Part shown: positions 1 through 63,168 of the stretch, piece after piece
Position numbering within the stretch: position 1 is the first letter of the stretch
Layout of the letters: the number at the start of each line of letters is the position of its first letter
Virus record (IMG/VR): IMGVR_UViG_3300034093_001431
Span: 1-63,168 of that record
Length of the DNA stretch: 63,168 nucleotides
Source of the DNA: a virus
Strand: one strand, 5' to 3'
The notes under the pieces: model-generated
Told to the model about the DNA's origin: nothing
The model's input: the letters and a program-made list of their open reading frames with translations, nothing else
Databases searched by the model: none
Made by a program: the position numbers and the translations under genes

Positions 1-99
1 GAGTAGAATAAGGGGGAGTGGAGGGGGAGTCACACCGAGCCATGTTTACGCCATCCCTGTTCCACTTTCCACCACAACAGCACCACACCGCACCACTTT
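1..99. repeat. Terminal direct repeat, left copy (circular overlap)
   Basis: Bases 1-99 are identical to 63070-63168. A single exact 99-base repeat at the two ends is what an assembler leaves when it closes a circle with an odd k-mer of 99. It therefore indicates a circular or circularly permuted genome of about 63,069 bp rather than a biological terminal repeat. A true short direct terminal repeat cannot be excluded from sequence alone. Confidence 0.95.
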
Positions 100-574
100 T
101 CACCCCACCAAGGGGAGTACACCCCCACACATGCACGCGCACGCAGGGGATACCGCGCATTCCGCACGCGGGATGTACACCGCACACCCACGGGTGGTAC
201 ACGCACGCACGGCTTTACCGCGCACGGGCACGGGGTGGTTTACACGCGCACTGGCACGCGGGCGCACACGCACGTATATACCCCTCCCCTCCGGAAAAAC
301 CGATTCCGATACAGGGGGCCGGGCCGGGTACAATATACTCACCCCCACCTCCATATCCCTCCTACCCCCAAAACAGGGGTATCCCCGTAACACACTGATC
401 CTCAGTCCGTTTAACATAATTTAACTGCCAGATTTTCCCCCGCCAATTATCGTCATAACTCCCTCACCTTCAACGCATTGCCCCGGATTTTCGGCCATGT
501 CGATGAATATATAAGATATATTATCCAACGTAATTCCTTCGTATCTTCGCCATCTAATTCAATTACAGTAAGTT
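1..574. other. Noncoding C-rich control/origin-like region, right side of circle junction
   Basis: No convincing gene is present. Bases 100-420 are C-rich on the plus strand, with many CACGC/GCACG units and alternating purine-pyrimidine tracts around 128-275 (Z-DNA-prone). An AT-rich stretch at about 505-530 could unwind easily. Across the junction the sequence is G-rich instead. Transcription diverges from here: plus genes start at 575 and minus genes end their cluster at 62474. The layout fits a replication origin or control region, which is an inference. Confidence 0.5.
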
Positions 575-1096
575 ATGAGCAAGCGTCCCGCACGGAGATC
601 CGGCAACCCCCTCCGTAACACCGATGATAATCAACGAGTTAAGCGTCCTGTGATGGACAGGTCAGAGATGGGCCTCAACCCCTTCGAGGCTTCACTCCGT
701 GTACCTACAAGCAAGGTGGTCATGAGGGGCCAGTACCGCAGGGACGGTGACGACATGGTGGAGAGTGCCGTGCTCATGGACCGCCAGCCCAAGGTGTCCG
801 TCTTCATAAGCTCTGACCTCAGGAAGTGCGCCATGAACCTGAGCCCCTCCTGCCTGAGACTTCTCGTGTGGATAATGTACGAGACCGAGTACGGGCTTGA
901 CTACGTGTGGATCAACCACAGGAGGTTCCTCTCCGAGTCCGGCATGTCCCCCTCCACCTACCGGGAGGCGGTGTCCCTCCTGTGCAGGTACGCTTACATC
1001 TACCCCGTGGTCGGGTACCAAGACGTTTACTGGGTGAACCCCTCGGTGATGTTCAACGGCAGCAGGGTATCCTCCTTCCCCTCGAGGGTTGTTTAA
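575..1096 (+). CDS. RepL-like winged-helix replication initiator candidate
   Basis: 173 aa. The N-terminal 55 residues are basic and look disordered. The C-terminal part (about 85-170) reads as a winged helix: a helical stretch with CLRLLVWIMY, then FLSESGMSPSTYREAVSLLC, ending in YWVNPSVMFNGSR. That last motif resembles the 'WINPxxxFNGxR' signature of RepL-type plasmid/phage initiators. It is the first plus-strand gene beside the presumed origin, which suits an initiator or an early regulator. Family assignment rests on motif recognition only; a transcriptional regulator with the same fold is the main alternative. Confidence 0.55.
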   Translation: MSKRPARRSGNPLRNTDDNQRVKRPVMDRSEMGLNPFEASLRVPTSKVVMRGQYRRDGDDMVESAVLMDRQPKVSVFISSDLRKCAMNLSPSCLRLLVWIMYETEYGLDYVWINHRRFLSESGMSPSTYREAVSLLCRYAYIYPVVGYQDVYWVNPSVMFNGSRVSSFPSRVV

Positions 1097-1129
1097 CACC
1101 TTTTGTGTTTTCGTGTACGGGGGCAGGTG

Positions 1130-1137
1130 TATATTTG
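1130..1137 (+). promoter_or_regulatory. Bacteroidetes-type promoter for groES-groEL
   Basis: A perfect TATATTTG -7 box, with a TTTTG at 1101-1105 in a suitable -33 position. It leaves a leader of about 80 nt before groES that contains GTGGCACC/GGTGGCAC repeats able to form hairpins. No CIRCE (GAGTGCTAA-type) operator is present. Confidence 0.75.
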
Positions 1138-1222
1138 TCCGGTGTTACGGTGGCACCCTGTCACTATTACAGGCACCAGCCCCGGTGGCACAGTTAATGA
1201 ACAACGATAAAAACAAATAAAT

Positions 1223-1498
1223 ATGGCAGTAACAATCAGGCCCCTATCAGACCGCGTGGTGATCGAGGAGATCCCCGCAGAGTCGACCACACACTCAGGC
1301 ATCATCATCCCCGACTCCGCGCTGGAGAAGCCGCTCCAAGGCACGGTAGTCGCTGTAGGCGAAGGCAAGGGCGCCAACCCCATGACAGTCAAGGTGGGCG
1401 ACAGTGTAATCTACGGGAAGCACTCCGGCACCCAGATCAACTTAGGCGGCAGGGAATACATCATCATGCACGAGTATGAAATTTTTGCAGTACTATAA
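1223..1498 (+). CDS. groES: Co-chaperonin GroES (Cpn10)
   Basis: 91 aa, the usual Cpn10 length. The order of motifs is canonical: IRPLSDRVVIEEI at the N-terminus, a mobile loop with the hydrophobic GIII tripeptide (about 26-29), GTVVAVGEG, VKVGDSVIYGKHSG, and the closing YIIMHEYEIFAVL. It should form the heptameric lid of GroEL and help fold phage proteins, presumably the capsid. It sits 19 nt upstream of groEL in one transcript from the 1130 promoter. Confidence 0.95.
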   Translation: MAVTIRPLSDRVVIEEIPAESTTHSGIIIPDSALEKPLQGTVVAVGEGKGANPMTVKVGDSVIYGKHSGTQINLGGREYIIMHEYEIFAVL

Positions 1499-1517
1499 TA
1501 AATAATCACATCACAGC

Positions 1518-3107
1518 ATGTCAAGGCAGATAACATTCGACACACCCGCGAGGGAAAAACTAAAGGCAGGGATCGACGCCCTAGCCGACGCGGTCAAGGT
1601 AACCCTAGGACCGAAGGGCAGGAACGTAGTAATCTACAAGAAGTACGGCGCCCCGCACGTGACAAAGGACGGCGTCACCGTGGCCAAGTCAATCCAGCTC
1701 TCGGACCCCATCGAGGACATGGGAGCGCAGATGCTCAAGGAGGTAGCGTCCAAGACAGCTGACATAGCAGGGGACGGGACCACCACCGCCACGGTCCTAG
1801 CGCAGGCAATGGTAACGGCAGGGTTAAAGAACGTGGCTAGCGGGGCCAACCCCATAGACCTCAAGCGAGGCATAGACAAGGCGGTAAGCGTCGTGGTGTC
1901 TGAGCTGGCTAAGATATCCGAGGGTGTAGGGTCGGACTACGAGAAGATCAAGCAGGTGGCGACAGTGTCCGCCAACAACGACGAGGCTATCGGCTCACTC
2001 ATAGCAGACGCCATGCAGAAGGTCGGCACCGAGGGAGTCATCACCGTGGAGGAAGCTAACGGCACGGAGACAGAGGTCAAGGTGGTGGAAGGCATGCAGA
2101 TCGATCGCGGCTACATCAGCCCGTACTTCATGACCGACGGATCTAACCAAGAGGCGGTACTCGACAACCCGCTCATCCTGATCTACAACAAGACCATCAG
2201 CAACATAAAGGAGCTACTGCCTACACTGGAGCAGTCAGCACAGACTGGCAGGCCCCTGCTTATTATAGCAGAAGACGTGGACGGCGAGGCGCTGGCGGCA
2301 CTGGTCGTGAACAAGATGAACGGCAGGTTGAAGGTTGCGGCAATCAAAGCACCTAGCTTCGGGGATACCAGAAAGGATGTGCTACACGACATCGCCATCC
2401 TGACAGGGGCTGAAGTTGTAGGCGAGGAGACGGGACTAAAGCTGGAGTCGGTAACCCTAATGGATCTAGGCGGGGCAGAGAAGATCATTGTAAGGAAAGA
2501 GAGCACCACCATCATCGGCGGATTGGGCGACAAGGACGAGATCGGTATCAGGACTGCAGAGATAAAGAACCAGATAGAGAAGGCATCAACAGACCGCGAG
2601 AAGAACTCGCTACAGTTCAGGCTCGCAAAACTTTCAGGCGGCGTGGCAGTGCTGTATGTAGGCGCGAGCACAGAGGTTGAGATGAAGGAGAAGAGGGACA
2701 GGGTCGACGACGCCCTTTCGGCTACCCGTGCGGCGGTAGAGGAGGGTATCGTTACCGGCGGGGGCGTGGCCTACATCAGGCTGGCACTAGCCCTAGACGG
2801 AGTGTTGGGGTCGAACGCGGACGAGTGCACGGGCATGGGCATCGTGCTCAGGGCTCTGGAAGAACCACTAAGACGCATCGTCTCTAACGCAGGAGGAGAA
2901 GGCGCCGTGGTGGTGCAGAGGGTGAGGGAGAGCTCCGGATCCTTCGGGTACAACGCCCGCACCGACAAGTACGAGGACCTTCACAAGGCCGGCGTCATAG
3001 ACCCCGCAAAGGTCACGAGGGTGGCGCTGGAGAACGCAGCATCCGTGGCAGGGATGATACTGATCACAGAGTGTGTGGTGTCAAACACGGCAGAAGACAA
3101 ACAATAA
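1518..3107 (+). CDS. groEL: Chaperonin GroEL
   Basis: 529 aa, slightly short of the cellular 540-548 aa because the flexible GGM tail is absent (it ends NTAEDKQ). ATPase signatures are intact: [10 protein letters not shown] near 28, DGTTT at 86-90, the [15 protein letters not shown] segment with the catalytic Asp, and [10 protein letters not shown]. Wording such as [16 protein letters not shown] and SANNDEAIG resembles Bacteroidota GroEL, so acquisition from a Bacteroidota host is likely. It pairs with the upstream groES. A complete phage-encoded GroEL/GroES pair is uncommon. Confidence 0.97.
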
Positions 3108-3117
3108 AAAGTAAAGG

Positions 3118-3148
3118 CTGGGCGCGACTAAGTGCCCAGTTTTTTTTT
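3118..3148 (+). terminator. Rho-independent terminator after groEL
   Basis: CTGGGC at 3118-3123 pairs with GCCCAG at 3134-3139, followed by nine T residues. It closes the groES-groEL transcript and is followed at once by a new promoter. Confidence 0.9.
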
Positions 3149-3149
3149 G

Positions 3150-3157
3150 TAACTTTG
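3150..3157 (+). promoter_or_regulatory. Promoter, TAACTTTG box
   Basis: TAACTTTG matches TAnnTTTG directly after the terminator T-run and 16 nt before the ATG at 3174. It would drive the three small basic genes that follow. Confidence 0.65.
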
Positions 3158-3173
3158 TTTAAAATCTCTCAGC

Positions 3174-3335
3174 ATGAAAAAAGATATGATCAAAAGAAAG
3201 GACGGCAGCATGACCAAGCGCGGGCTGTACGACAACATCCGCAAGAAGCAGGAGGAGAACAAGAAGACAGGCAAGAAGCCTAACAGGCCTACCCCTGAGA
3301 TGAAGAAGCAGATGAAGAAAATTAAAAATAAATAA
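3174..3335 (+). CDS. Small basic protein, 53 aa
   Basis: MKKDMIKRKDG... is extremely Lys/Arg rich, with no hydrophobic core and a tail of KK/KM repeats. The start follows an A-rich leader and a TAACTTTG promoter. It is the first of three consecutive tiny basic proteins (3174, 3355, 3512). The composition suggests nucleic-acid binding or a packaged basic protein; no family was recognised. Confidence 0.6.
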   Translation: MKKDMIKRKDGSMTKRGLYDNIRKKQEENKKTGKKPNRPTPEMKKQMKKIKNK

Positions 3336-3354
3336 CCCATATAATTATAACACC

Positions 3355-3522
3355 ATGGATAAGATTTCAAGATTAAAGAAGAAGGAAAACAAGTTAGTCA
3401 TGAAGGGCAAGACAGCCAAGGCTGAGGGTAAAGAAAAAAAGGCTAACAGGGTACTGGGCAGAGCGGCTAAGGCTGAGGACCGCATGATTAAAACACAGGG
3501 GAAGAAGAAGTATGGCTGCTAA
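3355..3522 (+). CDS. Small Lys-rich protein, 55 aa
   Basis: MDKISRLKKKE... has repeated KTAKAEG and RAAKAED elements predicted to be helical and strongly basic, ending KKKYGC. Its last codons overlap the start of the next gene (ATG at 3512), suggesting translational coupling. Role unknown; DNA binding is an inference from charge. Confidence 0.6.
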   Translation: MDKISRLKKKENKLVMKGKTAKAEGKEKKANRVLGRAAKAEDRMIKTQGKKKYGC

Positions 3523-3757
3523 GAAATCAGTCAAGCTATCCGTAGGCAGGGGGGAGAAACTCCCTGTCAGCAAGGGCGCTGGCTTGACAGCCAAGGGCAG
3601 GGCTAAGTACAACCGGGAGACCGGGTCTAACCTGAAGCCTCCAGCCCCAAACCCGAAGACGGACAAGGACAAGGCTCGTAAGAAGAGCTTCTGTGCTAGG
3701 TCTAAGGGATGGAAGGGTGAGCGCGGCAAGGCGGCAAGGAAGCGATGGGAATGTTAA
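3512..3757 (+). CDS. Small basic protein with GLTAKGRAKYNRETGS motif, 81 aa
   Basis: 81 aa, about 30 percent Lys/Arg. The block SKGAGLTAKGRAKYN and the downstream KKSFCARSKGWKG are familiar from short basic proteins in many aquatic phages (a DUF6321-like pattern, from memory). Function is not known. It overlaps the preceding gene by 11 nt. Confidence 0.65.
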   Translation: MAAKKSVKLSVGRGEKLPVSKGAGLTAKGRAKYNRETGSNLKPPAPNPKTDKDKARKKSFCARSKGWKGERGKAARKRWEC

Positions 3758-3791
3758 CATAAATTTTGTATTCCCCTTGACGTCAGTGTCG

Positions 3792-3799
3792 TATGTTTG
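3792..3799 (+). promoter_or_regulatory. Promoter, TATGTTTG box
   Basis: TATGTTTG fits TAnnTTTG, with TTTTG about 20 nt upstream. Only 7 nt separate it from the ATG at 3807, so the transcript would have almost no leader. Confidence 0.55.
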
Positions 3800-3806
3800 C
3801 TGAACT

Positions 3807-3944
3807 ATGATAACAAGCAGACGAAAGATAAAGACGATGAAAGAGGAGCTGGTCATGTGCGCGTGGCTATGCGTCAGCCTGCCATTCTTGGTGCTGATGA
3901 TCCTTGTCCAGATAATCATGTTATTCTTAAGGATCAAGAAATGA
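3807..3944 (+). CDS. Small single-span membrane protein, 45 aa
   Basis: A basic N-terminus (MITSRRKIKTMK) is followed by a long hydrophobic stretch (about residues 16-41, with WLCVSLPFLVLMILV) and RIKK at the end. It overlaps the next gene as ATGA (3941-3944). The longer reading through this stretch in the neighbouring frame is probably spurious, so this is the better gene. Inner-membrane location is inferred; function unknown. Confidence 0.55.
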   Translation: MITSRRKIKTMKEELVMCAWLCVSLPFLVLMILVQIIMLFLRIKK

Positions 3945-4369
3945 AGGCATCATTCTCCGGGTTTATATCAAGAGGAAAGATGGCAGTCCACGACAAGAAA
4001 GGGCTGAGCGACTTCGTGTCCGCCATCGACAACATGGACGTGATACTGACTATCGAGAAGAAGAAGAGGAAGCGGTCACTGAGCCAGAACTCCTACTACT
4101 TCTCGGTGGTCGTCCCCATGATCAGGTCTAGGTTTTTAGAGCTAGGTCACGACGTTAACATGAGCGAGACCCACGAGTTCTTGAAGACGAGGTTCAACAA
4201 GGTTGACATCATCAACGAGCACACGGGGGAAGTGTTCTCTTTCCCTCGCAGCACATCAGACTTGACGACAGTGGAGTTCATGGCTTACATAGAAAGGGTC
4301 CTCCTGTTTGCTTCGGAGACGCTTGAGATCACCATACCATCACCAAACACTCAGACAGAGTTGTTTTAG
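3941..4369 (+). CDS. NinB-like recombination-associated protein
   Basis: 142 aa from the ATG at 3941. An upstream in-frame start at 3797 would overlap the small membrane gene and adds a low-quality N-terminus. The core KKRKRSLSQNSYYFSVVVPMIRSRF, with the 'RSxxQNxYY' pattern, followed by SETHEFLKTRFN, is typical of NinB/DUF1367-type phage proteins that bind DNA and assist recombination. NinG is encoded at 13697 and an ERF annealing protein at 55436. Assignment is by motif recognition. Confidence 0.6.
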   Translation: MKASFSGFISRGKMAVHDKKGLSDFVSAIDNMDVILTIEKKKRKRSLSQNSYYFSVVVPMIRSRFLELGHDVNMSETHEFLKTRFNKVDIINEHTGEVFSFPRSTSDLTTVEFMAYIERVLLFASETLEITIPSPNTQTELF

Positions 4370-4377
4370 TATATTTG
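4370..4377 (+). promoter_or_regulatory. TATATTTG promoter, near-leaderless
   Basis: A perfect -7 box only 4 nt before the ATG at 4382, so the transcription start should fall at or next to the start codon. Confidence 0.7.
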
Positions 4378-4381
4378 CACA

Positions 4382-4753
4382 ATGAGTTACATCTCTCAGA
4401 TAATAAAGACAGAGTACCTGTGGGACAACCGGGTAACGGTAGAGGACAGGTGCAGGGAGCTGGGGATACCAGTGGACGAGGATGATGTAATCGAGGAGTG
4501 GAGGGATATCGTGCTTAACGTGAACCTAGTAGCGTTCTTCACGGCAGTGTCTTACATGGACGGTGATGATCAACTCACACTCCCAATGGTCACGATGAAC
4601 CTTAGCGGGTGCCCATCGTTCTTGATAAACATAGACTACGACGAGTTCGCTGAGCTGCTGAGCGCGGCTATATGCGACAGGGAATCAATGTACAGAAGCA
4701 CAATTAAATTAAATGAAGACAACAAAGAGCAGGTGGTACAAGGTAATCCTTGA
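4382..4753 (+). CDS. Hypothetical protein, 123 aa
   Basis: Acidic, mixed alpha/beta protein with no family recognised. The N-terminus has VEDRCRELGIPVDEDDVIEEW, and the C-terminal part is predicted helical with IDYDEFAELLSAAICD. Its 3' end overlaps the start of the metallophosphoesterase by 41 nt. It has its own promoter, which gives an almost leaderless message. Confidence 0.75.
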   Translation: MSYISQIIKTEYLWDNRVTVEDRCRELGIPVDEDDVIEEWRDIVLNVNLVAFFTAVSYMDGDDQLTLPMVTMNLSGCPSFLINIDYDEFAELLSAAICDRESMYRSTIKLNEDNKEQVVQGNP

Positions 4754-5675
4754 CAACCCAAGACCGGAAAACGTCAGCCAGAACAAGTGGCTGAGAGACC
4801 TAGCCAAGCAGCACAACGTCACGTTTGGAACCATCGTCAAGGCGCACTACACACACTTCGTAAAGGGCAAGGACGAGCCCGTCAAGTTCGACGCGAGCAC
4901 GCCCACGTTCAAGGTCCTGCCAAAGAGCGACATAAGAAATAGATCCGTCATCGATATTCAAGGTAACAAGGTCCTGTGCCTGTACGATGTGCACGTCCCA
5001 TACCATGACGTGAAGGCTCTTCACTGCGCCATCAACGAGGGTGTCAAGAGGAGATGCGACACAATATTCTTAGGTGGTGACATTGTCGACGCGTATGAAA
5101 TCAGCCGCTTCGAGAAGAGTAAGTACAAGCGTAGCTGGAAGGAAGAGATTCAACTGACAAAGCAGTTCTTTAGCTTTTTGCGGTACAAGTTTCCTAAGGC
5201 TAATATCTACTATCTATTTGGAAACCATTGTCTTAGGTATCAGGCTTACATCAAAAAGAACGCCAGCGCCTTGGAAGGTATTGAAGCGTTTGACTTTGAG
5301 AACCTGTTCGACTTTGAAAGGTTTGGCATAACATCAATCAACCCGTCAGACTCGGCGAGGTACAGAGGATTAAACCTTGTGCACGGTCACGAGTGGGGCG
5401 GTAGCGTCTTCAGCCCTGTGAATGTGGCAAGGGGTCTGTACATGAGAGCCAAGACATCTGCGATGTGCGGCCACTCACACCAGACGTCTGAGCACACCGA
5501 GACTGACATGAACGGAAAGATCACCACGTGCTGGAGTGTTGGCTGTTTAAGCGAGCTACGACCAGAGTACTCCAAGTTCGCTAAGTACAACCACGGGTTT
5601 GCTATAGTCGAAGGCAGGGGCAAGGACAAGTACCACGTGACGAACTACAGAATACAAGACGGGGACATACTATAA
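4713..5675 (+). CDS. Calcineurin-like metallophosphoesterase
   Basis: 320 aa. The first 70 residues include a helix-turn-helix-like NKWLRDLAKQHNVTFGTIVKAH. The phosphoesterase core has all metal-ligand motifs: YDVHVPYHD (D92/H94), LGGDIVDAYE, FGNHCLRYQ, LVHGHEWGG and MCGHSHQ. The usual GNHD/E is GNHC here. Such phage enzymes may act on nucleotides, nucleic acid ends or cyclic nucleotides; the substrate is not visible in the sequence. The ATG at 4713 is the only reasonable start. Confidence 0.85.
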   Translation: MKTTKSRWYKVILDNPRPENVSQNKWLRDLAKQHNVTFGTIVKAHYTHFVKGKDEPVKFDASTPTFKVLPKSDIRNRSVIDIQGNKVLCLYDVHVPYHDVKALHCAINEGVKRRCDTIFLGGDIVDAYEISRFEKSKYKRSWKEEIQLTKQFFSFLRYKFPKANIYYLFGNHCLRYQAYIKKNASALEGIEAFDFENLFDFERFGITSINPSDSARYRGLNLVHGHEWGGSVFSPVNVARGLYMRAKTSAMCGHSHQTSEHTETDMNGKITTCWSVGCLSELRPEYSKFAKYNHGFAIVEGRGKDKYHVTNYRIQDGDIL

Positions 5676-5687
5676 CAAAAGAACACA

Positions 5688-5849
5688 ATGACAGAGAGAG
5701 ATACAATGAACCGCATCCAAGACCTTCTCGATGAGAGGGTCAACCTGCTCGTGAAGATTGAGCTGAACAAGTTTGACAGGAAGGAGTACCACGTGTGGAG
5801 GAAGAAACTAATAGATCTCCAGAACGAACTAGAAAGACTTCAATCGTAA
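5688..5849 (+). CDS. Small helical protein, 53 aa
   Basis: MTERDTMNRIQDLL... is predicted to be two amphipathic helices, with LDERVNLLVKIELNKF and WRKKLIDLQNELERLQ, of coiled-coil character. It lies 12 nt after the phosphoesterase. No family recognised. Confidence 0.6.
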   Translation: MTERDTMNRIQDLLDERVNLLVKIELNKFDRKEYHVWRKKLIDLQNELERLQS

Positions 5850-5858
5850 ACAAACAAC

Positions 5859-6086
5859 ATGAGCAAGACAATAGAATCAGTAAAGCAGGACCTAGAATCA
5901 AGAGAGCTCAGGGGCTTGCACAAGTACGGCACTACCGTAGACCGGGACGACCTGAATGAATTAGACTGGCTACAGCACGCATACGAAGAGGCGCTAGACC
6001 TAGCCGTCTACTTGAAGCGGACGATAGAATTGAAGAAACAATTAAAGACCTCACAGCATGAAAGCAGCGGAACTAAAGAGTTTTAA
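5859..6086 (+). CDS. Short MazG-like all-alpha protein
   Basis: 75 aa. The block LHKYGTTVDRDDLNELDWLQHAYEEALDLAVYL is a common phage pattern (LxKYGxxxDRxDLxxxxWLxHAxEEAxDxxxYL) resembling the helical core of MazG-type nucleotide pyrophosphohydrolases. An enzyme acting on NTPs or alarmones is possible, but the protein is shorter than full MazG and no assay-level claim can be made. It overlaps the next gene by 29 nt. Confidence 0.65.
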   Translation: MSKTIESVKQDLESRELRGLHKYGTTVDRDDLNELDWLQHAYEEALDLAVYLKRTIELKKQLKTSQHESSGTKEF

Positions 6087-6357
6087 AGAGAGGTCGCTCG
6101 CAAAGCACGAGGAGATCAGGCAGGCTATAAGAGGATTGGAGGAGGAGTTCATCTCTTCTAACTCGCCGTACCGTATTGGTGACAATTACAAGATAGGCGA
6201 AAAGAAATCAGGAAAGAAAGTTGTTGACATCTTCGGTTATGTTCAGGGAATAGAGGTTGACTATCAACAACAAAGCACTCCGATGTTAAGGATATTTATA
6301 CATAGCGTCCAGCCGTCGGATAGGTACATAAAGACATTATATTTACACGTCGACTGA
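6058..6357 (+). CDS. Hypothetical protein, 99 aa
   Basis: An N-terminal helix (KSFKERSLAKHEEIRQAIRG) is followed by a beta-rich half with GDNYKIG, VVDIFGYVQGIEV and LRIFIHSVQPSDR, compatible with a small barrel. No family recognised. It is the last gene before a structured noncoding stretch and terminator. Confidence 0.7.
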   Translation: MKAAELKSFKERSLAKHEEIRQAIRGLEEEFISSNSPYRIGDNYKIGEKKSGKKVVDIFGYVQGIEVDYQQQSTPMLRIFIHSVQPSDRYIKTLYLHVD

Positions 6358-6456
6358 CAGGTAGGAATACAGCTACCCGACGGTGGGTGAATAGCCACGG
6401 GACAGTAATTACAACGCCCCTGCAGTGATGAAACTCTGTAGGGGCTTTTCTCTTTT
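6338..6456 (+). ncRNA. Possible structured RNA ending in a strong terminator
   Basis: After the stop at 6357 come two compact hairpins (GTAG/CTAC at about 6361-6375, and CCCG/CGGG enclosing GTGG/CCAC at about 6376-6401). A 10-bp terminator stem follows (6416-6425 with 6436-6445) and a T-rich run. A TATATTTA sequence at 6338-6345 is one base off the promoter consensus. It may be an sRNA, or only the 3' end of the upstream mRNA. Confidence 0.4.
6416..6456 (+). terminator. Rho-independent terminator
   Basis: GCCCCTGCAG pairs with CTGTAGGGGC-type sequence over 10 bp (one G-U), loop of 10 nt, then TTTTCTCTTTT. Confidence 0.85.
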
Positions 6457-6493
6457 AACACTTGTTATGTTTTACCGTCACGGCATGTGTCTA

Positions 6494-6501
6494 TATATTT
6501 G
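6494..6501 (+). promoter_or_regulatory. TATATTTG promoter upstream of the RNA cluster
   Basis: A perfect -7 box. The transcript would begin near 6505 and run through hairpins at 6546-6560 and 6574-6589, the structured element at 6596-6676, a 41-aa gene and the tRNA-like element. Confidence 0.7.
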
Positions 6502-6595
6502 CGTCAGTTCTTAGCTACACAGTAGCAACCCAACCAAGGGCAATGCGGGCTCATACCTGCGGAGCAAGGTGACGGTCAGGAAAGACTGGCGACAT

Positions 6596-6677
6596 AGTCA
6601 GGTGGCGGAATTGGTAGTTTATCCAATCAAAAGTAAGTGAGGATGAGTAGTTACTTCTATCAATCCTGTCTTGACTA
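6596..6677 (+). ncRNA. tRNA-Leu-like remnant or structured RNA
   Basis: AGTCAGG at 6596-6602 pairs with CTTGACT at 6670-6676 (7 bp, one G-U) like an acceptor stem. TGGCGGAATTGGTAG follows, as in the D-arm of bacterial tRNA-Leu. The interior instead folds as ATTGG/CCAAT and AAGTAA/TTACTT hairpins, and there is no T-loop, so it cannot be a functional tRNA. It may be a decayed tRNA or a processing element. Confidence 0.35.
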
Positions 6678-6691
6678 CAAAAAATAAAGAT

Positions 6692-6817
6692 ATGAAGCAA
6701 GTATTAGAAACAATAAAACATGATTTTTTAATGGATCCTCTGTACTACATAACTCTCGCTTTAGCCGGAGTATTAATTTGTGTATTGATTGGAGGTGCTA
6801 TAACAAGTATAATATAG
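6692..6817 (+). CDS. Small membrane protein, 41 aa
   Basis: MKQVLETIKHDFLMD is followed by one clear membrane span (about 19-41, with ITLALAGVLICVLIGGA). An A-rich leader precedes the ATG. The TAG stop overlaps the first bases of the tRNA-like acceptor stem at 6816. Role unknown. Confidence 0.55.
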   Translation: MKQVLETIKHDFLMDPLYYITLALAGVLICVLIGGAITSII

Positions 6818-7001
6818 TCGGGTGGCGGAGGCCCCGGTTAGACGCACTACATCTAGCAATGACCCCTTGGCGCAATGACAATGCTGGTGGGGTAGCTGTT
6901 GTGAAATGACAAAGTACAAGTCAAGAAGCAACGTAGATTCTCAGTTAACAACAAGGCTTGGTCACCTTGTGAGAACGCAGGTTCGAGTCCTGCCCCGACT
7001 A
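6816..7001 (+). tRNA. tRNA-like element with an insertion of about 80 nt in the anticodon arm
   Basis: The acceptor stem AGTCGGG (6816-6822) pairs with CCCGACT (6994-7000). A perfect T-arm follows: GCAGG, loop TTCGAGT, CCTGC (6977-6993). A Leu-like D-arm starts TGGCGGA and ends ACGC. A long variable arm is plausible (ACAAGG/CCTTGT nested in TTCTC/GAGAA). CTAC (6847-6850) can pair with GTAG (6933-6936) as anticodon stem, but 82 nt with its own hairpin lie between, so no anticodon can be read with confidence. It could be an unusual intron-bearing tRNA, a pseudo-tRNA or a processing signal. Confidence 0.45.
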
Positions 7002-7251
7002 CGATAGCACCACGATGCATCCCGTAAGAACTGCACACTTCAGTGGTCTTGTCTCCACGTAAACGAATAGCCCAAGGCATAAGTTATGGTGGATTACCAA
7101 ACCAATCCTTAGCGGACGCGCTAAGTGAAGTTTGGGATATAGTTAGGTGATTGAATTGGTTTGTCTTACAAAACTATGCAACTTGCAAAAGAGACTAAGT
7201 AAGATCTATTATACTGCTATCTATGTTACTCTTCAGTTAGCAGTAGTAAGG
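7002..7251 (+). other. Noncoding gap with a third AGTTAGGTG element
   Basis: No convincing gene. At 7139-7160 an ATAGTTAGGTG...GAATTGGT sequence resembles the 5' ends of the two tRNA-like elements at 6596 and 6816, but no closing 3' strand was found. An open frame from GTG at 7147 runs into the next gene, but its first 35 codons look spurious. Confidence 0.4.
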
Positions 7252-7362
7252 ATGATTGTCCATATTGACCATAAGGCTAAGACTACATTGCCCGGACAAT
7301 GGCATTGGACAGATGGTTATTATGATTATGTTGAATGTTTAAAAAATAAAATCTATGAGTGA
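7252..7362 (+). CDS. Small protein, 36 aa
   Basis: MIVHIDHKAKTTLPGQ... contains a compact aromatic segment, GQWHWTDGYYDYVE. The stop overlaps the next start (ATGAGTGA around 7355). Codon and base composition are AT-rich like the following genes. No family recognised; start chosen at the internal ATG because upstream sequence is RNA-like. Confidence 0.45.
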   Translation: MIVHIDHKAKTTLPGQWHWTDGYYDYVECLKNKIYE

Positions 7363-7576
7363 ACAAGAAAAAATAGAATACATGCAGATTGCATTAGGTA
7401 TCCAAAAAATAGGTATTGACGAGGCTATGGCTGATAGAATCATTCAGACTTATGAAGGAATTCAAAAACTTGGTGGTGACTTCAGCTTGAAGGATGCTGT
7501 CAAGATTGAAATGGATATCCGTGAGAAATATGCTAAAAAATCTTTGGAGGCAGACAATGTGGATAAGAACAGTTAA
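7355..7576 (+). CDS. Hypothetical protein, 73 aa
   Basis: All-helical prediction: EQEKIEYMQIALGIQKIGI, then ADRIIQTYEGIQKLGG and SLKDAVKIEMDIREKY. It is AT-rich relative to the chromosome-like composition elsewhere in this phage. It overlaps a tiny downstream frame at 7557. Function unknown. Confidence 0.7.
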   Translation: MSEQEKIEYMQIALGIQKIGIDEAMADRIIQTYEGIQKLGGDFSLKDAVKIEMDIREKYAKKSLEADNVDKNS

Positions 7577-7643
7577 TGGAATAACTTGGATAGAAGTTGA
7601 GCAAACTTCACAAGGAATTTGGATACCAAAAATACGGAGGTGA
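7557..7643 (+). CDS. Very small protein, 28 aa
   Basis: MWIRTVNGITWIEVEQ... ends PKIRR. It begins inside the upstream gene and stops 3 nt before the ATG at 7647, filling the gap exactly. Sequence is short but has a plausible beta-hairpin pattern. Evidence is positional only. Confidence 0.4.
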   Translation: MWIRTVNGITWIEVEQTSQGIWIPKIRR

Positions 7644-7646
7644 CAA

Positions 7647-7931
7647 ATGATTAACCCAAAAGAAAAAGCAGATGAGTTAGTAAAGAAAATGTATAATACA
7701 GAGCATTGTGGTATTGAGCATTTTCCAAATAAAAGATATTGTGATTGCACAGAAATGAATTTGTATCAAGCCAAGCAATGTGCGTTAATAGCAGTTGACG
7801 AGATTATAGAAGCTAATCCTTATAAGTGGGTTTCTTTTATGAATCAATATACTGAAACTGTACTGACAAGTAATATCCCATATTGGCAAGAAGTTAAACA
7901 AGAAATAGAACTAATAAGAGTTGGCAAATGA
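7647..7931 (+). CDS. Hypothetical protein, 94 aa
   Basis: Starts INPKEKADELVKKMYN, with Cys and His residues spaced as HCGIEHF and YCDC, then YQAKQCALIAVDEIIEANPY. This pattern (a KADELV..M start and QAKQCALIAVDEII) is frequent in small Bacteroidetes phage proteins of unknown role. It overlaps the next gene by 4 nt (ATGA). Confidence 0.75.
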   Translation: MINPKEKADELVKKMYNTEHCGIEHFPNKRYCDCTEMNLYQAKQCALIAVDEIIEANPYKWVSFMNQYTETVLTSNIPYWQEVKQEIELIRVGK

Positions 7932-8257
7932 TAACAAAGGAACAGGTACAAGAAAAAATTAAATCCCTAGCGCAATTAGATCCGCACCCGAAAAGGAAAG
8001 CCAAGATCAAGCAGCTTAGAGAAGTTGAAATTATAGTGTCCTCCTACAGCGAGTCGCTATTGATACCTCAACTTGAGAGGTTAAGGAAAGAGATACACAT
8101 CATCAAGTCCGGGATGAAAGAGGCGATTGAAAACATGGGGGATGCTATCCCGCTAAATGTTAGACGCCAGACATACATCGAGGAGATGCAGCTTAGAAAG
8201 AAACAGAGACAGGCTCTGTACATCAATTACATCATAACAGGAAAAGGAATAAAATAA
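7928..8257 (+). CDS. Hypothetical protein, 109 aa
   Basis: Predicted to be mostly long helices (KEQVQEKIKSLAQL; LRKEIHIIKSGMKEAIENM). Basic, with KRKAKIKQLREVE. It starts in an ATGA overlap with the previous gene. No family recognised. Confidence 0.7.
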   Translation: MITKEQVQEKIKSLAQLDPHPKRKAKIKQLREVEIIVSSYSESLLIPQLERLRKEIHIIKSGMKEAIENMGDAIPLNVRRQTYIEEMQLRKKQRQALYINYIITGKGIK

Positions 8258-8263
8258 ATAATT

Positions 8264-8425
8264 ATGAATATCACAAGTAAAGCAGAGTACTACAAGAAGT
8301 TAGAAAACTTAAAGAGCTGGAAAGATTTTGCACTGTCTGGCGTAGTAAAGAACGTAGAAGTTGCAAACAAGATCGATGTTGAGATCTTTGAATTTAAAGA
8401 CAGGTATGATTACTTAGCAAGATAA
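8264..8425 (+). CDS. Small protein, 53 aa
   Basis: MNITSKAEYYKKLENL..., ending FKDRYDYLAR. A helical N-terminal half is followed by a short strand/helix. The start follows an A/T-rich leader 6 nt after the preceding stop. No family recognised. Confidence 0.6.
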   Translation: MNITSKAEYYKKLENLKSWKDFALSGVVKNVEVANKIDVEIFEFKDRYDYLAR

Positions 8426-8429
8426 GCTT

Positions 8430-8437
8430 TATATTTG
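8430..8437 (+). promoter_or_regulatory. TATATTTG promoter for the kissing-loop RNA
   Basis: Perfect -7 box directly after the stop codon at 8425. Transcription should start near 8441. Confidence 0.75.
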
Positions 8438-8441
8438 CAAC

Positions 8442-8550
8442 AAATACAGCCCACGTCTCGAAGAAGTACGAGCCTTCGAGGGGTGGGCAGGTAAGACTAA
8501 CCCCTTGCCTTAACCTAACCCCGTGGCTCGTACCTGCGGGGTTTTTTTAT
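8442..8550 (+). ncRNA. Structured small RNA with predicted kissing loops
   Basis: The RNA has its own promoter (8430) and terminator (8517-8550). Hairpin 1: GCCCAC (8449-8454) with GTGGGC (8483-8488), then TCTCGAAG (8456-8463) with CTTCGAGG (8474-8481). Hairpin 2: AGGTAA with TTGCCT. Hairpin 3 is the terminator. The loop of hairpin 1 holds GTACGAGC (8466-8473) and the terminator loop holds its exact complement GCTCGTAC (8526-8533), so the two loops can kiss over 8 bp. No known RNA family was recognised. Confidence 0.7.
8517..8550 (+). terminator. Terminator of the small RNA
   Basis: AACCCCG (8517-8523) pairs with CGGGGTT (8537-8543), then a T-run. The 13-nt loop is unusually large and takes part in the predicted loop-loop pairing. 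Confidence 0.85.
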
Positions 8551-8560
8551 TTTACAATCA

Positions 8561-9376
8561 ATGACACAACAGGGCAATATTAGAAAGCGATCATACACTG
8601 ATAACTATGTGGTTATATCAAACAACATAGCGCAGTGTAAAGACCTTACATGGGAAGAGAAGGGAATGATCTTATTCCTACAGAGCCTCCCTCAGGACTG
8701 GAAGATTCATAAATCTAGCCTGCACGAGTTCAGTTCTAGTGGAGACTACAGCACAAGAAACACCTTTAACTCACTGGTAAAGAAGGGTTACATACAGAGC
8801 ATAAGACTAACAAAAGAGGGTAACAAGTTTGCAGGATGGGAACATATCTTTGATGTTGAAAAGAATTTCAATTTAGATTTATCCACTTGTGGGAAACCCA
8901 CAAACGGGGAAACCAATATTGGGAAACCTCACACTACAAAAGAAAAAGATACAAAAGAAGAAGATACAAAAGAAGAAGAGGGCGCGAACAAAATTGTAAG
9001 TAAAAAGAGGGTGCATGCCGGCCCCTCAACATGTACCCTCGAGGAAGCGATTGAGTACGCCGAGAAGAACGGGTTCAACAAAGAGTTCGCCACCAAGTTC
9101 CACGGGTACTATGTCCGGTGCGAGTGGAAGGATAGCCAAGGCAAGGTCGTCAAGAACTGGAAGAACCGAATGAATAGCTGGATGAGCCGGGAGGATAACA
9201 GCAGGTACATGACCTCAGCAAACACTGACGTGATAAAGATGAACGGCTTCAGCAAGGACAACAAGACGGGTAAGTACTTCAGGGTCTGGGAGAGGGACGG
9301 AAAGACTTACCAGTGTGACAGCGGCGGAACTTTCATGTACGGGGATGACAGGGATAAAATACCATACAACCAATGA
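8561..9376 (+). CDS. Replication initiator-like protein with N-terminal winged helix
   Basis: 271 aa. Residues 10-105 match the helix-turn-helix replication proteins of phages and plasmids: YVVISNNIAQCKDLTWEEKGM, FLQSLPQDWKIH, then STRNTFNSLVKKGYI and a wing. A Lys/Glu-rich low-complexity linker (about 125-150) joins a C-terminal domain with FATKFHGYYVRCEW and WKNRMNSWMSRE, seen at the C-terminus of DnaD/replisome-organiser proteins. It overlaps the helicase gene by ATGA, fitting origin recognition or helicase loading. Confidence 0.75.
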   Translation: MTQQGNIRKRSYTDNYVVISNNIAQCKDLTWEEKGMILFLQSLPQDWKIHKSSLHEFSSSGDYSTRNTFNSLVKKGYIQSIRLTKEGNKFAGWEHIFDVEKNFNLDLSTCGKPTNGETNIGKPHTTKEKDTKEEDTKEEEGANKIVSKKRVHAGPSTCTLEEAIEYAEKNGFNKEFATKFHGYYVRCEWKDSQGKVVKNWKNRMNSWMSREDNSRYMTSANTDVIKMNGFSKDNKTGKYFRVWERDGKTYQCDSGGTFMYGDDRDKIPYNQ

Positions 9377-11265
9377 TAACAATATTCAGCAACATATTCG
9401 ACAAGACCCCTCACTACATTACAGTGGAGGCGGCGATCACAAGGATTAAGAACGGAAAGAGTAAGGAGAAGATAGAAGAGGTAAGGAGCCAGATCGACAA
9501 GGAGAGGGCGAACAGTCTCAAGAAGAACCTGCCAAGCATCTGCTTCAGCGGTAAGTTTACCGACAGGTTGGACAACTGCCTCATAGAACACAGCGGCTAT
9601 ATCGTCCTAGACTTTGATGACATTGATGACGTGGAAGGGTTCAAGACTAACCTGTTCAAGGACGAGTTCATCTACTCGTGCTGGGTGAGCCCGGGAGGTA
9701 ACGGGGTCAAGGCGTTAGTCAAGGTGGCTAAAGGAGACAGGCACCGCGAACACTTCGCCTCGCTCAAGGAGAAGTACCCTCTAGTCGACAAGAGCGGTGT
9801 GAATGTAAGCCGTGTGTGTTATGAATCTTACGACCCAAACATTCTTGTAAGGAGTACCCCGGTAGTGTACACGAAGTACATCGAAGAGGTCAAGGTAAGG
9901 TCAGAGGAGCAGGTCACCGACTACTCAATCATATACCAGACGATCATCAAGTGGCTAGCAAACAAGAACGATGCCTTCCGTACCGGAGAAAGGAACAGTT
10001 ACATCTACAAGCTAGCGTCGGCATGCTGCAGGTTTGGTATCCCGGAAGCTAACGCCGAGTACATGATAGTGGGCAGCTATGCTATAGGCAACTCTAGCTT
10101 CAGCGAGAAGGAGTGCGTCTCAGCCATTAAGAGTGCGTATAAATCAACTCAAAATACATTTGCTAGTGCTACCATCCAACACGGGACGTTAGTTGATTCT
10201 AAGACCTATAAAGAGGTCGAGATACCGAGGGGTGATGATTTCTACGACCCGAACGTGAAGGCTAAGGACGTGATGTACGGGGAGGACGTGAAGGACAAGG
10301 CGATGCAGATATACGACGGGGGAAGGGAGAACGTCATGCAGTGGGGTATCCCCATGCTTGACAAGCACTTCAAGAGGAGGAAGAAGGAGCTGACCCTCCT
10401 CAGCGGTATAGGAAACTACGGCAAGGGTTTGTGGTCCAAGTACCTTATGCTCATGAGGTCGATAAAGTTTGGAGAGAAGTGGGCGATCTTTGCCCCGGAG
10501 GATAACCCGGCGGAGGAGTTTTACATCGACCTTGTGGAGATGATGCTCGGCGCGGGTATAGACCCGTCCAACCACAGCCGCCCCAGCAGGATGAAGTACG
10601 AGTGGGCTTACGACTGGGTCAGCAGGCACTTCTTCTTCCTAGACCCCATAAGCATAACACCGACCCCGGCGTACATAAAGGAAAAGTTCTTGGAACTAAT
10701 CATCAAGGAGCAGGTGGACGGGTGCGTGATTGACCCGTTCAATCAGCTGTCAAACGACTACAGCAGTACGGGCGGCAGGGATGACAAGTACCTAGAAACA
10801 TTCCTGAGTGACATGCAGAGGTTCGCCCAGATCAACAACGTGTACATGGATATCGTGGCGCACCCGAAGACTATGAGAAAGGATGGGGCCCAGAACTATC
10901 CAATGCCCGACGTGTTTGACCTTGCGGGTGGCGCGATGTGGAACAACAAGGCTGACAACATAATGATATACCACAGGCCTAACCACCAGACGGATCCTAA
11001 CGATCCCCTTGCAGAGGTTGCGTTTAAGAAGATCAAGAAGCAGAAGATAACGGGCGTGAAGGGGGCGATTCAGATTGAATACGACTTCAAGATAAGGAGG
11101 TTCTTGTTCGAAGGTAAGGACGAGATGCAGGTAGCGATCGATCAAAAATTTACACCGGTTCAGCAGAGTATAAACACCGCAGTGAAATCAAACAATAATT
11201 TTTTAAAGACATACAAAGATGACTATGAACAGCCAGAGTATCCAAACGAGCCAGCCCCATTCTAA
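9373..11265 (+). CDS. VirE N-terminal (BT4734-like) / DnaB-type helicase fusion
   Basis: 630 aa. Residues 1-170 are a BT4734/VirE-N domain (YIVLDFDDIDD, GNGVKALVKV, VSRVCYESYDP), common in Bacteroidota mobile elements and linked to primase-polymerase folds. About 185-265 resembles a PriCT-type helical segment. The C-terminal half is a RecA-fold helicase: SGIGNYGKG at 344-352, PEDNPAEEFY, Walker B CVIDPFNQ (D454) and DIVAHPKTMRK. The Walker A lysine (K351) is followed by Gly instead of Ser/Thr, which is unusual. It probably acts as the replicative helicase. Confidence 0.85.
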   Translation: MITIFSNIFDKTPHYITVEAAITRIKNGKSKEKIEEVRSQIDKERANSLKKNLPSICFSGKFTDRLDNCLIEHSGYIVLDFDDIDDVEGFKTNLFKDEFIYSCWVSPGGNGVKALVKVAKGDRHREHFASLKEKYPLVDKSGVNVSRVCYESYDPNILVRSTPVVYTKYIEEVKVRSEEQVTDYSIIYQTIIKWLANKNDAFRTGERNSYIYKLASACCRFGIPEANAEYMIVGSYAIGNSSFSEKECVSAIKSAYKSTQNTFASATIQHGTLVDSKTYKEVEIPRGDDFYDPNVKAKDVMYGEDVKDKAMQIYDGGRENVMQWGIPMLDKHFKRRKKELTLLSGIGNYGKGLWSKYLMLMRSIKFGEKWAIFAPEDNPAEEFYIDLVEMMLGAGIDPSNHSRPSRMKYEWAYDWVSRHFFFLDPISITPTPAYIKEKFLELIIKEQVDGCVIDPFNQLSNDYSSTGGRDDKYLETFLSDMQRFAQINNVYMDIVAHPKTMRKDGAQNYPMPDVFDLAGGAMWNNKADNIMIYHRPNHQTDPNDPLAEVAFKKIKKQKITGVKGAIQIEYDFKIRRFLFEGKDEMQVAIDQKFTPVQQSINTAVKSNNNFLKTYKDDYEQPEYPNEPAPF

Positions 11266-11743
11266 AACAGAGGCCAAGCGCCGTGCGCGTAGATCTGATG
11301 ACCAGCCACTAACAAGGCTGTGCAGCAGGTGCGGTAACAGGAAAGACATAATGGCCTACAGGAAGAACGGGAATGTTTGTTATAAGTGCAGGTCCAAGAC
11401 TGTCTTCAACAAGGAGGCTGCTAAGATTGATGAGTGCGCCAAGGGTGTAAGAAAGTACCCGTACTTTGTGACGGTAATGCACGGCAACTTTGAGGAGTTT
11501 AACTTCTGTATCGTGTCGAGCAAAGGTTTTAACGAGAAGGACATGGAGGGGGCTATCAAGGATTCCGTCAGGGAAGTATTCGGGACCTGTGATGTCACCA
11601 TAAGCAAGGCTTCTATGTGGGAGGTTGACAAGATGTTTGACGACTCGGACGTGGTCACTGCTTACACAAGACATGCTGGAATCATCGAGTCGTTGATCAC
11701 CAGCTACCTTCGGGTCGCTAAGGACAAGATGCCTAAAAACTAA
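11219..11743 (+). CDS. Zinc-ribbon protein, 174 aa
   Basis: A disordered basic N-terminus is followed by a four-Cys ribbon, CSRCGNRKDIMAYRKNGNVCYKC (two CxxC pairs), and a C-terminal alpha/beta domain with FVTVMHGNFEEFNFCIV. The first 47 nt overlap the 3' end of the helicase gene; an ATG two codons later is an alternative start. Position suggests a replication accessory or regulator; family unknown. Confidence 0.75.
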   Translation: MTMNSQSIQTSQPHSKTEAKRRARRSDDQPLTRLCSRCGNRKDIMAYRKNGNVCYKCRSKTVFNKEAAKIDECAKGVRKYPYFVTVMHGNFEEFNFCIVSSKGFNEKDMEGAIKDSVREVFGTCDVTISKASMWEVDKMFDDSDVVTAYTRHAGIIESLITSYLRVAKDKMPKN

Positions 11744-11746
11744 AAT

Positions 11747-12190
11747 ATGTTAAAGGATAAAATCAGAAATATTGTTTTGTATGTTTGTAAAAAAAAGAAC
11801 ATGAATAATTTTGTCGTTTGCGACACGTCAATTAATGATGAGCCTGTTAAGGTTAAGTTCACGCTACTGTCTTCTAACAACAGAGAGATGTCCGAGACGA
11901 AGCATTCCCTGAAGTACGAAAACATACAGGACAGGGTCGAGTATTCCCCCGACATGATCGACAGCATGCGAATGCTTAACGAGGCTTTAGAGTTAGACAT
12001 TCAGGGCTTGAACCATTCTATGAAGTTCAAGGACGAAACCATTAAGCACCTTCAAGAAAGGAACGAAGCTCTTGAGGGTATGTTTGATACACACATAGAC
12101 TTCTATCACTCCAAGTTTATCCAGATGTTTTTATGGAACGCGGTAGTAACAGCTGCAATGGTTGCTACTATAATATACATCGCTTCATGA
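11747..12190 (+). CDS. Coiled-coil protein with C-terminal membrane anchor
   Basis: 147 aa. A short N-terminal strand domain is followed by a coiled coil (about 70-120, with LNEALELDIQGLNHSMKFKDETIKHLQERNEALEG shape) and a tail anchor (FLWNAVVTAAMVATIIYIA). It overlaps the GroES-like gene by ATGA. The 5' part is AT-rich. Function unknown; tail-anchored inner-membrane topology is inferred. Confidence 0.7.
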   Translation: MLKDKIRNIVLYVCKKKNMNNFVVCDTSINDEPVKVKFTLLSSNNREMSETKHSLKYENIQDRVEYSPDMIDSMRMLNEALELDIQGLNHSMKFKDETIKHLQERNEALEGMFDTHIDFYHSKFIQMFLWNAVVTAAMVATIIYIAS

Positions 12191-12453
12191 AACCGATAGG
12201 TGACGTACTCATAGTAAGACAACACAAGGACGAGGACTACAACAAGTGGTCGGTGATCGTCCCCAACCTTTCCGAGAAGAACAGGTTGTCTGGCGAGGTT
12301 GTGTACGCGGGGGATAAGGCGCAGAGTAAACCCGGTGACACTGTTGTGTTTAACCAGTGGGCTTTCTCTAAGCTAGACAAGGATGGTGATAAACTCCTCA
12401 TAATGAAGGAGACGAACGTAGGGATAATTTTAAAACAAATACAAAATGATTGA
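12187..12453 (+). CDS. Second co-chaperonin-like (GroES/gp31-type) protein
   Basis: 88 aa from the ATG at 12187; the earlier in-frame start lies inside the upstream gene. The Cpn10 pattern is clear: MKPIGDVLIVRQ, a loop with WSVIVPNLS in the mobile-loop position, LSGEVVYAGDKA, SKPGDTVVFNQW and the final KLLIMKETNVGIIL. It is quite different from the GroES at 1223, so it may give GroEL another lid with a larger cage, as T4 gp31 does for its capsid protein. That role is an inference. Confidence 0.75.
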   Translation: MKPIGDVLIVRQHKDEDYNKWSVIVPNLSEKNRLSGEVVYAGDKAQSKPGDTVVFNQWAFSKLDKDGDKLLIMKETNVGIILKQIQND

Positions 12454-12766
12454 AAAAGGTGTTATTACTCACATCGGCTCAGTGGAGCAGGTGAGTGAAA
12501 AGTTAACGAAGTTGTTATTCGTTATCGAGAAACAAGACGGAAACTACAAGAAGAACATCGCGTTCGAGCTTATCAACAACGCTGTTGGGCAACTCGATGG
12601 CGTGGGTGTTGGCTCGGAGGTTGAGGTAAAGGCAGACGTAAGCAGCCGAGAATACAACGGCAGGTGGTACACTCAGGCTAAGGCTTGGGCGGTAAACGTG
12701 ATGAGCGCTGTCTCGAACGGGGACCAAGCCGAGTCAGTTCCTGCAGATGACGACCTTCCGTTTTAA
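12446..12766 (+). CDS. DUF3127 single-stranded DNA-binding-like protein
   Basis: 106 aa. The N-terminal OB-fold-like region ends with VSSREYNGRWYTQAKAWAV, the hallmark of DUF3127 in Bacteroidota and their phages. An acidic linker and the tip DDDLPF follow, as in the SSB C-terminal peptide that recruits replication partners. It lies within the replication block and overlaps the previous gene by 8 nt. Confidence 0.85.
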   Translation: MIEKGVITHIGSVEQVSEKLTKLLFVIEKQDGNYKKNIAFELINNAVGQLDGVGVGSEVEVKADVSSREYNGRWYTQAKAWAVNVMSAVSNGDQAESVPADDDLPF

Positions 12767-12803
12767 TAACTCAGCAGGTAGCTAGATAACAACAAGTAAT
12801 CAA

Positions 12804-13052
12804 ATGGAAAACAATCCAACAAGCCCAATGACACTCGGGGAGTCGAGATGTCATATCAACTTCAATCCATCATCAGATGATAAGATTGGAACCTTCAAGC
12901 GTATGATGGCGAATGCTATTGACTACTGCAACAACGAGCTGCAAAGCACGGCGGATGGTGAGGCTAAGCGTTGCTTTAGCATCGCAATGACAGAGTTAGA
13001 AACTGCGCAGATGTATGCGGTAAAGGGCATTGCCAAGGGTCTAAAGAAATGA
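12804..13052 (+). CDS. Acb2/Tad1-like cyclic-nucleotide sponge candidate (anti-CBASS/anti-Thoeris)
   Basis: 82 aa. After MENNPTSPMTLGESR the protein reads as the helical Acb2/Tad1 hairpin domain: INFNPSSDDKIGTFKRMMANAIDYC, then RCFSIAMTELETAQMYAVKGIAKG. This matches the phage pattern 'FNPS..D.V..IK...A.LI' plus 'LA.T..E.A.MWAVKA'. Acb2 and Tad1 proteins bind cyclic nucleotide signals and block CBASS or Thoeris. The ATGA overlap with a Tad2-family gene supports a defense-evasion role. Ligand specificity cannot be read from sequence. Confidence 0.7.
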   Translation: MENNPTSPMTLGESRCHINFNPSSDDKIGTFKRMMANAIDYCNNELQSTADGEAKRCFSIAMTELETAQMYAVKGIAKGLKK

Positions 13053-13525
13053 GGTACTTTCAAAAAAAAACTATTCAAGCTATGGAGGCTTGGCATCCCG
13101 ACTATGACATGACAAATGTTAGTGTATCGGTTGAAGATAGTATTGCGAACAGTCCTAAAGTTGGAGATTTTATTGCAACTAATTCAAGCAATCCTAATGA
13201 CAAATGGTTAGTTGCCAAGGATTTTTTAAAGGAAAACTATATCGAGGTGAGTACATCTTCAAATGAACTAACATTCGGTCAAGCTATTGTGGCTGCTAAA
13301 TTAGGAAAGAAAGTAGCTCGTGCGGGGTGGAATGGTTCAGGAATGTATGCGTACATTGTACCTGCCAATAGTTATCCCGCGCAGACTGAAGCCGCAAGAC
13401 AAACCTTTGGTGATATGGTTCCTTACCGCGCATATTGGGCGTTGAAAACTGCTCAGAATGATGTAGCGACTTGGGCCCCAAGTGGAAGTGATTCTCTTGC
13501 AGAAGATTGGATGGTAATAGATTAA
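13049..13525 (+). CDS. tad2: Tad2 (DUF2829) family anti-Thoeris protein with N-terminal extension
   Basis: 158 aa. Residues 70-158 are a textbook DUF2829/Tad2 domain: LTFGQAIVAAKLGKKVARAG, WNGSGMYAYIVP, FGDMVPYRAYWALKTA and LAEDWMV at the end. Tad2 sequesters the 1''-3' gcADPR-type signal of Thoeris systems. The first 65 residues form an extra module (MRYFQKKTIQAMEAW, VGDFIATNSS, KDFLKENYIEV) common in small phage proteins. The gene is AT-rich compared with neighbours, suggesting recent gain. It overlaps the Acb2-like gene by ATGA. Confidence 0.85.
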   Translation: MRYFQKKTIQAMEAWHPDYDMTNVSVSVEDSIANSPKVGDFIATNSSNPNDKWLVAKDFLKENYIEVSTSSNELTFGQAIVAAKLGKKVARAGWNGSGMYAYIVPANSYPAQTEAARQTFGDMVPYRAYWALKTAQNDVATWAPSGSDSLAEDWMVID

Positions 13526-13526
13526 T

Positions 13527-13700
13527 ATGCGATTAACAGTTAACCATAGCAAGGACTGGTTGGCTCGGCACAGTAAGGGGCGAGGTTTATTCCTTTCCCC
13601 TTATTCTTTTGTAATAAACTACAAACTTGAATACCTCTGTACGGAAGTGTCTTACTATATCTGGAAGGAAGAGTTCAGGAGTTATATAGGCGATAATTGA
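13527..13700 (+). CDS. Small protein, 57 aa
   Basis: MRLTVNHSKDWLARHSK... is basic at the N-terminus with a Tyr-rich C-terminal half (YSFVINYKLEYLC, VSYYIWKEEF). It starts one base after the Tad2 stop codon and its stop overlaps the TTG start of ninG. No family recognised. Confidence 0.6.
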   Translation: MRLTVNHSKDWLARHSKGRGLFLSPYSFVINYKLEYLCTEVSYYIWKEEFRSYIGDN

Positions 13701-14215
13701 AAGAGAAGAAATGTAAGGTGTGTGGCAAAGGATTCGCGCCATTTAGATCCACGCAGCGAGTCTGCAGTGTGGAGTGTTCTGTCGTTGACGCGAAGGCTAA
13801 GTCTTGGCAGAAGGAGAAGAAGGTCAGGAAAGAGAATATGATCACGGCGTCCCAGTGGAGGAAGATGCTGCAGTCGTCGGTGAATGCGTATGTCAGAGCA
13901 AGGGACGAGGGGAGGCTGTGCATAAGCTGCAACAGACAACTGAAGGGGAAGTACGACGCGGGTCACTACTACAGTGTGGGGTCTTACCCTAACCTGAGGT
14001 ACGACGAGATGAATATATGGGGGCAGTGCGTTCACTGTAACCAGCACCTTCACGGCAACCTTATAGAGTACAGGACCAACCTCTTGCAGAGGATAGGAGA
14101 AGACGGGCTAGCTAGATTAGACTCGCTGAAGAATGAGCCGCTAAAGCTCACCGTTCCTGAAATAAAAGATTTAATTGAGGTTTACAAAAAAAAGATAAGG
14201 GAGTTGAAAAAGTAA
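13697..14215 (+). CDS. ninG: NinG/Rap-type recombination protein
   Basis: 172 aa, starting at TTG in a TTGA overlap. The N-terminus has a zinc finger (CKVCGKGFAP...CSVECS), and the C-terminal two-thirds is the NinG nuclease-like domain: CISCNRQL, YDAGHYYSVGSYPNLRYDEMN, WGQCVHCNQHLHGN and YRTNLLQRIG. Lambda NinG (Rap) acts on branched recombination intermediates. With the ERF annealing protein at 55436 it supplies phage recombination. Confidence 0.92.
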   Translation: MKEKKCKVCGKGFAPFRSTQRVCSVECSVVDAKAKSWQKEKKVRKENMITASQWRKMLQSSVNAYVRARDEGRLCISCNRQLKGKYDAGHYYSVGSYPNLRYDEMNIWGQCVHCNQHLHGNLIEYRTNLLQRIGEDGLARLDSLKNEPLKLTVPEIKDLIEVYKKKIRELKK

Positions 14216-14220
14216 CTCGG

Positions 14221-14228
14221 TATATTTG
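14221..14228 (+). promoter_or_regulatory. TATATTTG promoter
   Basis: Perfect -7 box right after ninG. It is followed within 80 nt by a terminator, so it may produce a short RNA. Confidence 0.65.
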
Positions 14229-14231
14229 CAC

Positions 14232-14304
14232 TAGGTTCGTTCACTTCTTATTGTTTTGTTTTTGTTTATTGGCAAGACCCCTGCACAAGAGCGGGGGTTT
14301 TGTT
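14232..14304 (+). ncRNA. Possible short U-rich RNA
   Basis: It lies between the 14221 promoter and the 14277-14304 terminator. The sequence is U-rich and unstructured apart from the terminator hairpin. It may be an sRNA or simply a promoter-terminator pair insulating early from late genes. Confidence 0.35.
14277..14304 (+). terminator. Rho-independent terminator before the late genes
   Basis: ACCCCTGC pairs with GCGGGGGT over 8 bp (one G-U), loop ACAAGA, then a TTTTGTTTT tract. Confidence 0.85.
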
Positions 14305-14305
14305 T

Positions 14306-14313
14306 TATATTTG
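14306..14313 (+). promoter_or_regulatory. Leaderless late promoter TATATTTG
   Basis: A perfect -7 box only 4 nt before the ATG at 14318, so the message is expected to begin at or within one or two bases of the start codon. Confidence 0.75.
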
Positions 14314-14317
14314 CCTC

Positions 14318-15019
14318 ATGCAAATTACAAAACAACAACTGTCAAGCATGGTAATGCGTGAGGGTAGGGTGCTTGTTAAAATGTCTTACGTTGTCAAGGA
14401 TCACCTTGACTTTAGCGGTACAAAAGTAAAGCTGGTAGCCAAGGCGTCCACCACCCAATATGATTTAGGTTGTAGGTACGGCGAGGTTATCAAGACTCCA
14501 GACAAGGCTGACATACCTTACCTGAACTATTCATTTAAAAGCGAAGTTGAGATAGAGCCCGGAGACATTGTATGGTGGAGTCAGCTAGCTATAGGAAGGA
14601 TCATCAGATCAAAAGACAAGGAACTTATTCACTTCACCTGTGAGGGTGATGACTACTACGAAATCCACTACAACGAACTTATCTTAAGGAAGAGGGGAGA
14701 TTCTTACATGGGTCTCAACGACAGGGTCATAGCCAAGCCGATTATGCCGGAGGCTCACCACATGTTTGACCTGTCTTCTACATCTTTAGGTAGCCCAGTG
14801 AAGGATAAGTTTGACTTGGTTTACACCCCATCATTTAAGGGTTCTTACGACAACGGCAGGAACATTAACTTGTGTGAGGTAAACCAGAGGGTTCTCGTGT
14901 CACAGAGTGGGAACATGGTGGGTCCGTTAGAGGATGAGTCCAACAGGTACTTTGAACACGAGCTGGTCTACTTCCGATCGGCAGATATAAGCGCAATATA
15001 TGAAGAAGAATTACGGTAA
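14318..15019 (+). CDS. Putative tandem Cpn10-like protein, 233 aa
   Basis: Two weak repeats of the Cpn10 barrel pattern can be read. Repeat 1: EGRVLVKMSY, CRYGEVIKTPDKA, VEIEPGDIVWWSQL, YYEIHYNELILRK. Repeat 2: LNDRVIAKPIM, DKFDLVYTPS, CEVNQRVLVSQSGNMVG, HELVYFRSADISAIYEE. The last block is close to the GroES ending 'EEVLIMSESDILAIV'. If real, it is a double-barrel co-chaperonin or a structural protein using that fold. It opens the morphogenesis block, just before TerL. The call rests on pattern recognition. Confidence 0.45.
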   Translation: MQITKQQLSSMVMREGRVLVKMSYVVKDHLDFSGTKVKLVAKASTTQYDLGCRYGEVIKTPDKADIPYLNYSFKSEVEIEPGDIVWWSQLAIGRIIRSKDKELIHFTCEGDDYYEIHYNELILRKRGDSYMGLNDRVIAKPIMPEAHHMFDLSSTSLGSPVKDKFDLVYTPSFKGSYDNGRNINLCEVNQRVLVSQSGNMVGPLEDESNRYFEHELVYFRSADISAIYEEELR

Positions 15020-15725
15020 TATAAGGTACCCTATACACAAGCTAGATGAGACAGAGGACGTGGTTCAGGCTTTTCCTGACCTGTCATCTGTAGGTATATT
15101 TAGCGAAACGTCACACCCTTTCATAGTAACGGTCTATGACGAAAGTGGATCAGCTTACAGGCAGACACTCGACGTTGACCTTGGCGGCTTAGACAACAAC
15201 TTCGTGATGAAGTACATTATACTTATGTACTCACCCGGAAGTCCTGCCATAGAAAAGTATCCGCAGATAGGGAAGAGGAAGACTTGGGTGCTGTCCGAGT
15301 TAGGCGTGATGCCTGATGAAGAAAACAAGTACGCCTCAGAGTACGATGACCTGTTACTTAATCAGAACAGGCTTATCCTCAAGAAGACTGCTGTGTTCTT
15401 AACGCTTCAGCAGCCGGCAGACTGGGCCATCATGCTCAAGAGTTCGGAGGATCTTCAGGAGGTGTTAGGTACCCCGATGCCGGAGGATCCGACAAAGCAG
15501 GTCCAGAGAATTAAAGCTGTCGAGTTGCTTCGTCAGGCCATATCGGACTCAAGGTCTAGGCTTATGGACCTAGAGACGAGTAAGAGTTTAGAGGCGGAGA
15601 TAGACGAGTTCATGGCTTACACCACGCTCGGTATAAGACCAGAAGAGTTTGTGATGATGGGTATAAAGCCTGTCCCGCCAAGCAAGGCCAAGAGCTCGCC
15701 TGTGTTTAAAAATGTAAGGAACTAA
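15000..15725 (+). CDS. Hypothetical protein upstream of terminase, 241 aa
   Basis: Mixed N-terminal domain, then a helical half (VQRIKAVELLRQAISDSRSRLMDLE and ETSKSLEAEIDEFMAYTTLG). It ends in a basic tail. Overlaps the preceding gene by 20 nt and the TerL start by TAATG. Its position immediately before TerL and helical content make a small-terminase or packaging accessory role possible, but no DNA-binding motif was recognised. Confidence 0.7.
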   Translation: MKKNYGNIRYPIHKLDETEDVVQAFPDLSSVGIFSETSHPFIVTVYDESGSAYRQTLDVDLGGLDNNFVMKYIILMYSPGSPAIEKYPQIGKRKTWVLSELGVMPDEENKYASEYDDLLLNQNRLILKKTAVFLTLQQPADWAIMLKSSEDLQEVLGTPMPEDPTKQVQRIKAVELLRQAISDSRSRLMDLETSKSLEAEIDEFMAYTTLGIRPEEFVMMGIKPVPPSKAKSSPVFKNVRN

Positions 15726-18115
15726 TGTCTAAGTACCACGATAAATACAAGAGAGAGCAGCAGTATATAATGTACAATCTGGACGACCCTGACTTGGGCG
15801 GAGATAACGCCATCAAGGTTGAGCTGCCTACTCTTGAATCCTTCTATGACATGCCTTGGGATGAGGCGGTCAAGTTAGTGGACGGGTACGGGCTAGACCC
15901 TAAGGATCAGAAGTTTGACACATACAGGGACGCGGGGTACTTTAGCCTTCCGCCAAAGTTAAAGAGTATAGAAGAGCATGTAAGAAGGAAGAAGAAACTC
16001 AAGCCGAAGGATAAGCTGTTTGCTGAAGACTTCTTGGAAGACGTGGAGTCCGACCCTGTGTATTACAGGGAGGAGATAGAGTACATACAGCGCACTAGGA
16101 ACAGATCCGTTAGCGGGTACTGGTGCTTCATAAAAGGCAGGCCCACCTACATAGACGGGTGGCATTATACCTACCTGAACTTTACACCTATAGATAACGA
16201 TAACAGGAAAGACAGGATGCCTGACTACAGGGACGTGGACAGGAGGATCGTCTTGTTTTATCGATGGGCCTACACCACCACGTCCTCAAAGTTCAAGTAC
16301 GTCTTGACTTACAACAAGGACGGCAGGGTAAAGAAGAAGTACTTCAACAACAAGAACACGATATCTCAGTTTATCAAATTTGAAAAGCTGGGTGATTACT
16401 TTGTCGAAGACGAGGGGTATGACATAGACTTGGGTTACAGGACAGTGTTCGGCGTCGTGTTCCCTAAGCGCCGACGTGTAGGTGCCACGTTCCTTAGTGC
16501 CCACATCGGCATGCGTATAGCCGTGGACAACAGCATGGGCACGTTTGCGATTCAGGCGTTGACAGAGGACACAGCTATCGAGGACGTCTACCAGAAGAAG
16601 GTGCTAGCCTCTTGGAGGCACTACCCGTTCTTCTTAAAACCCTGCGCCTCACCAGCCGACACCAACGCGCTTGTCTTTACAAAGAAGGATCAGGTCGCGT
16701 TCGCTAACGACGTGGTGGAACACGGCGGGTGGATCAGGCCAAGGTCTTCAGCCAACAAGGCATTCGACGGTAACAAGCTGTTTGCTTACCTGAATGATGA
16801 GTCTGGAAAGAAGACGAGCGGCAACGTACTGCACGAGTTCACTGACACTATACGAAACGCCCTAGCTCAGGGTCAGAACATACACGGGTTTGCCATGTAC
16901 ACCTCAACCTTTGGAGAGTTCGAGAGCGGTGGAGGTAAGGAATACTTCGACCTGTGCGTGAAGTCATATGCACACAAGCGTAACGACAACGGTATCACAG
17001 CTTCTGGTCTGGTCACCTTGTTCATACCAGCGTATGACGGTTATGACGGGAGGGTCGACCAGTACGGTGAATCTATAATAGAAGACCCTGTCGAGGCTTA
17101 CATTAACCTAACAGGTGAACTCTGCGAGGAGGGTGCCAAGACTACCCTCATGAAGACGAGGTCTTACCTTGAGGAAATCAAGGACTGGAATGGTTTGAAC
17201 AACGAGGTAAGGAACAACCCGTTCACTCTCCGAGAGGCGGGCAAGAAGGGTAACAGGTCTAACTTCTGGGATGTTAGTATAAACAGGACAAGGATAAGTG
17301 AGCTTAAGTTTGGAGAGAACAAAGTGCTCGACGTTAATTTCGAGTGGACGAATGGGAAGTGGTCACCGGTAAGGATTGTCGACGGAACGCCTGAGCGCCC
17401 CGGTAAGTGGAAGGTTAGCTTAAGGCCCGCCCCGCAGTACGTTAACAGGTTCAGCTGGGATGCTAGGATAGATAGTTACACCCCGGACCCAGACACTGTA
17501 GGTAAGTATATCCTTGGGACCGACCCCTTCAGCTACGACAACAAGGACGTGGTAGGTAAGAAGAAGTCTAACGGTGGTGGCGCCATGTACATGCCGCACG
17601 ATCCGATGATCGACACCCCGGACAAGTCACCTTCAGATTACGTGACAGGCGACTTTATTGCGACATACAACAACAGGGTTGAGACCACCGACGAGTACTG
17701 TGAAGACATGCTCCTAGCCGCCGTCTATTGCGGGGCCTTGGTCTTTACCGAAAGGAACGTGGACCATATTATAAAGTACTTCAGGAACAACCACGCATCA
17801 GCGTACCTGCTCCACCAGATAGATCCGCTGACCGGAAGGATAGAGCCGGTGCCGGGGGTGAGGACAGGGACAGGGGTTCACGAGAAGATATTTGCCAAGT
17901 ACGGGGACTACGTGAAGACAGTCGGTCACAGGGCTAGGCACATAGAGATACTTGAAGAGATTGATGGGGTTCAGAGTTTTAACGACATGACCAACTATGA
18001 CCTCTTTGCTGCGGGAGGGATGGCCCTGCTCGGGGCTGAGAGCAAGCACACTGAGATTATTAAGTCCAACAATACCAGCAATGATATAAGCGGCTTTATT
18101 GATCTATACGATTAA
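15725..18115 (+). CDS. terL: Terminase large subunit (TerL)
   Basis: 796 aa, long for a TerL but typical of crAss-like and related Bacteroidota phages. The ATPase domain has a variant Walker A, FPKRRRVGATF (about 246-256), and Walker B LFAYLNDESG (about 353-362). The nuclease domain begins around YILGTDPFSYD (about 595) with acidic DEYCEDML and a late NDMTNYD. It drives DNA packaging into the prohead through the portal encoded next. Confidence 0.9.
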   Translation: MSKYHDKYKREQQYIMYNLDDPDLGGDNAIKVELPTLESFYDMPWDEAVKLVDGYGLDPKDQKFDTYRDAGYFSLPPKLKSIEEHVRRKKKLKPKDKLFAEDFLEDVESDPVYYREEIEYIQRTRNRSVSGYWCFIKGRPTYIDGWHYTYLNFTPIDNDNRKDRMPDYRDVDRRIVLFYRWAYTTTSSKFKYVLTYNKDGRVKKKYFNNKNTISQFIKFEKLGDYFVEDEGYDIDLGYRTVFGVVFPKRRRVGATFLSAHIGMRIAVDNSMGTFAIQALTEDTAIEDVYQKKVLASWRHYPFFLKPCASPADTNALVFTKKDQVAFANDVVEHGGWIRPRSSANKAFDGNKLFAYLNDESGKKTSGNVLHEFTDTIRNALAQGQNIHGFAMYTSTFGEFESGGGKEYFDLCVKSYAHKRNDNGITASGLVTLFIPAYDGYDGRVDQYGESIIEDPVEAYINLTGELCEEGAKTTLMKTRSYLEEIKDWNGLNNEVRNNPFTLREAGKKGNRSNFWDVSINRTRISELKFGENKVLDVNFEWTNGKWSPVRIVDGTPERPGKWKVSLRPAPQYVNRFSWDARIDSYTPDPDTVGKYILGTDPFSYDNKDVVGKKKSNGGGAMYMPHDPMIDTPDKSPSDYVTGDFIATYNNRVETTDEYCEDMLLAAVYCGALVFTERNVDHIIKYFRNNHASAYLLHQIDPLTGRIEPVPGVRTGTGVHEKIFAKYGDYVKTVGHRARHIEILEEIDGVQSFNDMTNYDLFAAGGMALLGAESKHTEIIKSNNTSNDISGFIDLYD

Positions 18116-18140
18116 TCACTAATATAATCAAACATTTGTT

Positions 18141-18174
18141 TATTTTTGTAGTCTGAAGATAATTCTTAATTTTG
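18141..18174 (+). promoter_or_regulatory. Two TAnnTTTG boxes upstream of the portal gene
   Basis: TATTTTTG at 18141-18148 and TAATTTTG at 18167-18174 lie in the 75-nt gap between terL and the portal gene. Confidence 0.55.
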
Positions 18175-18190
18175 CGCTAATTGTAATTGA

Positions 18191-20536
18191 ATGATACCAT
18201 TTGATAAAATCACACCGTTCCCGCAGGACGACCTGTCGTCCGAAAAGAAGAAGGAGTCCTTTTACGGAGTCTCTGCAGCGAGAGCAATATACGGAAGATG
18301 GTATAGCGCCCCGATACCATATGGTTCGGGCGGAACTGTTTACGGTAACCTCGGGTACTTTAACATGCTCAAGAGTTACGCCGAAGGAAGACAGAGCACA
18401 CTCAAGTACAAGAAGCTGTACAGGGGAGAGAACGTAAGAGATAGCGCCTCGGGCTCAAAAGGTTTTAACGAGAACGCTAGGAAGGGTTACAACAATATCG
18501 GGTTCGACCAGAACAGTATCGTGAGCTCTGCACCTTTATTGATAAGTGTTATCAAGGGCTTGCTTACCCAGAGTGATTATAAGGTAGTAGTGTCGTCAAC
18601 TAGCAAGTCTGACGTAGCACTAAAGAGTAAGATCAAGTGGAAGATGTACGTCGACTCAAAGATCGTAAACCCACTCAAGGAGGAGTTAGGCATACCTTAC
18701 TCGAAGCCTGACTGGGAGCCTCAGACTGTTCCAGAGCTAGAGCTTTATGAGAAGTATCACGGAATCAGGCTGCCTTTGGAAATCGGCATGAGCATGATAG
18801 GCGAGCACGGTTTCGATGTATCAGACTGGAACAAGGTTAGGGACAAGATGATTGACTCAGCCTTGCAGACCTCATTTATATGCGGAAGGGTTGTGACTAA
18901 CGCGGACGGCAGCGTCGGCATGAAGTACATTAACCCGGCCATGTACATAACAGTGTGGGACGATGACAACCCTGAGCTAGACCCGCCATTCGCTGGTCAT
19001 ATTATGAGGGTTCCTATCCATGTCATAAAGCAGAAGATGCCAGAGTTGACAGACAAGGAACTCCAGAGCTTGGCTAGAATGTATGCCAACTCTAACAACG
19101 TGAGTGACCCCACAAACTATCAGTGGACTGCACGCGACCCTGTTACACAGAGGTACACATGGTACGACTTCTTAGTCGACGTGCTTCATTTTGAGTACAA
19201 GACAGATGACGTAACTTTCTATGTAGGCCGTAACGCCACGAACGGTAACTTCGTTTACAAGCAGGAGGACAGGGTAAAGAAGAAGTACGCTGACGGAAGA
19301 CAGAGGAAGACGGATAAGTATTACAAGAATAATATATACGAAGGGTGCTGGATCATAGGATCTAATCACGTCTACGACTACGACCTTCAAAAGAATATGA
19401 TAAAGAACCCTGACGGTTCTTGCGCCCTAAGCTACTTCAGTGAAAGGATAGCCGGCAAGGCTATAGTGGAGAGATGGCAGAGCTTGTTGGATGATCAGCA
19501 GATTGCTACATTAAAGTTGAGGGCTGCTATTCTTGCTGCCGCTCCAAAGGGTCTAGCTATCGACGTCGGCTTGTTAGCTAACATGGACTTGGGGCTTGGA
19601 AAGGTGAGCGCTATGGAGATAGCTCGAATCAGAAGAGAGACCGGTAACCAGTTCTACGCTACTCGACTAGAGGTTGGGCAGAAGTACTCTGGAGCTAACG
19701 CTATGATGGAGCTTGAGAATGGTGTCGGTAGACAGCTTGACGAGTGGATCAGCTATCAGATGTTTATCGAGAATCAGTTAAAGCGTATTGCTGGTATAAC
19801 CGACATGGCTTCAGCAAGTCCGGGGTCTTCTCCAGAGAAGCTAGTCGGCATGGGCCAGATGGAGTTGGACAGCACGAACAACGCGCTCCACAACATACGC
19901 CAAGCTATTATAAGAATTAAAGAGAAGGCTGCAAGGAAGATGATCCAGAAGGTTCGAGTGAACATAGAAGGGGACGCTACTTGCGCTAAGTATTATGAAG
20001 GGTACCTAGGAGAAGTTTATTACAACGCTGTAAAGAACATCAAGGATATTACTTTGAACTCTATAGGTATTAAGATGAAGGCTACCACTACAGCGCAGAG
20101 AAAGGCTTACATAATGAGTCTGCTCGAGGCTAGCTTGGCGGCAGGTAGAAACGGCCAGAAGGGTATAACAACCGCAGACGCTATGTATGTAGAGAAGACC
20201 TTGGAGGACGGCAACGATGAGTTAGCGGCTTGGTACCTAGCATTGGCTGAAGAGCGTGCAGAGAGAAAGATCCAAGAGAATCAGGAACGTATGTCGGCAA
20301 TTAACGCTGACAATAACATGAGAGCGGCACAAGCTGCCGAGCAGACACGCATGCAGTATGAGCAGATATTGAGTCAGTTGAAGACTACCGAGGACGGGCA
20401 GAAGATTGCCAACCAACTCGAGGCAGACCTACTCAAGATCGAGGCTAAGAAGAATGCTGACTACGAGCTGATGACTTTAGAGGGTCAGCTTCAGTCCTCT
20501 CAGGGTAAGGAGATATCAGGAAAGATAAGAATATAA
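18191..20536 (+). CDS. Portal protein
   Basis: 781 aa, directly after TerL and before scaffold and capsid. Features fit large portals of Bacteroidota podovirus-like phages: an early NNIGFDQNSIVSSAPLLISV helix, PAMYITVWDDDNPELDPP, a stem/crown region with long helices (ALHNIRQAIIRIKEKAARKMIQK), and a C-terminal Gln/Glu-rich coiled coil (ERAERKIQENQERMSA, EQTRMQYEQILSQL). It forms the 12-mer entry channel for DNA. Confidence 0.85.
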   Translation: MIPFDKITPFPQDDLSSEKKKESFYGVSAARAIYGRWYSAPIPYGSGGTVYGNLGYFNMLKSYAEGRQSTLKYKKLYRGENVRDSASGSKGFNENARKGYNNIGFDQNSIVSSAPLLISVIKGLLTQSDYKVVVSSTSKSDVALKSKIKWKMYVDSKIVNPLKEELGIPYSKPDWEPQTVPELELYEKYHGIRLPLEIGMSMIGEHGFDVSDWNKVRDKMIDSALQTSFICGRVVTNADGSVGMKYINPAMYITVWDDDNPELDPPFAGHIMRVPIHVIKQKMPELTDKELQSLARMYANSNNVSDPTNYQWTARDPVTQRYTWYDFLVDVLHFEYKTDDVTFYVGRNATNGNFVYKQEDRVKKKYADGRQRKTDKYYKNNIYEGCWIIGSNHVYDYDLQKNMIKNPDGSCALSYFSERIAGKAIVERWQSLLDDQQIATLKLRAAILAAAPKGLAIDVGLLANMDLGLGKVSAMEIARIRRETGNQFYATRLEVGQKYSGANAMMELENGVGRQLDEWISYQMFIENQLKRIAGITDMASASPGSSPEKLVGMGQMELDSTNNALHNIRQAIIRIKEKAARKMIQKVRVNIEGDATCAKYYEGYLGEVYYNAVKNIKDITLNSIGIKMKATTTAQRKAYIMSLLEASLAAGRNGQKGITTADAMYVEKTLEDGNDELAAWYLALAEERAERKIQENQERMSAINADNNMRAAQAAEQTRMQYEQILSQLKTTEDGQKIANQLEADLLKIEAKKNADYELMTLEGQLQSSQGKEISGKIRI

Positions 20537-20551
20537 AACAAATAACAAGTA

Positions 20552-21694
20552 ATGGATACAAACAACATCCCGGCAGATTTTGCTTTTGGGTTCTCTCAGA
20601 GTAACCCGAACGCGAGCAATGATGACATGGTAGCTGCGTGGCAGCAAAAAAATCCTACACCGGATCCTACACCGGATCCTATTAACGAAGGTGTTGACCC
20701 GGCGGCTAACGCAGGTGATCCGCCTGCTGACGGATCGGCAGACCCTCAGGCAAATCCAGCTCCGGCTTATGACTTCTCAAAGTTTGGGCTTCAGAACGAG
20801 GATGAGCTGACAGGGATCCTTGGTGATTACAAGAGGCTTAAGGAAGAGTCGAAGGTTATGGATTATGTAAAGAACCCGTTCGCTAACGACACGATTAAGC
20901 AGATCAATAACTTCAGCAAGTCTACAGGGATCAACGACCTTAACTTGGCAACGACTGTCATCAACACGTCTGACGACGACTTGAAGGCAAACCCGGTCAA
21001 GGCAATCGCTATAGAGATGTTGCTGTCTAACCCGAAGCTGGCTAGTGTAGGTCTCGACGAGATCATGGAAGGTGTTGCTCAGAAGTACAACGTCGACATG
21101 GACTACATAGGTCGTGACGGGTACAAGTTACCGCCCCTATTAAAGATGGACGCTACCAGCGCCATAGAGTCGCTAGAAAAAAAACGTAGCGAGTTTATGG
21201 GTGGTGATGATTATTTTGTAAATTTGCAAACGCAAGCTGCTAAGAATGAGAGCGCAAGGCAGGAGCACATGACTAAATGGGAACAATCAATCCCAGAAGT
21301 CAAGGCACCTCTAAAGGCATTAACTCACTCTGTTGATACGGGAATAGATGAGCTTGGTCAGATTCAATTTAGCGTCGCGGTTAGCGAGCAGGAAGTGGAC
21401 GAGGCTGTGAAATCCCTAAAGAGCTTGGGTGTTTTGGAAGGATTGAATCCCGATAAAGAAGGGATAGCGTCTGTAAGACAAGCGGTAGAGTTCAACTTGC
21501 GGTTAGCAAAGATGGACGACATCATCCGCGAATCTGTAAAGGCAGTTGCAGGTAAACTACAAGAGAAGATTGTCAAGGACAACCTCAACATAGGACCGGT
21601 CACTCCTCAAAGAATCACCCCAGCCCCTCAGTCAGGTAAGGTTATTAGCCCAGCTGAACAGGCTCTAGATACGTTTAGAGGCGGCGGCAGATAA
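20552..21694 (+). CDS. Scaffold-like protein
   Basis: 380 aa, lying between portal and capsid. A disordered acidic N-terminus rich in Pro/Asp (two copies of the 12-nt unit CCTACACCGGAT at 20654-20677 encode PTPDPTPDP) precedes long helices (LTGILGDYKRLKEESKVMDYV, AVEFNLRLAKMDDIIRESV). The C-terminus ends in a short basic tail. Position, acidity and helices are typical of scaffolding proteins; not recognised by family. Confidence 0.65.
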   Translation: MDTNNIPADFAFGFSQSNPNASNDDMVAAWQQKNPTPDPTPDPINEGVDPAANAGDPPADGSADPQANPAPAYDFSKFGLQNEDELTGILGDYKRLKEESKVMDYVKNPFANDTIKQINNFSKSTGINDLNLATTVINTSDDDLKANPVKAIAIEMLLSNPKLASVGLDEIMEGVAQKYNVDMDYIGRDGYKLPPLLKMDATSAIESLEKKRSEFMGGDDYFVNLQTQAAKNESARQEHMTKWEQSIPEVKAPLKALTHSVDTGIDELGQIQFSVAVSEQEVDEAVKSLKSLGVLEGLNPDKEGIASVRQAVEFNLRLAKMDDIIRESVKAVAGKLQEKIVKDNLNIGPVTPQRITPAPQSGKVISPAEQALDTFRGGGR

Positions 21695-21708
21695 AAAATT
21701 AAACCATT

Positions 21709-23106
21709 ATGAATCCAAATTCAGTTAATCCAAATACTCCGGGTTACGCGCAGTCGAGCATCCTAGCGGTGTCTGACTTTGTACGTCCGGATTTCCAGAC
21801 TAAGCTGTTCAAGCAGTACGGTCAGTTCATGGACGAACTCTTGCTGCTTAAGCGCATGCAGGCTACCCGTCCTATTCGCAACGCATCAGGCGGTTTCCAC
21901 TTTGAAGAAGATTACTACGATAACTTCATCGAGGTGAAGGCTGATGCTGGTACTGCTACAACTACTCTTGAGTTCACTATTGCGAACTCACAGATCGAGA
22001 CAGTTGGATCGGTGCGCACAGTGTATGTTAATGTTGGGGACCTTATCTACGATCCGATCGCTATGATCCGTGGTCAGGTTATTGACGTTGACATCCCGCC
22101 TTCTGGTGACATTACTGTTACGGCTAAGTCTCTCCGTGGCGAGACATGGACTGTGCCAACAGCAGGTGACAAGTACGGTATCTACTCTAACGCATACGAC
22201 GAGAACACAGACCAGCCTGATGCTAAGTCAAGCTACTGGGAGAAGTTCTCATTCAAGTTGCAGACTTTGAAGACTTCTGCCTTGATTACAGGTAACGCGT
22301 CTATCGACCAGCTCTTCCCTGAGACTGACGAGGCGGGTAACTTCGTAGGTAACTGGGGTGGTGTTCAGCGTACACAGGCTGAGTTCCGTCACTTGAAGTC
22401 AACCATCGGTCAGTTGATCCTTGGTTTGGAGTCTAACCAGTCAGGTGTGTCTCAGACTACACACGGTATGATGGACCGCTTCTTGAACCGTGCACAGACA
22501 GTTCAGAGCAACGGTATGTCTAACCCAATCGGTACACTAGAAGACCTTATCGATGTTCTTAAGCCTGTAAATGCTGAGAACAACTACATGGGTTGGTTGT
22601 GCCGCGAGGTTAACCGCCCGCTTCAGAACGCTTTGTTGACAGAGTTCCAGAACGCTAACATCTCTGCAGTGCGTCGTCAGTCTGCTGAAATTATCTTCGG
22701 CGAGGGCGAGGCTTCTGAGAACATGTACGCGACATTCGATTTTGAATGCATGGTTAAGGAAGGTATGACGTTCAACCTACGTGCGTTTGACTTATCTTAT
22801 GACCCAAAGGTATTTGGTCTAGGTGGCGCTAACAACCAGTTTGTTAACACAGCTTACTTCTTGCCAGCAGGTACAGGGTATGACGCTCAGGGTGCATCAC
22901 GCCGCCACATGGAATTGGCTTACGGTGTCAACGGTGACAACGGTCAGGATCGTATGATGAAGATTTGGGAGACTGGTGCTAACGCTCCTGTTCCAACGAA
23001 CGCGATCGATAACCGAGTAACTCACTACTTGACTCACTTCGGTATCCAGTTCTTCTCACTTAAGCAGTGTGCTATCATCTACAATGAGGACTTGATCCCA
23101 TCGTAA
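21709..23106 (+). CDS. Major capsid protein
   Basis: 465 aa. N-terminal LAVSDFVRPDFQTKLFKQYG and GGFHFEEDYYDNF, a beta-rich centre, then FNLRAFDLSYDPKVFGLGG and a C-terminal THFGIQFFSLKQCAIIYNED fit the HK97-fold capsid of Bacteroidota phages. Codon choice shifts towards CGT, GGT and AAC-type codons relative to neighbours, as in highly expressed genes. A terminator follows immediately. It is the likely main client of the phage chaperonin. Confidence 0.85.
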   Translation: MNPNSVNPNTPGYAQSSILAVSDFVRPDFQTKLFKQYGQFMDELLLLKRMQATRPIRNASGGFHFEEDYYDNFIEVKADAGTATTTLEFTIANSQIETVGSVRTVYVNVGDLIYDPIAMIRGQVIDVDIPPSGDITVTAKSLRGETWTVPTAGDKYGIYSNAYDENTDQPDAKSSYWEKFSFKLQTLKTSALITGNASIDQLFPETDEAGNFVGNWGGVQRTQAEFRHLKSTIGQLILGLESNQSGVSQTTHGMMDRFLNRAQTVQSNGMSNPIGTLEDLIDVLKPVNAENNYMGWLCREVNRPLQNALLTEFQNANISAVRRQSAEIIFGEGEASENMYATFDFECMVKEGMTFNLRAFDLSYDPKVFGLGGANNQFVNTAYFLPAGTGYDAQGASRRHMELAYGVNGDNGQDRMMKIWETGANAPVPTNAIDNRVTHYLTHFGIQFFSLKQCAIIYNEDLIPS

Positions 23107-23124
23107 GTTGAATACATAGAATAA

Positions 23125-23156
23125 AAAGAGGGCGGCAGTGTGTCGCCCTTTTTTAT
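23125..23156 (+). terminator. Terminator after the capsid gene
   Basis: GAGGGCG pairs with CGCCCTT around a GCAGTGTGT loop, followed by six T residues. Confidence 0.85.
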
Positions 23157-23164
23157 TATATTTG
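23157..23164 (+). promoter_or_regulatory. TATATTTG promoter
   Basis: Perfect -7 box 20 nt before the ATG at 23185, next to the capsid terminator T-run. Confidence 0.75.
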
Positions 23165-23184
23165 CGACATAAATAATTACAAAC

Positions 23185-24111
23185 ATGATTTTTATTGACG
23201 GAGAAAGACAGACAGATTTCCGAAAGGAAAGAGAAATCTTGAAGGGTGTATTCCCTAACAGCTTTGATGTTGCAAATCCAGCACCTATTGTAGTACACAG
23301 GAAGTCTGGTTCTTACGAGACAGCTACATTGTACAAGCCAGCAGTCACAGATGTCCCTATGGGTCAGCGTGTTGTCATGCCGCCGCCTACGGTTTTCAGT
23401 GTAACCGGAAGGATGAGGATGGAGGACAACATCATGCACCAGTGGAACTACAGCGAGCTATTCCCTCAGAGTAATGACGGAGCGCCAGTGTTCAAACAGA
23501 AGGGTGTTCACGTTCACCACGGGATGACGATCGATCCGGATCGTGACTTCGAGAAGTTGGTTTACCTTTGGTTCTACTCTAAAGGTTTTACAAACAACTA
23601 CAGAGGTAACAACTTTGCATTCTATGAGTTTGTGATACCAGCACAGCAGGCTAAGATTCGTATCGAAAGCGTGAAGGTTCTTCACAAGTACATGAGCGAG
23701 TTGCTGGTGGAAGATACCAGAATGAGCTACGACAAGATGAAGAGCATCATGACCATGCTTAACATTAAAGGCAACGGTGTAGAGGAAGAGGAAAGGACTC
23801 AGCTTTACGACATGATTATTGCTAACAAGGGACAGTTCGCTTCTCGTTACGACCAAGCAAAGGAAAACGCTGAGGCTATGGAAAGTAAGACAGGAGAGTC
23901 TGCTAGCAGCGTGAGTGTCTTGATTAAGCAGTTGATCAAGGACTTAGTTCTTGTTGAGAAGGACGGCATGTGGGTTGTAAACAACAAGGAAGGGGCAGAG
24001 AAGAGAATCATCACGCAGGTGAAGGGTTCGAAGAAGGCGGACAAGGAAAACAACCTCATCAAGTACATGGCTGTAAGCCCTGAAGACTTGGAGTACCTTG
24101 AGACCCTATAA
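23185..24111 (+). CDS. Putative virion-associated protein, 308 aa
   Basis: Beta-rich N-terminal two-thirds (SYETATLYKPAVTDVP, KGVHVHHGMTIDPDRDFEKLVYLWFYSKG), then a helical tail (KADKENNLIKYMAVSPEDLEYLETL). No domain recognised. Its own promoter and terminator suggest stoichiometric control close to the capsid; a capsid decoration or auxiliary protein is possible. Confidence 0.7.
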   Translation: MIFIDGERQTDFRKEREILKGVFPNSFDVANPAPIVVHRKSGSYETATLYKPAVTDVPMGQRVVMPPPTVFSVTGRMRMEDNIMHQWNYSELFPQSNDGAPVFKQKGVHVHHGMTIDPDRDFEKLVYLWFYSKGFTNNYRGNNFAFYEFVIPAQQAKIRIESVKVLHKYMSELLVEDTRMSYDKMKSIMTMLNIKGNGVEEEERTQLYDMIIANKGQFASRYDQAKENAEAMESKTGESASSVSVLIKQLIKDLVLVEKDGMWVVNNKEGAEKRIITQVKGSKKADKENNLIKYMAVSPEDLEYLETL

Positions 24112-24133
24112 CATATAGAAACTATTTAATCTT

Positions 24134-24163
24134 CAAAAGCGCTCAAGTGGGCGCTTTTGTTTA
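24134..24163 (+). terminator. Rho-independent terminator
   Basis: CAAAAGCGC (24134-24142) pairs with GCGCTTTTG (24151-24159), followed by a TTTATTTTT tract that overlaps the next promoter. Confidence 0.85.
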
Positions 24164-24169
24164 TTTTTG
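24162..24169 (+). promoter_or_regulatory. Leaderless promoter TATTTTTG
   Basis: Fits TAnnTTTG and lies 4 nt before the ATG at 24174. Confidence 0.65.
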
Positions 24170-24173
24170 TAAC

Positions 24174-26456
24174 ATGATAATCAGCAGCGTATCTGATCTA
24201 AAGCTGGTGGCTAGGTCCGCCACTAACCGTATTGTTTTTTACGACAGTAACGACCGTCCTATAGTGGGCATCAAGGTTACTGATCAGGTTCAGGTGAGCT
24301 ACACGGACAGCCAGCTGGTAATAATCAACAACGCGGATCAGGTGTACAGGTTCACGATCTACGCTCTGTACGACATAGACGGGAAAGGTTTTACCCCTAT
24401 CGATAATGACAGCTATTCTATAGAAGATTACCAGCAGAAGTTACAGGAGGCGTTCGAATGGCTACAGACCGTAGTGCTTGTAAGCTGTTGCGACGGCGGG
24501 GATAGCCCCTTAGAGCTCAGGTTCTATCCGGACCTAGCGTCATTTCCAGTTCCGGGTACCTCTGGTTTGCTATACATAGACGAGGCCGCTAACACTATAT
24601 ACAGGTGGGATGCTCCCAACTATGTGAGTCTTGGTAATAGCTCTGGAGGCGGGATCAAGTATGGTGTTGCCTCAGGAACAAACACTTACACTGTTACTAT
24701 CACAGGTGTTTCGTCGTACACAGACGGGGATACTTACGTTGTTAAGTTCACCAACGGGAATGATGACGATTCTACTATAGATATTAACGGGCTTGGCCCC
24801 AAGACCTTGGTTAAAAAAGTTAACACACAGGTTACAGGTGGCGATATAGTGTCTGGTCAGGACCTTATAATCATATACGACGGGACTAACTTTCAGTGTA
24901 TAGGTATAGCCCCTAACCAGTTCTTTGCTTACGTCACTAACGATGACTCTGTAACAATCAGCAAGGGTCAGCCTGTTTACGCCTTCGGGGCAGCAGGCAA
25001 CAGGATGAGTGTTAAGTTAGCTTCTAATACTGGAGATGCTACGTCAGCGCAAACCGTTGGGGTAGTATTCAGTTCGAGTATTGCTGCTGGTCAAACGGGA
25101 TTTGTAATAACCCAAGGTGTGATATCCGGTTTAAATACCGCAGCATATTCCCCGGGGGATCAGCTGTACCTTGGCGCGACAGCCGGGACTCTCACCAACG
25201 TGAAGCCATATGCCCCGAATCACTTGGTGTATATAGGAATAGTTGAGAGGGCTAACGCAGGCAACGGTCAGATCTATATCAAGCCGCAAAATGGTTATGA
25301 GTTAGACGAGCTTCACGATGTTGATTTAATAACAACCCCGCCTACAGATAAAGAAGTCCTGACATACAACAGCTCGACAGGGCTTTGGGAGAACAAGCCT
25401 ATCCCGACCCTAGACTTAACTGTACTCAACGCAACCACGGCAAACCAAAGGGAAAATAACTGGGCTCCGTCGGGATGGCCGGGAACAGATATAGTTAAGG
25501 TTATTGATATTACAGTAACTCACGTTGATAAGGTGCTTATCATATCAGGGCTCAGTAACCCTTCTGCCGGAAGGATTGTCACATTAAGAAATAGCAGTGT
25601 TAACCAACTGATTATTCTAGAGCAAAGAGGAAGCGCCTCTACTGCAGCCAATAGATTCAACTTCACAGGTAATGGAGCGTACTTCCTACTACCTGAAAGA
25701 TCAGTAACACTTCTGTATGATGGAACTTATTGGAACCAATTATCTAGCACGGGTATTTATGGAGGCTTGGATTCCTTTGATGATTTCACAAACATAACCC
25801 CTAACTACGCTACAACTAGCAGTAACCTTTATCACTTCCTTTTAAGCGGAACAGGATCAGGTGTTAGATCTGAAGGTGTGTCAGGTATTTACGGAACAAT
25901 TGCAATTTCTACAGGAACAACAACTACCGGTAACGTGAGAGGTTCTGTAGACTTTAGAAGAGGAGCAGGCTTCTTGGGAGGAACCGTTTACAGGCCCGGT
26001 GTTGTACTTAATAAAGTTCTGACGCCCGTGCTTCCTGCGGTCGGTAATGATTACTACTTCCAGTGCGGACTCAACGGAGCTACACCTACAGCTACGGCAG
26101 GTACTGCAGGATTTGGTTTTAATTGGCAGGTTCCAACGATAGCAAGCGGCGTGACCAATTGGCAGACCGTCAACTCCAACACTATAGGAACCATAGTAAA
26201 CACAACAACGTCAGGGCTTGCTCTTACAACGAGCGCTTTTGTTTGGTTAGGGATATTTTTAACAGGTGTTCATGGAGAGGCTGTTTACTTTTATAGCACC
26301 AATGGACAAGACTACGTTGTAGACAACAGGTTCTTAAGAACGACGGGTAACTATCTAGGAACTCCTTACATAAGCGTTGTGAAAACAACAGGTACTACAG
26401 CAAGAGACGTTCAGATGGACTTCTCAGGACTATCATTTAATTCCTCAGTAAGATAA
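24174..26456 (+). CDS. Fiber/appendage protein, 760 aa
   Basis: Start taken at ATG 24174, because the earlier in-frame GTG lies in the terminator. The N-terminal 110 residues are a conserved-looking anchor. Then come repeated small beta modules typical of phage fibers: FPVPGTSGLLYIDEAANTIY, TYTVTITGVSSYTDGDTYVV and SPGDQLYLGATAGTLTNVKP. The C-terminal 300 residues are Gly/Thr/Asn-rich beta structure. Probably a head or tail fiber that contacts the host surface. Confidence 0.75.
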   Translation: MIISSVSDLKLVARSATNRIVFYDSNDRPIVGIKVTDQVQVSYTDSQLVIINNADQVYRFTIYALYDIDGKGFTPIDNDSYSIEDYQQKLQEAFEWLQTVVLVSCCDGGDSPLELRFYPDLASFPVPGTSGLLYIDEAANTIYRWDAPNYVSLGNSSGGGIKYGVASGTNTYTVTITGVSSYTDGDTYVVKFTNGNDDDSTIDINGLGPKTLVKKVNTQVTGGDIVSGQDLIIIYDGTNFQCIGIAPNQFFAYVTNDDSVTISKGQPVYAFGAAGNRMSVKLASNTGDATSAQTVGVVFSSSIAAGQTGFVITQGVISGLNTAAYSPGDQLYLGATAGTLTNVKPYAPNHLVYIGIVERANAGNGQIYIKPQNGYELDELHDVDLITTPPTDKEVLTYNSSTGLWENKPIPTLDLTVLNATTANQRENNWAPSGWPGTDIVKVIDITVTHVDKVLIISGLSNPSAGRIVTLRNSSVNQLIILEQRGSASTAANRFNFTGNGAYFLLPERSVTLLYDGTYWNQLSSTGIYGGLDSFDDFTNITPNYATTSSNLYHFLLSGTGSGVRSEGVSGIYGTIAISTGTTTTGNVRGSVDFRRGAGFLGGTVYRPGVVLNKVLTPVLPAVGNDYYFQCGLNGATPTATAGTAGFGFNWQVPTIASGVTNWQTVNSNTIGTIVNTTTSGLALTTSAFVWLGIFLTGVHGEAVYFYSTNGQDYVVDNRFLRTTGNYLGTPYISVVKTTGTTARDVQMDFSGLSFNSSVR

Positions 26457-26749
26457 TGCTATACTACAAACTAACAGGTATGTTTAAAGATTCTTCTGAT
26501 AAACCACAGGAGATGCACATTATAGAAAAGTGTCAGGAAGAATTGATTTCTACCAGACCAGACGAAATGAAAGAAGTTATAAGGATTCAGTTTAAGAAAT
26601 TAAATAACGGAGTGGTGCCGGAGATAACTTACGACTACCAGTTAATCACACTGACTGAGTTTAATAAGCACGTGATCGAAGACAACTTCGAGTACGTGGA
26701 GATACCTGTCGATGAAGCCGGCAGGATAATGGATGAAGAAATTAAATAA
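26456..26749 (+). CDS. Small protein downstream of the fiber gene, 97 aa
   Basis: MLYYKLTGMFKD... has an alternating strand pattern (EVIRIQFKKL, EITYDYQLITL) and an acidic C-terminus (VEIPVDEAGRIMDEEIK). It shares a TAATG junction with the fiber gene, suggesting translational coupling. It may be a fiber chaperone or cap; no family recognised. Confidence 0.7.
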   Translation: MLYYKLTGMFKDSSDKPQEMHIIEKCQEELISTRPDEMKEVIRIQFKKLNNGVVPEITYDYQLITLTEFNKHVIEDNFEYVEIPVDEAGRIMDEEIK

Positions 26750-26757
26750 ATACTAAT

Positions 26758-27807
26758 ATGATAACAGCAGAACAACTCGGCATCCCGCAGGTTTTATTTG
26801 ACGCCTGCATAGACAAGGTAATAAAAATAAAACAGGTCCACAAGGCAACCCCTCTCCGTACATCTGAGACGGTAACTAACAAGTTGCCTCACCCTTTGTA
26901 TCCCGGAAGGTTTATAACAAAGAGGCAGGTTGTCGAAGGTATCAGTCTTCGCTACTACAAGAAGAATGAATTGTTTGGTGCAGGGCTACTCAACTTTATC
27001 GCTTATCGAACAAGAGAGGGGTACGTGTACTCGGAGGACAAGTCTACGCAAGAAGTGTTCGTGTTCACTAGCTCGCAGGGCAAGGAGTTTGTTGTGCAGT
27101 TGGAAGGAGGTAAGGTCTTAACCTTTGATTCCGCAGGAAAAGAGACGTCCAAGGTTTACTCTATAAAGATAACTAATTCATTTACTCGTGAGGTCACGTA
27201 CCTTACGCGCGAGGTTACCGTTGAGCAGATGGCTTCGGAGTTAAATATTTCACTAGAGCTAGCAACAGAGATAATTAACGCTCACCAAGATTCCGGCGCA
27301 TGGGTCTGGGAAGCATCAACTATCGCTACAAGCAATCACCTAGCTAACGCGTTCTCTACATTGTCTTTGAATGATGGTGTGGTTAGTGGAAACTTTTACG
27401 TGAACGGTAAGGACTTCAGAGAGTTCGAGCCATTCGGTAGTATTGTATTCCCGTTTGGGAAGGCAGGTCAAGACTTCTGCGTGGACTGGGTGCTTTACAA
27501 TGAGCACGTAGACCTGACGCCGGACTGGGTTTCAGAAGGAAACTTTGGTGAGGGAGCAAGGGTACGCATAGCAGAAAAGGAAGACGCTAAGGCGTTTACA
27601 GTAAACGTGGCAGAGACAGACGGTGAGCCGTCCTATGATGCGGAAACCCACACGTTCTACTACAACCCTAGCAAGCAGAGCCTGCTAGCTATAGTGCCGA
27701 CCTTGTTGCCGGCTCAAGGAAAGAACGACGACTACGAGTGTTTGATAGACTTGAAGACAGGTGCGGTGTACTACTCACGATTTGAGGCTATGGCCAACGC
27801 TGAATAG
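26758..27807 (+). CDS. Putative structural protein, 349 aa
   Basis: Begins with a helix-rich segment (EQLGIPQVLFDACIDKVIKIK). The centre carries EVTVEQMASELNISLELATEIINAHQ, and a beta-rich C-terminal half follows. It sits between two fiber-like genes and before a terminator. No domain recognised. Confidence 0.65.
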   Translation: MITAEQLGIPQVLFDACIDKVIKIKQVHKATPLRTSETVTNKLPHPLYPGRFITKRQVVEGISLRYYKKNELFGAGLLNFIAYRTREGYVYSEDKSTQEVFVFTSSQGKEFVVQLEGGKVLTFDSAGKETSKVYSIKITNSFTREVTYLTREVTVEQMASELNISLELATEIINAHQDSGAWVWEASTIATSNHLANAFSTLSLNDGVVSGNFYVNGKDFREFEPFGSIVFPFGKAGQDFCVDWVLYNEHVDLTPDWVSEGNFGEGARVRIAEKEDAKAFTVNVAETDGEPSYDAETHTFYYNPSKQSLLAIVPTLLPAQGKNDDYECLIDLKTGAVYYSRFEAMANAE

Positions 27808-27837
27808 TTTTACTTATTTGTAATGATATAATATTAG

Positions 27838-27870
27838 AAGCCATTAGTTTGAACTATTGGCTTTCTTTTT
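27838..27870 (+). terminator. Rho-independent terminator
   Basis: AAGCCATTAGTT pairs with AACTATTGGCTT (12 positions, one mismatch pair near the middle), then TTCTTTTTT. Confidence 0.8.
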
Positions 27871-27873
27871 TAC

Positions 27874-27881
27874 TATTTTTG
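27874..27881 (+). promoter_or_regulatory. Promoter TATTTTTG
   Basis: Fits TAnnTTTG, 16 nt before the ATG at 27898, next to the terminator. Confidence 0.6.
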
Positions 27882-27897
27882 TACAAAATATAATGAG

Positions 27898-30246
27898 ATG
27901 CCACTAACACCTAATGTGTATCTAGAGTTCGATATTGAAAATAAGCGAGCTAGAGTAATCGACAACACTAACTACGCTGACAATGATATAGTCTTGGCTA
28001 GCCAGAACGCTAAAGGACTTGGTGTTGTGACCGGCCCTACTGGTGTCGCTATCATAAGCGCTAATACTGTTGGGAATCCGCTAGTTAACCTAGCCGTGTC
28101 TACCAATGGACAGTATTTCAACCTTCCGCTAGACGCTAACGGGGAAGTTCTTAACGGAACATACGCGTTCACGTATGCTGTACGCTATGCAGGCACCGGT
28201 TCTATTGATACGATCACTGCCCCTAGCACAGCCCAGTTAGAGTTTGCTAACGCAGGAGCTGTCTTGCAAGACGGTGACCCGATAGTATTCACTGGTAATG
28301 CAAACGTCAACAACAACGGGACGTTCACTATTGCCACTGCAACATACAACCTCGGTCTTGACACGACGACCATTACGGTTGATCAGACCACTCTCGTGAA
28401 CGCAAGCCCTGCAACAGGTAGTTTTTCGTATGACGTGACCAGATCAGGTTTCGCTACCGGGACGTACACATGGAACGGATGTATTAAAGTCACGCCTGCC
28501 GTGACTGTTACTTATAACTGCGAGAGCACACAGTTCGGGCAGATCATATTCAGTGACTCGTCGTCCTTGAACGGTCAGGAACTTGTTAGTAGATCGCTTA
28601 CAGGTTTCTATCCTAACGCCCTGAACCCAGCTCCACCTACAGAGAGTGTTACCACATCAACAACTAGCCTTACATTCAACGAGCTTGCTGTTGGTACGTG
28701 GTCTCACAACCTTACGTTGGTGATGACATACACGCAACCTGATGGTCTTGTGGTTAACTACACAGTAGTGGACACAGGAGAGACTAAGGTTACGTGCGTC
28801 GGTACGTTGTGCGGATTAACCCCGTGTATCGAGAGTATCAAGGATAAGTATGCTGTAGCTTTCAACACAGGCAAGGCTAGCGGCTTAGAACCTATCATCT
28901 TAATGATTCTCCAGCTGTACGCCTTGGCTAAGGAGTACAGAACCTGTGGAGAGTATGATAAGTACGCGTCGACTGTTGCACAGCTTGAGCAGGTACTTGA
29001 TAAGTCAGGTCACTGCGAGTGTGGATGTTGCGACGAAAGCAAGGATGTTCCTTACTGGGTTGATAATTCAAACCTAGACACACCTAGTGCATTCGAACAG
29101 CTTCAAGAACAAGTAGACGAGTTAGAGTTAGCATTAGCCTCGTTGGAAGAGCAGGTAGATAACGCGGATCAGTTTTTGCAAGAACAGATTGATGTCATCA
29201 ACGTGCAGGTTGGCGGCCTTGAGAGTGTTGTGCAAGGCAACGCGTCAGCGCTCCTAGCCTATAACGCTATATCTTCTGACATCATCGCTTTTATTGCTAA
29301 CGTCCTAGCGCTATCAAACTCTCTGAATACTGTTCAGTCGCAAATACTTGCGCTGAATCCTAACTCGGAAAGTTTTGCTGACGACGTTGATGAAATCGAA
29401 GCGCTATTGATTTTGTTTGAATCATCAGTATCTGACTTGGATGATGAGCTGCAGGATATTATAGACAGCATCATTCAGTTTAATTCCGATTACCCAGAGT
29501 ACAGCGCGTACACGGTAAACTTAGCTATTCAGTATAGCGCTGCGGCAAACGCTTTATCGGGGTTGCCAACAGATATAGATGCCTTGCAAGTTCTTCTTGC
29601 CTCATTGACGCCTACAACATACGACGATGATATAGAGGATATCTATAACACGTTAGATCTTTTGATTTCAGCGATTACCAATTTGAGTAATGCTTCTACT
29701 TTGATGCAGTATTCTATTGAGCAGTTGTGGAATACAATAGTCAACATCAACACGTCTATTGCTAATTTACAAGAGCAGATCAACGCGTTGCCACAGAACA
29801 TCGTTAGCTCAAAGATACAACCATTGTATGCCGGCGTGAATGTGTCATCTACGGTATTTACAGTATTAGCGGAGTACCTAACGAAGGGTGGTTATGTTAA
29901 GTTTATCATCAAGGGTCAGGACCCTACCCCTGCTGGTACCGAAGTAACAATAAAAAGAGTCGGGCTTCCTTCTCCTGATTTTACACTGTACAATGTAGCT
30001 GTAGCAGGCAACACATATGAGATTGAAATCATACTCATGCCTGACTTGTCTTCACTTCCTATCACGTTTCATGCAGGCGGTATGATAGACTTGAATGATA
30101 ATCAAACGCCGATATCAATAACAGGCGTAAACTCTACTACTGAAATTGTTTATGGTGAATGGAATGGGTTCTCTATTGAGTCCAACAGCATCAGCAATGT
30201 ATTCAACAGCATTGAAGTTTATGGCCTTAACTTAACTTATGGATAA
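27898..30246 (+). CDS. Second fiber protein with coiled-coil shaft, 782 aa
   Basis: Residues 1-300 are beta-rich with many Asn/Thr/Val. A Cys-rich segment (HCECGCCDES, about 375-385) follows. Residues 400-650 form a long coiled coil (FEQLQEQVDELELALASLEE, LQEQIDVINVQVGGLESVV). The last 130 residues are a beta-rich tip. This anchor-shaft-tip order fits a trimeric fiber. The 3' end overlaps the next gene by 8 nt. Confidence 0.75.
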   Translation: MPLTPNVYLEFDIENKRARVIDNTNYADNDIVLASQNAKGLGVVTGPTGVAIISANTVGNPLVNLAVSTNGQYFNLPLDANGEVLNGTYAFTYAVRYAGTGSIDTITAPSTAQLEFANAGAVLQDGDPIVFTGNANVNNNGTFTIATATYNLGLDTTTITVDQTTLVNASPATGSFSYDVTRSGFATGTYTWNGCIKVTPAVTVTYNCESTQFGQIIFSDSSSLNGQELVSRSLTGFYPNALNPAPPTESVTTSTTSLTFNELAVGTWSHNLTLVMTYTQPDGLVVNYTVVDTGETKVTCVGTLCGLTPCIESIKDKYAVAFNTGKASGLEPIILMILQLYALAKEYRTCGEYDKYASTVAQLEQVLDKSGHCECGCCDESKDVPYWVDNSNLDTPSAFEQLQEQVDELELALASLEEQVDNADQFLQEQIDVINVQVGGLESVVQGNASALLAYNAISSDIIAFIANVLALSNSLNTVQSQILALNPNSESFADDVDEIEALLILFESSVSDLDDELQDIIDSIIQFNSDYPEYSAYTVNLAIQYSAAANALSGLPTDIDALQVLLASLTPTTYDDDIEDIYNTLDLLISAITNLSNASTLMQYSIEQLWNTIVNINTSIANLQEQINALPQNIVSSKIQPLYAGVNVSSTVFTVLAEYLTKGGYVKFIIKGQDPTPAGTEVTIKRVGLPSPDFTLYNVAVAGNTYEIEIILMPDLSSLPITFHAGGMIDLNDNQTPISITGVNSTTEIVYGEWNGFSIESNSISNVFNSIEVYGLNLTYG

Positions 30247-30967
30247 TATGAATTTAGGGGATATATACATACGTGTAAGGGAAAGGCTTGGCAAGGACCA
30301 GTTCGGGGGTTATGTGACACCCCTGAACTTCAACCAACTCCTGCCGTGGGTAAACATATTTAAGCTCAACGACCTGATCAAAGTGTTCGAGGAGAAGTCT
30401 GAGATATCAAGGGACCTGTTCCCGTTTATCAAGACAGTAGGTAGTCCAGATTACCCGCCCATAACACTTGACAGTTACGGATATGGCGAGTACCCTGAAG
30501 ATTATTACTACACCGCACGTTCTTCGTATAGTCAACTTCTCAATAATTGTGGAGGGTATGCGGAGAATGTTAGGATGGTGGAATTCCTTAATCAGCAAGA
30601 CTTCGGATACAGGGTGTCCACTGAATTGATGAAGCCAACCCTCGATCAGCCTATAGCTGTTGATGAGAATGATCGCTTCTTGGTTAGACCTCAGGGTATC
30701 CCTGCCGTTGGTTTTACTTACATTAGAAAGCCAGACACGCCAGTGTTTGATTACGATATCGTAAACGGAAAGGCGGTCTACTTACCACCGGGGACCTTTC
30801 ACACTAACTCTTCTGTTTTACCTGCGGGTACACCGAGCCAGAGCGTGGAGTTCGAGTTTCTAGAAGCAGTGTACGAGGACCTTATGAATATAATAGTCAA
30901 GGAGTACGCGATTAAGATACGCTCCGAGTTTAACTATCAAACAAGCAACACCGACCAAGGCGCATGA
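30239..30967 (+). CDS. Head-tail connector/ring protein candidate, 242 aa
   Basis: N-terminal helices (LGDIYIRVRERLGKDQFG, FNQLLPWVNIFKLNDLIKVF), a beta-rich centre, then SVEFEFLEAVYEDLMNIIVKEYAIKIR near the C-terminus. That last helix pattern (hydrophobic-EFxExxxEDLxxIIVKxxxI) recurs in connector and tail-tube adaptor proteins of podovirus-like Bacteroidota phages. It is the first of three consecutive small ring-type proteins upstream of the 1240-aa hub. Confidence 0.6.
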   Translation: MDNMNLGDIYIRVRERLGKDQFGGYVTPLNFNQLLPWVNIFKLNDLIKVFEEKSEISRDLFPFIKTVGSPDYPPITLDSYGYGEYPEDYYYTARSSYSQLLNNCGGYAENVRMVEFLNQQDFGYRVSTELMKPTLDQPIAVDENDRFLVRPQGIPAVGFTYIRKPDTPVFDYDIVNGKAVYLPPGTFHTNSSVLPAGTPSQSVEFEFLEAVYEDLMNIIVKEYAIKIRSEFNYQTSNTDQGA

Positions 30968-31557
30968 TATCGAAGAGAGTACTAACAGAACTTATACAGA
31001 ACAGGCTAGCGGGCGGTGACGCCCCTGCCGATGTTCAGGGCAAGTACCCTAAGCAGGTGATCGGAAGATTACTTGGTTTGGTGTATTCAGACCTAGCGTC
31101 ACAGAATAAAAAAACTGTACGCAACATGGCGCTCCCGTATGAGCTTGCGGTGACGTCATCGTCTGGTCAGTACTTCTGCACCTTGCCTGTCAGTCCAATC
31201 AACGGTCTGGCTGGTATCGTCTGGGTGAGTGGGTCTGGTGTGCACATCCCTATATCTCAAGGTGTAGAGGAGAACAACATTATGTCTTCGCTTCTTCCTA
31301 TGGTAAACAAGAGAGTCTCTAGGATTGTAGGTAGCAAGATGTATTTTAACTCAAACCCTAACCAAGAATTTGTAGACGTGGAGATTCTCCCAGACTACAA
31401 CTCGCTGTCGGATGACGACAACGTGTGTGTAGAGGGCGTGCAGTCTCAGCTGTTCAACATGGTCATTGCTATGATGAGACAGGGCGCATCACCTTTAGAA
31501 GAGGTTTATAACAACAGAGTGCCTGACACAGACAAACCAACACAGCCCGCTAGATAA
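30964..31557 (+). CDS. Connector/ring protein candidate, 197 aa
   Basis: Starts in an ATGA overlap with the previous gene. VIGRLLGLVYSDLASQNKK is followed by LPYELAVTSSSGQYFCTLPV and a C-terminal helix (SQLFNMVIAMMRQGASPLEEVYN). The order of genes around it matches connector-complex blocks in short-tailed Bacteroidota phages. Assignment is mainly positional. Confidence 0.55.
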   Translation: MISKRVLTELIQNRLAGGDAPADVQGKYPKQVIGRLLGLVYSDLASQNKKTVRNMALPYELAVTSSSGQYFCTLPVSPINGLAGIVWVSGSGVHIPISQGVEENNIMSSLLPMVNKRVSRIVGSKMYFNSNPNQEFVDVEILPDYNSLSDDDNVCVEGVQSQLFNMVIAMMRQGASPLEEVYNNRVPDTDKPTQPAR

Positions 31558-32297
31558 TGGAACAACCAGTAAAGACAATACACAACTTAGTTCTCAGTAC
31601 CATATCGAGAACAAAGAACATGGGCATCACCAACTCGGACTACATGTGGCTCCTTGAGATCGCTATATCCTTCTACCAAGAAAGGCTGAGAGGTTTTGAG
31701 ATGCCGTCTGTTGTGAGCGAGAATATAGAAATTAATCTAGCGAACAGGGTGTGGGCTATACCGGCTGACTTTATAGCGATCAGCCGCGTTGCTTACAGTG
31801 AGAGAGGGAGGTTGTGGGACCTAACAGTGGACAACACCATCAACCTTCTGGATTCTCCCGGCCCATGTGAAAGCCCTGTGTACGCACAGGATGACGCGGG
31901 CGGGTACTTCCTCCCCGGGTACTGGTATGCTTCGTACACAAGATACGGAGAGGGTGGCGGAAAGAACGTAAATTATTACAGGATTGATCACGAGAATCGT
32001 CGCATCGTATTTTCTGAAAGCATCCCTCCGGGGCGTGGCGTTGTAGAGTATCTGAGTTCGGGAAAGAATGTGAACGAACACACCTACATACCTCTCCCGT
32101 ATGTTGATGCTTTCAGAAATTATCTGGTGTGGCAGGCTCATGAATACAGCGACAACCCTATGCTTTATCAAAGAGCCAAGGACAGAGAGCGTCAGTTCAG
32201 AGAATCTATGTGGGACAGCAACATCCTTGCTAAGGCACCTACGCTTAGAGAGTTGTTGGATGAGCTTTACAAAGGAAGCGGCTTAAATCTAAGGTAA
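31557..32297 (+). CDS. Tail tubular protein A-like / ring protein candidate
   Basis: 246 aa. The N-terminal helix YMWLLEIAISFYQERLRGF is followed by VWAIPADFIAISRVAYSERGRLW. The C-terminal half has IVFSESIPPGRGVVEYLSSG and YVDAFRNYLVWQAHEYSDNPMLYQRAKDRERQF, the typical 'strand-turn plus two helices with YxxA..RERQF' signature of gp11/gp4-type tail adaptor proteins. Coupled to the previous gene by TAATG. Confidence 0.65.
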   Translation: MEQPVKTIHNLVLSTISRTKNMGITNSDYMWLLEIAISFYQERLRGFEMPSVVSENIEINLANRVWAIPADFIAISRVAYSERGRLWDLTVDNTINLLDSPGPCESPVYAQDDAGGYFLPGYWYASYTRYGEGGGKNVNYYRIDHENRRIVFSESIPPGRGVVEYLSSGKNVNEHTYIPLPYVDAFRNYLVWQAHEYSDNPMLYQRAKDRERQFRESMWDSNILAKAPTLRELLDELYKGSGLNLR

Positions 32298-32323
32298 TAA
32301 AGCCACAAAGGGCGTGTTTTTTT

Positions 32324-32331
32324 TACCTTTG
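32324..32331 (+). promoter_or_regulatory. Promoter TACCTTTG
   Basis: TACCTTTG follows a T-rich run, 14 nt before the ATG at 32346. Confidence 0.6.
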
Positions 32332-32345
32332 TAAAAAATTGCACG

Positions 32346-35300
32346 ATGCCCATTTTATCAAAGGATATATTCTTCTATGGCGGTATAGACACCGACAGTG
32401 ACGACCGTCTAATTAAAGACGGCGACTACCGCACGGCGGTCAATGCCCGTGGACCAGAGGCAACCTCTTCCTCGGGTGGCGCTATTGAGAACATGACAGG
32501 ACACCTGTATGTTGAGAACAACGCCTTAGGTGATGACGACTACGTTATGGGTGGCTGCGCTTACACTGAGAGGAAATCGATAGTGTACTTTGTATTCAAC
32601 GCGGCGGGCGATCATTCTATATGGTACTACAACACACAGGATCAGACTCACACGTTAATCATACAGGACCCTATCCTAAACTTTCAGATAGACAGAAAGA
32701 TTAATAACGCCGCTGTCATCAACAACATACTGTACTGGACGGACGGGTACTTTGAGTCTTACGAGGTAGGGGTTGATGGGTACTGGGAGTTTAACCCTCC
32801 AAGGATGATCAACATAGACAAGGCGATCGCTGGCTACGCGGTCGTTGACGAGGCCCTTCTTGATATCATAAAGGCGCCAGCGCCATACGCGCTCAATCCT
32901 CAGTACATAACTAACGGCACTCAGGCAAACAACCTGTACGGTCAAGCCTATCAGTTCGCTATTCAGTGGGGGTACGAGAACGGGGAGAGGAGCGTGTGGA
33001 GTGTAACGAGCCCGGTACCTGTACCTACAAAGCAAGAGTATATACAAGGCAGGAACTATAACCAACCGTTTGAGGATAACGCTATTCAGGTAGATATACC
33101 AACAGGGAGTGAGCAGGTGAGGTACCTAAGGGTAGCTGTAAGGCCGGGTAACGACGCCCCGTTCCAAGTGTTCTACGAGTCGGACAAGCTGATTGATGTG
33201 ATAGCGGATAACGTGACTATACCGGTCACTTATGACGGAACGGTTGCAGGGTCTACTGTCCCGCTAGTGGAAGGTATCAGGAACTATGACCGCGTCCCGC
33301 AGGTAGCGGACACGCTGGAGGTGTTGAGTTCCGTGAACCAGCTGGCGTTCGGTAAATTTGTTGAAGGGTACGCAGGGGTTGACTTGGAAGATAGCGGGGT
33401 GTCCTACTACACCACGGAGATACCCAATCAGGTGTACGGCACAGACGCAAAAGTTTCTTATACGATATCCTCGTTTGTTGGATGGACTTTATCTATATAT
33501 ACATCAAGTGCTACTCAATTTAATTTTTGCGCTGGAGATGTTTTGATTTTTCAATTTTCAGATTTTAATGTATCTACTGGATCTCTAGGGTCGCCATATT
33601 TTGTAAGTTATACTATTAGTTCTAGCGATATTAATGATACTACAGGTCTTACTTTATTACAAAAAAGACAAGTGCTTATAAATAAAGTGGGATTATATTT
33701 ATTTGATTTTTTTAATGATCGTTATGGATTAGGTAACCAAACTTTTATTTCAGCTACAGGTTTTTCTGTTTCTTTTTTCATAGAATTTCTTGGAGATGAT
33801 AGAGCTGCTCTTTTTTCTATTAAAGAAACAAAATTCTATTCGCTTTTATCTCCTATAAAAACATTAAAGACCGGGGTTCTCCACGAGTTTGGCATACAGT
33901 ACTACGACAGGGCGATGAGGAACGGTGATGTGTTGACAAACCCTAACTACCAAGTGTATGTGGACTTCCCTTCTCAGGAAGACACCTCTGGTTTTGTTGA
34001 CCCTAGAAGCCCTTACTTTGCAAGGCCGTTACTCACCGGTAGGAACACGCCACCTATCTGGGCTAAGTACTATCAGCTTGTATGGAGACGCACGAAGATT
34101 CAAAACTTTCAGCAAAGAACAGCTGTGAGTATGTATCAGGATGGGTCCTTGTACAAGGTGAACTTGGATACTTATTACGAGCAGGTATGGGGTGCTAAGA
34201 TAAACCACCAGATATCGGTAGGTGACGTGTTCAGAATTAAGAACGCACAGGGAGAAGATGTTCACGACAACGTGACAGGTCTGCCTGATTACGCATACGA
34301 GTACATAGAAGGTCGCGTTGAAAGGTACGACCCTGTCGGTGGAGATAACAACGGGGAGGCTATATGGGTAACCCTGTTTGACTACAACGCTGTGATCAAG
34401 TACTCTGAGAGTTTTGTGGTAGAGGTTTACACCGCTAGAAAAGATTATATTGACGAGCCCTTCTATGAAATCGGTGAGGTGTTTGATGTCGTTGATCCTT
34501 ACACAGAGGATAGAAGACATGGAGGCAAGACCTACACAGGCAACGTAGTCACCGCGCCTGCACTTGGAGGCAACACGTTTGTTGTGGATGGTGATGTTAG
34601 ACCTATACTATTAGGGAACCCTAACGTACCTTACGAGATAGCATTCTTCTACACCGTGGGTAGTGACTTTGTAACCACCGTGACTAATGTGGTTTACGAT
34701 TACGGTACCAACACATCTACAGTAACGACTTCCGATAATAGCAACGGGGATCCTTACGCGAGTTATTTGTTTAGCACAGGATCTGCACAGCCCGGGGAGA
34801 CGTTTACCATAGCTCATGGGTACGGGGATGTTTACTTAAGACCTCGTGCAACTAACAGGCAGAACACTATAACCGGTGGAAACTGGAGGTACTGGGTAGA
34901 GGACCCACACATCTCGGACTACTACATCTCTAACGCTATTGACATCGGGAAGCTAGCCTTGGTGAACAAGTACGGCGGTAGAAAAAATCAGAAAGCTAGC
35001 CTTATACACGGCGGGTCCTACATAGACAATACCAACGTCAACAATATTTGTAGCTTTGACTTCAATATCAACAACAAGATAGACCTTGACGAACAGTTCG
35101 GGGATATCAGGTGGATTGGTATGAGCGGGTACACCCTAAAGGTTCTGCAGGACAGGAAGGAGACCTCGGTCTATATTCAGCGTGCGACTCAGGTTAACGG
35201 TGACGGCAGCGTGTCTGTGTCTAACCTTAACGACAGGACTTGGGGAGGTATCAACCCCTATGAATCATTGTACGGAACCATACACCCGCTATCTGTAAAA

Positions 35301-36068
35301 GTTGTCGCTGGTCAAATGTTCTACTACGACTACCACTCTTCAAGGTTTATACGATCCTTAACCAACGGCCAGCAGGATATATGCGACGGGGATTTTAAAT
35401 TCGTGAAGGGCGCGTCAGACATAACCAACGCTATTAGCCTGTATGGGCTAGATGATATGTTTGTCATAGCGTCCATCGATGAGCAGAACAAAGAGTACCA
35501 GTGCTTCTTCGCCTCTACCGGCGAGGATGTTGGGTCTTATTTGCTAGGCGTGGTGTTCAGCTACTCCCAGAGCAGGTGGAAGACAACCCTGAACTGGACT
35601 CCTACGTGGGCTACTAACTTCGGGGAGAGCTTGCTGTACTGGAACGTGAAGGATCCTTACGTTGCAAACGAGGGGACACCGTTAGAGTTTCTAGGTTCCG
35701 CCTCTGAGTTTAAGGTGACGCCTGTATTCAACGACAACGCCGTGCTGGTCAAGAGACCTTTAGCCCTGAACCTTACGTGCTACCCTCTAGCGTCATATGT
35801 GGTGGCAAGCATACCACAGACAAACAGCTATAACTCTCAGACTACACAGATGAACGAGAACATCTTCTCCGTGTACGAAAACGGAATGTGGACAGAGTAC
35901 ACCATGAACGAGAATGATCCGTCATTCGCTAGCGCATCCCTAGCAAACCTTAACGGTGATGAGCTGCGTGGTTACATCATATACCACGACGTTTATTATT
36001 TAGGGCAGGAGAAGTTCAGCCTGCTTAGAATGAGAGTCAACTATATACCTAGCGAAACAGCGCAGTAA
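32346..36068 (+). CDS. Tail hub / muzzle-like structural protein, 1240 aa
   Basis: The N-terminal FFYGGIDTDSDDRLIKDGDYRTAVNARGP followed by long beta-rich repeats is typical of tail tubular B/muzzle proteins that extend the short tail in podovirus-like and crAss-like phages. The region encoded at about 33440-33870 (residues about 366-508) is far more AT-rich than the rest and rich in Phe/Ser/Ile, so it looks like a transplanted domain. The C-terminal region (residues about 880-1240) has KYGGRKNQKASLIHGGSYIDNTNVN and a large beta domain. Confidence 0.75.
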   Translation: MPILSKDIFFYGGIDTDSDDRLIKDGDYRTAVNARGPEATSSSGGAIENMTGHLYVENNALGDDDYVMGGCAYTERKSIVYFVFNAAGDHSIWYYNTQDQTHTLIIQDPILNFQIDRKINNAAVINNILYWTDGYFESYEVGVDGYWEFNPPRMINIDKAIAGYAVVDEALLDIIKAPAPYALNPQYITNGTQANNLYGQAYQFAIQWGYENGERSVWSVTSPVPVPTKQEYIQGRNYNQPFEDNAIQVDIPTGSEQVRYLRVAVRPGNDAPFQVFYESDKLIDVIADNVTIPVTYDGTVAGSTVPLVEGIRNYDRVPQVADTLEVLSSVNQLAFGKFVEGYAGVDLEDSGVSYYTTEIPNQVYGTDAKVSYTISSFVGWTLSIYTSSATQFNFCAGDVLIFQFSDFNVSTGSLGSPYFVSYTISSSDINDTTGLTLLQKRQVLINKVGLYLFDFFNDRYGLGNQTFISATGFSVSFFIEFLGDDRAALFSIKETKFYSLLSPIKTLKTGVLHEFGIQYYDRAMRNGDVLTNPNYQVYVDFPSQEDTSGFVDPRSPYFARPLLTGRNTPPIWAKYYQLVWRRTKIQNFQQRTAVSMYQDGSLYKVNLDTYYEQVWGAKINHQISVGDVFRIKNAQGEDVHDNVTGLPDYAYEYIEGRVERYDPVGGDNNGEAIWVTLFDYNAVIKYSESFVVEVYTARKDYIDEPFYEIGEVFDVVDPYTEDRRHGGKTYTGNVVTAPALGGNTFVVDGDVRPILLGNPNVPYEIAFFYTVGSDFVTTVTNVVYDYGTNTSTVTTSDNSNGDPYASYLFSTGSAQPGETFTIAHGYGDVYLRPRATNRQNTITGGNWRYWVEDPHISDYYISNAIDIGKLALVNKYGGRKNQKASLIHGGSYIDNTNVNNICSFDFNINNKIDLDEQFGDIRWIGMSGYTLKVLQDRKETSVYIQRATQVNGDGSVSVSNLNDRTWGGINPYESLYGTIHPLSVKVVAGQMFYYDYHSSRFIRSLTNGQQDICDGDFKFVKGASDITNAISLYGLDDMFVIASIDEQNKEYQCFFASTGEDVGSYLLGVVFSYSQSRWKTTLNWTPTWATNFGESLLYWNVKDPYVANEGTPLEFLGSASEFKVTPVFNDNAVLVKRPLALNLTCYPLASYVVASIPQTNSYNSQTTQMNENIFSVYENGMWTEYTMNENDPSFASASLANLNGDELRGYIIYHDVYYLGQEKFSLLRMRVNYIPSETAQ

Positions 36069-36094
36069 GTTGTCACAACATAGAATGTTTTTGT

Positions 36095-36102
36095 TACTTT
36101 TG
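36095..36102 (+). promoter_or_regulatory. Promoter TACTTTTG
   Basis: Fits TAnnTTTG, 18 nt before the ATG at 36121. Confidence 0.6.
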
Positions 36103-36120
36103 TAGTTAAAATTTTAGAAG

Positions 36121-36870
36121 ATGATAGGATTAGGAACGATGGCGGCAATGTCTTTAGTGCCTGCGGTTTTTCAAGGGGCGATGGGGGCGATACAGTCCCG
36201 TCGCGGAAGGAAGATGGCGGAAGGGATAACCGTCCCTGAGTACCAAATTTCCGAGACTGCTGGTCAGGCTCTTGGTCTGGCCCGTCAGGGTGTCGGCACC
36301 TTCGAGATGCCCGGTCAGGACCAGATGGTTCAGGGCTTAGAGGCTGGGGTTGCCGGGTCTTTGAATGCGGCTACTCAGGCTGCAACATCTTCATCAGACC
36401 TCCTGTCCACTATTGCAAACGTGACAGGGAACAAGATGGAGGGCATGCTTAACATAGGCGCAAACGCCGCTCAGCAGTATGAGCAGAGACGTAACGCTTA
36501 CCAGAACGCGCTCAATGTGTACGCCGGATATCAAGAGAAGCAGATGATGGACCGGATAGCTAGACAGCAGCAGGCGGCAGATGCCTCTGCAGGTTTAATG
36601 AACGTAGGAAGACAGAACATAGGAGAGGCTATCAAGACAGGCGCAGGTGTAGGCGCTAACTACCTAATGTTAAAAGCTATGGGTTACGGCGGGGCAAATA
36701 CAAACAGTTCGAATAACACAAAGACTACAACGGAAAACGCACCTATGATGTCGGATGTTAACGTAGCGAGTTCAGGGTACACAGCTAGCGGCGGATCAGG
36801 CATGGGCTCTAACATGAGACAACAGCTTTTATTAAAACAGTTACAGGACATGCTAGGATTAAAAAACTGA
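36121..36870 (+). CDS. Internal virion/ejection protein candidate, 249 aa
   Basis: The N-terminus is hydrophobic and Gly/Ala-rich (MIGLGTMAAMSLVPAVFQGAMGA), followed by QSRRGRK and a Gln/Ala-rich helical body (GANAAQQYEQRRNAYQNALNVYAGYQE). The C-terminal GAGVGANYLMLKAMGYGG is membrane-active looking. This resembles small ejection proteins (gp14-type) that enter the membrane during DNA delivery. It is followed by four further large cargo genes. Confidence 0.6.
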   Translation: MIGLGTMAAMSLVPAVFQGAMGAIQSRRGRKMAEGITVPEYQISETAGQALGLARQGVGTFEMPGQDQMVQGLEAGVAGSLNAATQAATSSSDLLSTIANVTGNKMEGMLNIGANAAQQYEQRRNAYQNALNVYAGYQEKQMMDRIARQQQAADASAGLMNVGRQNIGEAIKTGAGVGANYLMLKAMGYGGANTNSSNNTKTTTENAPMMSDVNVASSGYTASGGSGMGSNMRQQLLLKQLQDMLGLKN

Positions 36871-36881
36871 TAAACAAAGAT

Positions 36882-38270
36882 ATGGCAGACAATGTAAGCA
36901 AGATGATAGAAAAGCCTTGGCTCGCCCAAGGTAGAACTGTTTTTTACGGGCAGAGTTCTTTTGACCCTGTTCAGTTCATGCAGAACCTAGCGGCGATGAA
37001 GATGCAGCAGGACGAGGCGGATGCTAAGAAAGCTATTGCCCGTCAAGCAGAGTGGAAGGATTTTAAATGGGACCAGTACCAGCCCAAGGAGATATACCAG
37101 CAGAATCGCCAGCAGATTGAGGGCAAGGTTTCTGAGTTCGGTAACCTTATGACGGAGGCGTTCGCTGCTGGATTAAGTCCAAGCGATCCTCGTGTGAAGA
37201 AGGTGGCGGAGCAGTTGAGGATGGAGATGATAGAGTTGGAGAACGAGGGTAAGCTGTTTAATGACAGGTATAATTCTGTAATGACAGAGGTTCAGAAGGA
37301 CCCGACCAAGTACGACCCTGAAACTATTAAAGCATGGCAGGCAGAGATTGAAAAGCTACCCACCATTCAGGAGAAGAGAGCTTACGTGGACACGAATAAT
37401 CCACTAGAAGAAGTGTTTGATATAAAACAGGAACTCTTAAAAGTGGGAGATTTTCCTACAATACTAGAAACAGAAAGGCAGTCTAATCCAAACTTTTTTG
37501 TAACAGAGGAAGGGCTGGACGAGGCGAAGACTAGAGGCATGGTCAAGGAATTACTTCTTACCCCTAAATACACCAAGCAGTTAGCTCAGGAAGCTAAGGC
37601 TCTTGCTGAAAAAGAAAATATAAAAATAGAAGAAGCCACCGAAAGGGTGATCAAGGGTTACGAAGATTTTATTCTTTCAACAGGAAGCAGAAAGAGAATA
37701 GAAAGCGGAACCCCAAAACAAAGCAACGTGTTTAATTTTGGTGGGCAGGGAGATAAAACAGGAAATGTTGTAGCGAAACCATACGAGACACAGGAGGCTT
37801 CAGGACTAGGGGAAAACCAAACGCTAGCCTCAGGAGAGAATGCTATCAGAATATTGACAGCGAAAGGAGAGGAGACGGTTCAGCCTAAGATCTTTACCAA
37901 AAATGGAAAGAGAGAAGAGTATGTCCCAATAGACTTGATAGTTGTAGAGCAGGATGGTAAAAGATTCTTTAACATCAGGGCACAAAAAGCTACCAAGAAA
38001 ACTGGTATAAAAATAAAAGAGAATGAAACCGAACAAAGTTTCTTGTCTGATTTAAAAAAGGAATACGGGGCTGAAGCGAAAATAGAAAAAGACGATGACG
38101 ACACTTACACTGTCACGTACCTTGCTCCACAAACAGAATTGCTTGAATATAATCCGGAGAATAAAGCCTCGTTACCGGGAGCTTTTATTGACTACGCGGA
38201 CAAGTGGCTTGCGAATAAAACTGTTGACGCAACAGGAGAAGGAGATTCAATTTTTAAAAAAACAAAATAA
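36882..38270 (+). CDS. Internal virion protein candidate, 462 aa
   Basis: Begins KPWLAQGRTVFYGQSSFDPVQFMQNLAAMKMQQDE, a phrase seen at the start of phage structural proteins in this position. The body is helical and charged (KEIYQQNRQQIEGKVSEFGN; LEEVFDIKQELLKVG). The 3' third is more AT-rich than the 5' part. It probably belongs to the ejected core. Confidence 0.6.
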   Translation: MADNVSKMIEKPWLAQGRTVFYGQSSFDPVQFMQNLAAMKMQQDEADAKKAIARQAEWKDFKWDQYQPKEIYQQNRQQIEGKVSEFGNLMTEAFAAGLSPSDPRVKKVAEQLRMEMIELENEGKLFNDRYNSVMTEVQKDPTKYDPETIKAWQAEIEKLPTIQEKRAYVDTNNPLEEVFDIKQELLKVGDFPTILETERQSNPNFFVTEEGLDEAKTRGMVKELLLTPKYTKQLAQEAKALAEKENIKIEEATERVIKGYEDFILSTGSRKRIESGTPKQSNVFNFGGQGDKTGNVVAKPYETQEASGLGENQTLASGENAIRILTAKGEETVQPKIFTKNGKREEYVPIDLIVVEQDGKRFFNIRAQKATKKTGIKIKENETEQSFLSDLKKEYGAEAKIEKDDDDTYTVTYLAPQTELLEYNPENKASLPGAFIDYADKWLANKTVDATGEGDSIFKKTK

Positions 38271-38278
38271 TGTAGTCT

Positions 38279-41200
38279 ATGGATAAAGTAGAGCAGTTAT
38301 ATAACTTATACTTAGAAAAAAAACTAATTACTAACGCTACTTCTTTGGAGAAGTTTCGTAGTGCGGGTGCAGATCAGCAGGACGCCTTGTTTAATCTAGG
38401 TAAAAAGAATAATCTATTTAAAGAAACTACTTTTGATACGTTTAAAAGTGCGTGGACTCCTAGTGATGTAAAAAAAAAAGACGAGCCGGAACAAGAATCT
38501 ACGCCGCAACAAGAAGCGCCATCCAAGCCTTCTGCAAAGCCTTCTCCGCCGAGTGGAAAAGAGGCTAAGATAAAAGAGCTCACGGTCAAGGCGGCTGAGT
38601 TGGCGGCTAGCGGTGATCAGCAGGGTCTTGCTAAGATAAGACAGGAGATAGTTGCTCTAAAAAAAGAAGCGGCACCAACCCCTGTTTATGAAAAGTCTGG
38701 GGTGGAAAAACCTAAGACAGACTGGCGTGCCGAGGGTCTTAAGATGATGGGTCGAGAGATCGAAGGTCTTGAGCAAAAGTCCGATGTTACAAGTGTTGAT
38801 GTAAACAAGCCTATTGAGATTAAAAAACAAGAGGCTCAGGCATACAATACTGAACAGAAAAAGAAGACAGAAGAGGAGAAGAAGGTGCGCGAAGAAATGT
38901 CTGCTGCTATTAACGAGACGTACAAGAGGCAGGCTGAGTACCTAGGAATAAAACAAGAGGAAGGGAAGGAGAAACTTTCGACGTATGAGATGAGGCAGAT
39001 GTATGAGCAGTCGATAGACCAAGCTCAGAAATACCTCGACGTTGTCCCAGAGTCTAGAGCATCCTTACCTATCAACGACGTCTTGGCTACAAGAAAAAAG
39101 ATCAACATGATGCCTAGCGACACTGACGAAGAAGTCCGTGCGCAGCTTCGTGCGTTGGCAGAGAATGACAAAGACTTGGAGAGGGCTTATCAGGAGATGG
39201 AGAACAGAGCTCTAGAGTACTGGAAGGTTTATGATCCGGGCAAGTACGAGACTTACACTGACCGCATGGCTACTATCAAGGATAAGGTTGGTGATATCCC
39301 TATGTATGACTTTAACTGGGAGGAGGACAGCTCTAAGCCTAGGCTCTCTTCTGAAGACAAGAAATTCCTAGAGCAGTTTAGAATAGAATCGTTACAGCTA
39401 CAACAGAGCGCAGATAACTACAGAGCAAAGAAGCTGACCGAGAATTACGACTTCAAGTCTTACAGCAAGGACGCCTCGTCTATTCAAGAAAGTCTCAGCA
39501 GTGTAATGAAGCAGATCAAGGAGACTGAATCTCAGTACAAGCTAGAGGAAAACAAGATCATGTCTCAGCATGACAAGTACAATGCTCAGGTGAGAGTTCT
39601 TAACGACAAGGTGTCGATCATGGAAAAGACTCTGGGTTCTTACCTAGATGCTAACGGGAATATAAAAGATGAGGGTAAGCTAGATGAATACAACGAGACT
39701 TACCGTAAGTACCAAGACCTTATAAACGAGGCGAACAGCCTACAAGAAAACAGGCCGTCCATATACAACGATCAGGGTTATATTGTAGCCCCTGCCACAT
39801 CACCAAAGGTGAAGCAGCTGTATGATCAGTACAACACGTTGATGGAACAGTACAACAAGGCGGGTGAGAAGTACGGTATAACGCCTGAGGTTACAGGTGA
39901 ACTGAACAGCGCTGTGTCTAACTTAGAAAACTCAAAGGCTTCACTAGCATACGCAGAAAAATATCAAGAGTTAAGTAACGATCGCGCGGTCGCTAAGTAC
40001 TTTCAGGAAGAGAAGCTGAGGGTGATGAAGGAAGGCAACGCATTCGAGAAAGGCTGGTTGGTAGCTAGAGATATAGCAACAGGTGTTGGCAATACGGTGC
40101 TTCCTATACTTGAAGCGCCAAAGGCTATTAGTGATATGGCTGGTTTCGAACAAGAGTACGGGTGGGCAGATGGCTTGGCGGACTGGACTCAAGGGTTTCT
40201 ATCTAAAGTGAACGAGAAGACTTCTTACGGGGATCTAGAGGTGCCTAGCTGGATGACTACCGTGCAAGACTTGAGTCAGGGCGTAGGGTCCTCACTTGGT
40301 TTTGCTATAGGTGGTGGCGTGGCAGGTGTGGCAGGAAGAGCTGTAGGTGTAACTGCCAAGTCCATAGACGCATTCCAGAAGAGTGCTGTGTTCACTCAGG
40401 TTTTCTTGGGTGGTCTTAACGACAACTATCAAGCGGCAAAGCTGGCAGGATTGTCCGACGCAGAGGCAGCCGCTGCTGCTACATTACAGTCTGGTGGTCA
40501 GGCGATAGGTGAGTTGGCGGTACCTGACTATAAAATATTTAAGGCGGCTAACCGCCCGAACTTATTCAGTGCTGTTAAAAGCCTAGGGCTTACACAGGGT
40601 GTTAAGAATTGGGCGCCGACCTACACGAAGAACCTTGCAGAGAATTTTATTAAGGAGGGGATAGAGGAAGGCACCTCTGAAATCATAACCAAGGGTAGCG
40701 CCAAGGCTATCAACACGTTAACTGACATGAAGGTGTACGAGGACGACATCAAGTCATCCGATCTAAGAGACGTCTTCACCAGTGGCGGTGCTGTGGGTAT
40801 GATCATGGAAGGGTTCAGACTTGGTCATAAGTACAAGCACCCTGTCACTAACAGCGCCACGAGATGGTACGCGGAGATGAGTGAGGCTGACAGGGAGGAG
40901 ATGAAGATGGGTATGAGCATTGAAGATGTTAACGCACTCAACAAGGCCGAGAAGGATAGTGACGCGTTCAAGATTGCTGAGGACATGAAGATGATCCCCC
41001 AGTACGCGATGATGAACGAGGTCGAGAAAGACGAACTGTTCGCTTTATTGTTAGAGAAGAAGACTGTGGCTGAGAGGTACCGAGGTATTGGACTTGGTGG
41101 CACAGAGATGGAGAAGCAGGAGATAGAGTCGTTGGATGCAGCGATCAAGGAAAAGTTCATGGCCGTTGACCAGAGGAGAGAGACCGAGTTACAGTCTGAG

Positions 41201-43366
41201 ATGGCTCGCCAGCGTGAGGATATCCAAGAGTTCGGTGTGTCCTTAAGAGTTCCTGAGGTAAAGACCGCAGAGGAGGTCATGTCTAAGGGTGAGTTCTTGG
41301 ACGACAACGTGGCGGCTAACGCTGACAAGGGTCTGTCGAAGATGATAGACGAGGTTATAGAAAGAGAGGACCTGACTGATGATGAGAAAGTTCAGCTTGC
41401 TCAGGTACTCGAAGATAGAAGACAAAAAATAAATAGCTATGAATATAGATCAAAGAATGAGGTTGTCACTTCTACCCAAACCCGCCCAAGTGGAGTTGTT
41501 GAAAAGGCTAGAGCAGCGAATGAGCGAGCAGCAAAACCAATCGCCGCAGCCGCAGCAAAAGAAAACCCAGTCCCTGTAGCCCTAGACGGGGTGAAGGGGA
41601 AGGTTAAGGTGAGTGACTCTACTATGGTTGACAACATGGGCGACACGATCCCGGAGGGGTACTACGTGTTCGTGCCTGATTCAACCGAAGGAAAGGGCGC
41701 CCGCATGGGGGCTGTTGTTATCGGGTCAATAGAGGACATCGACTCCGCCTCAACATTCGAGGGTGTGGAGAACAACCCGGCATGGAGCCCAGAGAATAAC
41801 ATGGTGGCGAACTTCACCACCCCTGATGGTCAGACGTTGAGTATCCTTGACGACGACCTCAGCGCGGATGTTGGTGTTAAGCAGAAGGAGGATGTTATCG
41901 GTGCAGCACCACAGGCACTTTTCGATGTAGTGTTCGAGGAGGTGACCACGGAGTTAGGCATTAAAGAGAAACCATATTTAAAGGATGATACGAAAGACAA
42001 AGAAGGGCTACCAAGTAGTCAGCGAACAGGGCAAGCCCCTGTCCAAGCCGGACCTGTCCAAGGAACAGGCACAGAAGAGGTTGCGCCAAGTGGAGTGGTT
42101 CAAGAACAAGAAGTAGACTTTGACGGTGCACCAGAGCTAACGCCTGAGGAGGCAGAGCTGATGTCAGCAGGCTACGACAACGCGATGTCTCAGGTCTTAG
42201 AGTTGGACGACACGCTAAGCCCGGAGGATACAGACCTTGCTGCATCATTTGTTCAGCAGGGAGCTACCCCTCAAGAGGCGGTGCAGATGGTACGTGACGA
42301 GAAGGACTCTATCTCTGCAGCGTCAGAGCCTGTCGTGCAAGAGGATCAGGAGTTCCTAACTCCCTTGCCTGATACGGACCCTGTCGGGAGAGCATTCTCC
42401 TTGTCCCTACCATTCGAGTACACAAGGTCTAGGGCTATGGAATTAAAGGAGAGGGCAGCAAACGATCCTACCCTAAAGCGTGCACTGAGAAACCTAGACA
42501 AGGCAGCCGAGTCGTTTGCTAAAACCTTCGGGTCTAAGCTACCAGTGTACGTGTTCGACACTCAGCAAGAGATGCTGGACGCCCTCGCCGAGGTCGGTGA
42601 GGTGAGTGACATGACCAACGGATCAATCCTTATGGATGATGACGGGACAATCTTGGGCGTGTTCATGAACGCTGAGTCTCAAGACTTCACGGTCGGGTCG
42701 CACGAGTTTGTTCACGGGATAATGGCGGAGTTCTTCAACGACAACCCTGAGATGTTTAACAAGTGGAAGGATTCAATCCTGAAGAACTTCAAAGGGTCAG
42801 GCATCGACAGGTTAAACGAGTGGGCTGAAAGCGAATACGACAGGGATAGTTCAGCCGAGGAGTTTATCACACAGCTCACTGCCGAACTAGCCGATGCAAA
42901 CAAGCAGCTGGCGTTGCCTAAATCTTTTCTTAATTCTATCAAGGACTTATTCAACAGTATATGGGAAGGCGTCACAGGAAGCCCGCTCTTCTCTGAGAGG
43001 GCTACGGAGAAGGACGTGATCACGTTTATCAACGACATGGCTAAGGGCCTGTCTACCGGGCAGGCTATGTCCACTAAAGCAGCAGAGAAACTGGCGGGTA
43101 GAGAGAAGAAGGCGGCTGCTAAAAAGAAGGCCAAGAATAGTAAGTCTGTCGTGCAGGCTCGTGCGTCTGTAAACATTGGCCAGATAAACCAGATCAATGC
43201 AGCTGACGGCCTGTCCAAGAACCCAGAGAACAAGGAGCTGGCTGACCAGATAAAGCAGGAAATTTTTGACAGCAACCCTACCCTTGAGTTCATCATGAAC
43301 AACTTCAATAAAATAGAGAAGGCTCTTGTGAACGAAGGGAAATTAAAAGTAAATTGCGAACTTTAA
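38279..43366 (+). CDS. Giant polyvalent virion protein with HEFVH zincin motif, 1695 aa
   Basis: N-terminal module YNLYLEKKLITNATSLEKF, a Pro/Lys linker, then long coiled coils (about 130-620). A Gly/Ala-rich membrane-like stretch follows (about 675-705, SSLGFAIGGGVAGVAGRAVG). Near residue 1475 HEFVHGIMAEFF supplies an HExxH zinc-protease motif in a domain starting VYVFDTQQEML. It ends FNKIEKALVNEGKLKVNCEL. Size, position and mosaic build fit the 'polyvalent' proteins packaged in the virion and injected with the DNA. Confidence 0.75.
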   Translation: MDKVEQLYNLYLEKKLITNATSLEKFRSAGADQQDALFNLGKKNNLFKETTFDTFKSAWTPSDVKKKDEPEQESTPQQEAPSKPSAKPSPPSGKEAKIKELTVKAAELAASGDQQGLAKIRQEIVALKKEAAPTPVYEKSGVEKPKTDWRAEGLKMMGREIEGLEQKSDVTSVDVNKPIEIKKQEAQAYNTEQKKKTEEEKKVREEMSAAINETYKRQAEYLGIKQEEGKEKLSTYEMRQMYEQSIDQAQKYLDVVPESRASLPINDVLATRKKINMMPSDTDEEVRAQLRALAENDKDLERAYQEMENRALEYWKVYDPGKYETYTDRMATIKDKVGDIPMYDFNWEEDSSKPRLSSEDKKFLEQFRIESLQLQQSADNYRAKKLTENYDFKSYSKDASSIQESLSSVMKQIKETESQYKLEENKIMSQHDKYNAQVRVLNDKVSIMEKTLGSYLDANGNIKDEGKLDEYNETYRKYQDLINEANSLQENRPSIYNDQGYIVAPATSPKVKQLYDQYNTLMEQYNKAGEKYGITPEVTGELNSAVSNLENSKASLAYAEKYQELSNDRAVAKYFQEEKLRVMKEGNAFEKGWLVARDIATGVGNTVLPILEAPKAISDMAGFEQEYGWADGLADWTQGFLSKVNEKTSYGDLEVPSWMTTVQDLSQGVGSSLGFAIGGGVAGVAGRAVGVTAKSIDAFQKSAVFTQVFLGGLNDNYQAAKLAGLSDAEAAAAATLQSGGQAIGELAVPDYKIFKAANRPNLFSAVKSLGLTQGVKNWAPTYTKNLAENFIKEGIEEGTSEIITKGSAKAINTLTDMKVYEDDIKSSDLRDVFTSGGAVGMIMEGFRLGHKYKHPVTNSATRWYAEMSEADREEMKMGMSIEDVNALNKAEKDSDAFKIAEDMKMIPQYAMMNEVEKDELFALLLEKKTVAERYRGIGLGGTEMEKQEIESLDAAIKEKFMAVDQRRETELQSEMARQREDIQEFGVSLRVPEVKTAEEVMSKGEFLDDNVAANADKGLSKMIDEVIEREDLTDDEKVQLAQVLEDRRQKINSYEYRSKNEVVTSTQTRPSGVVEKARAANERAAKPIAAAAAKENPVPVALDGVKGKVKVSDSTMVDNMGDTIPEGYYVFVPDSTEGKGARMGAVVIGSIEDIDSASTFEGVENNPAWSPENNMVANFTTPDGQTLSILDDDLSADVGVKQKEDVIGAAPQALFDVVFEEVTTELGIKEKPYLKDDTKDKEGLPSSQRTGQAPVQAGPVQGTGTEEVAPSGVVQEQEVDFDGAPELTPEEAELMSAGYDNAMSQVLELDDTLSPEDTDLAASFVQQGATPQEAVQMVRDEKDSISAASEPVVQEDQEFLTPLPDTDPVGRAFSLSLPFEYTRSRAMELKERAANDPTLKRALRNLDKAAESFAKTFGSKLPVYVFDTQQEMLDALAEVGEVSDMTNGSILMDDDGTILGVFMNAESQDFTVGSHEFVHGIMAEFFNDNPEMFNKWKDSILKNFKGSGIDRLNEWAESEYDRDSSAEEFITQLTAELADANKQLALPKSFLNSIKDLFNSIWEGVTGSPLFSERATEKDVITFINDMAKGLSTGQAMSTKAAEKLAGREKKAAAKKKAKNSKSVVQARASVNIGQINQINAADGLSKNPENKELADQIKQEIFDSNPTLEFIMNNFNKIEKALVNEGKLKVNCEL

Positions 43367-43375
43367 ACACAGCAC

Positions 43376-46024
43376 ATGGCGAAGAGATGTAAGTACATAT
43401 ACAAGGGCAAGACCTACACAAAGGAAGAGTTCATGGCGATGCTAGCGGGAGGGGAGTATGAGAACCTCCTCGCTGAGTATGAACAAGACGTTCAAGACTT
43501 GAACGCACCTAGTAAAGGCATGAATATTAAGTCATCGATTATTCAAAACAATCCTGTATATTTTAATAATTTAAAAGAATTTGCAAGCAACTCTTCGTTT
43601 GCAAACAAAATTGAATTTAAAAAAGCTATTCAAGGATTGCTTAACTCATATCTACCTGAATTAAAAAAACAATACGGCAAGTCATTTGACCCGTCAAAAA
43701 ATGATGAACTAACCAAAAAATATTTGTCTGATGCTATAACAAACGAAGCTGTAAAAGCAATCGAAGAACACCCCGAAGCAATCGGATGGTATGATGAGAA
43801 GACACGAGCAGCATTAGACGTTATATCAGCAATACATCCTGAGATAGCAACTGATAAAGAATCAAGAGGTTCTTTTATTCTGCCGCTTGCTGTGATGTCA
43901 AATGGAAACTTAGTTGATTTCAACTTTGATTTAGCTGAAAAGCAATACAATTATTTTAAAAACAACGGAAGGTTTAATCCTGAAGGGGGGTTTGGATTAC
44001 AACAATCGGGAATTAAAAAGTCATTACTATTAATAAACTCTTTATTGGATAACGGGCTGTCAATGGCTGATATCAATACGTTTTTAACCTCAAAATATAG
44101 AGCCGGAGATTTAAAAGTAAAGGTAGACGGAAAAATTAAAAGTCTTGCCTCAGGTGAATTAGCTGATGAAATGGTGTACGGAGCTACTATACTTGGCCCT
44201 AAAATTGGAAATGGATTCTATATGAATCTATGGGGCCAGTTTGACCAACTTACAATGGACAGATGGTTTATGCGTACGTGGGGAAGACTTACAGGGACTC
44301 TTTTAAAAACTGACGCCAAAGCAATTGCTGATGGAAAGAAAAGAGTGTCTGACGCATTAGCTGCTATCAAGTCAAACCCTGCTGCCAGTGAAATATTGAA
44401 GTCAATATTTAAAAAGGTTAGTGGTATGTCTCCTGTTGAACTTGCTAAAGCTGTAGAAAAGGCAAGTGTAGACAAAGATAGCAGAACAAAACTTGCATCC
44501 AATCCCAAGACAGATGAGTTAAGAAAGGCGGGAAATCAATTGTCAAAAAACATATCGGGAGAAAAAGAAGCTCCTGCAAATGGCAATGAAAGAAAGTTCA
44601 TTCGAGAAGTATTTAATAACGTACAAAATAGATTAAAGACTGAGCACGATATTGAAATTTCAATGGCTGATTTACAAGCTGTGCTTTGGTATCCTGAAAA
44701 AATATTATACGAATCATTTAAAGGCGGTCAAACATTCGAAGAAGCATCTGAAGGATACACTTCAGAATCTGCTCCTGATTATTTTAATGCGGCAAAAAAA
44801 CTTGCAACTAAACTTGGAAAAAATGAAACAGAAATTAATGAAGCCTTATCAAGAGGAAGAGAACGTGCTCAACGAAGTATCGGAACAGGAAATACCACAG
44901 CTAGGGGATCAGCTAGCGCAGCTGATAAAGAAGCTCTAGGAAGGGTAACTGAGGTAATATCAGGAAAATTTAAACAATCTAAGGGTATAGGAAAATTTGA
45001 TCCGCTTCCGGGCGCCCCAAAAACTGAAGGCATCACGGGCCCGGATCCCAACTTGGTTAGCGTAGCGGAAAACTATGCTAAGAAGTTTGGAATACCTTTT
45101 ACTCGACAGGCGGAGTATGTTAAGGTTGATGAGGATAGGGCTAAGAGAATAGCTGACGCTTACGAGAACATGAAGCACGACCCCAAAAACCCAAAGGTCT
45201 TGGAAGCGTTCAATGACTTAATCCGTCAGACAAAGGATCAGTACGATGCTCTAACCGAGGCCGGGTATGAGTTCTCTTTCTTTGACGGCGACACAGATCC
45301 TTACAATAAGAACCCTTCCAAGGCCATGAGAGATCTTCGAAACAATAAGAAGATGGCGGTGTACGGAACATACGCAGGGTACGGAACAGAAGGTATAACC
45401 GGTGCTAGCATTGAAGGCAACCCTATGCTTCAGGACACCGGCCTTAAATGGAAAGATCAGAATGGTGTGGACCAGACGGTGACAATGAACGACTTGTTCC
45501 GCGCTGTTCATGACGCGTTTGGCCACGGGTTAGAGGGCGCAGGGTTCAGGGCTAGAGGTGAAGAGAACGCGTGGCAGGCACACGTTAGGTTATTCACAGG
45601 TCCTGCTGTCGCTGCTATAACCACCGAGACTAGAGGTCAGAACAGCTGGTTAAATTACGGACCCTTTGGTGAACAGAACAGGAAGGCAACGGTGGACGAT
45701 ACCGTGTTTGCTGAGCAGAAGACAGGGCTTATGCCGGAGTGGACATGGAACGAGGGTAAGGCTGAGGCTATGCCTGAGCAGGTAGATGATCAGGACACTC
45801 AAGCTGTTGCAGACTCAAGCGCTCTGTTTGAAAAGTCTCAGGAGTTATTCGAGAAGATATCCGATGCAGCAGGCGGGTCTAAGAAGAGATCACTCGCTGA
45901 GGAGAGGAGAAAATTCATGGACGAGAACCCTGATATCAAGTTCATGGACGAGAATATGGCGTATATTTACAGACAAATTGAGGACAATAACCTTGGAAAG
46001 AAAGAAGGCAACTGTCCGCTATAA
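43376..46024 (+). CDS. Mosaic polyvalent virion protein, 882 aa
   Basis: The first 40 residues (KRCKYIYKGKTYTKEEFMAML) match in style the start of the 1254-aa protein at 46544. The stretch encoded at about 43520-45000 is AT-rich with other codon use, an apparent insertion. The GC-richer C-terminal domain contains YEFSFFDGDTDPYN, a His-rich HDAFGHGLEG (H712, H717) and TTETRGQNSWLNYGP, a conserved phage-cargo module of unknown function. It ends NPDIKFMDEN...EGNCPL, similar to the end of the 1695-aa protein. Confidence 0.7.
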   Translation: MAKRCKYIYKGKTYTKEEFMAMLAGGEYENLLAEYEQDVQDLNAPSKGMNIKSSIIQNNPVYFNNLKEFASNSSFANKIEFKKAIQGLLNSYLPELKKQYGKSFDPSKNDELTKKYLSDAITNEAVKAIEEHPEAIGWYDEKTRAALDVISAIHPEIATDKESRGSFILPLAVMSNGNLVDFNFDLAEKQYNYFKNNGRFNPEGGFGLQQSGIKKSLLLINSLLDNGLSMADINTFLTSKYRAGDLKVKVDGKIKSLASGELADEMVYGATILGPKIGNGFYMNLWGQFDQLTMDRWFMRTWGRLTGTLLKTDAKAIADGKKRVSDALAAIKSNPAASEILKSIFKKVSGMSPVELAKAVEKASVDKDSRTKLASNPKTDELRKAGNQLSKNISGEKEAPANGNERKFIREVFNNVQNRLKTEHDIEISMADLQAVLWYPEKILYESFKGGQTFEEASEGYTSESAPDYFNAAKKLATKLGKNETEINEALSRGRERAQRSIGTGNTTARGSASAADKEALGRVTEVISGKFKQSKGIGKFDPLPGAPKTEGITGPDPNLVSVAENYAKKFGIPFTRQAEYVKVDEDRAKRIADAYENMKHDPKNPKVLEAFNDLIRQTKDQYDALTEAGYEFSFFDGDTDPYNKNPSKAMRDLRNNKKMAVYGTYAGYGTEGITGASIEGNPMLQDTGLKWKDQNGVDQTVTMNDLFRAVHDAFGHGLEGAGFRARGEENAWQAHVRLFTGPAVAAITTETRGQNSWLNYGPFGEQNRKATVDDTVFAEQKTGLMPEWTWNEGKAEAMPEQVDDQDTQAVADSSALFEKSQELFEKISDAAGGSKKRSLAEERRKFMDENPDIKFMDENMAYIYRQIEDNNLGKKEGNCPL

Positions 46025-46033
46025 GACGATAAC

Positions 46034-46537
46034 ATGATAACAGTAGTACCTACAAAATTAAGTGTCGAGGTTTCATCCTTATTAGAAGCTAGAATCCATG
46101 ACGAGTACAACGCCTTCTTCTTCTATCGATCAGCATCTAACTGGTGCCAAGACGTAGGGTACGAGAAGGCTGCAAAGTTCTTTGCCAAGGAGGCAGAGTC
46201 GGAACTTGGTCACGCTAAAAAGATTGAGTCTTACATGGTGGACTGGAACACGCTGCCTTCACTAGCAGCGACGACCACCCCTCCATTCTTCTCTGGACTT
46301 GACGACATTATATCGCAAGCCTATAAAATGGAGTACGCACTGTACGAAGAGTATGAAGATACAAGCGCAAAGATATTTGAGATGAAGGACCTCTGCGTGT
46401 TTGACTTCTTACAAGAGTACCGCGTAGGCCAGAAGGACGCCGTGACCGAGTACGCTGACATGATCAATAAGCTGTCCGGTGTTAACACTATGGATAAGTT
46501 TCAGATGCTAATGCTAGAAAAGAATCTATTCGCATAA
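46034..46537 (+). CDS. Ferritin-like iron storage protein
   Basis: 167 aa, the length of bacterial non-haem ferritin. Four-helix ferritin pattern: LLEARIHDEYNAFFFYRSAS, FFAKEAESELGHAKKIESYM, IISQAYKMEYALYEEYEDTS, and VFDFLQEYRVGQKDAVTEYAD. Ferroxidase ligands align with E. coli FtnA: E24, E57, H60, E100 and Q133. It could store iron or detoxify Fe(II)/peroxide. It lies 9 and 6 nt from two giant virion genes, so late expression or packaging is suggested. Ferritins are rare in phages. Confidence 0.9.
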   Translation: MITVVPTKLSVEVSSLLEARIHDEYNAFFFYRSASNWCQDVGYEKAAKFFAKEAESELGHAKKIESYMVDWNTLPSLAATTTPPFFSGLDDIISQAYKMEYALYEEYEDTSAKIFEMKDLCVFDFLQEYRVGQKDAVTEYADMINKLSGVNTMDKFQMLMLEKNLFA

Positions 46538-46543
46538 CAGCCC

Positions 46544-49500
46544 ATGCCGTGTAAGATAAAATACAAAGACAGGGATATGTCTTACGCAGAGTTCGCCTCA
46601 TCCATGTATGAAGGCGAGCTTGCTGCTTTAATAAACTCCGGCGTGATCGACTCCTCTAAGTTAAAGGGGAGCATGCCCGCGTCTATAACAGCGGCAATGT
46701 CTGCTGAGCCAGCACCGAAAGCTACCCCTGCCAAGTCGCCCCTGCCTCCTTTGAAATTAAAGGACCGGAAGGGTAAGCCGGTAAGGAAGGCGAGTGTAAA
46801 GGCGAAGATGAGCAACAACGCAGGCGCTGTCAACAGCGCGTTCTCTAACGTGTTCAAGCAGTTCCCTAACTTAACCATCAAGGTTGATGCTCAGTCATAT
46901 TTAAACGCATCGGCAGACCCCGCGTCTGTCCCTATATACGACTCGTATGATGACCTGATAGGGTTTACAAATGCGGGCGAGGTCTTTATAGACCCTTCGG
47001 TATTTGACCGTAGCTCAAGGATTGCAGCGCTATCATCTGTATGGTTAAAGGTAGCCGAGACCGTAGACCCTGCAATATACAAGTCCTTCATGAGCGAGCT
47101 TAAGAAGCCAGAGAACAGGTCTTACATAGACAGTGTAGAAGCTACGGGTAGGTTTACTGAAGAGAAAGATATCCTAAACCAAGCCGCGTCAAACATGATC
47201 AATGACGCAGCGTACCAGAGGGAGAACAGGACCCTTATACAAAAGTTTGCAGACTTCCTCAGGGATTTGTTTGGGATCAAGAGGGACTTTATGAAGATGA
47301 CTGCGAAGGATTTTGCGGAGACTATCGCAAAGGAACTTAACGGGAACTACCCGGTGTCTAGCCTGACATCAAAGCAGTTAGATGAGCTAGATCCTAGTGA
47401 TGCTAGGATATCTATAGATGGTGGTGTCCTTGATTACGAGGGTGGGGTTATGGCTAAGGCTGCCGATAAGGTGAGTGGGGTACGATTAATATCGCCTCAA
47501 AAGTTTAGCAGCTTCAAGACTATGCTTAGCTATATGTTCGGGGGTAAGTACTTCGGGAGGATAGACAACCTTAACAAGCAGAAGGATAGAGTTATAAACG
47601 CACGCATGCGCGAGCTTGATGGTAAGGTAAAGTCTTTCGCTAAACAATTTAAGAAAGAGTTTAAGGGCAAGTCTAATGCAGACATCAAGCGTGCTATTGA
47701 GTACATAAACGGCATCATGAGCTCCACGCAAAAGCGCAGCTGGGTTATGATGAATGCTAGGAATGGTGTACTGTCAGATGAGATGGTCGACATGATCCAG
47801 AGTATGCGAGATGACATAGACGCGATGTCTATGGAGGTGAACAAGTTCATCGACCCGCAGTCTAGACTGAGTGCTGTTATCAGTGGTAACCTAGGGTTCT
47901 ACATGAACCGAAGCTACGCCGTACATAACAACGGGTCTTGGAACAAGGCCATGTTCCCGTCTGGCATGAAGACCAGCGTATTCTCAGACAAGAGAACCCC
48001 GGAGATGCAGGCTGTGTACGACGAGGCGTTTGACTTCTTGAAGAACCAGTACCCTGAGTTATCATCGTCTGAGATTGACTTGATGTTAAAGCAGTTCTCA
48101 AAGGTCGACAAGGACGAGGCAGAGGATGCGTTTATAGAATCAAACGGTAAGGTAGGCAAGGCTTACTCAGACTTCTTGAAAGCTAGGAAGGATATGCCTG
48201 ACCAGATCCGCGCATTCCTTGGCGAGTACAAGGATCCGCTGACTAATTTCTACAACACTATGGCGAACATGATACAGTTCGCTGAGAATAGAAAGTTCTT
48301 GCAAAGTTTGGCTGACTTAGGGGACAACAAGATATTCTTTGACTCTCCTAGTAGCGAGTTCAATAGCGAGATAGCAGGGACCAAGAACGAGTACAGCCCA
48401 CTGTATGGTAAGTACACCTCGAAGGAGATTGCTGACTACCTGAGCGGGACAGACAAGATGTGGAAGATCCCTGTCTTCAGGAAACTCGCATCGGTCTGGA
48501 AGATGAACCAGACGGTTTTATCTCCAAGGTCTTGGGTAAGAAACTTCCATTCTAACTTCTTTATACACGTGTACAACGGTCACATATTCGGGCCCGTCAA
48601 GTACATGGCTAAAGGATTTTATTACGCAGGGAAGAACGTGGCTGACTCAGATGACTCGTACATACTTAGCCTTATGGAGGCTGGAGTGATCGGGTCTGGA
48701 GTTGAAGCGGGCGTGCTTCGCAGGGTTATAAAGGAGGCTTGGGGTGACATGGACGACATGACCCTTGACCCTGAGCAGAGATACAACTCTTTCACTGAGA
48801 GGTTAAACAGGGCTGTCAGCTGGACAAGAAATAAGTCTATAGATGTTTACGAGGCTGCAGATAACATCCACAAAATCATAGCGTTCGAGTCTGAAAAGTA
48901 TGACGTCAAGTATATGTTCCCGTCATTGAGCGAAAAGGAAATATTTGACATGGCCGTGGAAAGGTTTAAGGAGACCAACATTGTGTATGAGAAGGCGCCA
49001 GATATAATTAAGAGATTGTCTGCGTCGCCTATACTGGGTACGTTCCCTACCTTTACCGCAGAGGCCATGAGGATTGCCGTGACTATACCGATGCGTGCAG
49101 TCAAGGATATAAACGAAGGCGCTAAGAAGAAGAATGCTCGTCAGACCTTGGTTGGTCTTAAGAGACTGGTTGGATTCGCAGCAGGCGCTACCATGATGAA
49201 CGTGATAGCTAACCTAATCCTTTCAGGATTTGATCAGCCAGAGGAGGATGATGACGTGGCAAGGGTGCTGTACGAAGGGTCTCCGGAGTACGCCAAGAAT
49301 AGTAGCAAGATCATCATTAACAAGACCCCTAAGGGTTATAAGATGGTTGACTTGGACTGGCTTAATCCATTGAACTTTATTCAGAAGTCCTACAACACAT
49401 GGGAAAACACGGGCTCTTTTGAGCCGAACGACTCGCGCCTGCTGGCCGTGACGTCTACGCTTTTAGAATCCTTCATTGGCCCTGAAGCAGTCCTAGCTGT

Positions 49501-50308
49501 CGGCGAGGATATAATAAAGAACGAAGACTCATCCAAGAGGTCAGAAATTTATTCAATAAACGACAGGTTCTACGACAAGTTTGAGAAGAGCTTCATCTAT
49601 ATGAGCAAGAGATCTCAGCCCGGAATCGCTACCAGTGCTTATGATTTTTACAAAGCGTATGGTGTGGACAAGGAGTATGACGGGGACGCATACAAGAGGG
49701 ATACCAAGGACGAGGTGTTGAGGCACACGGCTGGGGTGAACATTGTTAGCGTGGATATTGTCCGCAACTGGGCTAATCAGGTAGCTAACAACTACGCACC
49801 CGCTATCAGTAGTTATACCGAGGACGTGAGCAAGATGAAGTACGACCTTAAGACCGAGGTGGAGAAGATGAACTACAACTTAAAGAGTGGTAACCTCACC
49901 AAGTCAGAGTACGACTCAAGGTTTGATGACATGTTGGACCAGTTCCAGAACGACATACACGAGGTGAACAAGGGTATAGTAGCCAAGCAGCTTAGACTTC
50001 ACAAGTACACCAAGTCCCTGCTTAATGTAGTGTCCCAATCTACCGACGACCCGGAACAGATTGCTAAGATTGAGGAGGAGATTCTAGGTAAGTACGAGTA
50101 CAGCATAGGCAAGAACGTGACCATGAACCAAGGGTACAAGGTGAAGGAAGCCTTGAAGTTAGGCAACCTGTACAACGCAGACTTCTTCTTCTTTAAGGAC
50201 ATGACAGGCGAGTTCCTTAATAACATGGGGTACAAGGGTTCTGACAAGGAGATGATGGACGCTTACCTAAAGGATTTGATAACAGAAGCTGACCAAAATT
50301 ATGAGTAA
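46544..50308 (+). CDS. Giant polyvalent virion protein, 1254 aa
   Basis: N-terminal CKIKYKDRDMSYAEFASSMYEGEL resembles the start of the 882-aa protein. A Pro/Ala/Lys linker leads to a domain with VFIDPSVFDRSSRIAALSSVW and FVRDL-type helices (KFADFLRDLFGIK). The centre has SPRSWVRNFHSNFFIHVYNG and the C-terminal part has FTAEAMRIAVTIPMRAVKDI plus a membrane-like GFAAGATMMNVIANLILSG. These are LPD-type polyvalent features (from memory). Likely an ejected internal protein. Confidence 0.7.
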   Translation: MPCKIKYKDRDMSYAEFASSMYEGELAALINSGVIDSSKLKGSMPASITAAMSAEPAPKATPAKSPLPPLKLKDRKGKPVRKASVKAKMSNNAGAVNSAFSNVFKQFPNLTIKVDAQSYLNASADPASVPIYDSYDDLIGFTNAGEVFIDPSVFDRSSRIAALSSVWLKVAETVDPAIYKSFMSELKKPENRSYIDSVEATGRFTEEKDILNQAASNMINDAAYQRENRTLIQKFADFLRDLFGIKRDFMKMTAKDFAETIAKELNGNYPVSSLTSKQLDELDPSDARISIDGGVLDYEGGVMAKAADKVSGVRLISPQKFSSFKTMLSYMFGGKYFGRIDNLNKQKDRVINARMRELDGKVKSFAKQFKKEFKGKSNADIKRAIEYINGIMSSTQKRSWVMMNARNGVLSDEMVDMIQSMRDDIDAMSMEVNKFIDPQSRLSAVISGNLGFYMNRSYAVHNNGSWNKAMFPSGMKTSVFSDKRTPEMQAVYDEAFDFLKNQYPELSSSEIDLMLKQFSKVDKDEAEDAFIESNGKVGKAYSDFLKARKDMPDQIRAFLGEYKDPLTNFYNTMANMIQFAENRKFLQSLADLGDNKIFFDSPSSEFNSEIAGTKNEYSPLYGKYTSKEIADYLSGTDKMWKIPVFRKLASVWKMNQTVLSPRSWVRNFHSNFFIHVYNGHIFGPVKYMAKGFYYAGKNVADSDDSYILSLMEAGVIGSGVEAGVLRRVIKEAWGDMDDMTLDPEQRYNSFTERLNRAVSWTRNKSIDVYEAADNIHKIIAFESEKYDVKYMFPSLSEKEIFDMAVERFKETNIVYEKAPDIIKRLSASPILGTFPTFTAEAMRIAVTIPMRAVKDINEGAKKKNARQTLVGLKRLVGFAAGATMMNVIANLILSGFDQPEEDDDVARVLYEGSPEYAKNSSKIIINKTPKGYKMVDLDWLNPLNFIQKSYNTWENTGSFEPNDSRLLAVTSTLLESFIGPEAVLAVGEDIIKNEDSSKRSEIYSINDRFYDKFEKSFIYMSKRSQPGIATSAYDFYKAYGVDKEYDGDAYKRDTKDEVLRHTAGVNIVSVDIVRNWANQVANNYAPAISSYTEDVSKMKYDLKTEVEKMNYNLKSGNLTKSEYDSRFDDMLDQFQNDIHEVNKGIVAKQLRLHKYTKSLLNVVSQSTDDPEQIAKIEEEILGKYEYSIGKNVTMNQGYKVKEALKLGNLYNADFFFFKDMTGEFLNNMGYKGSDKEMMDAYLKDLITEADQNYE

Positions 50309-50347
50309 TACCTACTAATTTACTACACGTGTTAATAGTTAATGTAT

Positions 50348-50355
50348 TATATTTG
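50348..50355 (+). promoter_or_regulatory. TATATTTG promoter for the lysis genes
   Basis: Perfect -7 box 8 nt before the ATG at 50364, so the transcript start lies within a few bases of the start codon. Confidence 0.75.
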
Positions 50356-50363
50356 TAGTGATT

Positions 50364-50609
50364 ATGAATGATGAGATGAAACACATAGTTGCTGCTCTTC
50401 TGAACCAGATGCAGAGCAATCAAGACGACTTGGTGGTGTGCGCTAAGTGGATAGGAGCCAGTATGTTACTTACGGTTCCGTCGTACATGCCAGAGTTAGA
50501 GCAGTGGGTTAGGTTGCTGAGTGTTACCTTCGGTAGCATCACCGCCTTTATAGGTATGATCATCATGGTATTCAAACTAAAGGACCTCCTAAGTAAACGA
50601 AAAAAGTAA
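50364..50609 (+). CDS. Holin-like membrane protein, 81 aa
   Basis: Starts MNDEMKHIVAALLNQM; a GTG two codons upstream is possible. Two hydrophobic segments, WIGASMLLTVPSY (about 28-40) and LLSVTFGSITAFIGMIIMVF (about 50-70), end in a basic tail (LSKRKK). Size, topology and the gene order holin-membrane protein-endolysin support a class II holin. Assignment is by topology and context. Confidence 0.6.
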   Translation: MNDEMKHIVAALLNQMQSNQDDLVVCAKWIGASMLLTVPSYMPELEQWVRLLSVTFGSITAFIGMIIMVFKLKDLLSKRKK

Positions 50610-50611
50610 CC

Positions 50612-50953
50612 ATGTTTGAGGCGATAAAAAAAACAATTAAACAATTCCCCGAGGTGTTTGCCCTTCCTGTTATATGGATAGGCCTTATCATCTGCAAGTC
50701 CATGTTAGAGTTAGACCTAGAGGCTAACGCTATTATACCTTACGACTGGATTCAGTTTCCTGTGATGGCAGGGGCTACTGTTATGTTTGCTAACGCCTTA
50801 GCGCACGGTGCAATTAAATATAACCAACCATCGATATGGGCACAGTACAAGAAATGGATAAACAATCAAGGTCCAGAGCCGGGCAACTACTTCAGCTACT
50901 TAGTTCTTTATACGGCAGCGTTCGTCGTTATTATGTACGTCCTGCTCAAATAA
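50612..50953 (+). CDS. Lysis-associated membrane protein, 113 aa
   Basis: Three hydrophobic segments: FALPVIWIGLIICKSML, FPVMAGATVMFANALA and YLVLYTAAFVVIMYVLL. It lies 2 nt after the holin-like gene and the endolysin start is embedded in its 3' end. It may be a second holin or an antiholin. Confidence 0.6.
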   Translation: MFEAIKKTIKQFPEVFALPVIWIGLIICKSMLELDLEANAIIPYDWIQFPVMAGATVMFANALAHGAIKYNQPSIWAQYKKWINNQGPEPGNYFSYLVLYTAAFVVIMYVLLK

Positions 50954-51477
50954 TAATCATATCACTATCCTTATTCGAGACCACAGAACTTTACGCTAGC
51001 AACTGCGTAAGGACTACCGCGTATTCTCAGGTAGGGGTAACCGAAGAGGGTGGTAACAATAAGGGCAGGGTGGTAACTATGTACCTTTCCAACGCGAAGA
51101 TATACACGCCAGCCCCTTGGTGTGGCGCCTTTGTCAAGTGGGTACTGGATGCGTGCGGTGTTGAGCACTGGATCACCGCGTGGTCCCCAAGCGGAACGGC
51201 ACGCAACAGGATCTATGACCGAAGAACTCCAGACAAGAATGTTACAAAGCCAGAGAGCATGGACGTGTTTACCCTGTACTACCCGTCCCTTAAAAGGATA
51301 GGGCATGTAGGATTCGTTGATGAGTGGGGAGACAAGTGGGTCACCACAGTTGAGGGTAACACTAACGACTCAGGGTCTAGGGATAGTAACACCGGGGACG
51401 GTGTGCTTAAACGCAAGAGACTCAAGTCTACCATATACCAAGTAAGCAGACCAAACTACAGCAAGACATGCAGGTAA
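50854..51477 (+). CDS. CHAP-domain endolysin
   Basis: 207 aa. The only in-frame ATGs upstream of the domain (50836, 50854) lie inside the preceding membrane gene, giving an N-terminus MDKQSRSR... with a hydrophobic stretch AQIIIISLSLF that could act as signal-anchor. The CHAP domain has the catalytic Cys in PAPWCGAFVKWVL, the His in RIGHVGFVDEW, and EGNTNDSGSRDSN. It should cut peptidoglycan peptides or amide bonds for lysis. Confidence 0.85.
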   Translation: MDKQSRSRAGQLLQLLSSLYGSVRRYYVRPAQIIIISLSLFETTELYASNCVRTTAYSQVGVTEEGGNNKGRVVTMYLSNAKIYTPAPWCGAFVKWVLDACGVEHWITAWSPSGTARNRIYDRRTPDKNVTKPESMDVFTLYYPSLKRIGHVGFVDEWGDKWVTTVEGNTNDSGSRDSNTGDGVLKRKRLKSTIYQVSRPNYSKTCR

Positions 51478-52058
51478 TGAGAAGGGAACAGGAGGAACTT
51501 GTAAAGGCTTACAAGTTATTCAAACAGTACGGGTGGGTAGTGGAGAGGGGCCAGAAGGACTTCTACTCAGGGACCCTAGACCTCTGCGTCAGGCTTTACA
51601 AGAACGGGGAGTACACCCCTTGGTTCTATGGGCAGGCTCCTGTGGTTGACAAGAACCTAGTGTTCGCGCTAGTGTGTGCGGAGTTAACAGCCTTGACGTT
51701 TGCTGCCGTAGCTTATGACATCCCATTCAAGCAGGACTCTGTAGAGGATCCTGCCGTGACAGAGTCAACCGACGCGGACATGGGCGGCGTCACCAAGTGG
51801 AGGTTACTTCACGAGATGGGTTCAACCATCCATGATGTAGAGATGAGGCTTTACGGCATGGGCGTGGACATGACACCTTATCTTGTTTACAAGTCAAGGT
51901 TAAACGCTCAGGGTAAGAGGGTGACCAAGGAGAAGATGGCGGAGTTTTTCTTTCCAGATGGGGGCACTCCTAAGATTAAGCCTATAAAATTAAAGCCAGA
52001 AGAGAAGGCTGTGGTTACGCAAGAGCCTCCTAAGAAATCTTTCAGGGCTGAGTACTAA
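51477..52058 (+). CDS. Hypothetical protein downstream of endolysin, 193 aa
   Basis: Start chosen at the TAATG junction with the endolysin; ATG 51468 is an alternative three codons earlier. N-terminal REQEELVKAYKLFKQYGWVVERGQKDFYSG, a central helix LVFALVCAELTALTFAAVA, and a Lys/Pro-rich tail. No family recognised. It is the last plus-strand gene before the convergent terminator. Confidence 0.7.
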   Translation: MRREQEELVKAYKLFKQYGWVVERGQKDFYSGTLDLCVRLYKNGEYTPWFYGQAPVVDKNLVFALVCAELTALTFAAVAYDIPFKQDSVEDPAVTESTDADMGGVTKWRLLHEMGSTIHDVEMRLYGMGVDMTPYLVYKSRLNAQGKRVTKEKMAEFFFPDGGTPKIKPIKLKPEEKAVVTQEPPKKSFRAEY

Positions 52059-52059
52059 C

Positions 52060-52090
52060 AAAAAAGGGAAGGCTGAAGCCCTCCCTCTTA
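52060..52090. terminator. Bidirectional terminator between convergent gene blocks
   Basis: GGGAAGGC and GCCCTCCC pair around TGAA with one mismatch, flanked by an A-run on the left and a CTCTT tract on the right. It sits exactly between the last plus gene (ends 52058) and the last minus gene (ends 52108). Confidence 0.75.
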
Positions 52091-52107
52091 AGTTTAACCA
52101 ATAACCA

Positions 52108-52836
52108 CTAGCACAAACTAAGCACGAGACTCAACTCATCCTCACTGAGGAACCATGTTGCCGTATCCATGCTCACTGTCTCTGATAAGAATATAATATT
52201 CTGATAGTTCGTTATGTTATGTGAAGACTTTATGTCCAGCATGCACGTCGGGAAGTCAAGCACATTCTGCTTGAAGCCCTTCCCTGATAGTATGGTCGAG
52301 CTGTTCTTGTCAAGCCCCCTGTCGAGGTGCCTGTCCCATAGCCTGTAAGAGGACCCGTATGTTAAAGACTCGCACGCTTTTCTTGAGAGCATCCTCCCGC
52401 ACCCGACCAGCCTGTTACCCTTGTACCTGAACTCTCTGAACTCTTTAGTGTGAGAGTTATGGAAGTACACCGACTCGTACCCGCAGTAGCTCAGGCGCTG
52501 TATGTTCTGGCACAGGTTCTTTACACCTGCTGTGGATATGAGATCATCGCTACCCATGATCATGAGCGCGTCCCACTCGTGCTTCATGGCTGAAACAAAA
52601 CCTGTATTATGCTTCTCGCTGACAGGGTTGTTCCTAGCATTTACATAGTTGACAGGCACCTCAGGGTGCAGGGTCTGGGTTGCGAACACGTAGTCCTCGT
52701 GGTCAGAGAACACGACAGTCATAGACACCTCTACCCCTAGCTGAGACAGCTCCCTGTGAAGCCTGTTCATGCCGACGTAAAAGATTCTAGTAATGTTACG
52801 CCTGCCGTGAACGCAGACCAAGACCATCAACTTCAT
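52108..52836 (-). CDS. Glycosyltransferase-like protein (GT-A fold)
   Basis: 242 aa. Starts KLMVLVCVHGRRNIT, then VVFSDHEDYVFATQTL, a NARNNPVSEKHNTGF segment and MIMGSDDLISTAGV, whose GSDDL is the metal-binding DxD-type motif of family-2-like enzymes. ESVYFHNSHTKEFREF and CGRMLSRKACESL complete the usual layout. It may glycosylate phage DNA, virion proteins or host surface. It is the most distal gene of the minus cluster and overlaps its neighbour by ATGA. Confidence 0.75.
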   Translation of the reverse strand: MKLMVLVCVHGRRNITRIFYVGMNRLHRELSQLGVEVSMTVVFSDHEDYVFATQTLHPEVPVNYVNARNNPVSEKHNTGFVSAMKHEWDALMIMGSDDLISTAGVKNLCQNIQRLSYCGYESVYFHNSHTKEFREFRYKGNRLVGCGRMLSRKACESLTYGSSYRLWDRHLDRGLDKNSSTILSGKGFKQNVLDFPTCMLDIKSSHNITNYQNIIFLSETVSMDTATWFLSEDELSLVLSLC

Positions 52837-53243
52837 TCTTCACCCTCCCCCTTCTCTTCTGCCGCTTGAGACATAGCCTCGTAAGACTTCTCCCTGTATT
52901 CCTTTAGCAACTGAGCTGCGTTAGGGAACATATAGATAGGCGTATCCTTTACCTCTTTCAATAGCTGTATGTCCACTACTTCCTTCATGAGAATCTCGAC
53001 GTAGGTCTGGGCTTCTAGGAAGGTGTCTCCCCTCTGCTGATCATCCTCTGTTACCATGTCAAACATGGTTGTGATCTTGTCCTTGTTTCTCTTCATGAAT
53101 GTTTCGAAGTAACGGTTGAATGTCATCTTAACATCCCTAGTGATGTACTCACCCGCTAGTTCATCCGCTAGGTACATTAACACCATGTTCACCATGATAA
53201 ACGTGAGCATCTTGTGCTTCTTCTCTTGATCTTTTGCTGTCAT
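52833..53243 (-). CDS. Hypothetical protein, 136 aa
   Basis: Helical, with a hydrophobic stretch near the start (MLTFIMVNMVLMYLADELAG), FNRYFETFMKRNKDKITTMFD and an acidic tail (EEKGEGEE). ATGA overlap with the glycosyltransferase. No family recognised. Confidence 0.7.
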   Translation of the reverse strand: MTAKDQEKKHKMLTFIMVNMVLMYLADELAGEYITRDVKMTFNRYFETFMKRNKDKITTMFDMVTEDDQQRGDTFLEAQTYVEILMKEVVDIQLLKEVKDTPIYMFPNAAQLLKEYREKSYEAMSQAAEEKGEGEE

Positions 53244-53252
53244 TTTTATTTG

Positions 53253-53480
53253 TTATTTGTTTTCGATTTGTCCTAGTCCTTCTCTTTGGCAATGCCCTAG
53301 TATGCTACCTTCAACTATCTCATACGCCTGACCCTCTACCTTGGGTTCAATACTCTCTACCTTGTACTTGGTCTCTCCGTTAGTGTGTTTAGTTACCTCA
53401 AACTTGTATTCTCTATCAAGTATTATAACTCCGTAATAGAAGTCTATTTTCTTGTGCGGTTTAGGGTCTGTCTTAATCAT
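53253..53480 (-). CDS. Hypothetical protein, 75 aa
   Basis: Mostly beta: KIDFYYGVIILDREYKFEV and TKYKVESIEPKVEGQAYEIV. It overlaps the upstream gene by 8 nt. No family recognised. Confidence 0.65.
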   Translation of the reverse strand: MIKTDPKPHKKIDFYYGVIILDREYKFEVTKHTNGETKYKVESIEPKVEGQAYEIVEGSILGHCQREGLGQIENK

Positions 53481-53673
53481 TACTTTGTTGTTGTAGTTTA
53501 AAAAATATTTGTTTCAAATGATCGGGGATGTCCTTGACAAGCACCCCTGATGGCTGCCAATTATCCCCGACCTTGCCTATGTATTTAACCCTCCTAGTTG
53601 TGTACGAGTAGAGCCTGTTGTCAGAGGTCAGTATGTTGTACCCCTGCTTTAACTTGTATATCCTAGCCTTCAT
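53473..53673 (-). CDS. Hypothetical protein, 66 aa
   Basis: Start at 53673 (MKARIYKLKQGYNILTS) gives an ATGA junction with the upstream gene, so the longer open frame is not used. Small beta-rich protein with YSYTTRRVKYIGKVG and a C-terminal helix. No family recognised. Confidence 0.6.
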   Translation of the reverse strand: MKARIYKLKQGYNILTSDNRLYSYTTRRVKYIGKVGDNWQPSGVLVKDIPDHLKQIFFKLQQQSND

Positions 53674-54110
53674 CTGGATAGTCTTATTCCTAGTATAACG
53701 CCACCTACCAGAGCTGATGGGACTAGGACAAATGTACCCACCTTCCAAGACTTTTTCTTCACGTTAGCTTTTTTTAACTCGTCCTTCATAGAGGTCAGCG
53801 CCTGCTCCATCTCTAACTTCTGAGCCCTCTGTATGCCTGATATTTTTTTCAGGTCATCTATACTGCTGGCCTGTATCCCTGTCATCTGCTCATACGCGGA
53901 CAGCTTCTCCCTCTCCTGAACAAGTATCCCCTGCAGGAGTTTAGCCTCGTACCACCAGTAGTTGAGTGAAGTGTAGCACAGGTTGAACGCCTGATCGTTA
54001 CTTAGTCGGGGTGTACTTTCCTGAGAAGTAGTCTGACTCAAAAGAGTGTTGGTTGACAATACGCATAGCGCGATTAACACTGTCACCTGATGTAAGAATT
54101 TCTTTTTCAT
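53670..54110 (-). CDS. Signal-bearing coiled-coil membrane protein, spanin-like
   Basis: 146 aa. An N-terminal signal-like segment (KKKFLHQVTVLIALCVLSTNTLLS), Tyr/Trp-rich LCYTSLNYWWYEAKLL, a coiled coil (about 60-115) and a C-terminal span (VGTFVLVPSALVGGVILG). No good lipobox. Its 5' part overlaps the preceding envelope gene by 113 nt in another frame, as in nested spanin pairs. An envelope-spanning role in lysis or in host takeover is possible. Confidence 0.55.
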   Translation of the reverse strand: MKKKFLHQVTVLIALCVLSTNTLLSQTTSQESTPRLSNDQAFNLCYTSLNYWWYEAKLLQGILVQEREKLSAYEQMTGIQASSIDDLKKISGIQRAQKLEMEQALTSMKDELKKANVKKKSWKVGTFVLVPSALVGGVILGIRLSR

Positions 54111-54393
54111 TGTAATAGTATTTGTTGGTTATAGATGCCCTCTTGTTCTCTAGCAAAAGGATTAAAGAATCTCCGTGGCTGATCCTGTCGACTAGCTGCT
54201 GTATCATAGCTTCCCTCTGGGTCACCTGAATCTCGAGCTGCCTGATCTGATCCTCAGCGTATGTGTTTAAGGGCGAGTAGTCCACAGACCTCGACCGAAG
54301 ACCGTGCTGCATTAACAACCCGAACATGACCGACGCTGTTATTACGAACACGGGCCATAGTATCTTTCTTTTTATTGACTGTCTCTGTTGCAT
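53998..54393 (-). CDS. Inner-membrane coiled-coil protein, spanin-like
   Basis: 131 aa. One N-terminal span after a basic start (RKILWPVFVITASVMFGLLM), a periplasmic coiled coil (YAEDQIRQLEIQVTQREAMI) and a C-terminal VNRAMRIVNQHSFESDYF. Architecture matches Rz-type i-spanins. The neighbouring frame is nested in its 3' end. It lies away from the endolysin on the other strand, which is unusual. Confidence 0.55.
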   Translation of the reverse strand: MQQRQSIKRKILWPVFVITASVMFGLLMQHGLRSRSVDYSPLNTYAEDQIRQLEIQVTQREAMIQQLVDRISHGDSLILLLENKRASITNKYYYNEKEILTSGDSVNRAMRIVNQHSFESDYFSGKYTPTK

Positions 54394-54704
54394 GCTTTAT
54401 GTATTATGTTTTCTATGTCCTTGTTGAACTGGTGTATGTTGCACGGGGCGACATACTCTTGCGCTAACCTCTTGACCTGATCACCTAGCTTCATCATCAC
54501 GGCCTGAACGTCATCACCTGTCACCTTAACGAGCGCGGCTAGCGTAGTGATGAACTCTCCGTTAGCATCCAAGATCAGGGCTATGTTAGTGTCCTCGCTG
54601 TCGGTGTACACGCTGACGAGCCTGCCTACGCTGGCGTCCTCAAAGTCCAGCGCCACCCTGTTGATAGACCCTGCCTTGTAGTACCTGCACGGGGTTGTGT
54701 TCAT
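54372..54704 (-). CDS. Hypothetical protein, 110 aa
   Basis: N-terminal strands (INRVALDFEDASVGRLVSVY; TNIALILDANGEFITTL), then a helical half with DDVQAVMMKLGDQVKRLAQ. It overlaps the spanin-like gene by 22 nt and the upstream gene by ATGA. No family recognised. Confidence 0.7.
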   Translation of the reverse strand: MNTTPCRYYKAGSINRVALDFEDASVGRLVSVYTDSEDTNIALILDANGEFITTLAALVKVTGDDVQAVMMKLGDQVKRLAQEYVAPCNIHQFNKDIENIIHKACNRDSQ

Positions 54705-54937
54705 GTTTCGTATGCTAGTATATCTGACTCATCTATGACAAGCGTGCCATCCTCCGAGTCGTTAAACTTCTTTAAAGAAATGCCCGCAAGCCTGACCACC
54801 ATACCCGGAGAGACCCTTACGGCCTCCCCGGTTTTGATGACATTTGCTCGGCACACCTTGCGCTGATTAATTTTAATCAGGCTACTCACCTCTTCCAGTA
54901 TTGGTGAGATCATAACCTTGCCCTTCATCAGCCTCAT
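54701..54937 (-). CDS. Hypothetical protein, 78 aa
   Basis: MRLMKGKVMISPILEEVSSL... and VRVSPGMVVRLAGISLKKF suggest a small beta barrel. It is 2 nt from the Gp157 gene. No family recognised. Confidence 0.65.
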   Translation of the reverse strand: MRLMKGKVMISPILEEVSSLIKINQRKVCRANVIKTGEAVRVSPGMVVRLAGISLKKFNDSEDGTLVIDESDILAYET

Positions 54938-54939
54938 GG

Positions 54940-55434
54940 TTACTTTATTTGCAGGTTATTGTTCACTGAGATTGAGGCCCCGAGTACCACGGCTCCAGAC
55001 TTAATCGCGTCCTTTATTTTCGCCTTGTCTACCCTCCACTCTTCCTTCTTCACCTTGTACTCTATCGGCACAAGGTTCTCGTCCTCTACCTCAACAGACT
55101 CAGACTTCCTGAATGACACGCTGATGAGCGGGGTTGTTATCTTCTGCACGCCCATGTCTTCCATCGCCCCCTTGAGTCGCTGCTTCAGCGAGTCCACGTT
55201 GCGGGCGTTGCGAGCCTTTAATATTTTCAATCGCTCCATCTCCGCGTCGATGATGGTGTTGTTTGTCTCGTAAGCCTTCATGATGAAGCTATAGTTCTGC
55301 GCCTTCACCTCGATGCTTGACGACACGGCGTCTAATCTTTCTGCGATCTCTGGGGTGATCTCACCCTCTGCCATCTCGATCTCTAGCATGATCTCCTTGT
55401 ACTCTTGGGAGATGTTAAATAATGACTGGTTCAT
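54940..55434 (-). CDS. Siphovirus Gp157-family protein
   Basis: 164 aa. Classic Gp157 order: an N-terminal helix, AEGEITPEIAERLDAV, a coiled coil with NNTIIDAEMERLKILKARN, then TPLISVSFRKSESVEVEDE and the closing DKAKIKDAIKSGAVVLGAS...NLQIK. The family is common next to phage recombination genes (SSAP/exonuclease) and its exact role is unsettled. Here it sits directly downstream of the ERF gene. Confidence 0.9.
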   Translation of the reverse strand: MNQSLFNISQEYKEIMLEIEMAEGEITPEIAERLDAVSSSIEVKAQNYSFIMKAYETNNTIIDAEMERLKILKARNARNVDSLKQRLKGAMEDMGVQKITTPLISVSFRKSESVEVEDENLVPIEYKVKKEEWRVDKAKIKDAIKSGAVVLGASISVNNNLQIK

Positions 55435-55435
55435 A

Positions 55436-56077
55436 TTACTTGTTTGTTTTGATTGCTGTTAACTTTGCTTTCACTTCCTTGTTCACGCGGTACTTCTTGT
55501 ACACATCCTCGATAGACCCGCCCTTCTGAATGTGCGCGACCACCTTGGTATAATTCTCAGACGATTCATCTAGCCAAGGCTTCTCCTTAGCTGGCTGTTG
55601 AGCGGCAGGCGCCACGTTGGACTTCTCCTTCCCGTCTGGTCTGATGATAGCGTCCACATCATCCTCGTCCGTGGATACTAAGAACTGCTTGAGTAGGAAG
55701 TACCTGATCGCGTAAGTGACAGCTGACCCGAAGCCCTTGTCCCAGTCGTTCATCCCGTTACCCGCCCACATACAGTCCATGCTCTCGCCTGATTCGATAT
55801 CTATCCAAGTCATCTTCATGGTGATGGACGTGAACACTTCCTTCTTTACGTTACCCTTGGAGGTGGTGTATTCCTGAGTCTGGTTACTCATGCTGAGTAC
55901 CTCCGACTTAAGGATGACCTTGTGCTCGTCCATCAGTGGTCGGATGATACCGATAATCTTGTCCCCGCTAACGTACTTAAAACCGTTGGGGTTGTAATTG
56001 CTCTTGGTGTCCTCGTCCTTTGCGACAGCTCTCACCTTGCACTGAATTTCGTGCAGCTTTTTTAATAGATGCTTCAT
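55436..56077 (-). CDS. erf: ERF-superfamily single-strand annealing protein
   Basis: 213 aa. Begins LLKKLHEIQCKVRAVAKD, with YVSGDKIIGIIRPLMDEHKVIL, SITMKMTWIDIESGE and the diagnostic GNGMNDWDKGFGSAVTYAIRYFLLKQFLVSTDEDDVD. ERF proteins anneal complementary single strands for phage recombination and genome circularisation. The C-terminal part (about 150-213) carries a linker and a small helical tail. Forms an operon with Gp157 downstream. Confidence 0.93.
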   Translation of the reverse strand: MKHLLKKLHEIQCKVRAVAKDEDTKSNYNPNGFKYVSGDKIIGIIRPLMDEHKVILKSEVLSMSNQTQEYTTSKGNVKKEVFTSITMKMTWIDIESGESMDCMWAGNGMNDWDKGFGSAVTYAIRYFLLKQFLVSTDEDDVDAIIRPDGKEKSNVAPAAQQPAKEKPWLDESSENYTKVVAHIQKGGSIEDVYKKYRVNKEVKAKLTAIKTNK

Positions 56078-56481
56078 ACCTGTTTGTTTATTAATTTATA
56101 TTTGATTGCGTACCTCAGCGACTGCTTGTGCTGAGATGATTGATGCCTCCATATTACTGTGACCCACAGCGCGTCACCTGTCCTAGGTCTTAGCTTGAAT
56201 ATCCTCATCAGCACAGCCCTCCTCTTTTTTGGGTCTGGCTCGACAGCTATAAAGAGCGGGTCGAACAGTACCACCGCCCTAGTCCAGTACCTGTACCTAG
56301 GGTTCTCGATCCTAAGCAGGACCTTCTTGATGGTCTTGACTAGCTTCTGCTCTAGCTTCATGTCGTTTCGGATGGACGTGAACTTGTCGACCTGCTGCCT
56401 CCTCTTCCTTTCTAAGACAGAGTTGACCACCACTGGCTTATGTTTTTTTCTAGCTTCCCGCTTTCCTGATTGTCTGCTCAT
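56074..56481 (-). CDS. Basic hypothetical protein, 135 aa
   Basis: Strongly basic N-terminus (SGKREARKKHKPVVV; LERKRRQQ), helix KLEQKLVKTIKKVLLRI, then beta segments (WTRAVVLFDPLFIAVE; ALWVTVIWRH). ATGA overlap with the ERF gene suggests a recombination or DNA-binding partner. No family recognised. Confidence 0.7.
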   Translation of the reverse strand: MSRQSGKREARKKHKPVVVNSVLERKRRQQVDKFTSIRNDMKLEQKLVKTIKKVLLRIENPRYRYWTRAVVLFDPLFIAVEPDPKKRRAVLMRIFKLRPRTGDALWVTVIWRHQSSQHKQSLRYAIKYKLINKQV

Positions 56482-56674
56482 CTCTGCGTATGATTTTTAT
56501 GATCCTCTCCCACTCCTTGAGGTCCGCCTCTGTGTACTGGTTCTTCCCGTCGAAGACTCTCTTGACTAGCCTCCACTGTCGCTGCTCCTTGTACACCTTG
56601 AATGCCTGCTTGTATGGGATGGGCCTGTCTATAAAGAACTGAACTACTGCCCTTGCTCTTGACTCTCGTGACAT
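56450..56674 (-). CDS. Hypothetical protein, 74 aa
   Basis: Helical and basic: SRARAVVQFFIDRPIPYKQAF, QRQWRLVKRVFDGK, LKEWERIIKIIRRDEQ. A helix-turn-helix-like DNA-binding role is possible. It overlaps both neighbours by about 31 nt. Confidence 0.65.
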   Translation of the reverse strand: MSRESRARAVVQFFIDRPIPYKQAFKVYKEQRQWRLVKRVFDGKNQYTEADLKEWERIIKIIRRDEQTIRKAGS

Positions 56675-57063
56675 ATGTACTCCCTGCCCGTGATTAGTTT
56701 CAAGTCGATAGCCATACCGCCGAACAGGTGAAGCAGCGCCTCGTTCAACTCAGGGGTGTGCTTGTCCTCATCCATGAGCAGCGGCTCCATCTTCTGCCTC
56801 TTGATGTTCATGGCTCTGGAAATTTCTGACAGGTTAAAGTAGTCCCTGTAATCTACCAGAGTACTCATGAAGTTAGGCATGTTCGCGTAGTATATGCTCT
56901 TCCACTTTGGATCCTTCCATATGAAGGCGATAGCCAGCGCATGACTTAAGCACGACGAGTACTCCCTTAGTATCTTCGGAGGGGTGAGCGACACAGCCTC
57001 TGCGGCTAGGTCTTCGGGCATCGTGAGCAGCCACTCGTGAACTGTTGTTTTATTTATCGACAT
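56644..57063 (-). CDS. Hypothetical helical protein, 139 aa
   Basis: Start at 57063 (MSINKTTVHEW) follows a TATATTTG promoter; the longer frame would run into the promoter. Predicted all-helical, with LTPPKILREYSSCLSHALAIAF, NLSEISRAMNIKRQKMEPLL and LNEALLHLFGGMAIDL. First gene of the ERF transcript. Function unknown. Confidence 0.75.
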   Translation of the reverse strand: MSINKTTVHEWLLTMPEDLAAEAVSLTPPKILREYSSCLSHALAIAFIWKDPKWKSIYYANMPNFMSTLVDYRDYFNLSEISRAMNIKRQKMEPLLMDEDKHTPELNEALLHLFGGMAIDLKLITGREYICHESQEQGQ

Positions 57064-57083
57064 ATTTTGTAGTTGTTTTGCAG

Positions 57084-57091
57084 CAAATATA
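57084..57091 (-). promoter_or_regulatory. Minus-strand TATATTTG promoter
   Basis: The plus strand reads CAAATATA, giving TATATTTG on the minus strand 20 nt before the start at 57063. It is the only perfect consensus promoter seen inside the minus cluster and would drive the ERF/Gp157 block. Confidence 0.75.
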
Positions 57092-57174
57092 TAACATAAC
57101 ATGCTGACTATTAATTTAATCTGAACTTTTAATTGTTAACAGATTCCGTGTCTAATTTACACAGAAAAGTAGCG

Positions 57175-57262
57175 CCAGTCCCTGCACTACTTGATAAATA
57201 TTCTCTATAAGTATAAGAAACTTATTGGGTTTATTTATCACCTGTTAACTTGTTAGGACTGG
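57175..57262. other. Long nested hairpin in the gap before the ERF operon
   Basis: Three nested stems: CCAGTCC (57175-57181) with GGACTGG (57256-57262), GATAAATA (57193-57200) with TATTTATC (57232-57239), and ATAAGT (57207-57212) with ACTTAT (57220-57225). It lies between the 57268 gene and the 57084 promoter. It could be a terminator-like RNA structure or a regulatory site. Confidence 0.6.
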
Positions 57263-57267
57263 TAAAC

Positions 57268-57423
57268 TTACCACCTCCTGCGCTTGACTAGCTTCTTGTA
57301 CTTGGGCCTTATGATTGCGACCACGGTAAAGAATACCATGAACTTGACGCCCGCGTACATATTGAACATGGCGGAGATGTAAAGTACAGTAACTGAAAGT
57401 GTGACTGTTAGTATGTGTATCAT
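57268..57423 (-). CDS. Small membrane protein, 51 aa
   Basis: MIHILTVTLSVTVLYISAMFNMY... has one or two spans (HILTVTLSVTVLYISAM; VKFMVFFTVVAII) and a basic tail (KYKKLVKRRRW). The start lies 2 nt after the preceding stop. No family recognised. Confidence 0.6.
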   Translation of the reverse strand: MIHILTVTLSVTVLYISAMFNMYAGVKFMVFFTVVAIIRPKYKKLVKRRRW

Positions 57424-57425
57424 GC

Positions 57426-57581
57426 TCAGTGGTTTATTAGTTTAACTGTTGCCGCTGTACTCAGGGCGAGGAGTGCGAGTGTAAGCACGGCTGATACAAG
57501 CCTGCCGACCCTGTTCATTTTCTCCCACCTGATAGCCATCCGTGCGAACGACATCAGGTACAGCACGATCACGACCTCCAT
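57426..57581 (-). CDS. Small membrane protein, 51 aa
   Basis: Start chosen at 57581 (MEVVIVLYLMSF). Two hydrophobic segments are separated by RMAIRWEKMNRVGR; the second is VSAVLTLALLALSTAATV. Part of a run of three tiny genes with membrane or beta character. Role unknown. Confidence 0.55.
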   Translation of the reverse strand: MEVVIVLYLMSFARMAIRWEKMNRVGRLVSAVLTLALLALSTAATVKLINH

Positions 57582-57766
57582 ACCCGTTCGTTTTTTATTT
57601 TCCAGTGCCTGCCCCATTGGAACTGGCACTTATAGAACCTGCCTGTCAGGGTCTGGTAACTCGTGTCGTGCTTCCTGATAATGACGGAGCCCACGAACAT
57701 GGACACCGAGGAGGAGTAGTCTACCTGCCCCTCGGATGATACCACTACTGGTTTTGTCTGTTCCAT
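57569..57766 (-). CDS. Small protein, 65 aa
   Basis: N-terminal strands (KPVVVSSEGQVDYSSSV; FVGSVIIRKHDTS), then a basic aromatic C-terminus (YKCQFQWGRHWKIKNERVW). Overlaps both neighbours slightly. No family recognised. Confidence 0.55.
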   Translation of the reverse strand: MEQTKPVVVSSEGQVDYSSSVSMFVGSVIIRKHDTSYQTLTGRFYKCQFQWGRHWKIKNERVWRS

Positions 57767-58137
57767 TCTTCTACCTTTTTGTTTAGCTGATCCCTTCTAG
57801 TGTTTATAGCCTCTAACTCCGCCTTGATTTGTACGATCTCTTCATTGTAAGAGGTTTGCTGTATGCGTTCTAGGAAGACGCGAACATCTTCTTCTATAGC
57901 ATCAATGTTTATCCCGTCAGATTCATAGTCTATGTTCCAGTCCATGTGCACCCTGCGTGCTCCGTTTACATGAACGTAGACCCTGAACGTGTAGTGGGTG
58001 TCCGCTACCCTTAACTCCGCCATGTCCTCGTTCGCAAACAGGATGTTCTTGATGTCGTCACGGAAAGTAAGTTTCTTTGGCGTGTTGTGAATAGCATCCA
58101 CCACCATGTTGGCAATATTTTCTACCTGTTGTTTCAT
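57745..58137 (-). CDS. Hypothetical protein, 130 aa
   Basis: An alpha/beta N-terminal domain (VENIANMVVDAIHN; HYTFRVYVHVNGARRV) is followed by a C-terminal coiled coil (VQIKAELEAINTRRDQLNKK). ATGA overlap with the upstream gene. Function unknown. Confidence 0.7.
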   Translation of the reverse strand: MKQQVENIANMVVDAIHNTPKKLTFRDDIKNILFANEDMAELRVADTHYTFRVYVHVNGARRVHMDWNIDYESDGINIDAIEEDVRVFLERIQQTSYNEEIVQIKAELEAINTRRDQLNKKVEEWNRQNQ

Positions 58138-58436
58138 CTTCTTGTTATTATAAATTCTAAGTTTGATTTAGTTATCCTGCGCCCGACTTCGGTGGCGATG
58201 TACTCAGCCGTGTCCTCCTCGAGAGAGTTGTCGGTGTGATCCGAGCACCACTCAAAGTCTACGGCGTCGATGTCCTCGATGATATCCTCGATATCCTCTG
58301 GCTCAAAGACGTGGGCTTCTATCTTGGCTAGGGTCGAGGCCTTGGAGGACAGGCTCGGCAGGCTGTCTTCATCTACCAAGTCCCACCTCCATGTGTTCAG
58401 CACGCGGCACACCGCGTATAGGTCATTTGCTTTCAT
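58134..58436 (-). CDS. Acidic hypothetical protein, 100 aa
   Basis: KANDLYAVCRVLNTWRWD, then a very acidic middle (FEPEDIEDIIEDIDAVDFE) and TAEYIATEVGRRITKSN. Strong negative charge suggests a DNA mimic or protein inhibitor, but that is speculation. No family recognised. Confidence 0.65.
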   Translation of the reverse strand: MKANDLYAVCRVLNTWRWDLVDEDSLPSLSSKASTLAKIEAHVFEPEDIEDIIEDIDAVDFEWCSDHTDNSLEEDTAEYIATEVGRRITKSNLEFIITRR

Positions 58437-58767
58437 GCTTGTTTCTCTTGTTAACGTATCTTGATATGTTGTTTACCTGAAAGGACATGCCCTTCATGTA
58501 CTCTGGTATGGTGAGCATGCCGTACCTTTCGGTGGACTGTAGCACCGCGATGCCGACCTTGGTCCTAGGCTTCATGCCCATACGGACCTCGGTCTCTTCA
58601 TGCCACCTCTCGAATGACTCCACCTCCTCGGCGGGGAACATGTACCCTTCAAAGGATAGGTGAGTGAATAGGTTTCTGACTGTCGCGTGTACCTGCGCTA
58701 GGTACTGGGCAGACTTGGGGTCTAACTCGTTAGCCTGCTTGCTGCTGTTGTAGAATGTCTTCTTCAT
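58423..58767 (-). CDS. Hypothetical protein, 114 aa
   Basis: Helical N-terminus (LDPKSAQYLAQVHATVRNLF), LSFEGYMFPAEEVESFERWHEE, and a small beta section with VGIAVLQSTERYGML. No family recognised. Confidence 0.65.
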   Translation of the reverse strand: MKKTFYNSSKQANELDPKSAQYLAQVHATVRNLFTHLSFEGYMFPAEEVESFERWHEETEVRMGMKPRTKVGIAVLQSTERYGMLTIPEYMKGMSFQVNNISRYVNKRNKHESK

Positions 58768-58768
58768 G

Positions 58769-59152
58769 TTACTTGTTAACTATAGCGTTGAATAATCTCA
58801 TCAGCCTCAGGGTCTCGGGCGTCCTGTCGAACAGGCGGGACTTGTTGTAGTCCCTGTGCCCGTGGTAAGGGCAGCAGTAATAGATTCCTGTGCTCCCTTC
58901 AATCATCACCTTGAAGTAAGGCGTGCCCTTGGCGCTCAAAGACTCGGCTATGCACTGACGTGTTACCTGTACAGGCGTGGGCTTTTCGAATGACCTCTTC
59001 CTGACATCCCTTCCGAAGCGCTTGCTTATAATCTCCACCACGTCAGCGACCAAGAGGTCACCTAACTTCTTTCGGTTTCCGTGGAAGCGTGGGAGTGGGT
59101 AATGTTTAAGAGCCTTCACCTGCTCTATTTGTTTTGCGGTTAAATTCTTCAT
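58769..59152 (-). CDS. DnaA domain IV-like DNA-binding candidate, 127 aa
   Basis: VADVVEIISKRFGRDVRKR, a TRQCIAESLS helix and YHGHRDYNKSRLF recall the order of DnaA domain IV ('VARxxxxYL..GRDHxTV'). The match is loose and the extra YYCCPYHGH is unlike DnaA. If right, it would bind origin-like sites of phage or host. Start overlaps the upstream gene by ATGA. Confidence 0.4.
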   Translation of the reverse strand: MKNLTAKQIEQVKALKHYPLPRFHGNRKKLGDLLVADVVEIISKRFGRDVRKRSFEKPTPVQVTRQCIAESLSAKGTPYFKVMIEGSTGIYYCCPYHGHRDYNKSRLFDRTPETLRLMRLFNAIVNK

Positions 59153-59463
59153 TGTGCGTTATTGATTAGGTTTACTATTTCCTTGTAGCTTATCTTAGAG
59201 AACCCATCGCAGAACGGACATAGCCACCCTAGTGCGTCTTGGATAACCTCTTCGTCGACGACCTGCTTGTCTTGCCAATCTTTATAAGATGTTTTCCCTT
59301 CGGAAATTCCATCTAAATTGTCTTGGTCGTATCGCTCTATCCTGTCTTGATAATAGGTAGATACAATGTGTTCACCATTGTGATGCACGGTAGCTATGCC
59401 ACCGTCTTCTAGTATGACGGTCGCGTCCGTTTCTTTATTGAGAAAACCTACTGCGTATTTCAT
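59149..59463 (-). CDS. Hypothetical protein, 104 aa
   Basis: Beta-rich N-terminus (KYAVGFLNKETDATVILEDG; ATVHHNGEHIVSTYYQDR) and a C-terminal WLCPFCDGF CxxC pair, which may bind metal. No family recognised. Confidence 0.65.
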   Translation of the reverse strand: MKYAVGFLNKETDATVILEDGGIATVHHNGEHIVSTYYQDRIERYDQDNLDGISEGKTSYKDWQDKQVVDEEVIQDALGWLCPFCDGFSKISYKEIVNLINNAQ

Positions 59464-59475
59464 TGTGTTATTGTT

Positions 59476-59661
59476 TTAATTATTATTTCCGTATTCATAG
59501 CACATCTCCATGCCGAGGTCGCCCTCTCCATACTCTTCGAGACAGCGCTCAAGTTTTTTCTTTTGGTCAACCCTGTGTGCTGCCTGTTCGACCGCGACAA
59601 GGAAGGCTGCCAGACCTAGTGCAAGCAGCAGCAGGCTGACGATGTTTGTTCTGTTCTTCAT
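59476..59661 (-). CDS. Small anchored protein, 61 aa
   Basis: N-terminal membrane span or signal (NIVSLLLLALGLAAFLVAVEQAA), then a short charged tail with two Cys (RCLEEYGEGDLGMEMCYEYG). ATGA overlap upstream. Envelope location inferred. Confidence 0.6.
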   Translation of the reverse strand: MKNRTNIVSLLLLALGLAAFLVAVEQAAHRVDQKKKLERCLEEYGEGDLGMEMCYEYGNNN

Positions 59662-59858
59662 GACTTACTGTTTATGTGGTTTATGTAATTCTTGTAGTAG
59701 CTACAGCCCTTGGCGTAGACCTTGCCGTAGGTGGCGTCGTAGAGGCACTCGTCCCCTACCTTTATGAGTTCACCTGTAAGGGCGCAGGATGACCTGTACC
59801 TTGCCTTGATTATTCTTGAGCCTTCAAGGTGGTGGCTCGGTGGTGTGTAAATTCCCAT
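59658..59858 (-). CDS. Small protein, 66 aa
   Basis: Start at ATG 59858 (MGIYTPPSHHLEG); the upstream GTG at 59879 lies inside the tRNA-like minihelix. SRIIKARYRSSCALTGELIKVGDECLYD and YAKGCSYYKNYI are reminiscent of small 'C..TGE.I..G' proteins that flank PARP-like zinc modules. No firm family. Confidence 0.6.
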   Translation of the reverse strand: MGIYTPPSHHLEGSRIIKARYRSSCALTGELIKVGDECLYDATYGKVYAKGCSYYKNYINHINSKS

Positions 59859-59874
59859 GTCTTTATTTATTTGC

Positions 59875-59915
59875 AGCACGGGCGGGAGTCGAACCCACCC
59901 TGCGACCTTCGTGCT
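59875..59915 (-). ncRNA. tRNA acceptor/T-arm minihelix between genes
   Basis: On the minus strand AGCACG (59915-59910) pairs with CGTGCT (59880-59875). A perfect T-arm follows without a gap apart from one unpaired C: GTGGG, TTCGACT loop, CCCGC (59898-59882). An 11-nt bulge replaces the D and anticodon arms. The first A is the last base of the upstream TAA stop. Such minihelices are the minimal substrate of RNase P and of tRNA-maturation enzymes, so it may be a processing site. Confidence 0.55.
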
Positions 59916-60106
59916 TATCCTTCTATCTCTCTAAATTCTAACTCGTCAATGATCAGGGACCTCTCGTTCTCCACTTCCTTGTATATCCTGTCGCCGCTGT
60001 CTATGACGTGACAGTATTCGTTGAGTGTACCTAGCACCTCGTTGAGGCAGTGCAGTCGTTCGGATAAGGTGTACCCGCTCAGTTGTTTTACTTGCTTCTT
60101 ATTCAT
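59915..60106 (-). CDS. Small helical protein, 63 aa
   Basis: Start chosen at 60106 (MNKKQVKQLSGY), which avoids overlap with the upstream gene. Two helices: LSERLHCLNEVLGTLNEYCHV and RIYKEVENERSLIIDELEF. Its stop codon begins the minihelix element. No family recognised. Confidence 0.6.
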   Translation of the reverse strand: MNKKQVKQLSGYTLSERLHCLNEVLGTLNEYCHVIDSGDRIYKEVENERSLIIDELEFREIEG

Positions 60107-60117
60107 TGCTTTGGTTT

Positions 60118-60402
60118 TTATTGGGCGCATAGTTCCCACTGTTGATACTTTTTTATAGACCTGCCGTCTAGGCCAAGGCGGCTGCAAACGAACTTCGCTA
60201 GTTTTTTGAGACCTCGCTCGGTGTCTAGCCTGTTAGTGCCGATGGCTTCAACTACTTCGCTAGGGCTCATGCCTAGCACCCTGCTACAGAACTTTACATC
60301 CTGTCCTAGGTAGAAAGTTTTGGTGACCTTGCCTGTGGTGCAGTGCAGCGTCCAGTTGTGTTCAAACCCGTAGTGTGACGATACTGTGATGGTAGCTTTC
60401 AT
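60118..60402 (-). CDS. Hypothetical protein, 94 aa
   Basis: ATITVSSHYGFEHNWTLHC strands, then VKFCSRVLGMSPSEVVEAIG and a Lys/Arg-rich tail. No family recognised. Confidence 0.65.
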   Translation of the reverse strand: MKATITVSSHYGFEHNWTLHCTTGKVTKTFYLGQDVKFCSRVLGMSPSEVVEAIGTNRLDTERGLKKLAKFVCSRLGLDGRSIKKYQQWELCAQ

Positions 60403-60403
60403 C

Positions 60404-60610
60404 TTATTTATTTTTTTGGTTATTGAATACTAAGTCCTCGTTGTACTCGAAGTTGCCAGTCTCTATAAACTCTAGCACCTCTTCCTTGTAAGCGTACTCG
60501 GCGCGGAGGTCGTCGCCTAGGTTTAGCTTGTACTGTTTGTGACCCTCGTGGTCCTGTGTGCGTGTGACCTGCCCTGTCAGGAGCATCCATGCAAAGATTA
60601 ATTTTGTCAT
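60404..60610 (-). CDS. Small protein, 68 aa
   Basis: TKLIFAWMLLTGQVTRTQD, a charged middle (KQYKLNLGDDLRAEYAYK) and EFIETGNFEY. The hydrophobic start may be a weak signal. ATGA overlap upstream. No family recognised. Confidence 0.6.
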   Translation of the reverse strand: MTKLIFAWMLLTGQVTRTQDHEGHKQYKLNLGDDLRAEYAYKEEVLEFIETGNFEYNEDLVFNNQKNK

Positions 60611-60879
60611 GCTGTTTTATTTATGGCGTATTTTATAGCCTTAGTGAGTGCCTTTCTTGTAGACTGTGACGCGTTCCTGAGGCCCGCGAAGGCCATCATC
60701 GCGCTCGTTACTGAGGCGAACTGAATAATCGCCCATGCAGCGAACTCGTACACGGTGTAGCCCTGTGACACTAGCCTGTACACCTCGTCATTTGTGTTGA
60801 ATTGACTGCCTTTAGGGTAGTCCCATGTTTCAGTCTCGATAGCGCTGATGTAGCGCTTGAGTATTTCGTTTGCTTTCAT
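60607..60879 (-). CDS. Hypothetical protein, 90 aa
   Basis: KANEILKRYISAIETETWDYP and a hydrophobic stretch (EFAAWAIIQFASVTSAMMAFAGL, about 44-66) that may span the membrane. ATGA overlap with the upstream gene. No family recognised. Confidence 0.65.
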   Translation of the reverse strand: MKANEILKRYISAIETETWDYPKGSQFNTNDEVYRLVSQGYTVYEFAAWAIIQFASVTSAMMAFAGLRNASQSTRKALTKAIKYAINKTA

Positions 60880-61136
60880 GCTTTTGATTTAAAATATATT
60901 TTAAGTAATTCAAGATCGCTAGGTTCATCCGATAAATTAGGCTCAGCACCTTGCGTATCGGAGAAGTATAACTCCTCTATGTATTCAAAGAAACTGTGTC
61001 TCTCAAAATAATCCATCTTGCGAAATAAACCCCTCGCTTGTCGGTGTTGACCATTAACCTTGCTTTCAAGGATGTAGTCAAAATATTCTTGCAAGGTGTT
61101 AAAGTTTAGTTCGGTGACATAACTTGGAATCCTCAT
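60876..61136 (-). CDS. Hypothetical protein, 86 aa
   Basis: RIPSYVTELNFNTLQEYFDYIL and ARGLFRKMDYFERHSFFEYIEE suggest a small helical bundle. Its mRNA 5' end would be produced by hammerhead cleavage 24 nt upstream of the ATG. No family recognised. Confidence 0.65.
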   Translation of the reverse strand: MRIPSYVTELNFNTLQEYFDYILESKVNGQHRQARGLFRKMDYFERHSFFEYIEELYFSDTQGAEPNLSDEPSDLELLKIYFKSKA

Positions 61137-61154
61137 AAGTATGTTTTATTTATT

Positions 61155-61211
61155 GGTTAAGACGGGCGCTAATTGCACCCGTTTCGACTAATTAAGTCTC
61201 GTCAGTTAACC
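61155..61211 (-). ncRNA. Type I hammerhead ribozyme A
   Basis: Minus strand. Stem I: GGTTAA pairs with TTAACC. Core CTGACGA, stem II GACT/AGTC with a TAATT loop, then GAAA. Stem III is 7 bp, CGGGTGC with GCGCCCG, around AATTA. The cleavage triplet is GTC, with cut expected between 61161 and 61160. All invariant core bases (CUGANGA, GAAA, UH) are present. The upstream stop codon TGA is part of the CTGA core. It would leave a leader ending in A/T-rich sequence before the ATG at 61136. Confidence 0.93.
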
Positions 61212-61666
61212 TTGGCTAATTCTTGAGCTACAGTCCTTGCATATGCTGACTTCTGTGCATAGGTCCCTGCCTGTTGTGGGGCAGGTAATTCTATAACCTT
61301 GTCGAGGTCTACGCTGTAGATGGCCCGTTGATTATTAAGCATGCCGTACAGGGCAGCCTCTTCGATGCTATCAAACTGATAAGACACGTCTAGCACTAGC
61401 TTTCCGTTTTCCCACCACCCGCCGATGTGGGCGCCGTTATTCATCAGGTCCTTGCGGTTATTTTCGATGAAGGCATTGACCTCTGCGGTTATGACGTCTA
61501 CCTTGAGGTCCCGCTTGTACCTGTTGTAAACAGGCGACAAGTTAACGATGTGCTCGCTTTTTGCCTGAGAGGCGAACACGCCTGTTGTAGGCTTCCCTGT
61601 AGTCAGGCTGTAGCTTGCGCCTGTGCTGTCCACTAGGGACTCGATAAAAGATTGTAAGTTATTCAT
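61202..61666 (-). CDS. Hypothetical protein, 154 aa
   Basis: NNLQSFIESLVDSTGASYSL, then KSEHIVNLSPVYNRYKRDLKVDVI and GWWENGKLVLDVSYQFD. Alpha/beta protein with no family recognised. Its last codons (GTT AAC TGA) form the 5' strand of hammerhead A. Confidence 0.7.
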   Translation of the reverse strand: MNNLQSFIESLVDSTGASYSLTTGKPTTGVFASQAKSEHIVNLSPVYNRYKRDLKVDVITAEVNAFIENNRKDLMNNGAHIGGWWENGKLVLDVSYQFDSIEEAALYGMLNNQRAIYSVDLDKVIELPAPQQAGTYAQKSAYARTVAQELAKVN

Positions 61667-61676
61667 TGTATTTGGT

Positions 61677-61922
61677 TTATTGATAAATAATTCTTGTTAC
61701 TGTTGCGACCTCGTCACCTGTGTGTAGTTGATAGGCTATGCCGTCAGTTTGGTAGTGGACCGTGTCGCCTTTTTGAAGGGTTTCGCTAGCTATGAAGAAC
61801 GAAACGTCGCCGTCCTCAGCTATTGCTATCCTGTTTTTAACGTCCTCGACCTTCTCAAAGGTCTCCTTTTCGCACGAAGCGAGCGCTGTTGCTAGCATTA
61901 TTGCTGTTATATATCTTCTCAT
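61677..61922 (-). CDS. Phage-encoded lipoprotein, 81 aa
   Basis: RRYITAIMLATALASCEKE carries a signal peptide with lipobox LASC, so Cys17 should be lipidated. The mature part is an acidic beta-rich domain (GDVSFFIASETLQKGDTVHY, TGDEVATVTRIIYQ). Surface or periplasmic lipoproteins of phages often block superinfection or protect the receptor; that role is inferred. Its leader is generated by hammerhead B. Confidence 0.75.
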   Translation of the reverse strand: MRRYITAIMLATALASCEKETFEKVEDVKNRIAIAEDGDVSFFIASETLQKGDTVHYQTDGIAYQLHTGDEVATVTRIIYQ

Positions 61923-61930
61923 ATTTTAAT

Positions 61931-61980
61931 GGTTAAGACGCCTCTCGGCGTTTCGTCCATACAGGACTCGTCAGTTAACC
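61931..61980 (-). ncRNA. Type I hammerhead ribozyme B
   Basis: Minus strand. Stem I GGTTAA/TTAACC, core CTGACGA, stem II GTCC/GGAC with TGTAT loop, GAAA, stem III CGCC/GGCG closed by a GAGA tetraloop, then GTC. Cut expected between 61937 and 61936, leaving 14 nt before the ATG at 61922. The upstream gene ends with TAA inside stem I. At 50 nt it is the most compact of the three. Confidence 0.94.
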
Positions 61981-62220
61981 TATCACCAATTCGTACGCTT
62001 GGAACGACGGCTCGTACTCTCCGTGCTCAGCCATCATGTCGTCAAGTTCGTAGAACTCGGTGTTTCCGATAGCTTGTAACTCGTGAGAGACGGCTATTAT
62101 CGGGTGCTTATCTCCTCTTGTTGGGTGCTCGTAGAACGTGATGACCTGCCCGAGTGAGTTAGTCATTTCCCCTAGCTTGGTAGGGTTATAGGACATGAAT
62201 TTAGAATAACTTGTGTTCAT
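61975..62220 (-). CDS. Hypothetical protein, 81 aa
   Basis: NTSYSKFMSYNPTKLGEMTN, a beta core (SLGQVITFYEHPTRGD; HPIIAVSHELQAIG) and an acidic C-terminal half. Its stop codon lies inside stem I of hammerhead B, and its leader is produced by hammerhead C. No family recognised. Confidence 0.65.
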   Translation of the reverse strand: MNTSYSKFMSYNPTKLGEMTNSLGQVITFYEHPTRGDKHPIIAVSHELQAIGNTEFYELDDMMAEHGEYEPSFQAYELVIG

Positions 62221-62236
62221 TTTTGTAAAATTTAAT

Positions 62237-62292
62237 GGTTAAGACGGCCACAATTGTGACCGTTTCGAATATTTAATTCTCTTCAGTTAACC
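62237..62292 (-). ncRNA. Type I hammerhead ribozyme C
   Basis: Minus strand. Stem I GGTTAA (62292-62287) with TTAACC (62242-62237), core CTGAAGA (62286-62280), stem II GAAT/ATTC, GAAA (62266-62263), and stem III CGGTCAC with GTGGCCG around AATT, then GTC. Cut expected between 62243 and 62242, 22 nt before the ATG at 62220. The upstream TGA stop is the TGA of the core. Stem sequences differ from A and B with base-pairing kept, which is covariation. Confidence 0.94.
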
Positions 62293-62474
62293 TGTTCTAG
62301 GTTGACGCGGTAGTCATATCCGACACCGCCCGCCTCTTTGCCGTCCCAATTGTCTAGGTTATGCACTTCGCACAGGGCCTGTACACACTTTCTCGCGTCG
62401 CCATAAGAGGCGTAGAGGAGGTTTATTGAGTCAGGCTTCTGCATGGATGATAGGACTACTTTGTAATTTGTCAT
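62283..62474 (-). CDS. Hypothetical protein, 63 aa
   Basis: Start at 62474 (MTNYKVVLSSM) follows an A/T-rich leader; the longer frame has a poor N-terminus. Small alpha/beta protein with NLLYASYGDARKCVQALCEVHN and a C-terminal strand (YDYRVNLEQVN). First gene of the minus cluster. Its last codons form the 5' strand of hammerhead C. Confidence 0.7.
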   Translation of the reverse strand: MTNYKVVLSSMQKPDSINLLYASYGDARKCVQALCEVHNLDNWDGKEAGGVGYDYRVNLEQVN

Positions 62475-63069
62475 GATAGTAAAATTTAATTGGTTAGCGG
62501 GACATGGGGCGCACGATGCCCCTTGTACGTTAACATGTGACCTACTCACATACCCCGTATCTCTTGCGTCGCCTCCCTGTCTATTTAACAGGCTCGGGTC
62601 AGTTTAGCTAATTAAAACGCTGTAGTATGTTTCCTACATTATCGGGCTGACTCCCGTCCTTCGCTTGCGCTAAGGCTAACCATCTTGAGTTACCGTGAGA
62701 TGGTGAAAGCACGTTTTATGTCTTCTACGTTTTACCCGATATCACATCGATGCTACACGTAAGGGTTGACTACTCAGTCCCTGTCGTTTGACGTCGGCAA
62801 AGATGGGGTCATCGTTTTTAAATTTCCAAATAAATTTTACATTAACCTTCTGAAAGGCGCAATTTATGCGGGTGAAATTTTTATTTTCTCAGTGTTTACG
62901 AGGGATGCAGGAGGGGAAAACACACTAAACCATTGCAAACACAGGTGGTTCAGGGGGCGCAAAGTAACACAGGTGAGCGCAATTTTGGTACAGGTTCCGT
63001 GTCAACAGGGGAGTAAAAGGGTGCCGATGACAGGGTGAAAGTAACTAGCGAGGGAGGAGGGGAGGAGGG
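62475..63069. other. Noncoding leader/control region, left side of circle junction
   Basis: No convincing gene. Bases 62475-62700 are the leader of the minus cluster and can fold into a large RNA closed by GGTTAGC (62681-62675) and GCTAACC (62498-62492). Bases 62900-63069 are G-rich on the plus strand and end in a purine tract with five runs of three or more G around 63052-63100. With 1-574 this forms a noncoding region of about 1.17 kb between divergent gene blocks, likely origin and early control. Confidence 0.55.
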
Positions 63070-63102
63070 GAGTAGAATAAGGGGGAGTGGAGGGGGAGTC
63101 AC
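63052..63102 (+). other. G-tract purine region (possible G-quadruplex)
   Basis: GGG and two GGGG runs with AGGA spacers are followed, after 10 nt, by two GGGGG runs. Several four-tract combinations exist, though one loop is long. It sits at the strand-composition switch. Confidence 0.5.
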
Positions 63103-63168
63103 ACCGAGCCATGTTTACGCCATCCCTGTTCCACTTTCCACCACAACAGCACCACACCGCACCACTTT
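63070..63168. repeat. Terminal direct repeat, right copy
   Basis: Identical to 1-99; see the left copy. It should be removed once before circular analysis. Confidence 0.95.

Follow-up and report, generated by a model that had tools for sequence, protein, structure and literature searches.

Three type I hammerhead ribozymes lie within 1.14 kb in the gene gaps of a leftward cluster of small genes in the window, that is, the whole 63,168-base stretch of viral DNA analysed here, and we consider them probably (at a rough probability of 0.77) to be cis-cutting processors of a polycistronic early phage transcript, which would insulate the mRNAs of neighbouring genes and set a standard 5' leader. Their anatomy, their conservation, their rule of position and their sense orientation are observed directly; all three are co-directional with the genes, as described for clustered phage hammerheads, and share the minus-strand layout GGUUAA - CUGANGA - stem II - GAA - stem III - C^UUAACC (the caret marks the predicted cleavage site):

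62237..62292, minus strand: HH1, type I hammerhead, GGUUAA CUGAAGA GAAU-UAAAU-AUUC GAA ACGGUCAC-AAUU-GUGGCCGU C^UUAACC, predicted cleavage after C62243
61931..61980, minus strand: HH2, type I hammerhead, GGUUAA CUGACGA GUCC-UGUAU-GGAC GAA ACGCC-GAGA-GGCGU C^UUAACC, predicted cleavage after C61937
61155..61211, minus strand: HH3, type I hammerhead, GGUUAA CUGACGA GACU-UAAUU-AGUC GAA ACGGGUGC-AAUUA-GCGCCCGU C^UUAACC, predicted cleavage after C61161

Stem I, the open or entry stem, has 6 bp in each ribozyme, stem II has 4 bp and a 5-nt loop (UGUAU in HH2) and stem III has 8, 5 and 8 bp; stems II and III vary in sequence among the three and keep their pairing. By the rule CUGANGA...GAAA plus an NUH triplet, all three possess a type I core (CUGA(A/C)GA, GAAA and a GUC triplet). 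A generic scan with the stem sequences left free returned exactly three matches in the 63,168 bases, namely HH1-HH3, and four versions of the scan with scrambled cores returned none in 1.17 Mb, both strands included. The minimum free energy structures predicted by RNAfold hold all three hammerhead stems in each element (z = -3.5 for HH1, -2.0 for HH2 and -3.6 for HH3), that of HH2 with a few extra flanking pairs and a less clear ensemble. The upstream stop codon is a TGA inside the CUGA core in HH1 and HH3 and a TAA in GGUUAA in HH2, and the predicted cleavage sites precede the next ATG by 22 (HH1), 14 (HH2) and 24 nt (HH3). The initial annotation had described three full type I hammerheads with a common GGUUAA/UUAACC stem I, each beginning in the upstream stop region and cleaving 14-24 nt before an ATG, and this description is borne out by the sequence, the scan and a covariance model of the family (E about 1e-15).

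This covariance model, R1, was built from 40 phage hammerheads with the window excluded and gave E-values of 4.4e-15 (HH1), 1.4e-15 (HH2) and 6.2e-16 (HH3), scores which, the training set consisting of motif-selected relatives, speak for family membership and not for activity. A fourth R1 match of 19 bits (47151-47180, plus strand) falls inside coding sequence and was discarded as chance. Rfam yielded no match in the window at gathering scores. Hammerhead_1 (RF00163) has the same core, stems and type I topology, and HH2 and HH3 align with it end to end, but they score 29.3 and 24.8 bits, below its cut-off of 34 bits, and HH1 goes unlisted even at E 10. RAGATH-1-hammerhead (RF03152), the top Rfam match of HH1, is likewise type I with a similar stem I and loop geometry; its scores of 31.2 (HH1), 28.9 and 19.2 bits are far under the cut-off of 56.3, and the extra 5' hairpin of that family corresponds to coding sequence in the window. 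The check by covariance models proposed in the initial annotation is therefore divided, since R1 recognises the three elements at E 6e-16 to 4e-15 and all three miss the Rfam cut-offs, an outcome which the annotation had named as counting against it.

The elements lie at the start of the leftward small-gene cluster, among the following features:

62491..62870, minus strand: noncoding leader ahead of the cluster's first gene, predicted to be structured and conserved in two relatives, ending CUAACCA
62283..62474, minus strand: 63-aa ORF upstream of HH1, its TGA stop inside the HH1 CUGA core
61975..62220, minus strand: 81-aa ORF between HH1 and HH2 (phrog_11770, unknown function), starting 22 nt past the HH1 site, its TAA in the HH2 stem I strand
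61677..61922, minus strand: 81-aa ORF after HH2, starting 14 nt past the HH2 site, with a weak lipoprotein-signal match below the Pfam cut-off
61202..61666, minus strand: 154-aa ORF, second gene between HH2 and HH3, its TGA stop inside the HH3 CUGA core
60876..61136, minus strand: 86-aa ORF after HH3, starting 24 nt past the HH3 site, first gene of the long uncut remainder of the operon

Cleavage at the three sites would thus give a leader joined to the 63-aa ORF, the 81-aa ORF on its own, the second 81-aa ORF together with the 154-aa ORF, and the rest of the operon. One gene between each pair of hammerheads, as the initial annotation implied, does not agree with the two ORFs enclosed by HH2 and HH3, and the 'single-gene mRNAs' foreseen there reduce to one single-gene excised piece in the array. 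Hammerheads serve part of the operon only and most of its genes are without one. The cluster probably comprises early genes, because, besides being leftward and made of small genes, it also encodes an Erf-like ssDNA annealing protein.

The end of the noncoding leader, CUAACCA, resembles the leaders that follow hammerheads. Its RNA shows 64 consensus pairs, 16 of them with compensatory changes, in three sequences (the window at 62870-62491, minus strand; L232, 273-600; L233, 1601-1995), and Rfam gave no match for it in the window. In the relatives G011 and G017 this leader ends as a tRNA-like T-arm and acceptor stem directly before the first start codon. Hairpins resembling tRNA T-arms also occur in gene gaps of the window at 59914-59859 (minus strand) and around 6977 (plus strand) (GTGGGTTCGACTCCCGC closed by GCACG/CGTGC; GCAGGTTCGAGTCCTGC); ARAGORN found no tRNA, and these two hairpins are possible RNase P/Z processing signals.

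The proposed function gains from the wider family of phage hammerheads. IMG/VR was scanned with the same stem I (set A, at least 120 stretches) and with stem I left free (set B, at least 120 stretches), and the matches listed amount to 276 distinct ribozymes in 191 loci. Among these listed matches stem I is exactly 6 bp in 285 of 300 (~95%; 136/142 in set A and 149/158 in set B), an A precedes it in 96-100% and follows it in 93-96% in both stem I classes, loop II has 5 nt of the form U-N-A-N-U in both classes, and the stem I sequences of set B are diverse with their pairing retained. The flanking A's and the UNANU loop are kept in both classes as a possible tertiary contact between loop II and stem I would require; loop II of HH2 reads UGUAU. 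In 40 relatives, chosen by a scan that required pairing, 13 of 16 pairs have two-sided changes, and slid controls, with 30-37% of cells paired, show that register matters. The stem covariation claimed initially can accordingly be seen across the family, but the table is not independent proof of it since the scan had demanded pairing.

The same matches reveal how strictly these ribozymes are placed. Among those listed, an upstream sense ORF of at least 40 codons ends at the ribozyme in 245 of 281 unique cases, about 80% of the assigned upstream stops are located from -9 to +12 relative to the core C (mostly a stem I TAA, a TGA within CUGA or a TAG at the edge of stem I), and an ORF-opening ATG lies downstream in 263 of 281, usually 19-28 nt past the predicted cleavage site. 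ORFs of at least 60 codons ending at the ribozyme are in sense in 216 and in antisense in 32 of 303 listed matches. As far as sequence can tell, placement between a sense stop and a sense start appears to be the rule across the 281 relatives among the matches listed, and this conclusion is supported.

Set B uses Shine-Dalgarno sites, which are located in the leader upstream of the ATG. Unlike in that set, no Shine-Dalgarno motif stands among the top enriched hexamers in the leaders of the phages with a GGUUAA stem I, which would fit a Bacteroidota host. Leaders of these GGUUAA phages in which no ribozyme was detected contain UUAACC 67 times versus 16 expected and UAACCA 81 times versus 19 expected, an excess due partly to ribozymes overlooked because of an additional base behind the core and partly to core-less sites. 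We infer that UUAACCA is the wanted start of the leader and that GGUUAA follows from it by pairing; its enrichment even where a ribozyme is lacking would explain why stem I is fixed in these phages. One extra base between CUGANGA and stem II was seen in L098, L102, L096, L113 and L087 (e.g. CTGATGA-T-GGCT..AGCC-GAAA), all of which had escaped the strict scan.

Given this rule of position and the type I orientation, we propose that HH1-HH3 would cut the early transcript in cis during its synthesis. The upstream mRNA would keep its stop codon and the two hairpins of stems II and III at its 3' end, finishing in a 2',3'-cyclic phosphate, and the downstream mRNA would gain a 5'-OH and a short, open, A-rich leader starting UUAACCA. 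The hammerheads would in this manner insulate the mRNAs of neighbouring genes, each provided with the same 5' leader regardless of the gene upstream. Cleavage in the cell, and an effect of it on mRNA stability and translation, may be presumed on these grounds. The genes served encode small proteins of unknown function, and therefore no phenotype follows from the proposal. The interpretation given in the initial annotation is thus partly supported.

The overlap with stop codons invites a different thought. Ribosomes at the overlapping stop could block the folding of the ribozyme, so that the elements might regulate expression instead of simply processing the mRNA, and it can be speculated that a ribosome finishing the upstream gene unfolds the ribozyme, cleavage then reporting upstream translation and coupling the levels of neighbouring genes. 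About 80% of the assigned stops among the matches listed, and all three in the window, lie inside the core or at most 9 nt from it, as such a switch would demand; nevertheless, the core itself supplies TGA and stem I often TAA as stops, and the overlap can be mere compactness of phage genomes, so that we regard this alternative as unlikely. Slightly less credit is due to circularisation, in which the common stem I would let a piece excised between two hammerheads refold its ends and self-ligate into a circular mRNA, comparable to viroid-like satellites and retrozymes. Stem I is indeed identical in HH1-HH3, such that the UUAACC...GGUUAA ends of each excised piece can pair, and in the GGUUAA phages it is alike both within and between genomes where stems II and III are not. 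However, in the matches obtained with a free stem I, similarity within a genome is raised for stems II and III as much as for stem I, a non-specific pattern that points to duplication instead of a ligation constraint, and on which circularisation was rejected as the reason for the common stem I; several arrays, e.g. L154 and L157, carry copies with incompatible stem I, and Perreault et al. sought circular or spliced products and found none (PMC3088659).

Two further alternatives are considered highly improbable. Copy number and position of the hammerheads differ among relatives, and orthologous genes can be without one, as would be expected of remnants or freely spreading repeats devoid of a function in mRNA processing; yet very divergent phages, in which the sequences of stems II and III are near-random, have retained the pairing, the core, loop II and the flanking A's, and the placement between stop and start is exact. 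Least credible of all is a DNA-level or terminator signal, in which GGTTAA...TTAACC would serve as a promoter or a site for a regulator, or the stem III hairpin would terminate transcription. TTAACC is indeed present in leaders that lack a hammerhead, but stem III is not followed by a U-run, other phages retain the fold with wholly different stem I sequences, and the catalytic core would be superfluous.

Cis processing of the early mRNA thus remains the preferred reading, and it can be placed in a phage context. The terminase, portal and primase-helicase encoded in this 63-kb virus record match phage families, and the large terminase is nearest to those of phages of Flavobacterium, Cellulophaga, Tenacibaculum and Maribacter (best matches 25-26% identity), which probably makes the window phage one that infects Flavobacterium-like bacteria. 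The GGUUAA class turned up in just 2 contigs among the genomes of ~85,000 host species, and this rarity suggests that its phages are lytic rather than integrated. G011 and G017 are the closest relatives (TerL 72% identical) and carry three and four copies, respectively, in the corresponding region; the maximum number in one contig is nine. A cassette made of a 57-aa gene and a hammerhead is flanked by two hammerheads in G011 and occupies a different place in G017. Such moving cassettes raised the idea that hammerheads serve as joints at which genes are shuffled; it was rejected, since neighbour conservation across hammerhead gaps (57% and 52%) is not clearly below that across the remaining gaps (64% and 69%; anchor identity at least 70%). 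G011 and G017 also contain a repeated gap element formed by a GC-rich hairpin (AGCCCCGCCAC..GTGNGCGGGG), then TTTGGCGGTA, an A/T-rich leader and the ATG, with several copies per genome; these hairpin repeats were rejected as hammerhead sites and have no Rfam match either:

L232, 960-1040, 1394-1475, 1745-1815, 2770-2840 and 4225-4295: GC-rich gap element
L233, 2272-2345, 2628-2706 and 4875-4952: GC-rich gap element

Single hammerheads of the same build occur in cultured phages, namely in four elemovirus isolates of Flavobacterium sp. BAL314 and in Cellulophaga phage phi19:3, and no RNA feature is annotated at them in the elemovirus and phi19:3 records inspected:

NC_055854, 16304-16361, minus strand: elemovirus hammerhead (further elemovirus records NC_062741, MT497065 and MT497066)
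NC_021789, 21769-21817, minus strand: hammerhead of phi19:3, a phage of Cellulophaga baltica

These single copies, together with the position rule drawn from the 281 copies among the matches listed, make the idea of mRNA processing directly testable.

Relatives of the window phage offer a further lead. Tracing the UUAACC leaders without a ribozyme uncovered core-less sites, that is, gene gaps with a hairpin and GGUGUC^UUAACC and no catalytic core, and we lean somewhat towards the view that hammerheads of these relatives act in trans or at long range, the one ribozyme of the first gap cutting several core-less gaps downstream. If true, a trans-acting hammerhead would here govern a natural regulon based on RNA processing. 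In the contigs designated T1 a full hammerhead occupies the first gap, and its arms, GGUUAA and ACACC, match the core-less sites exactly:

L021, L023, L024, L041, L044, L060, L118, L248, L251, L252, L260, L261: T1 contigs with ribozyme and sites
L271: T1 contig that begins at a site

There are 32 unique T1 sites in these 13 marine contigs. Core-less sites matching the arm of the ribozyme in their own genome number 26 over 5 arm nt versus 0.8 when arms are swapped between genomes, and 16 over 6 arm nt versus 0.2 with swapped arms, counts that are not all independent as several contigs are near-duplicates; in the relatives, complementarity of core-less sites to the ribozyme of the same genome is thus beyond chance. 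A search of IMG/VR for the site only (hairpin GCCC-N4-GGGC plus GGTGTCTTAACC) retrieved 13 contigs. The fetched locus includes a matching ribozyme in 12 of them; the stretch of the remaining one, L271, starts at the site and contains none. Most of the 32 T1 sites are followed by an ATG at a distance of 16-33 nt, all 32 have the A flank, and a stem of at least 4 bp abuts the site in 30 of them versus 31.5% of random positions. GGTGTCTTAACC occurs 31 times in eight whole contigs, always within a single array and on a single strand, and the reversed pattern has no occurrence there. GGUGUC precedes 42 of the 49 UUAACC leaders in T1 contigs. Upstream of the gene starting MSFIKIKLPTVE, a full hammerhead is found in five contigs (L023, L044, L060, L118 and L260), whereas L024 has a core-less site there.

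In RNAcofold predictions the cleaved ribozyme and the site assemble into a canonical hammerhead in which the two hairpins abut stem III; this trans fold is obtained for T1, T2 (L001) and T4, and not for T2 (L054) or T3. In T2 (L001 and L054) the site UCCGUGUC, ~300 nt from the predicted cleavage site of the ribozyme and 21 nt before an ATG, has a 7-base match to the arm (ACACGGA with UCCGUGU), and the ribozyme's own 3' strand, CUUUGUC or CAUUGUC, has none. The T2 sites would hence not be remnants, because they match the arm and not the ribozyme's own 3' strand, as expected from complementarity and not from descent. Seven of the nine matches to the 15-base T2 site alone are in contigs without a ribozyme in the fetched stretch, and for that reason the weight of T2 rests on the location of the site. 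T4 (L153) has a different stem I (GCUAUA/UAUAGC) and a 6-base arm match. Judged by their sequences, the independent arm and site pairs of T2 and T4 would support action in trans. T3 (L098, L102 and L110), in which one of three site matches is in a contig without a ribozyme in the fetched stretch, supports it weakly, because co-folding fails to predict the trans form. An interrupted stem III as a common trait of all trans-capable ribozymes was discarded, being wrong for T1 and reaching only p = 0.017 in a 2x2 test; stem III of T1 is a bistable 6-bp design (ACACCG/CGGUGU or ACCGCC/GGCGGU). L091 (G047) has about five gaps of the form hairpin-NGGTC^TTAACC with only a 3-base match to the arm of the contig's single hammerhead, and a better-armed ribozyme may reside on the missing part of that genome. 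In the window phage the leftward cluster is free of core-less GTC-TTAACC sites, the only other occurrence being on the plus strand, and no isolate with a trans array was found.

The initial annotation knew of hammerheads in phages but of no comparable serial intergenic array. In 2011 Perreault et al. described prophage hammerheads clustered on either side of one gene or a small block of genes, with a triple arrangement at ardA, and proposed that they produce operon- or gene-length mRNAs; three tandem arrangements were cut in vitro, and the triple one of A. tumefaciens also in E. coli (PMC3088659). Since clustered phage hammerheads, the gene-length mRNAs proposed for them and their cleavage had all been reported there, the array in the window is not novel and represents an already known type, the new lead being the core-less sites in relatives. 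The array shares with the prophage clusters several hammerheads that flank genes or short blocks in phage DNA and the same proposed role, and differs in occurring among free, probably lytic relatives of flavobacterial phages, in being all type I with a near-constant stem I, and in the rule of stop overlap. HHphage of the haloviruses HF1/HF2 is a comparable hammerhead 13 nt upstream of the start codon of an early gene in a lytic virus, but with a variant core and an archaeal host (PMC3088659). The role of prokaryotic hammerheads was considered an open question in a review of 2017 (PMC6155905), and according to reviews natural hammerheads are cis-acting and trans forms engineered (PMC6155905, PMC12192606, PMC6412130). 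The core-less sites, if cleaved, would represent the first natural multi-target hammerhead known to us within the open-access literature, an earlier trans case being possible elsewhere. Their nearest counterparts are engineered trans hammerheads and the discontinuous Clec2 hammerhead, in which catalytic and substrate strands are likewise apart, the Clec2 ribozyme differing in having a single site in one RNA (PMC6155905, PMC12192606, PMC6412130).
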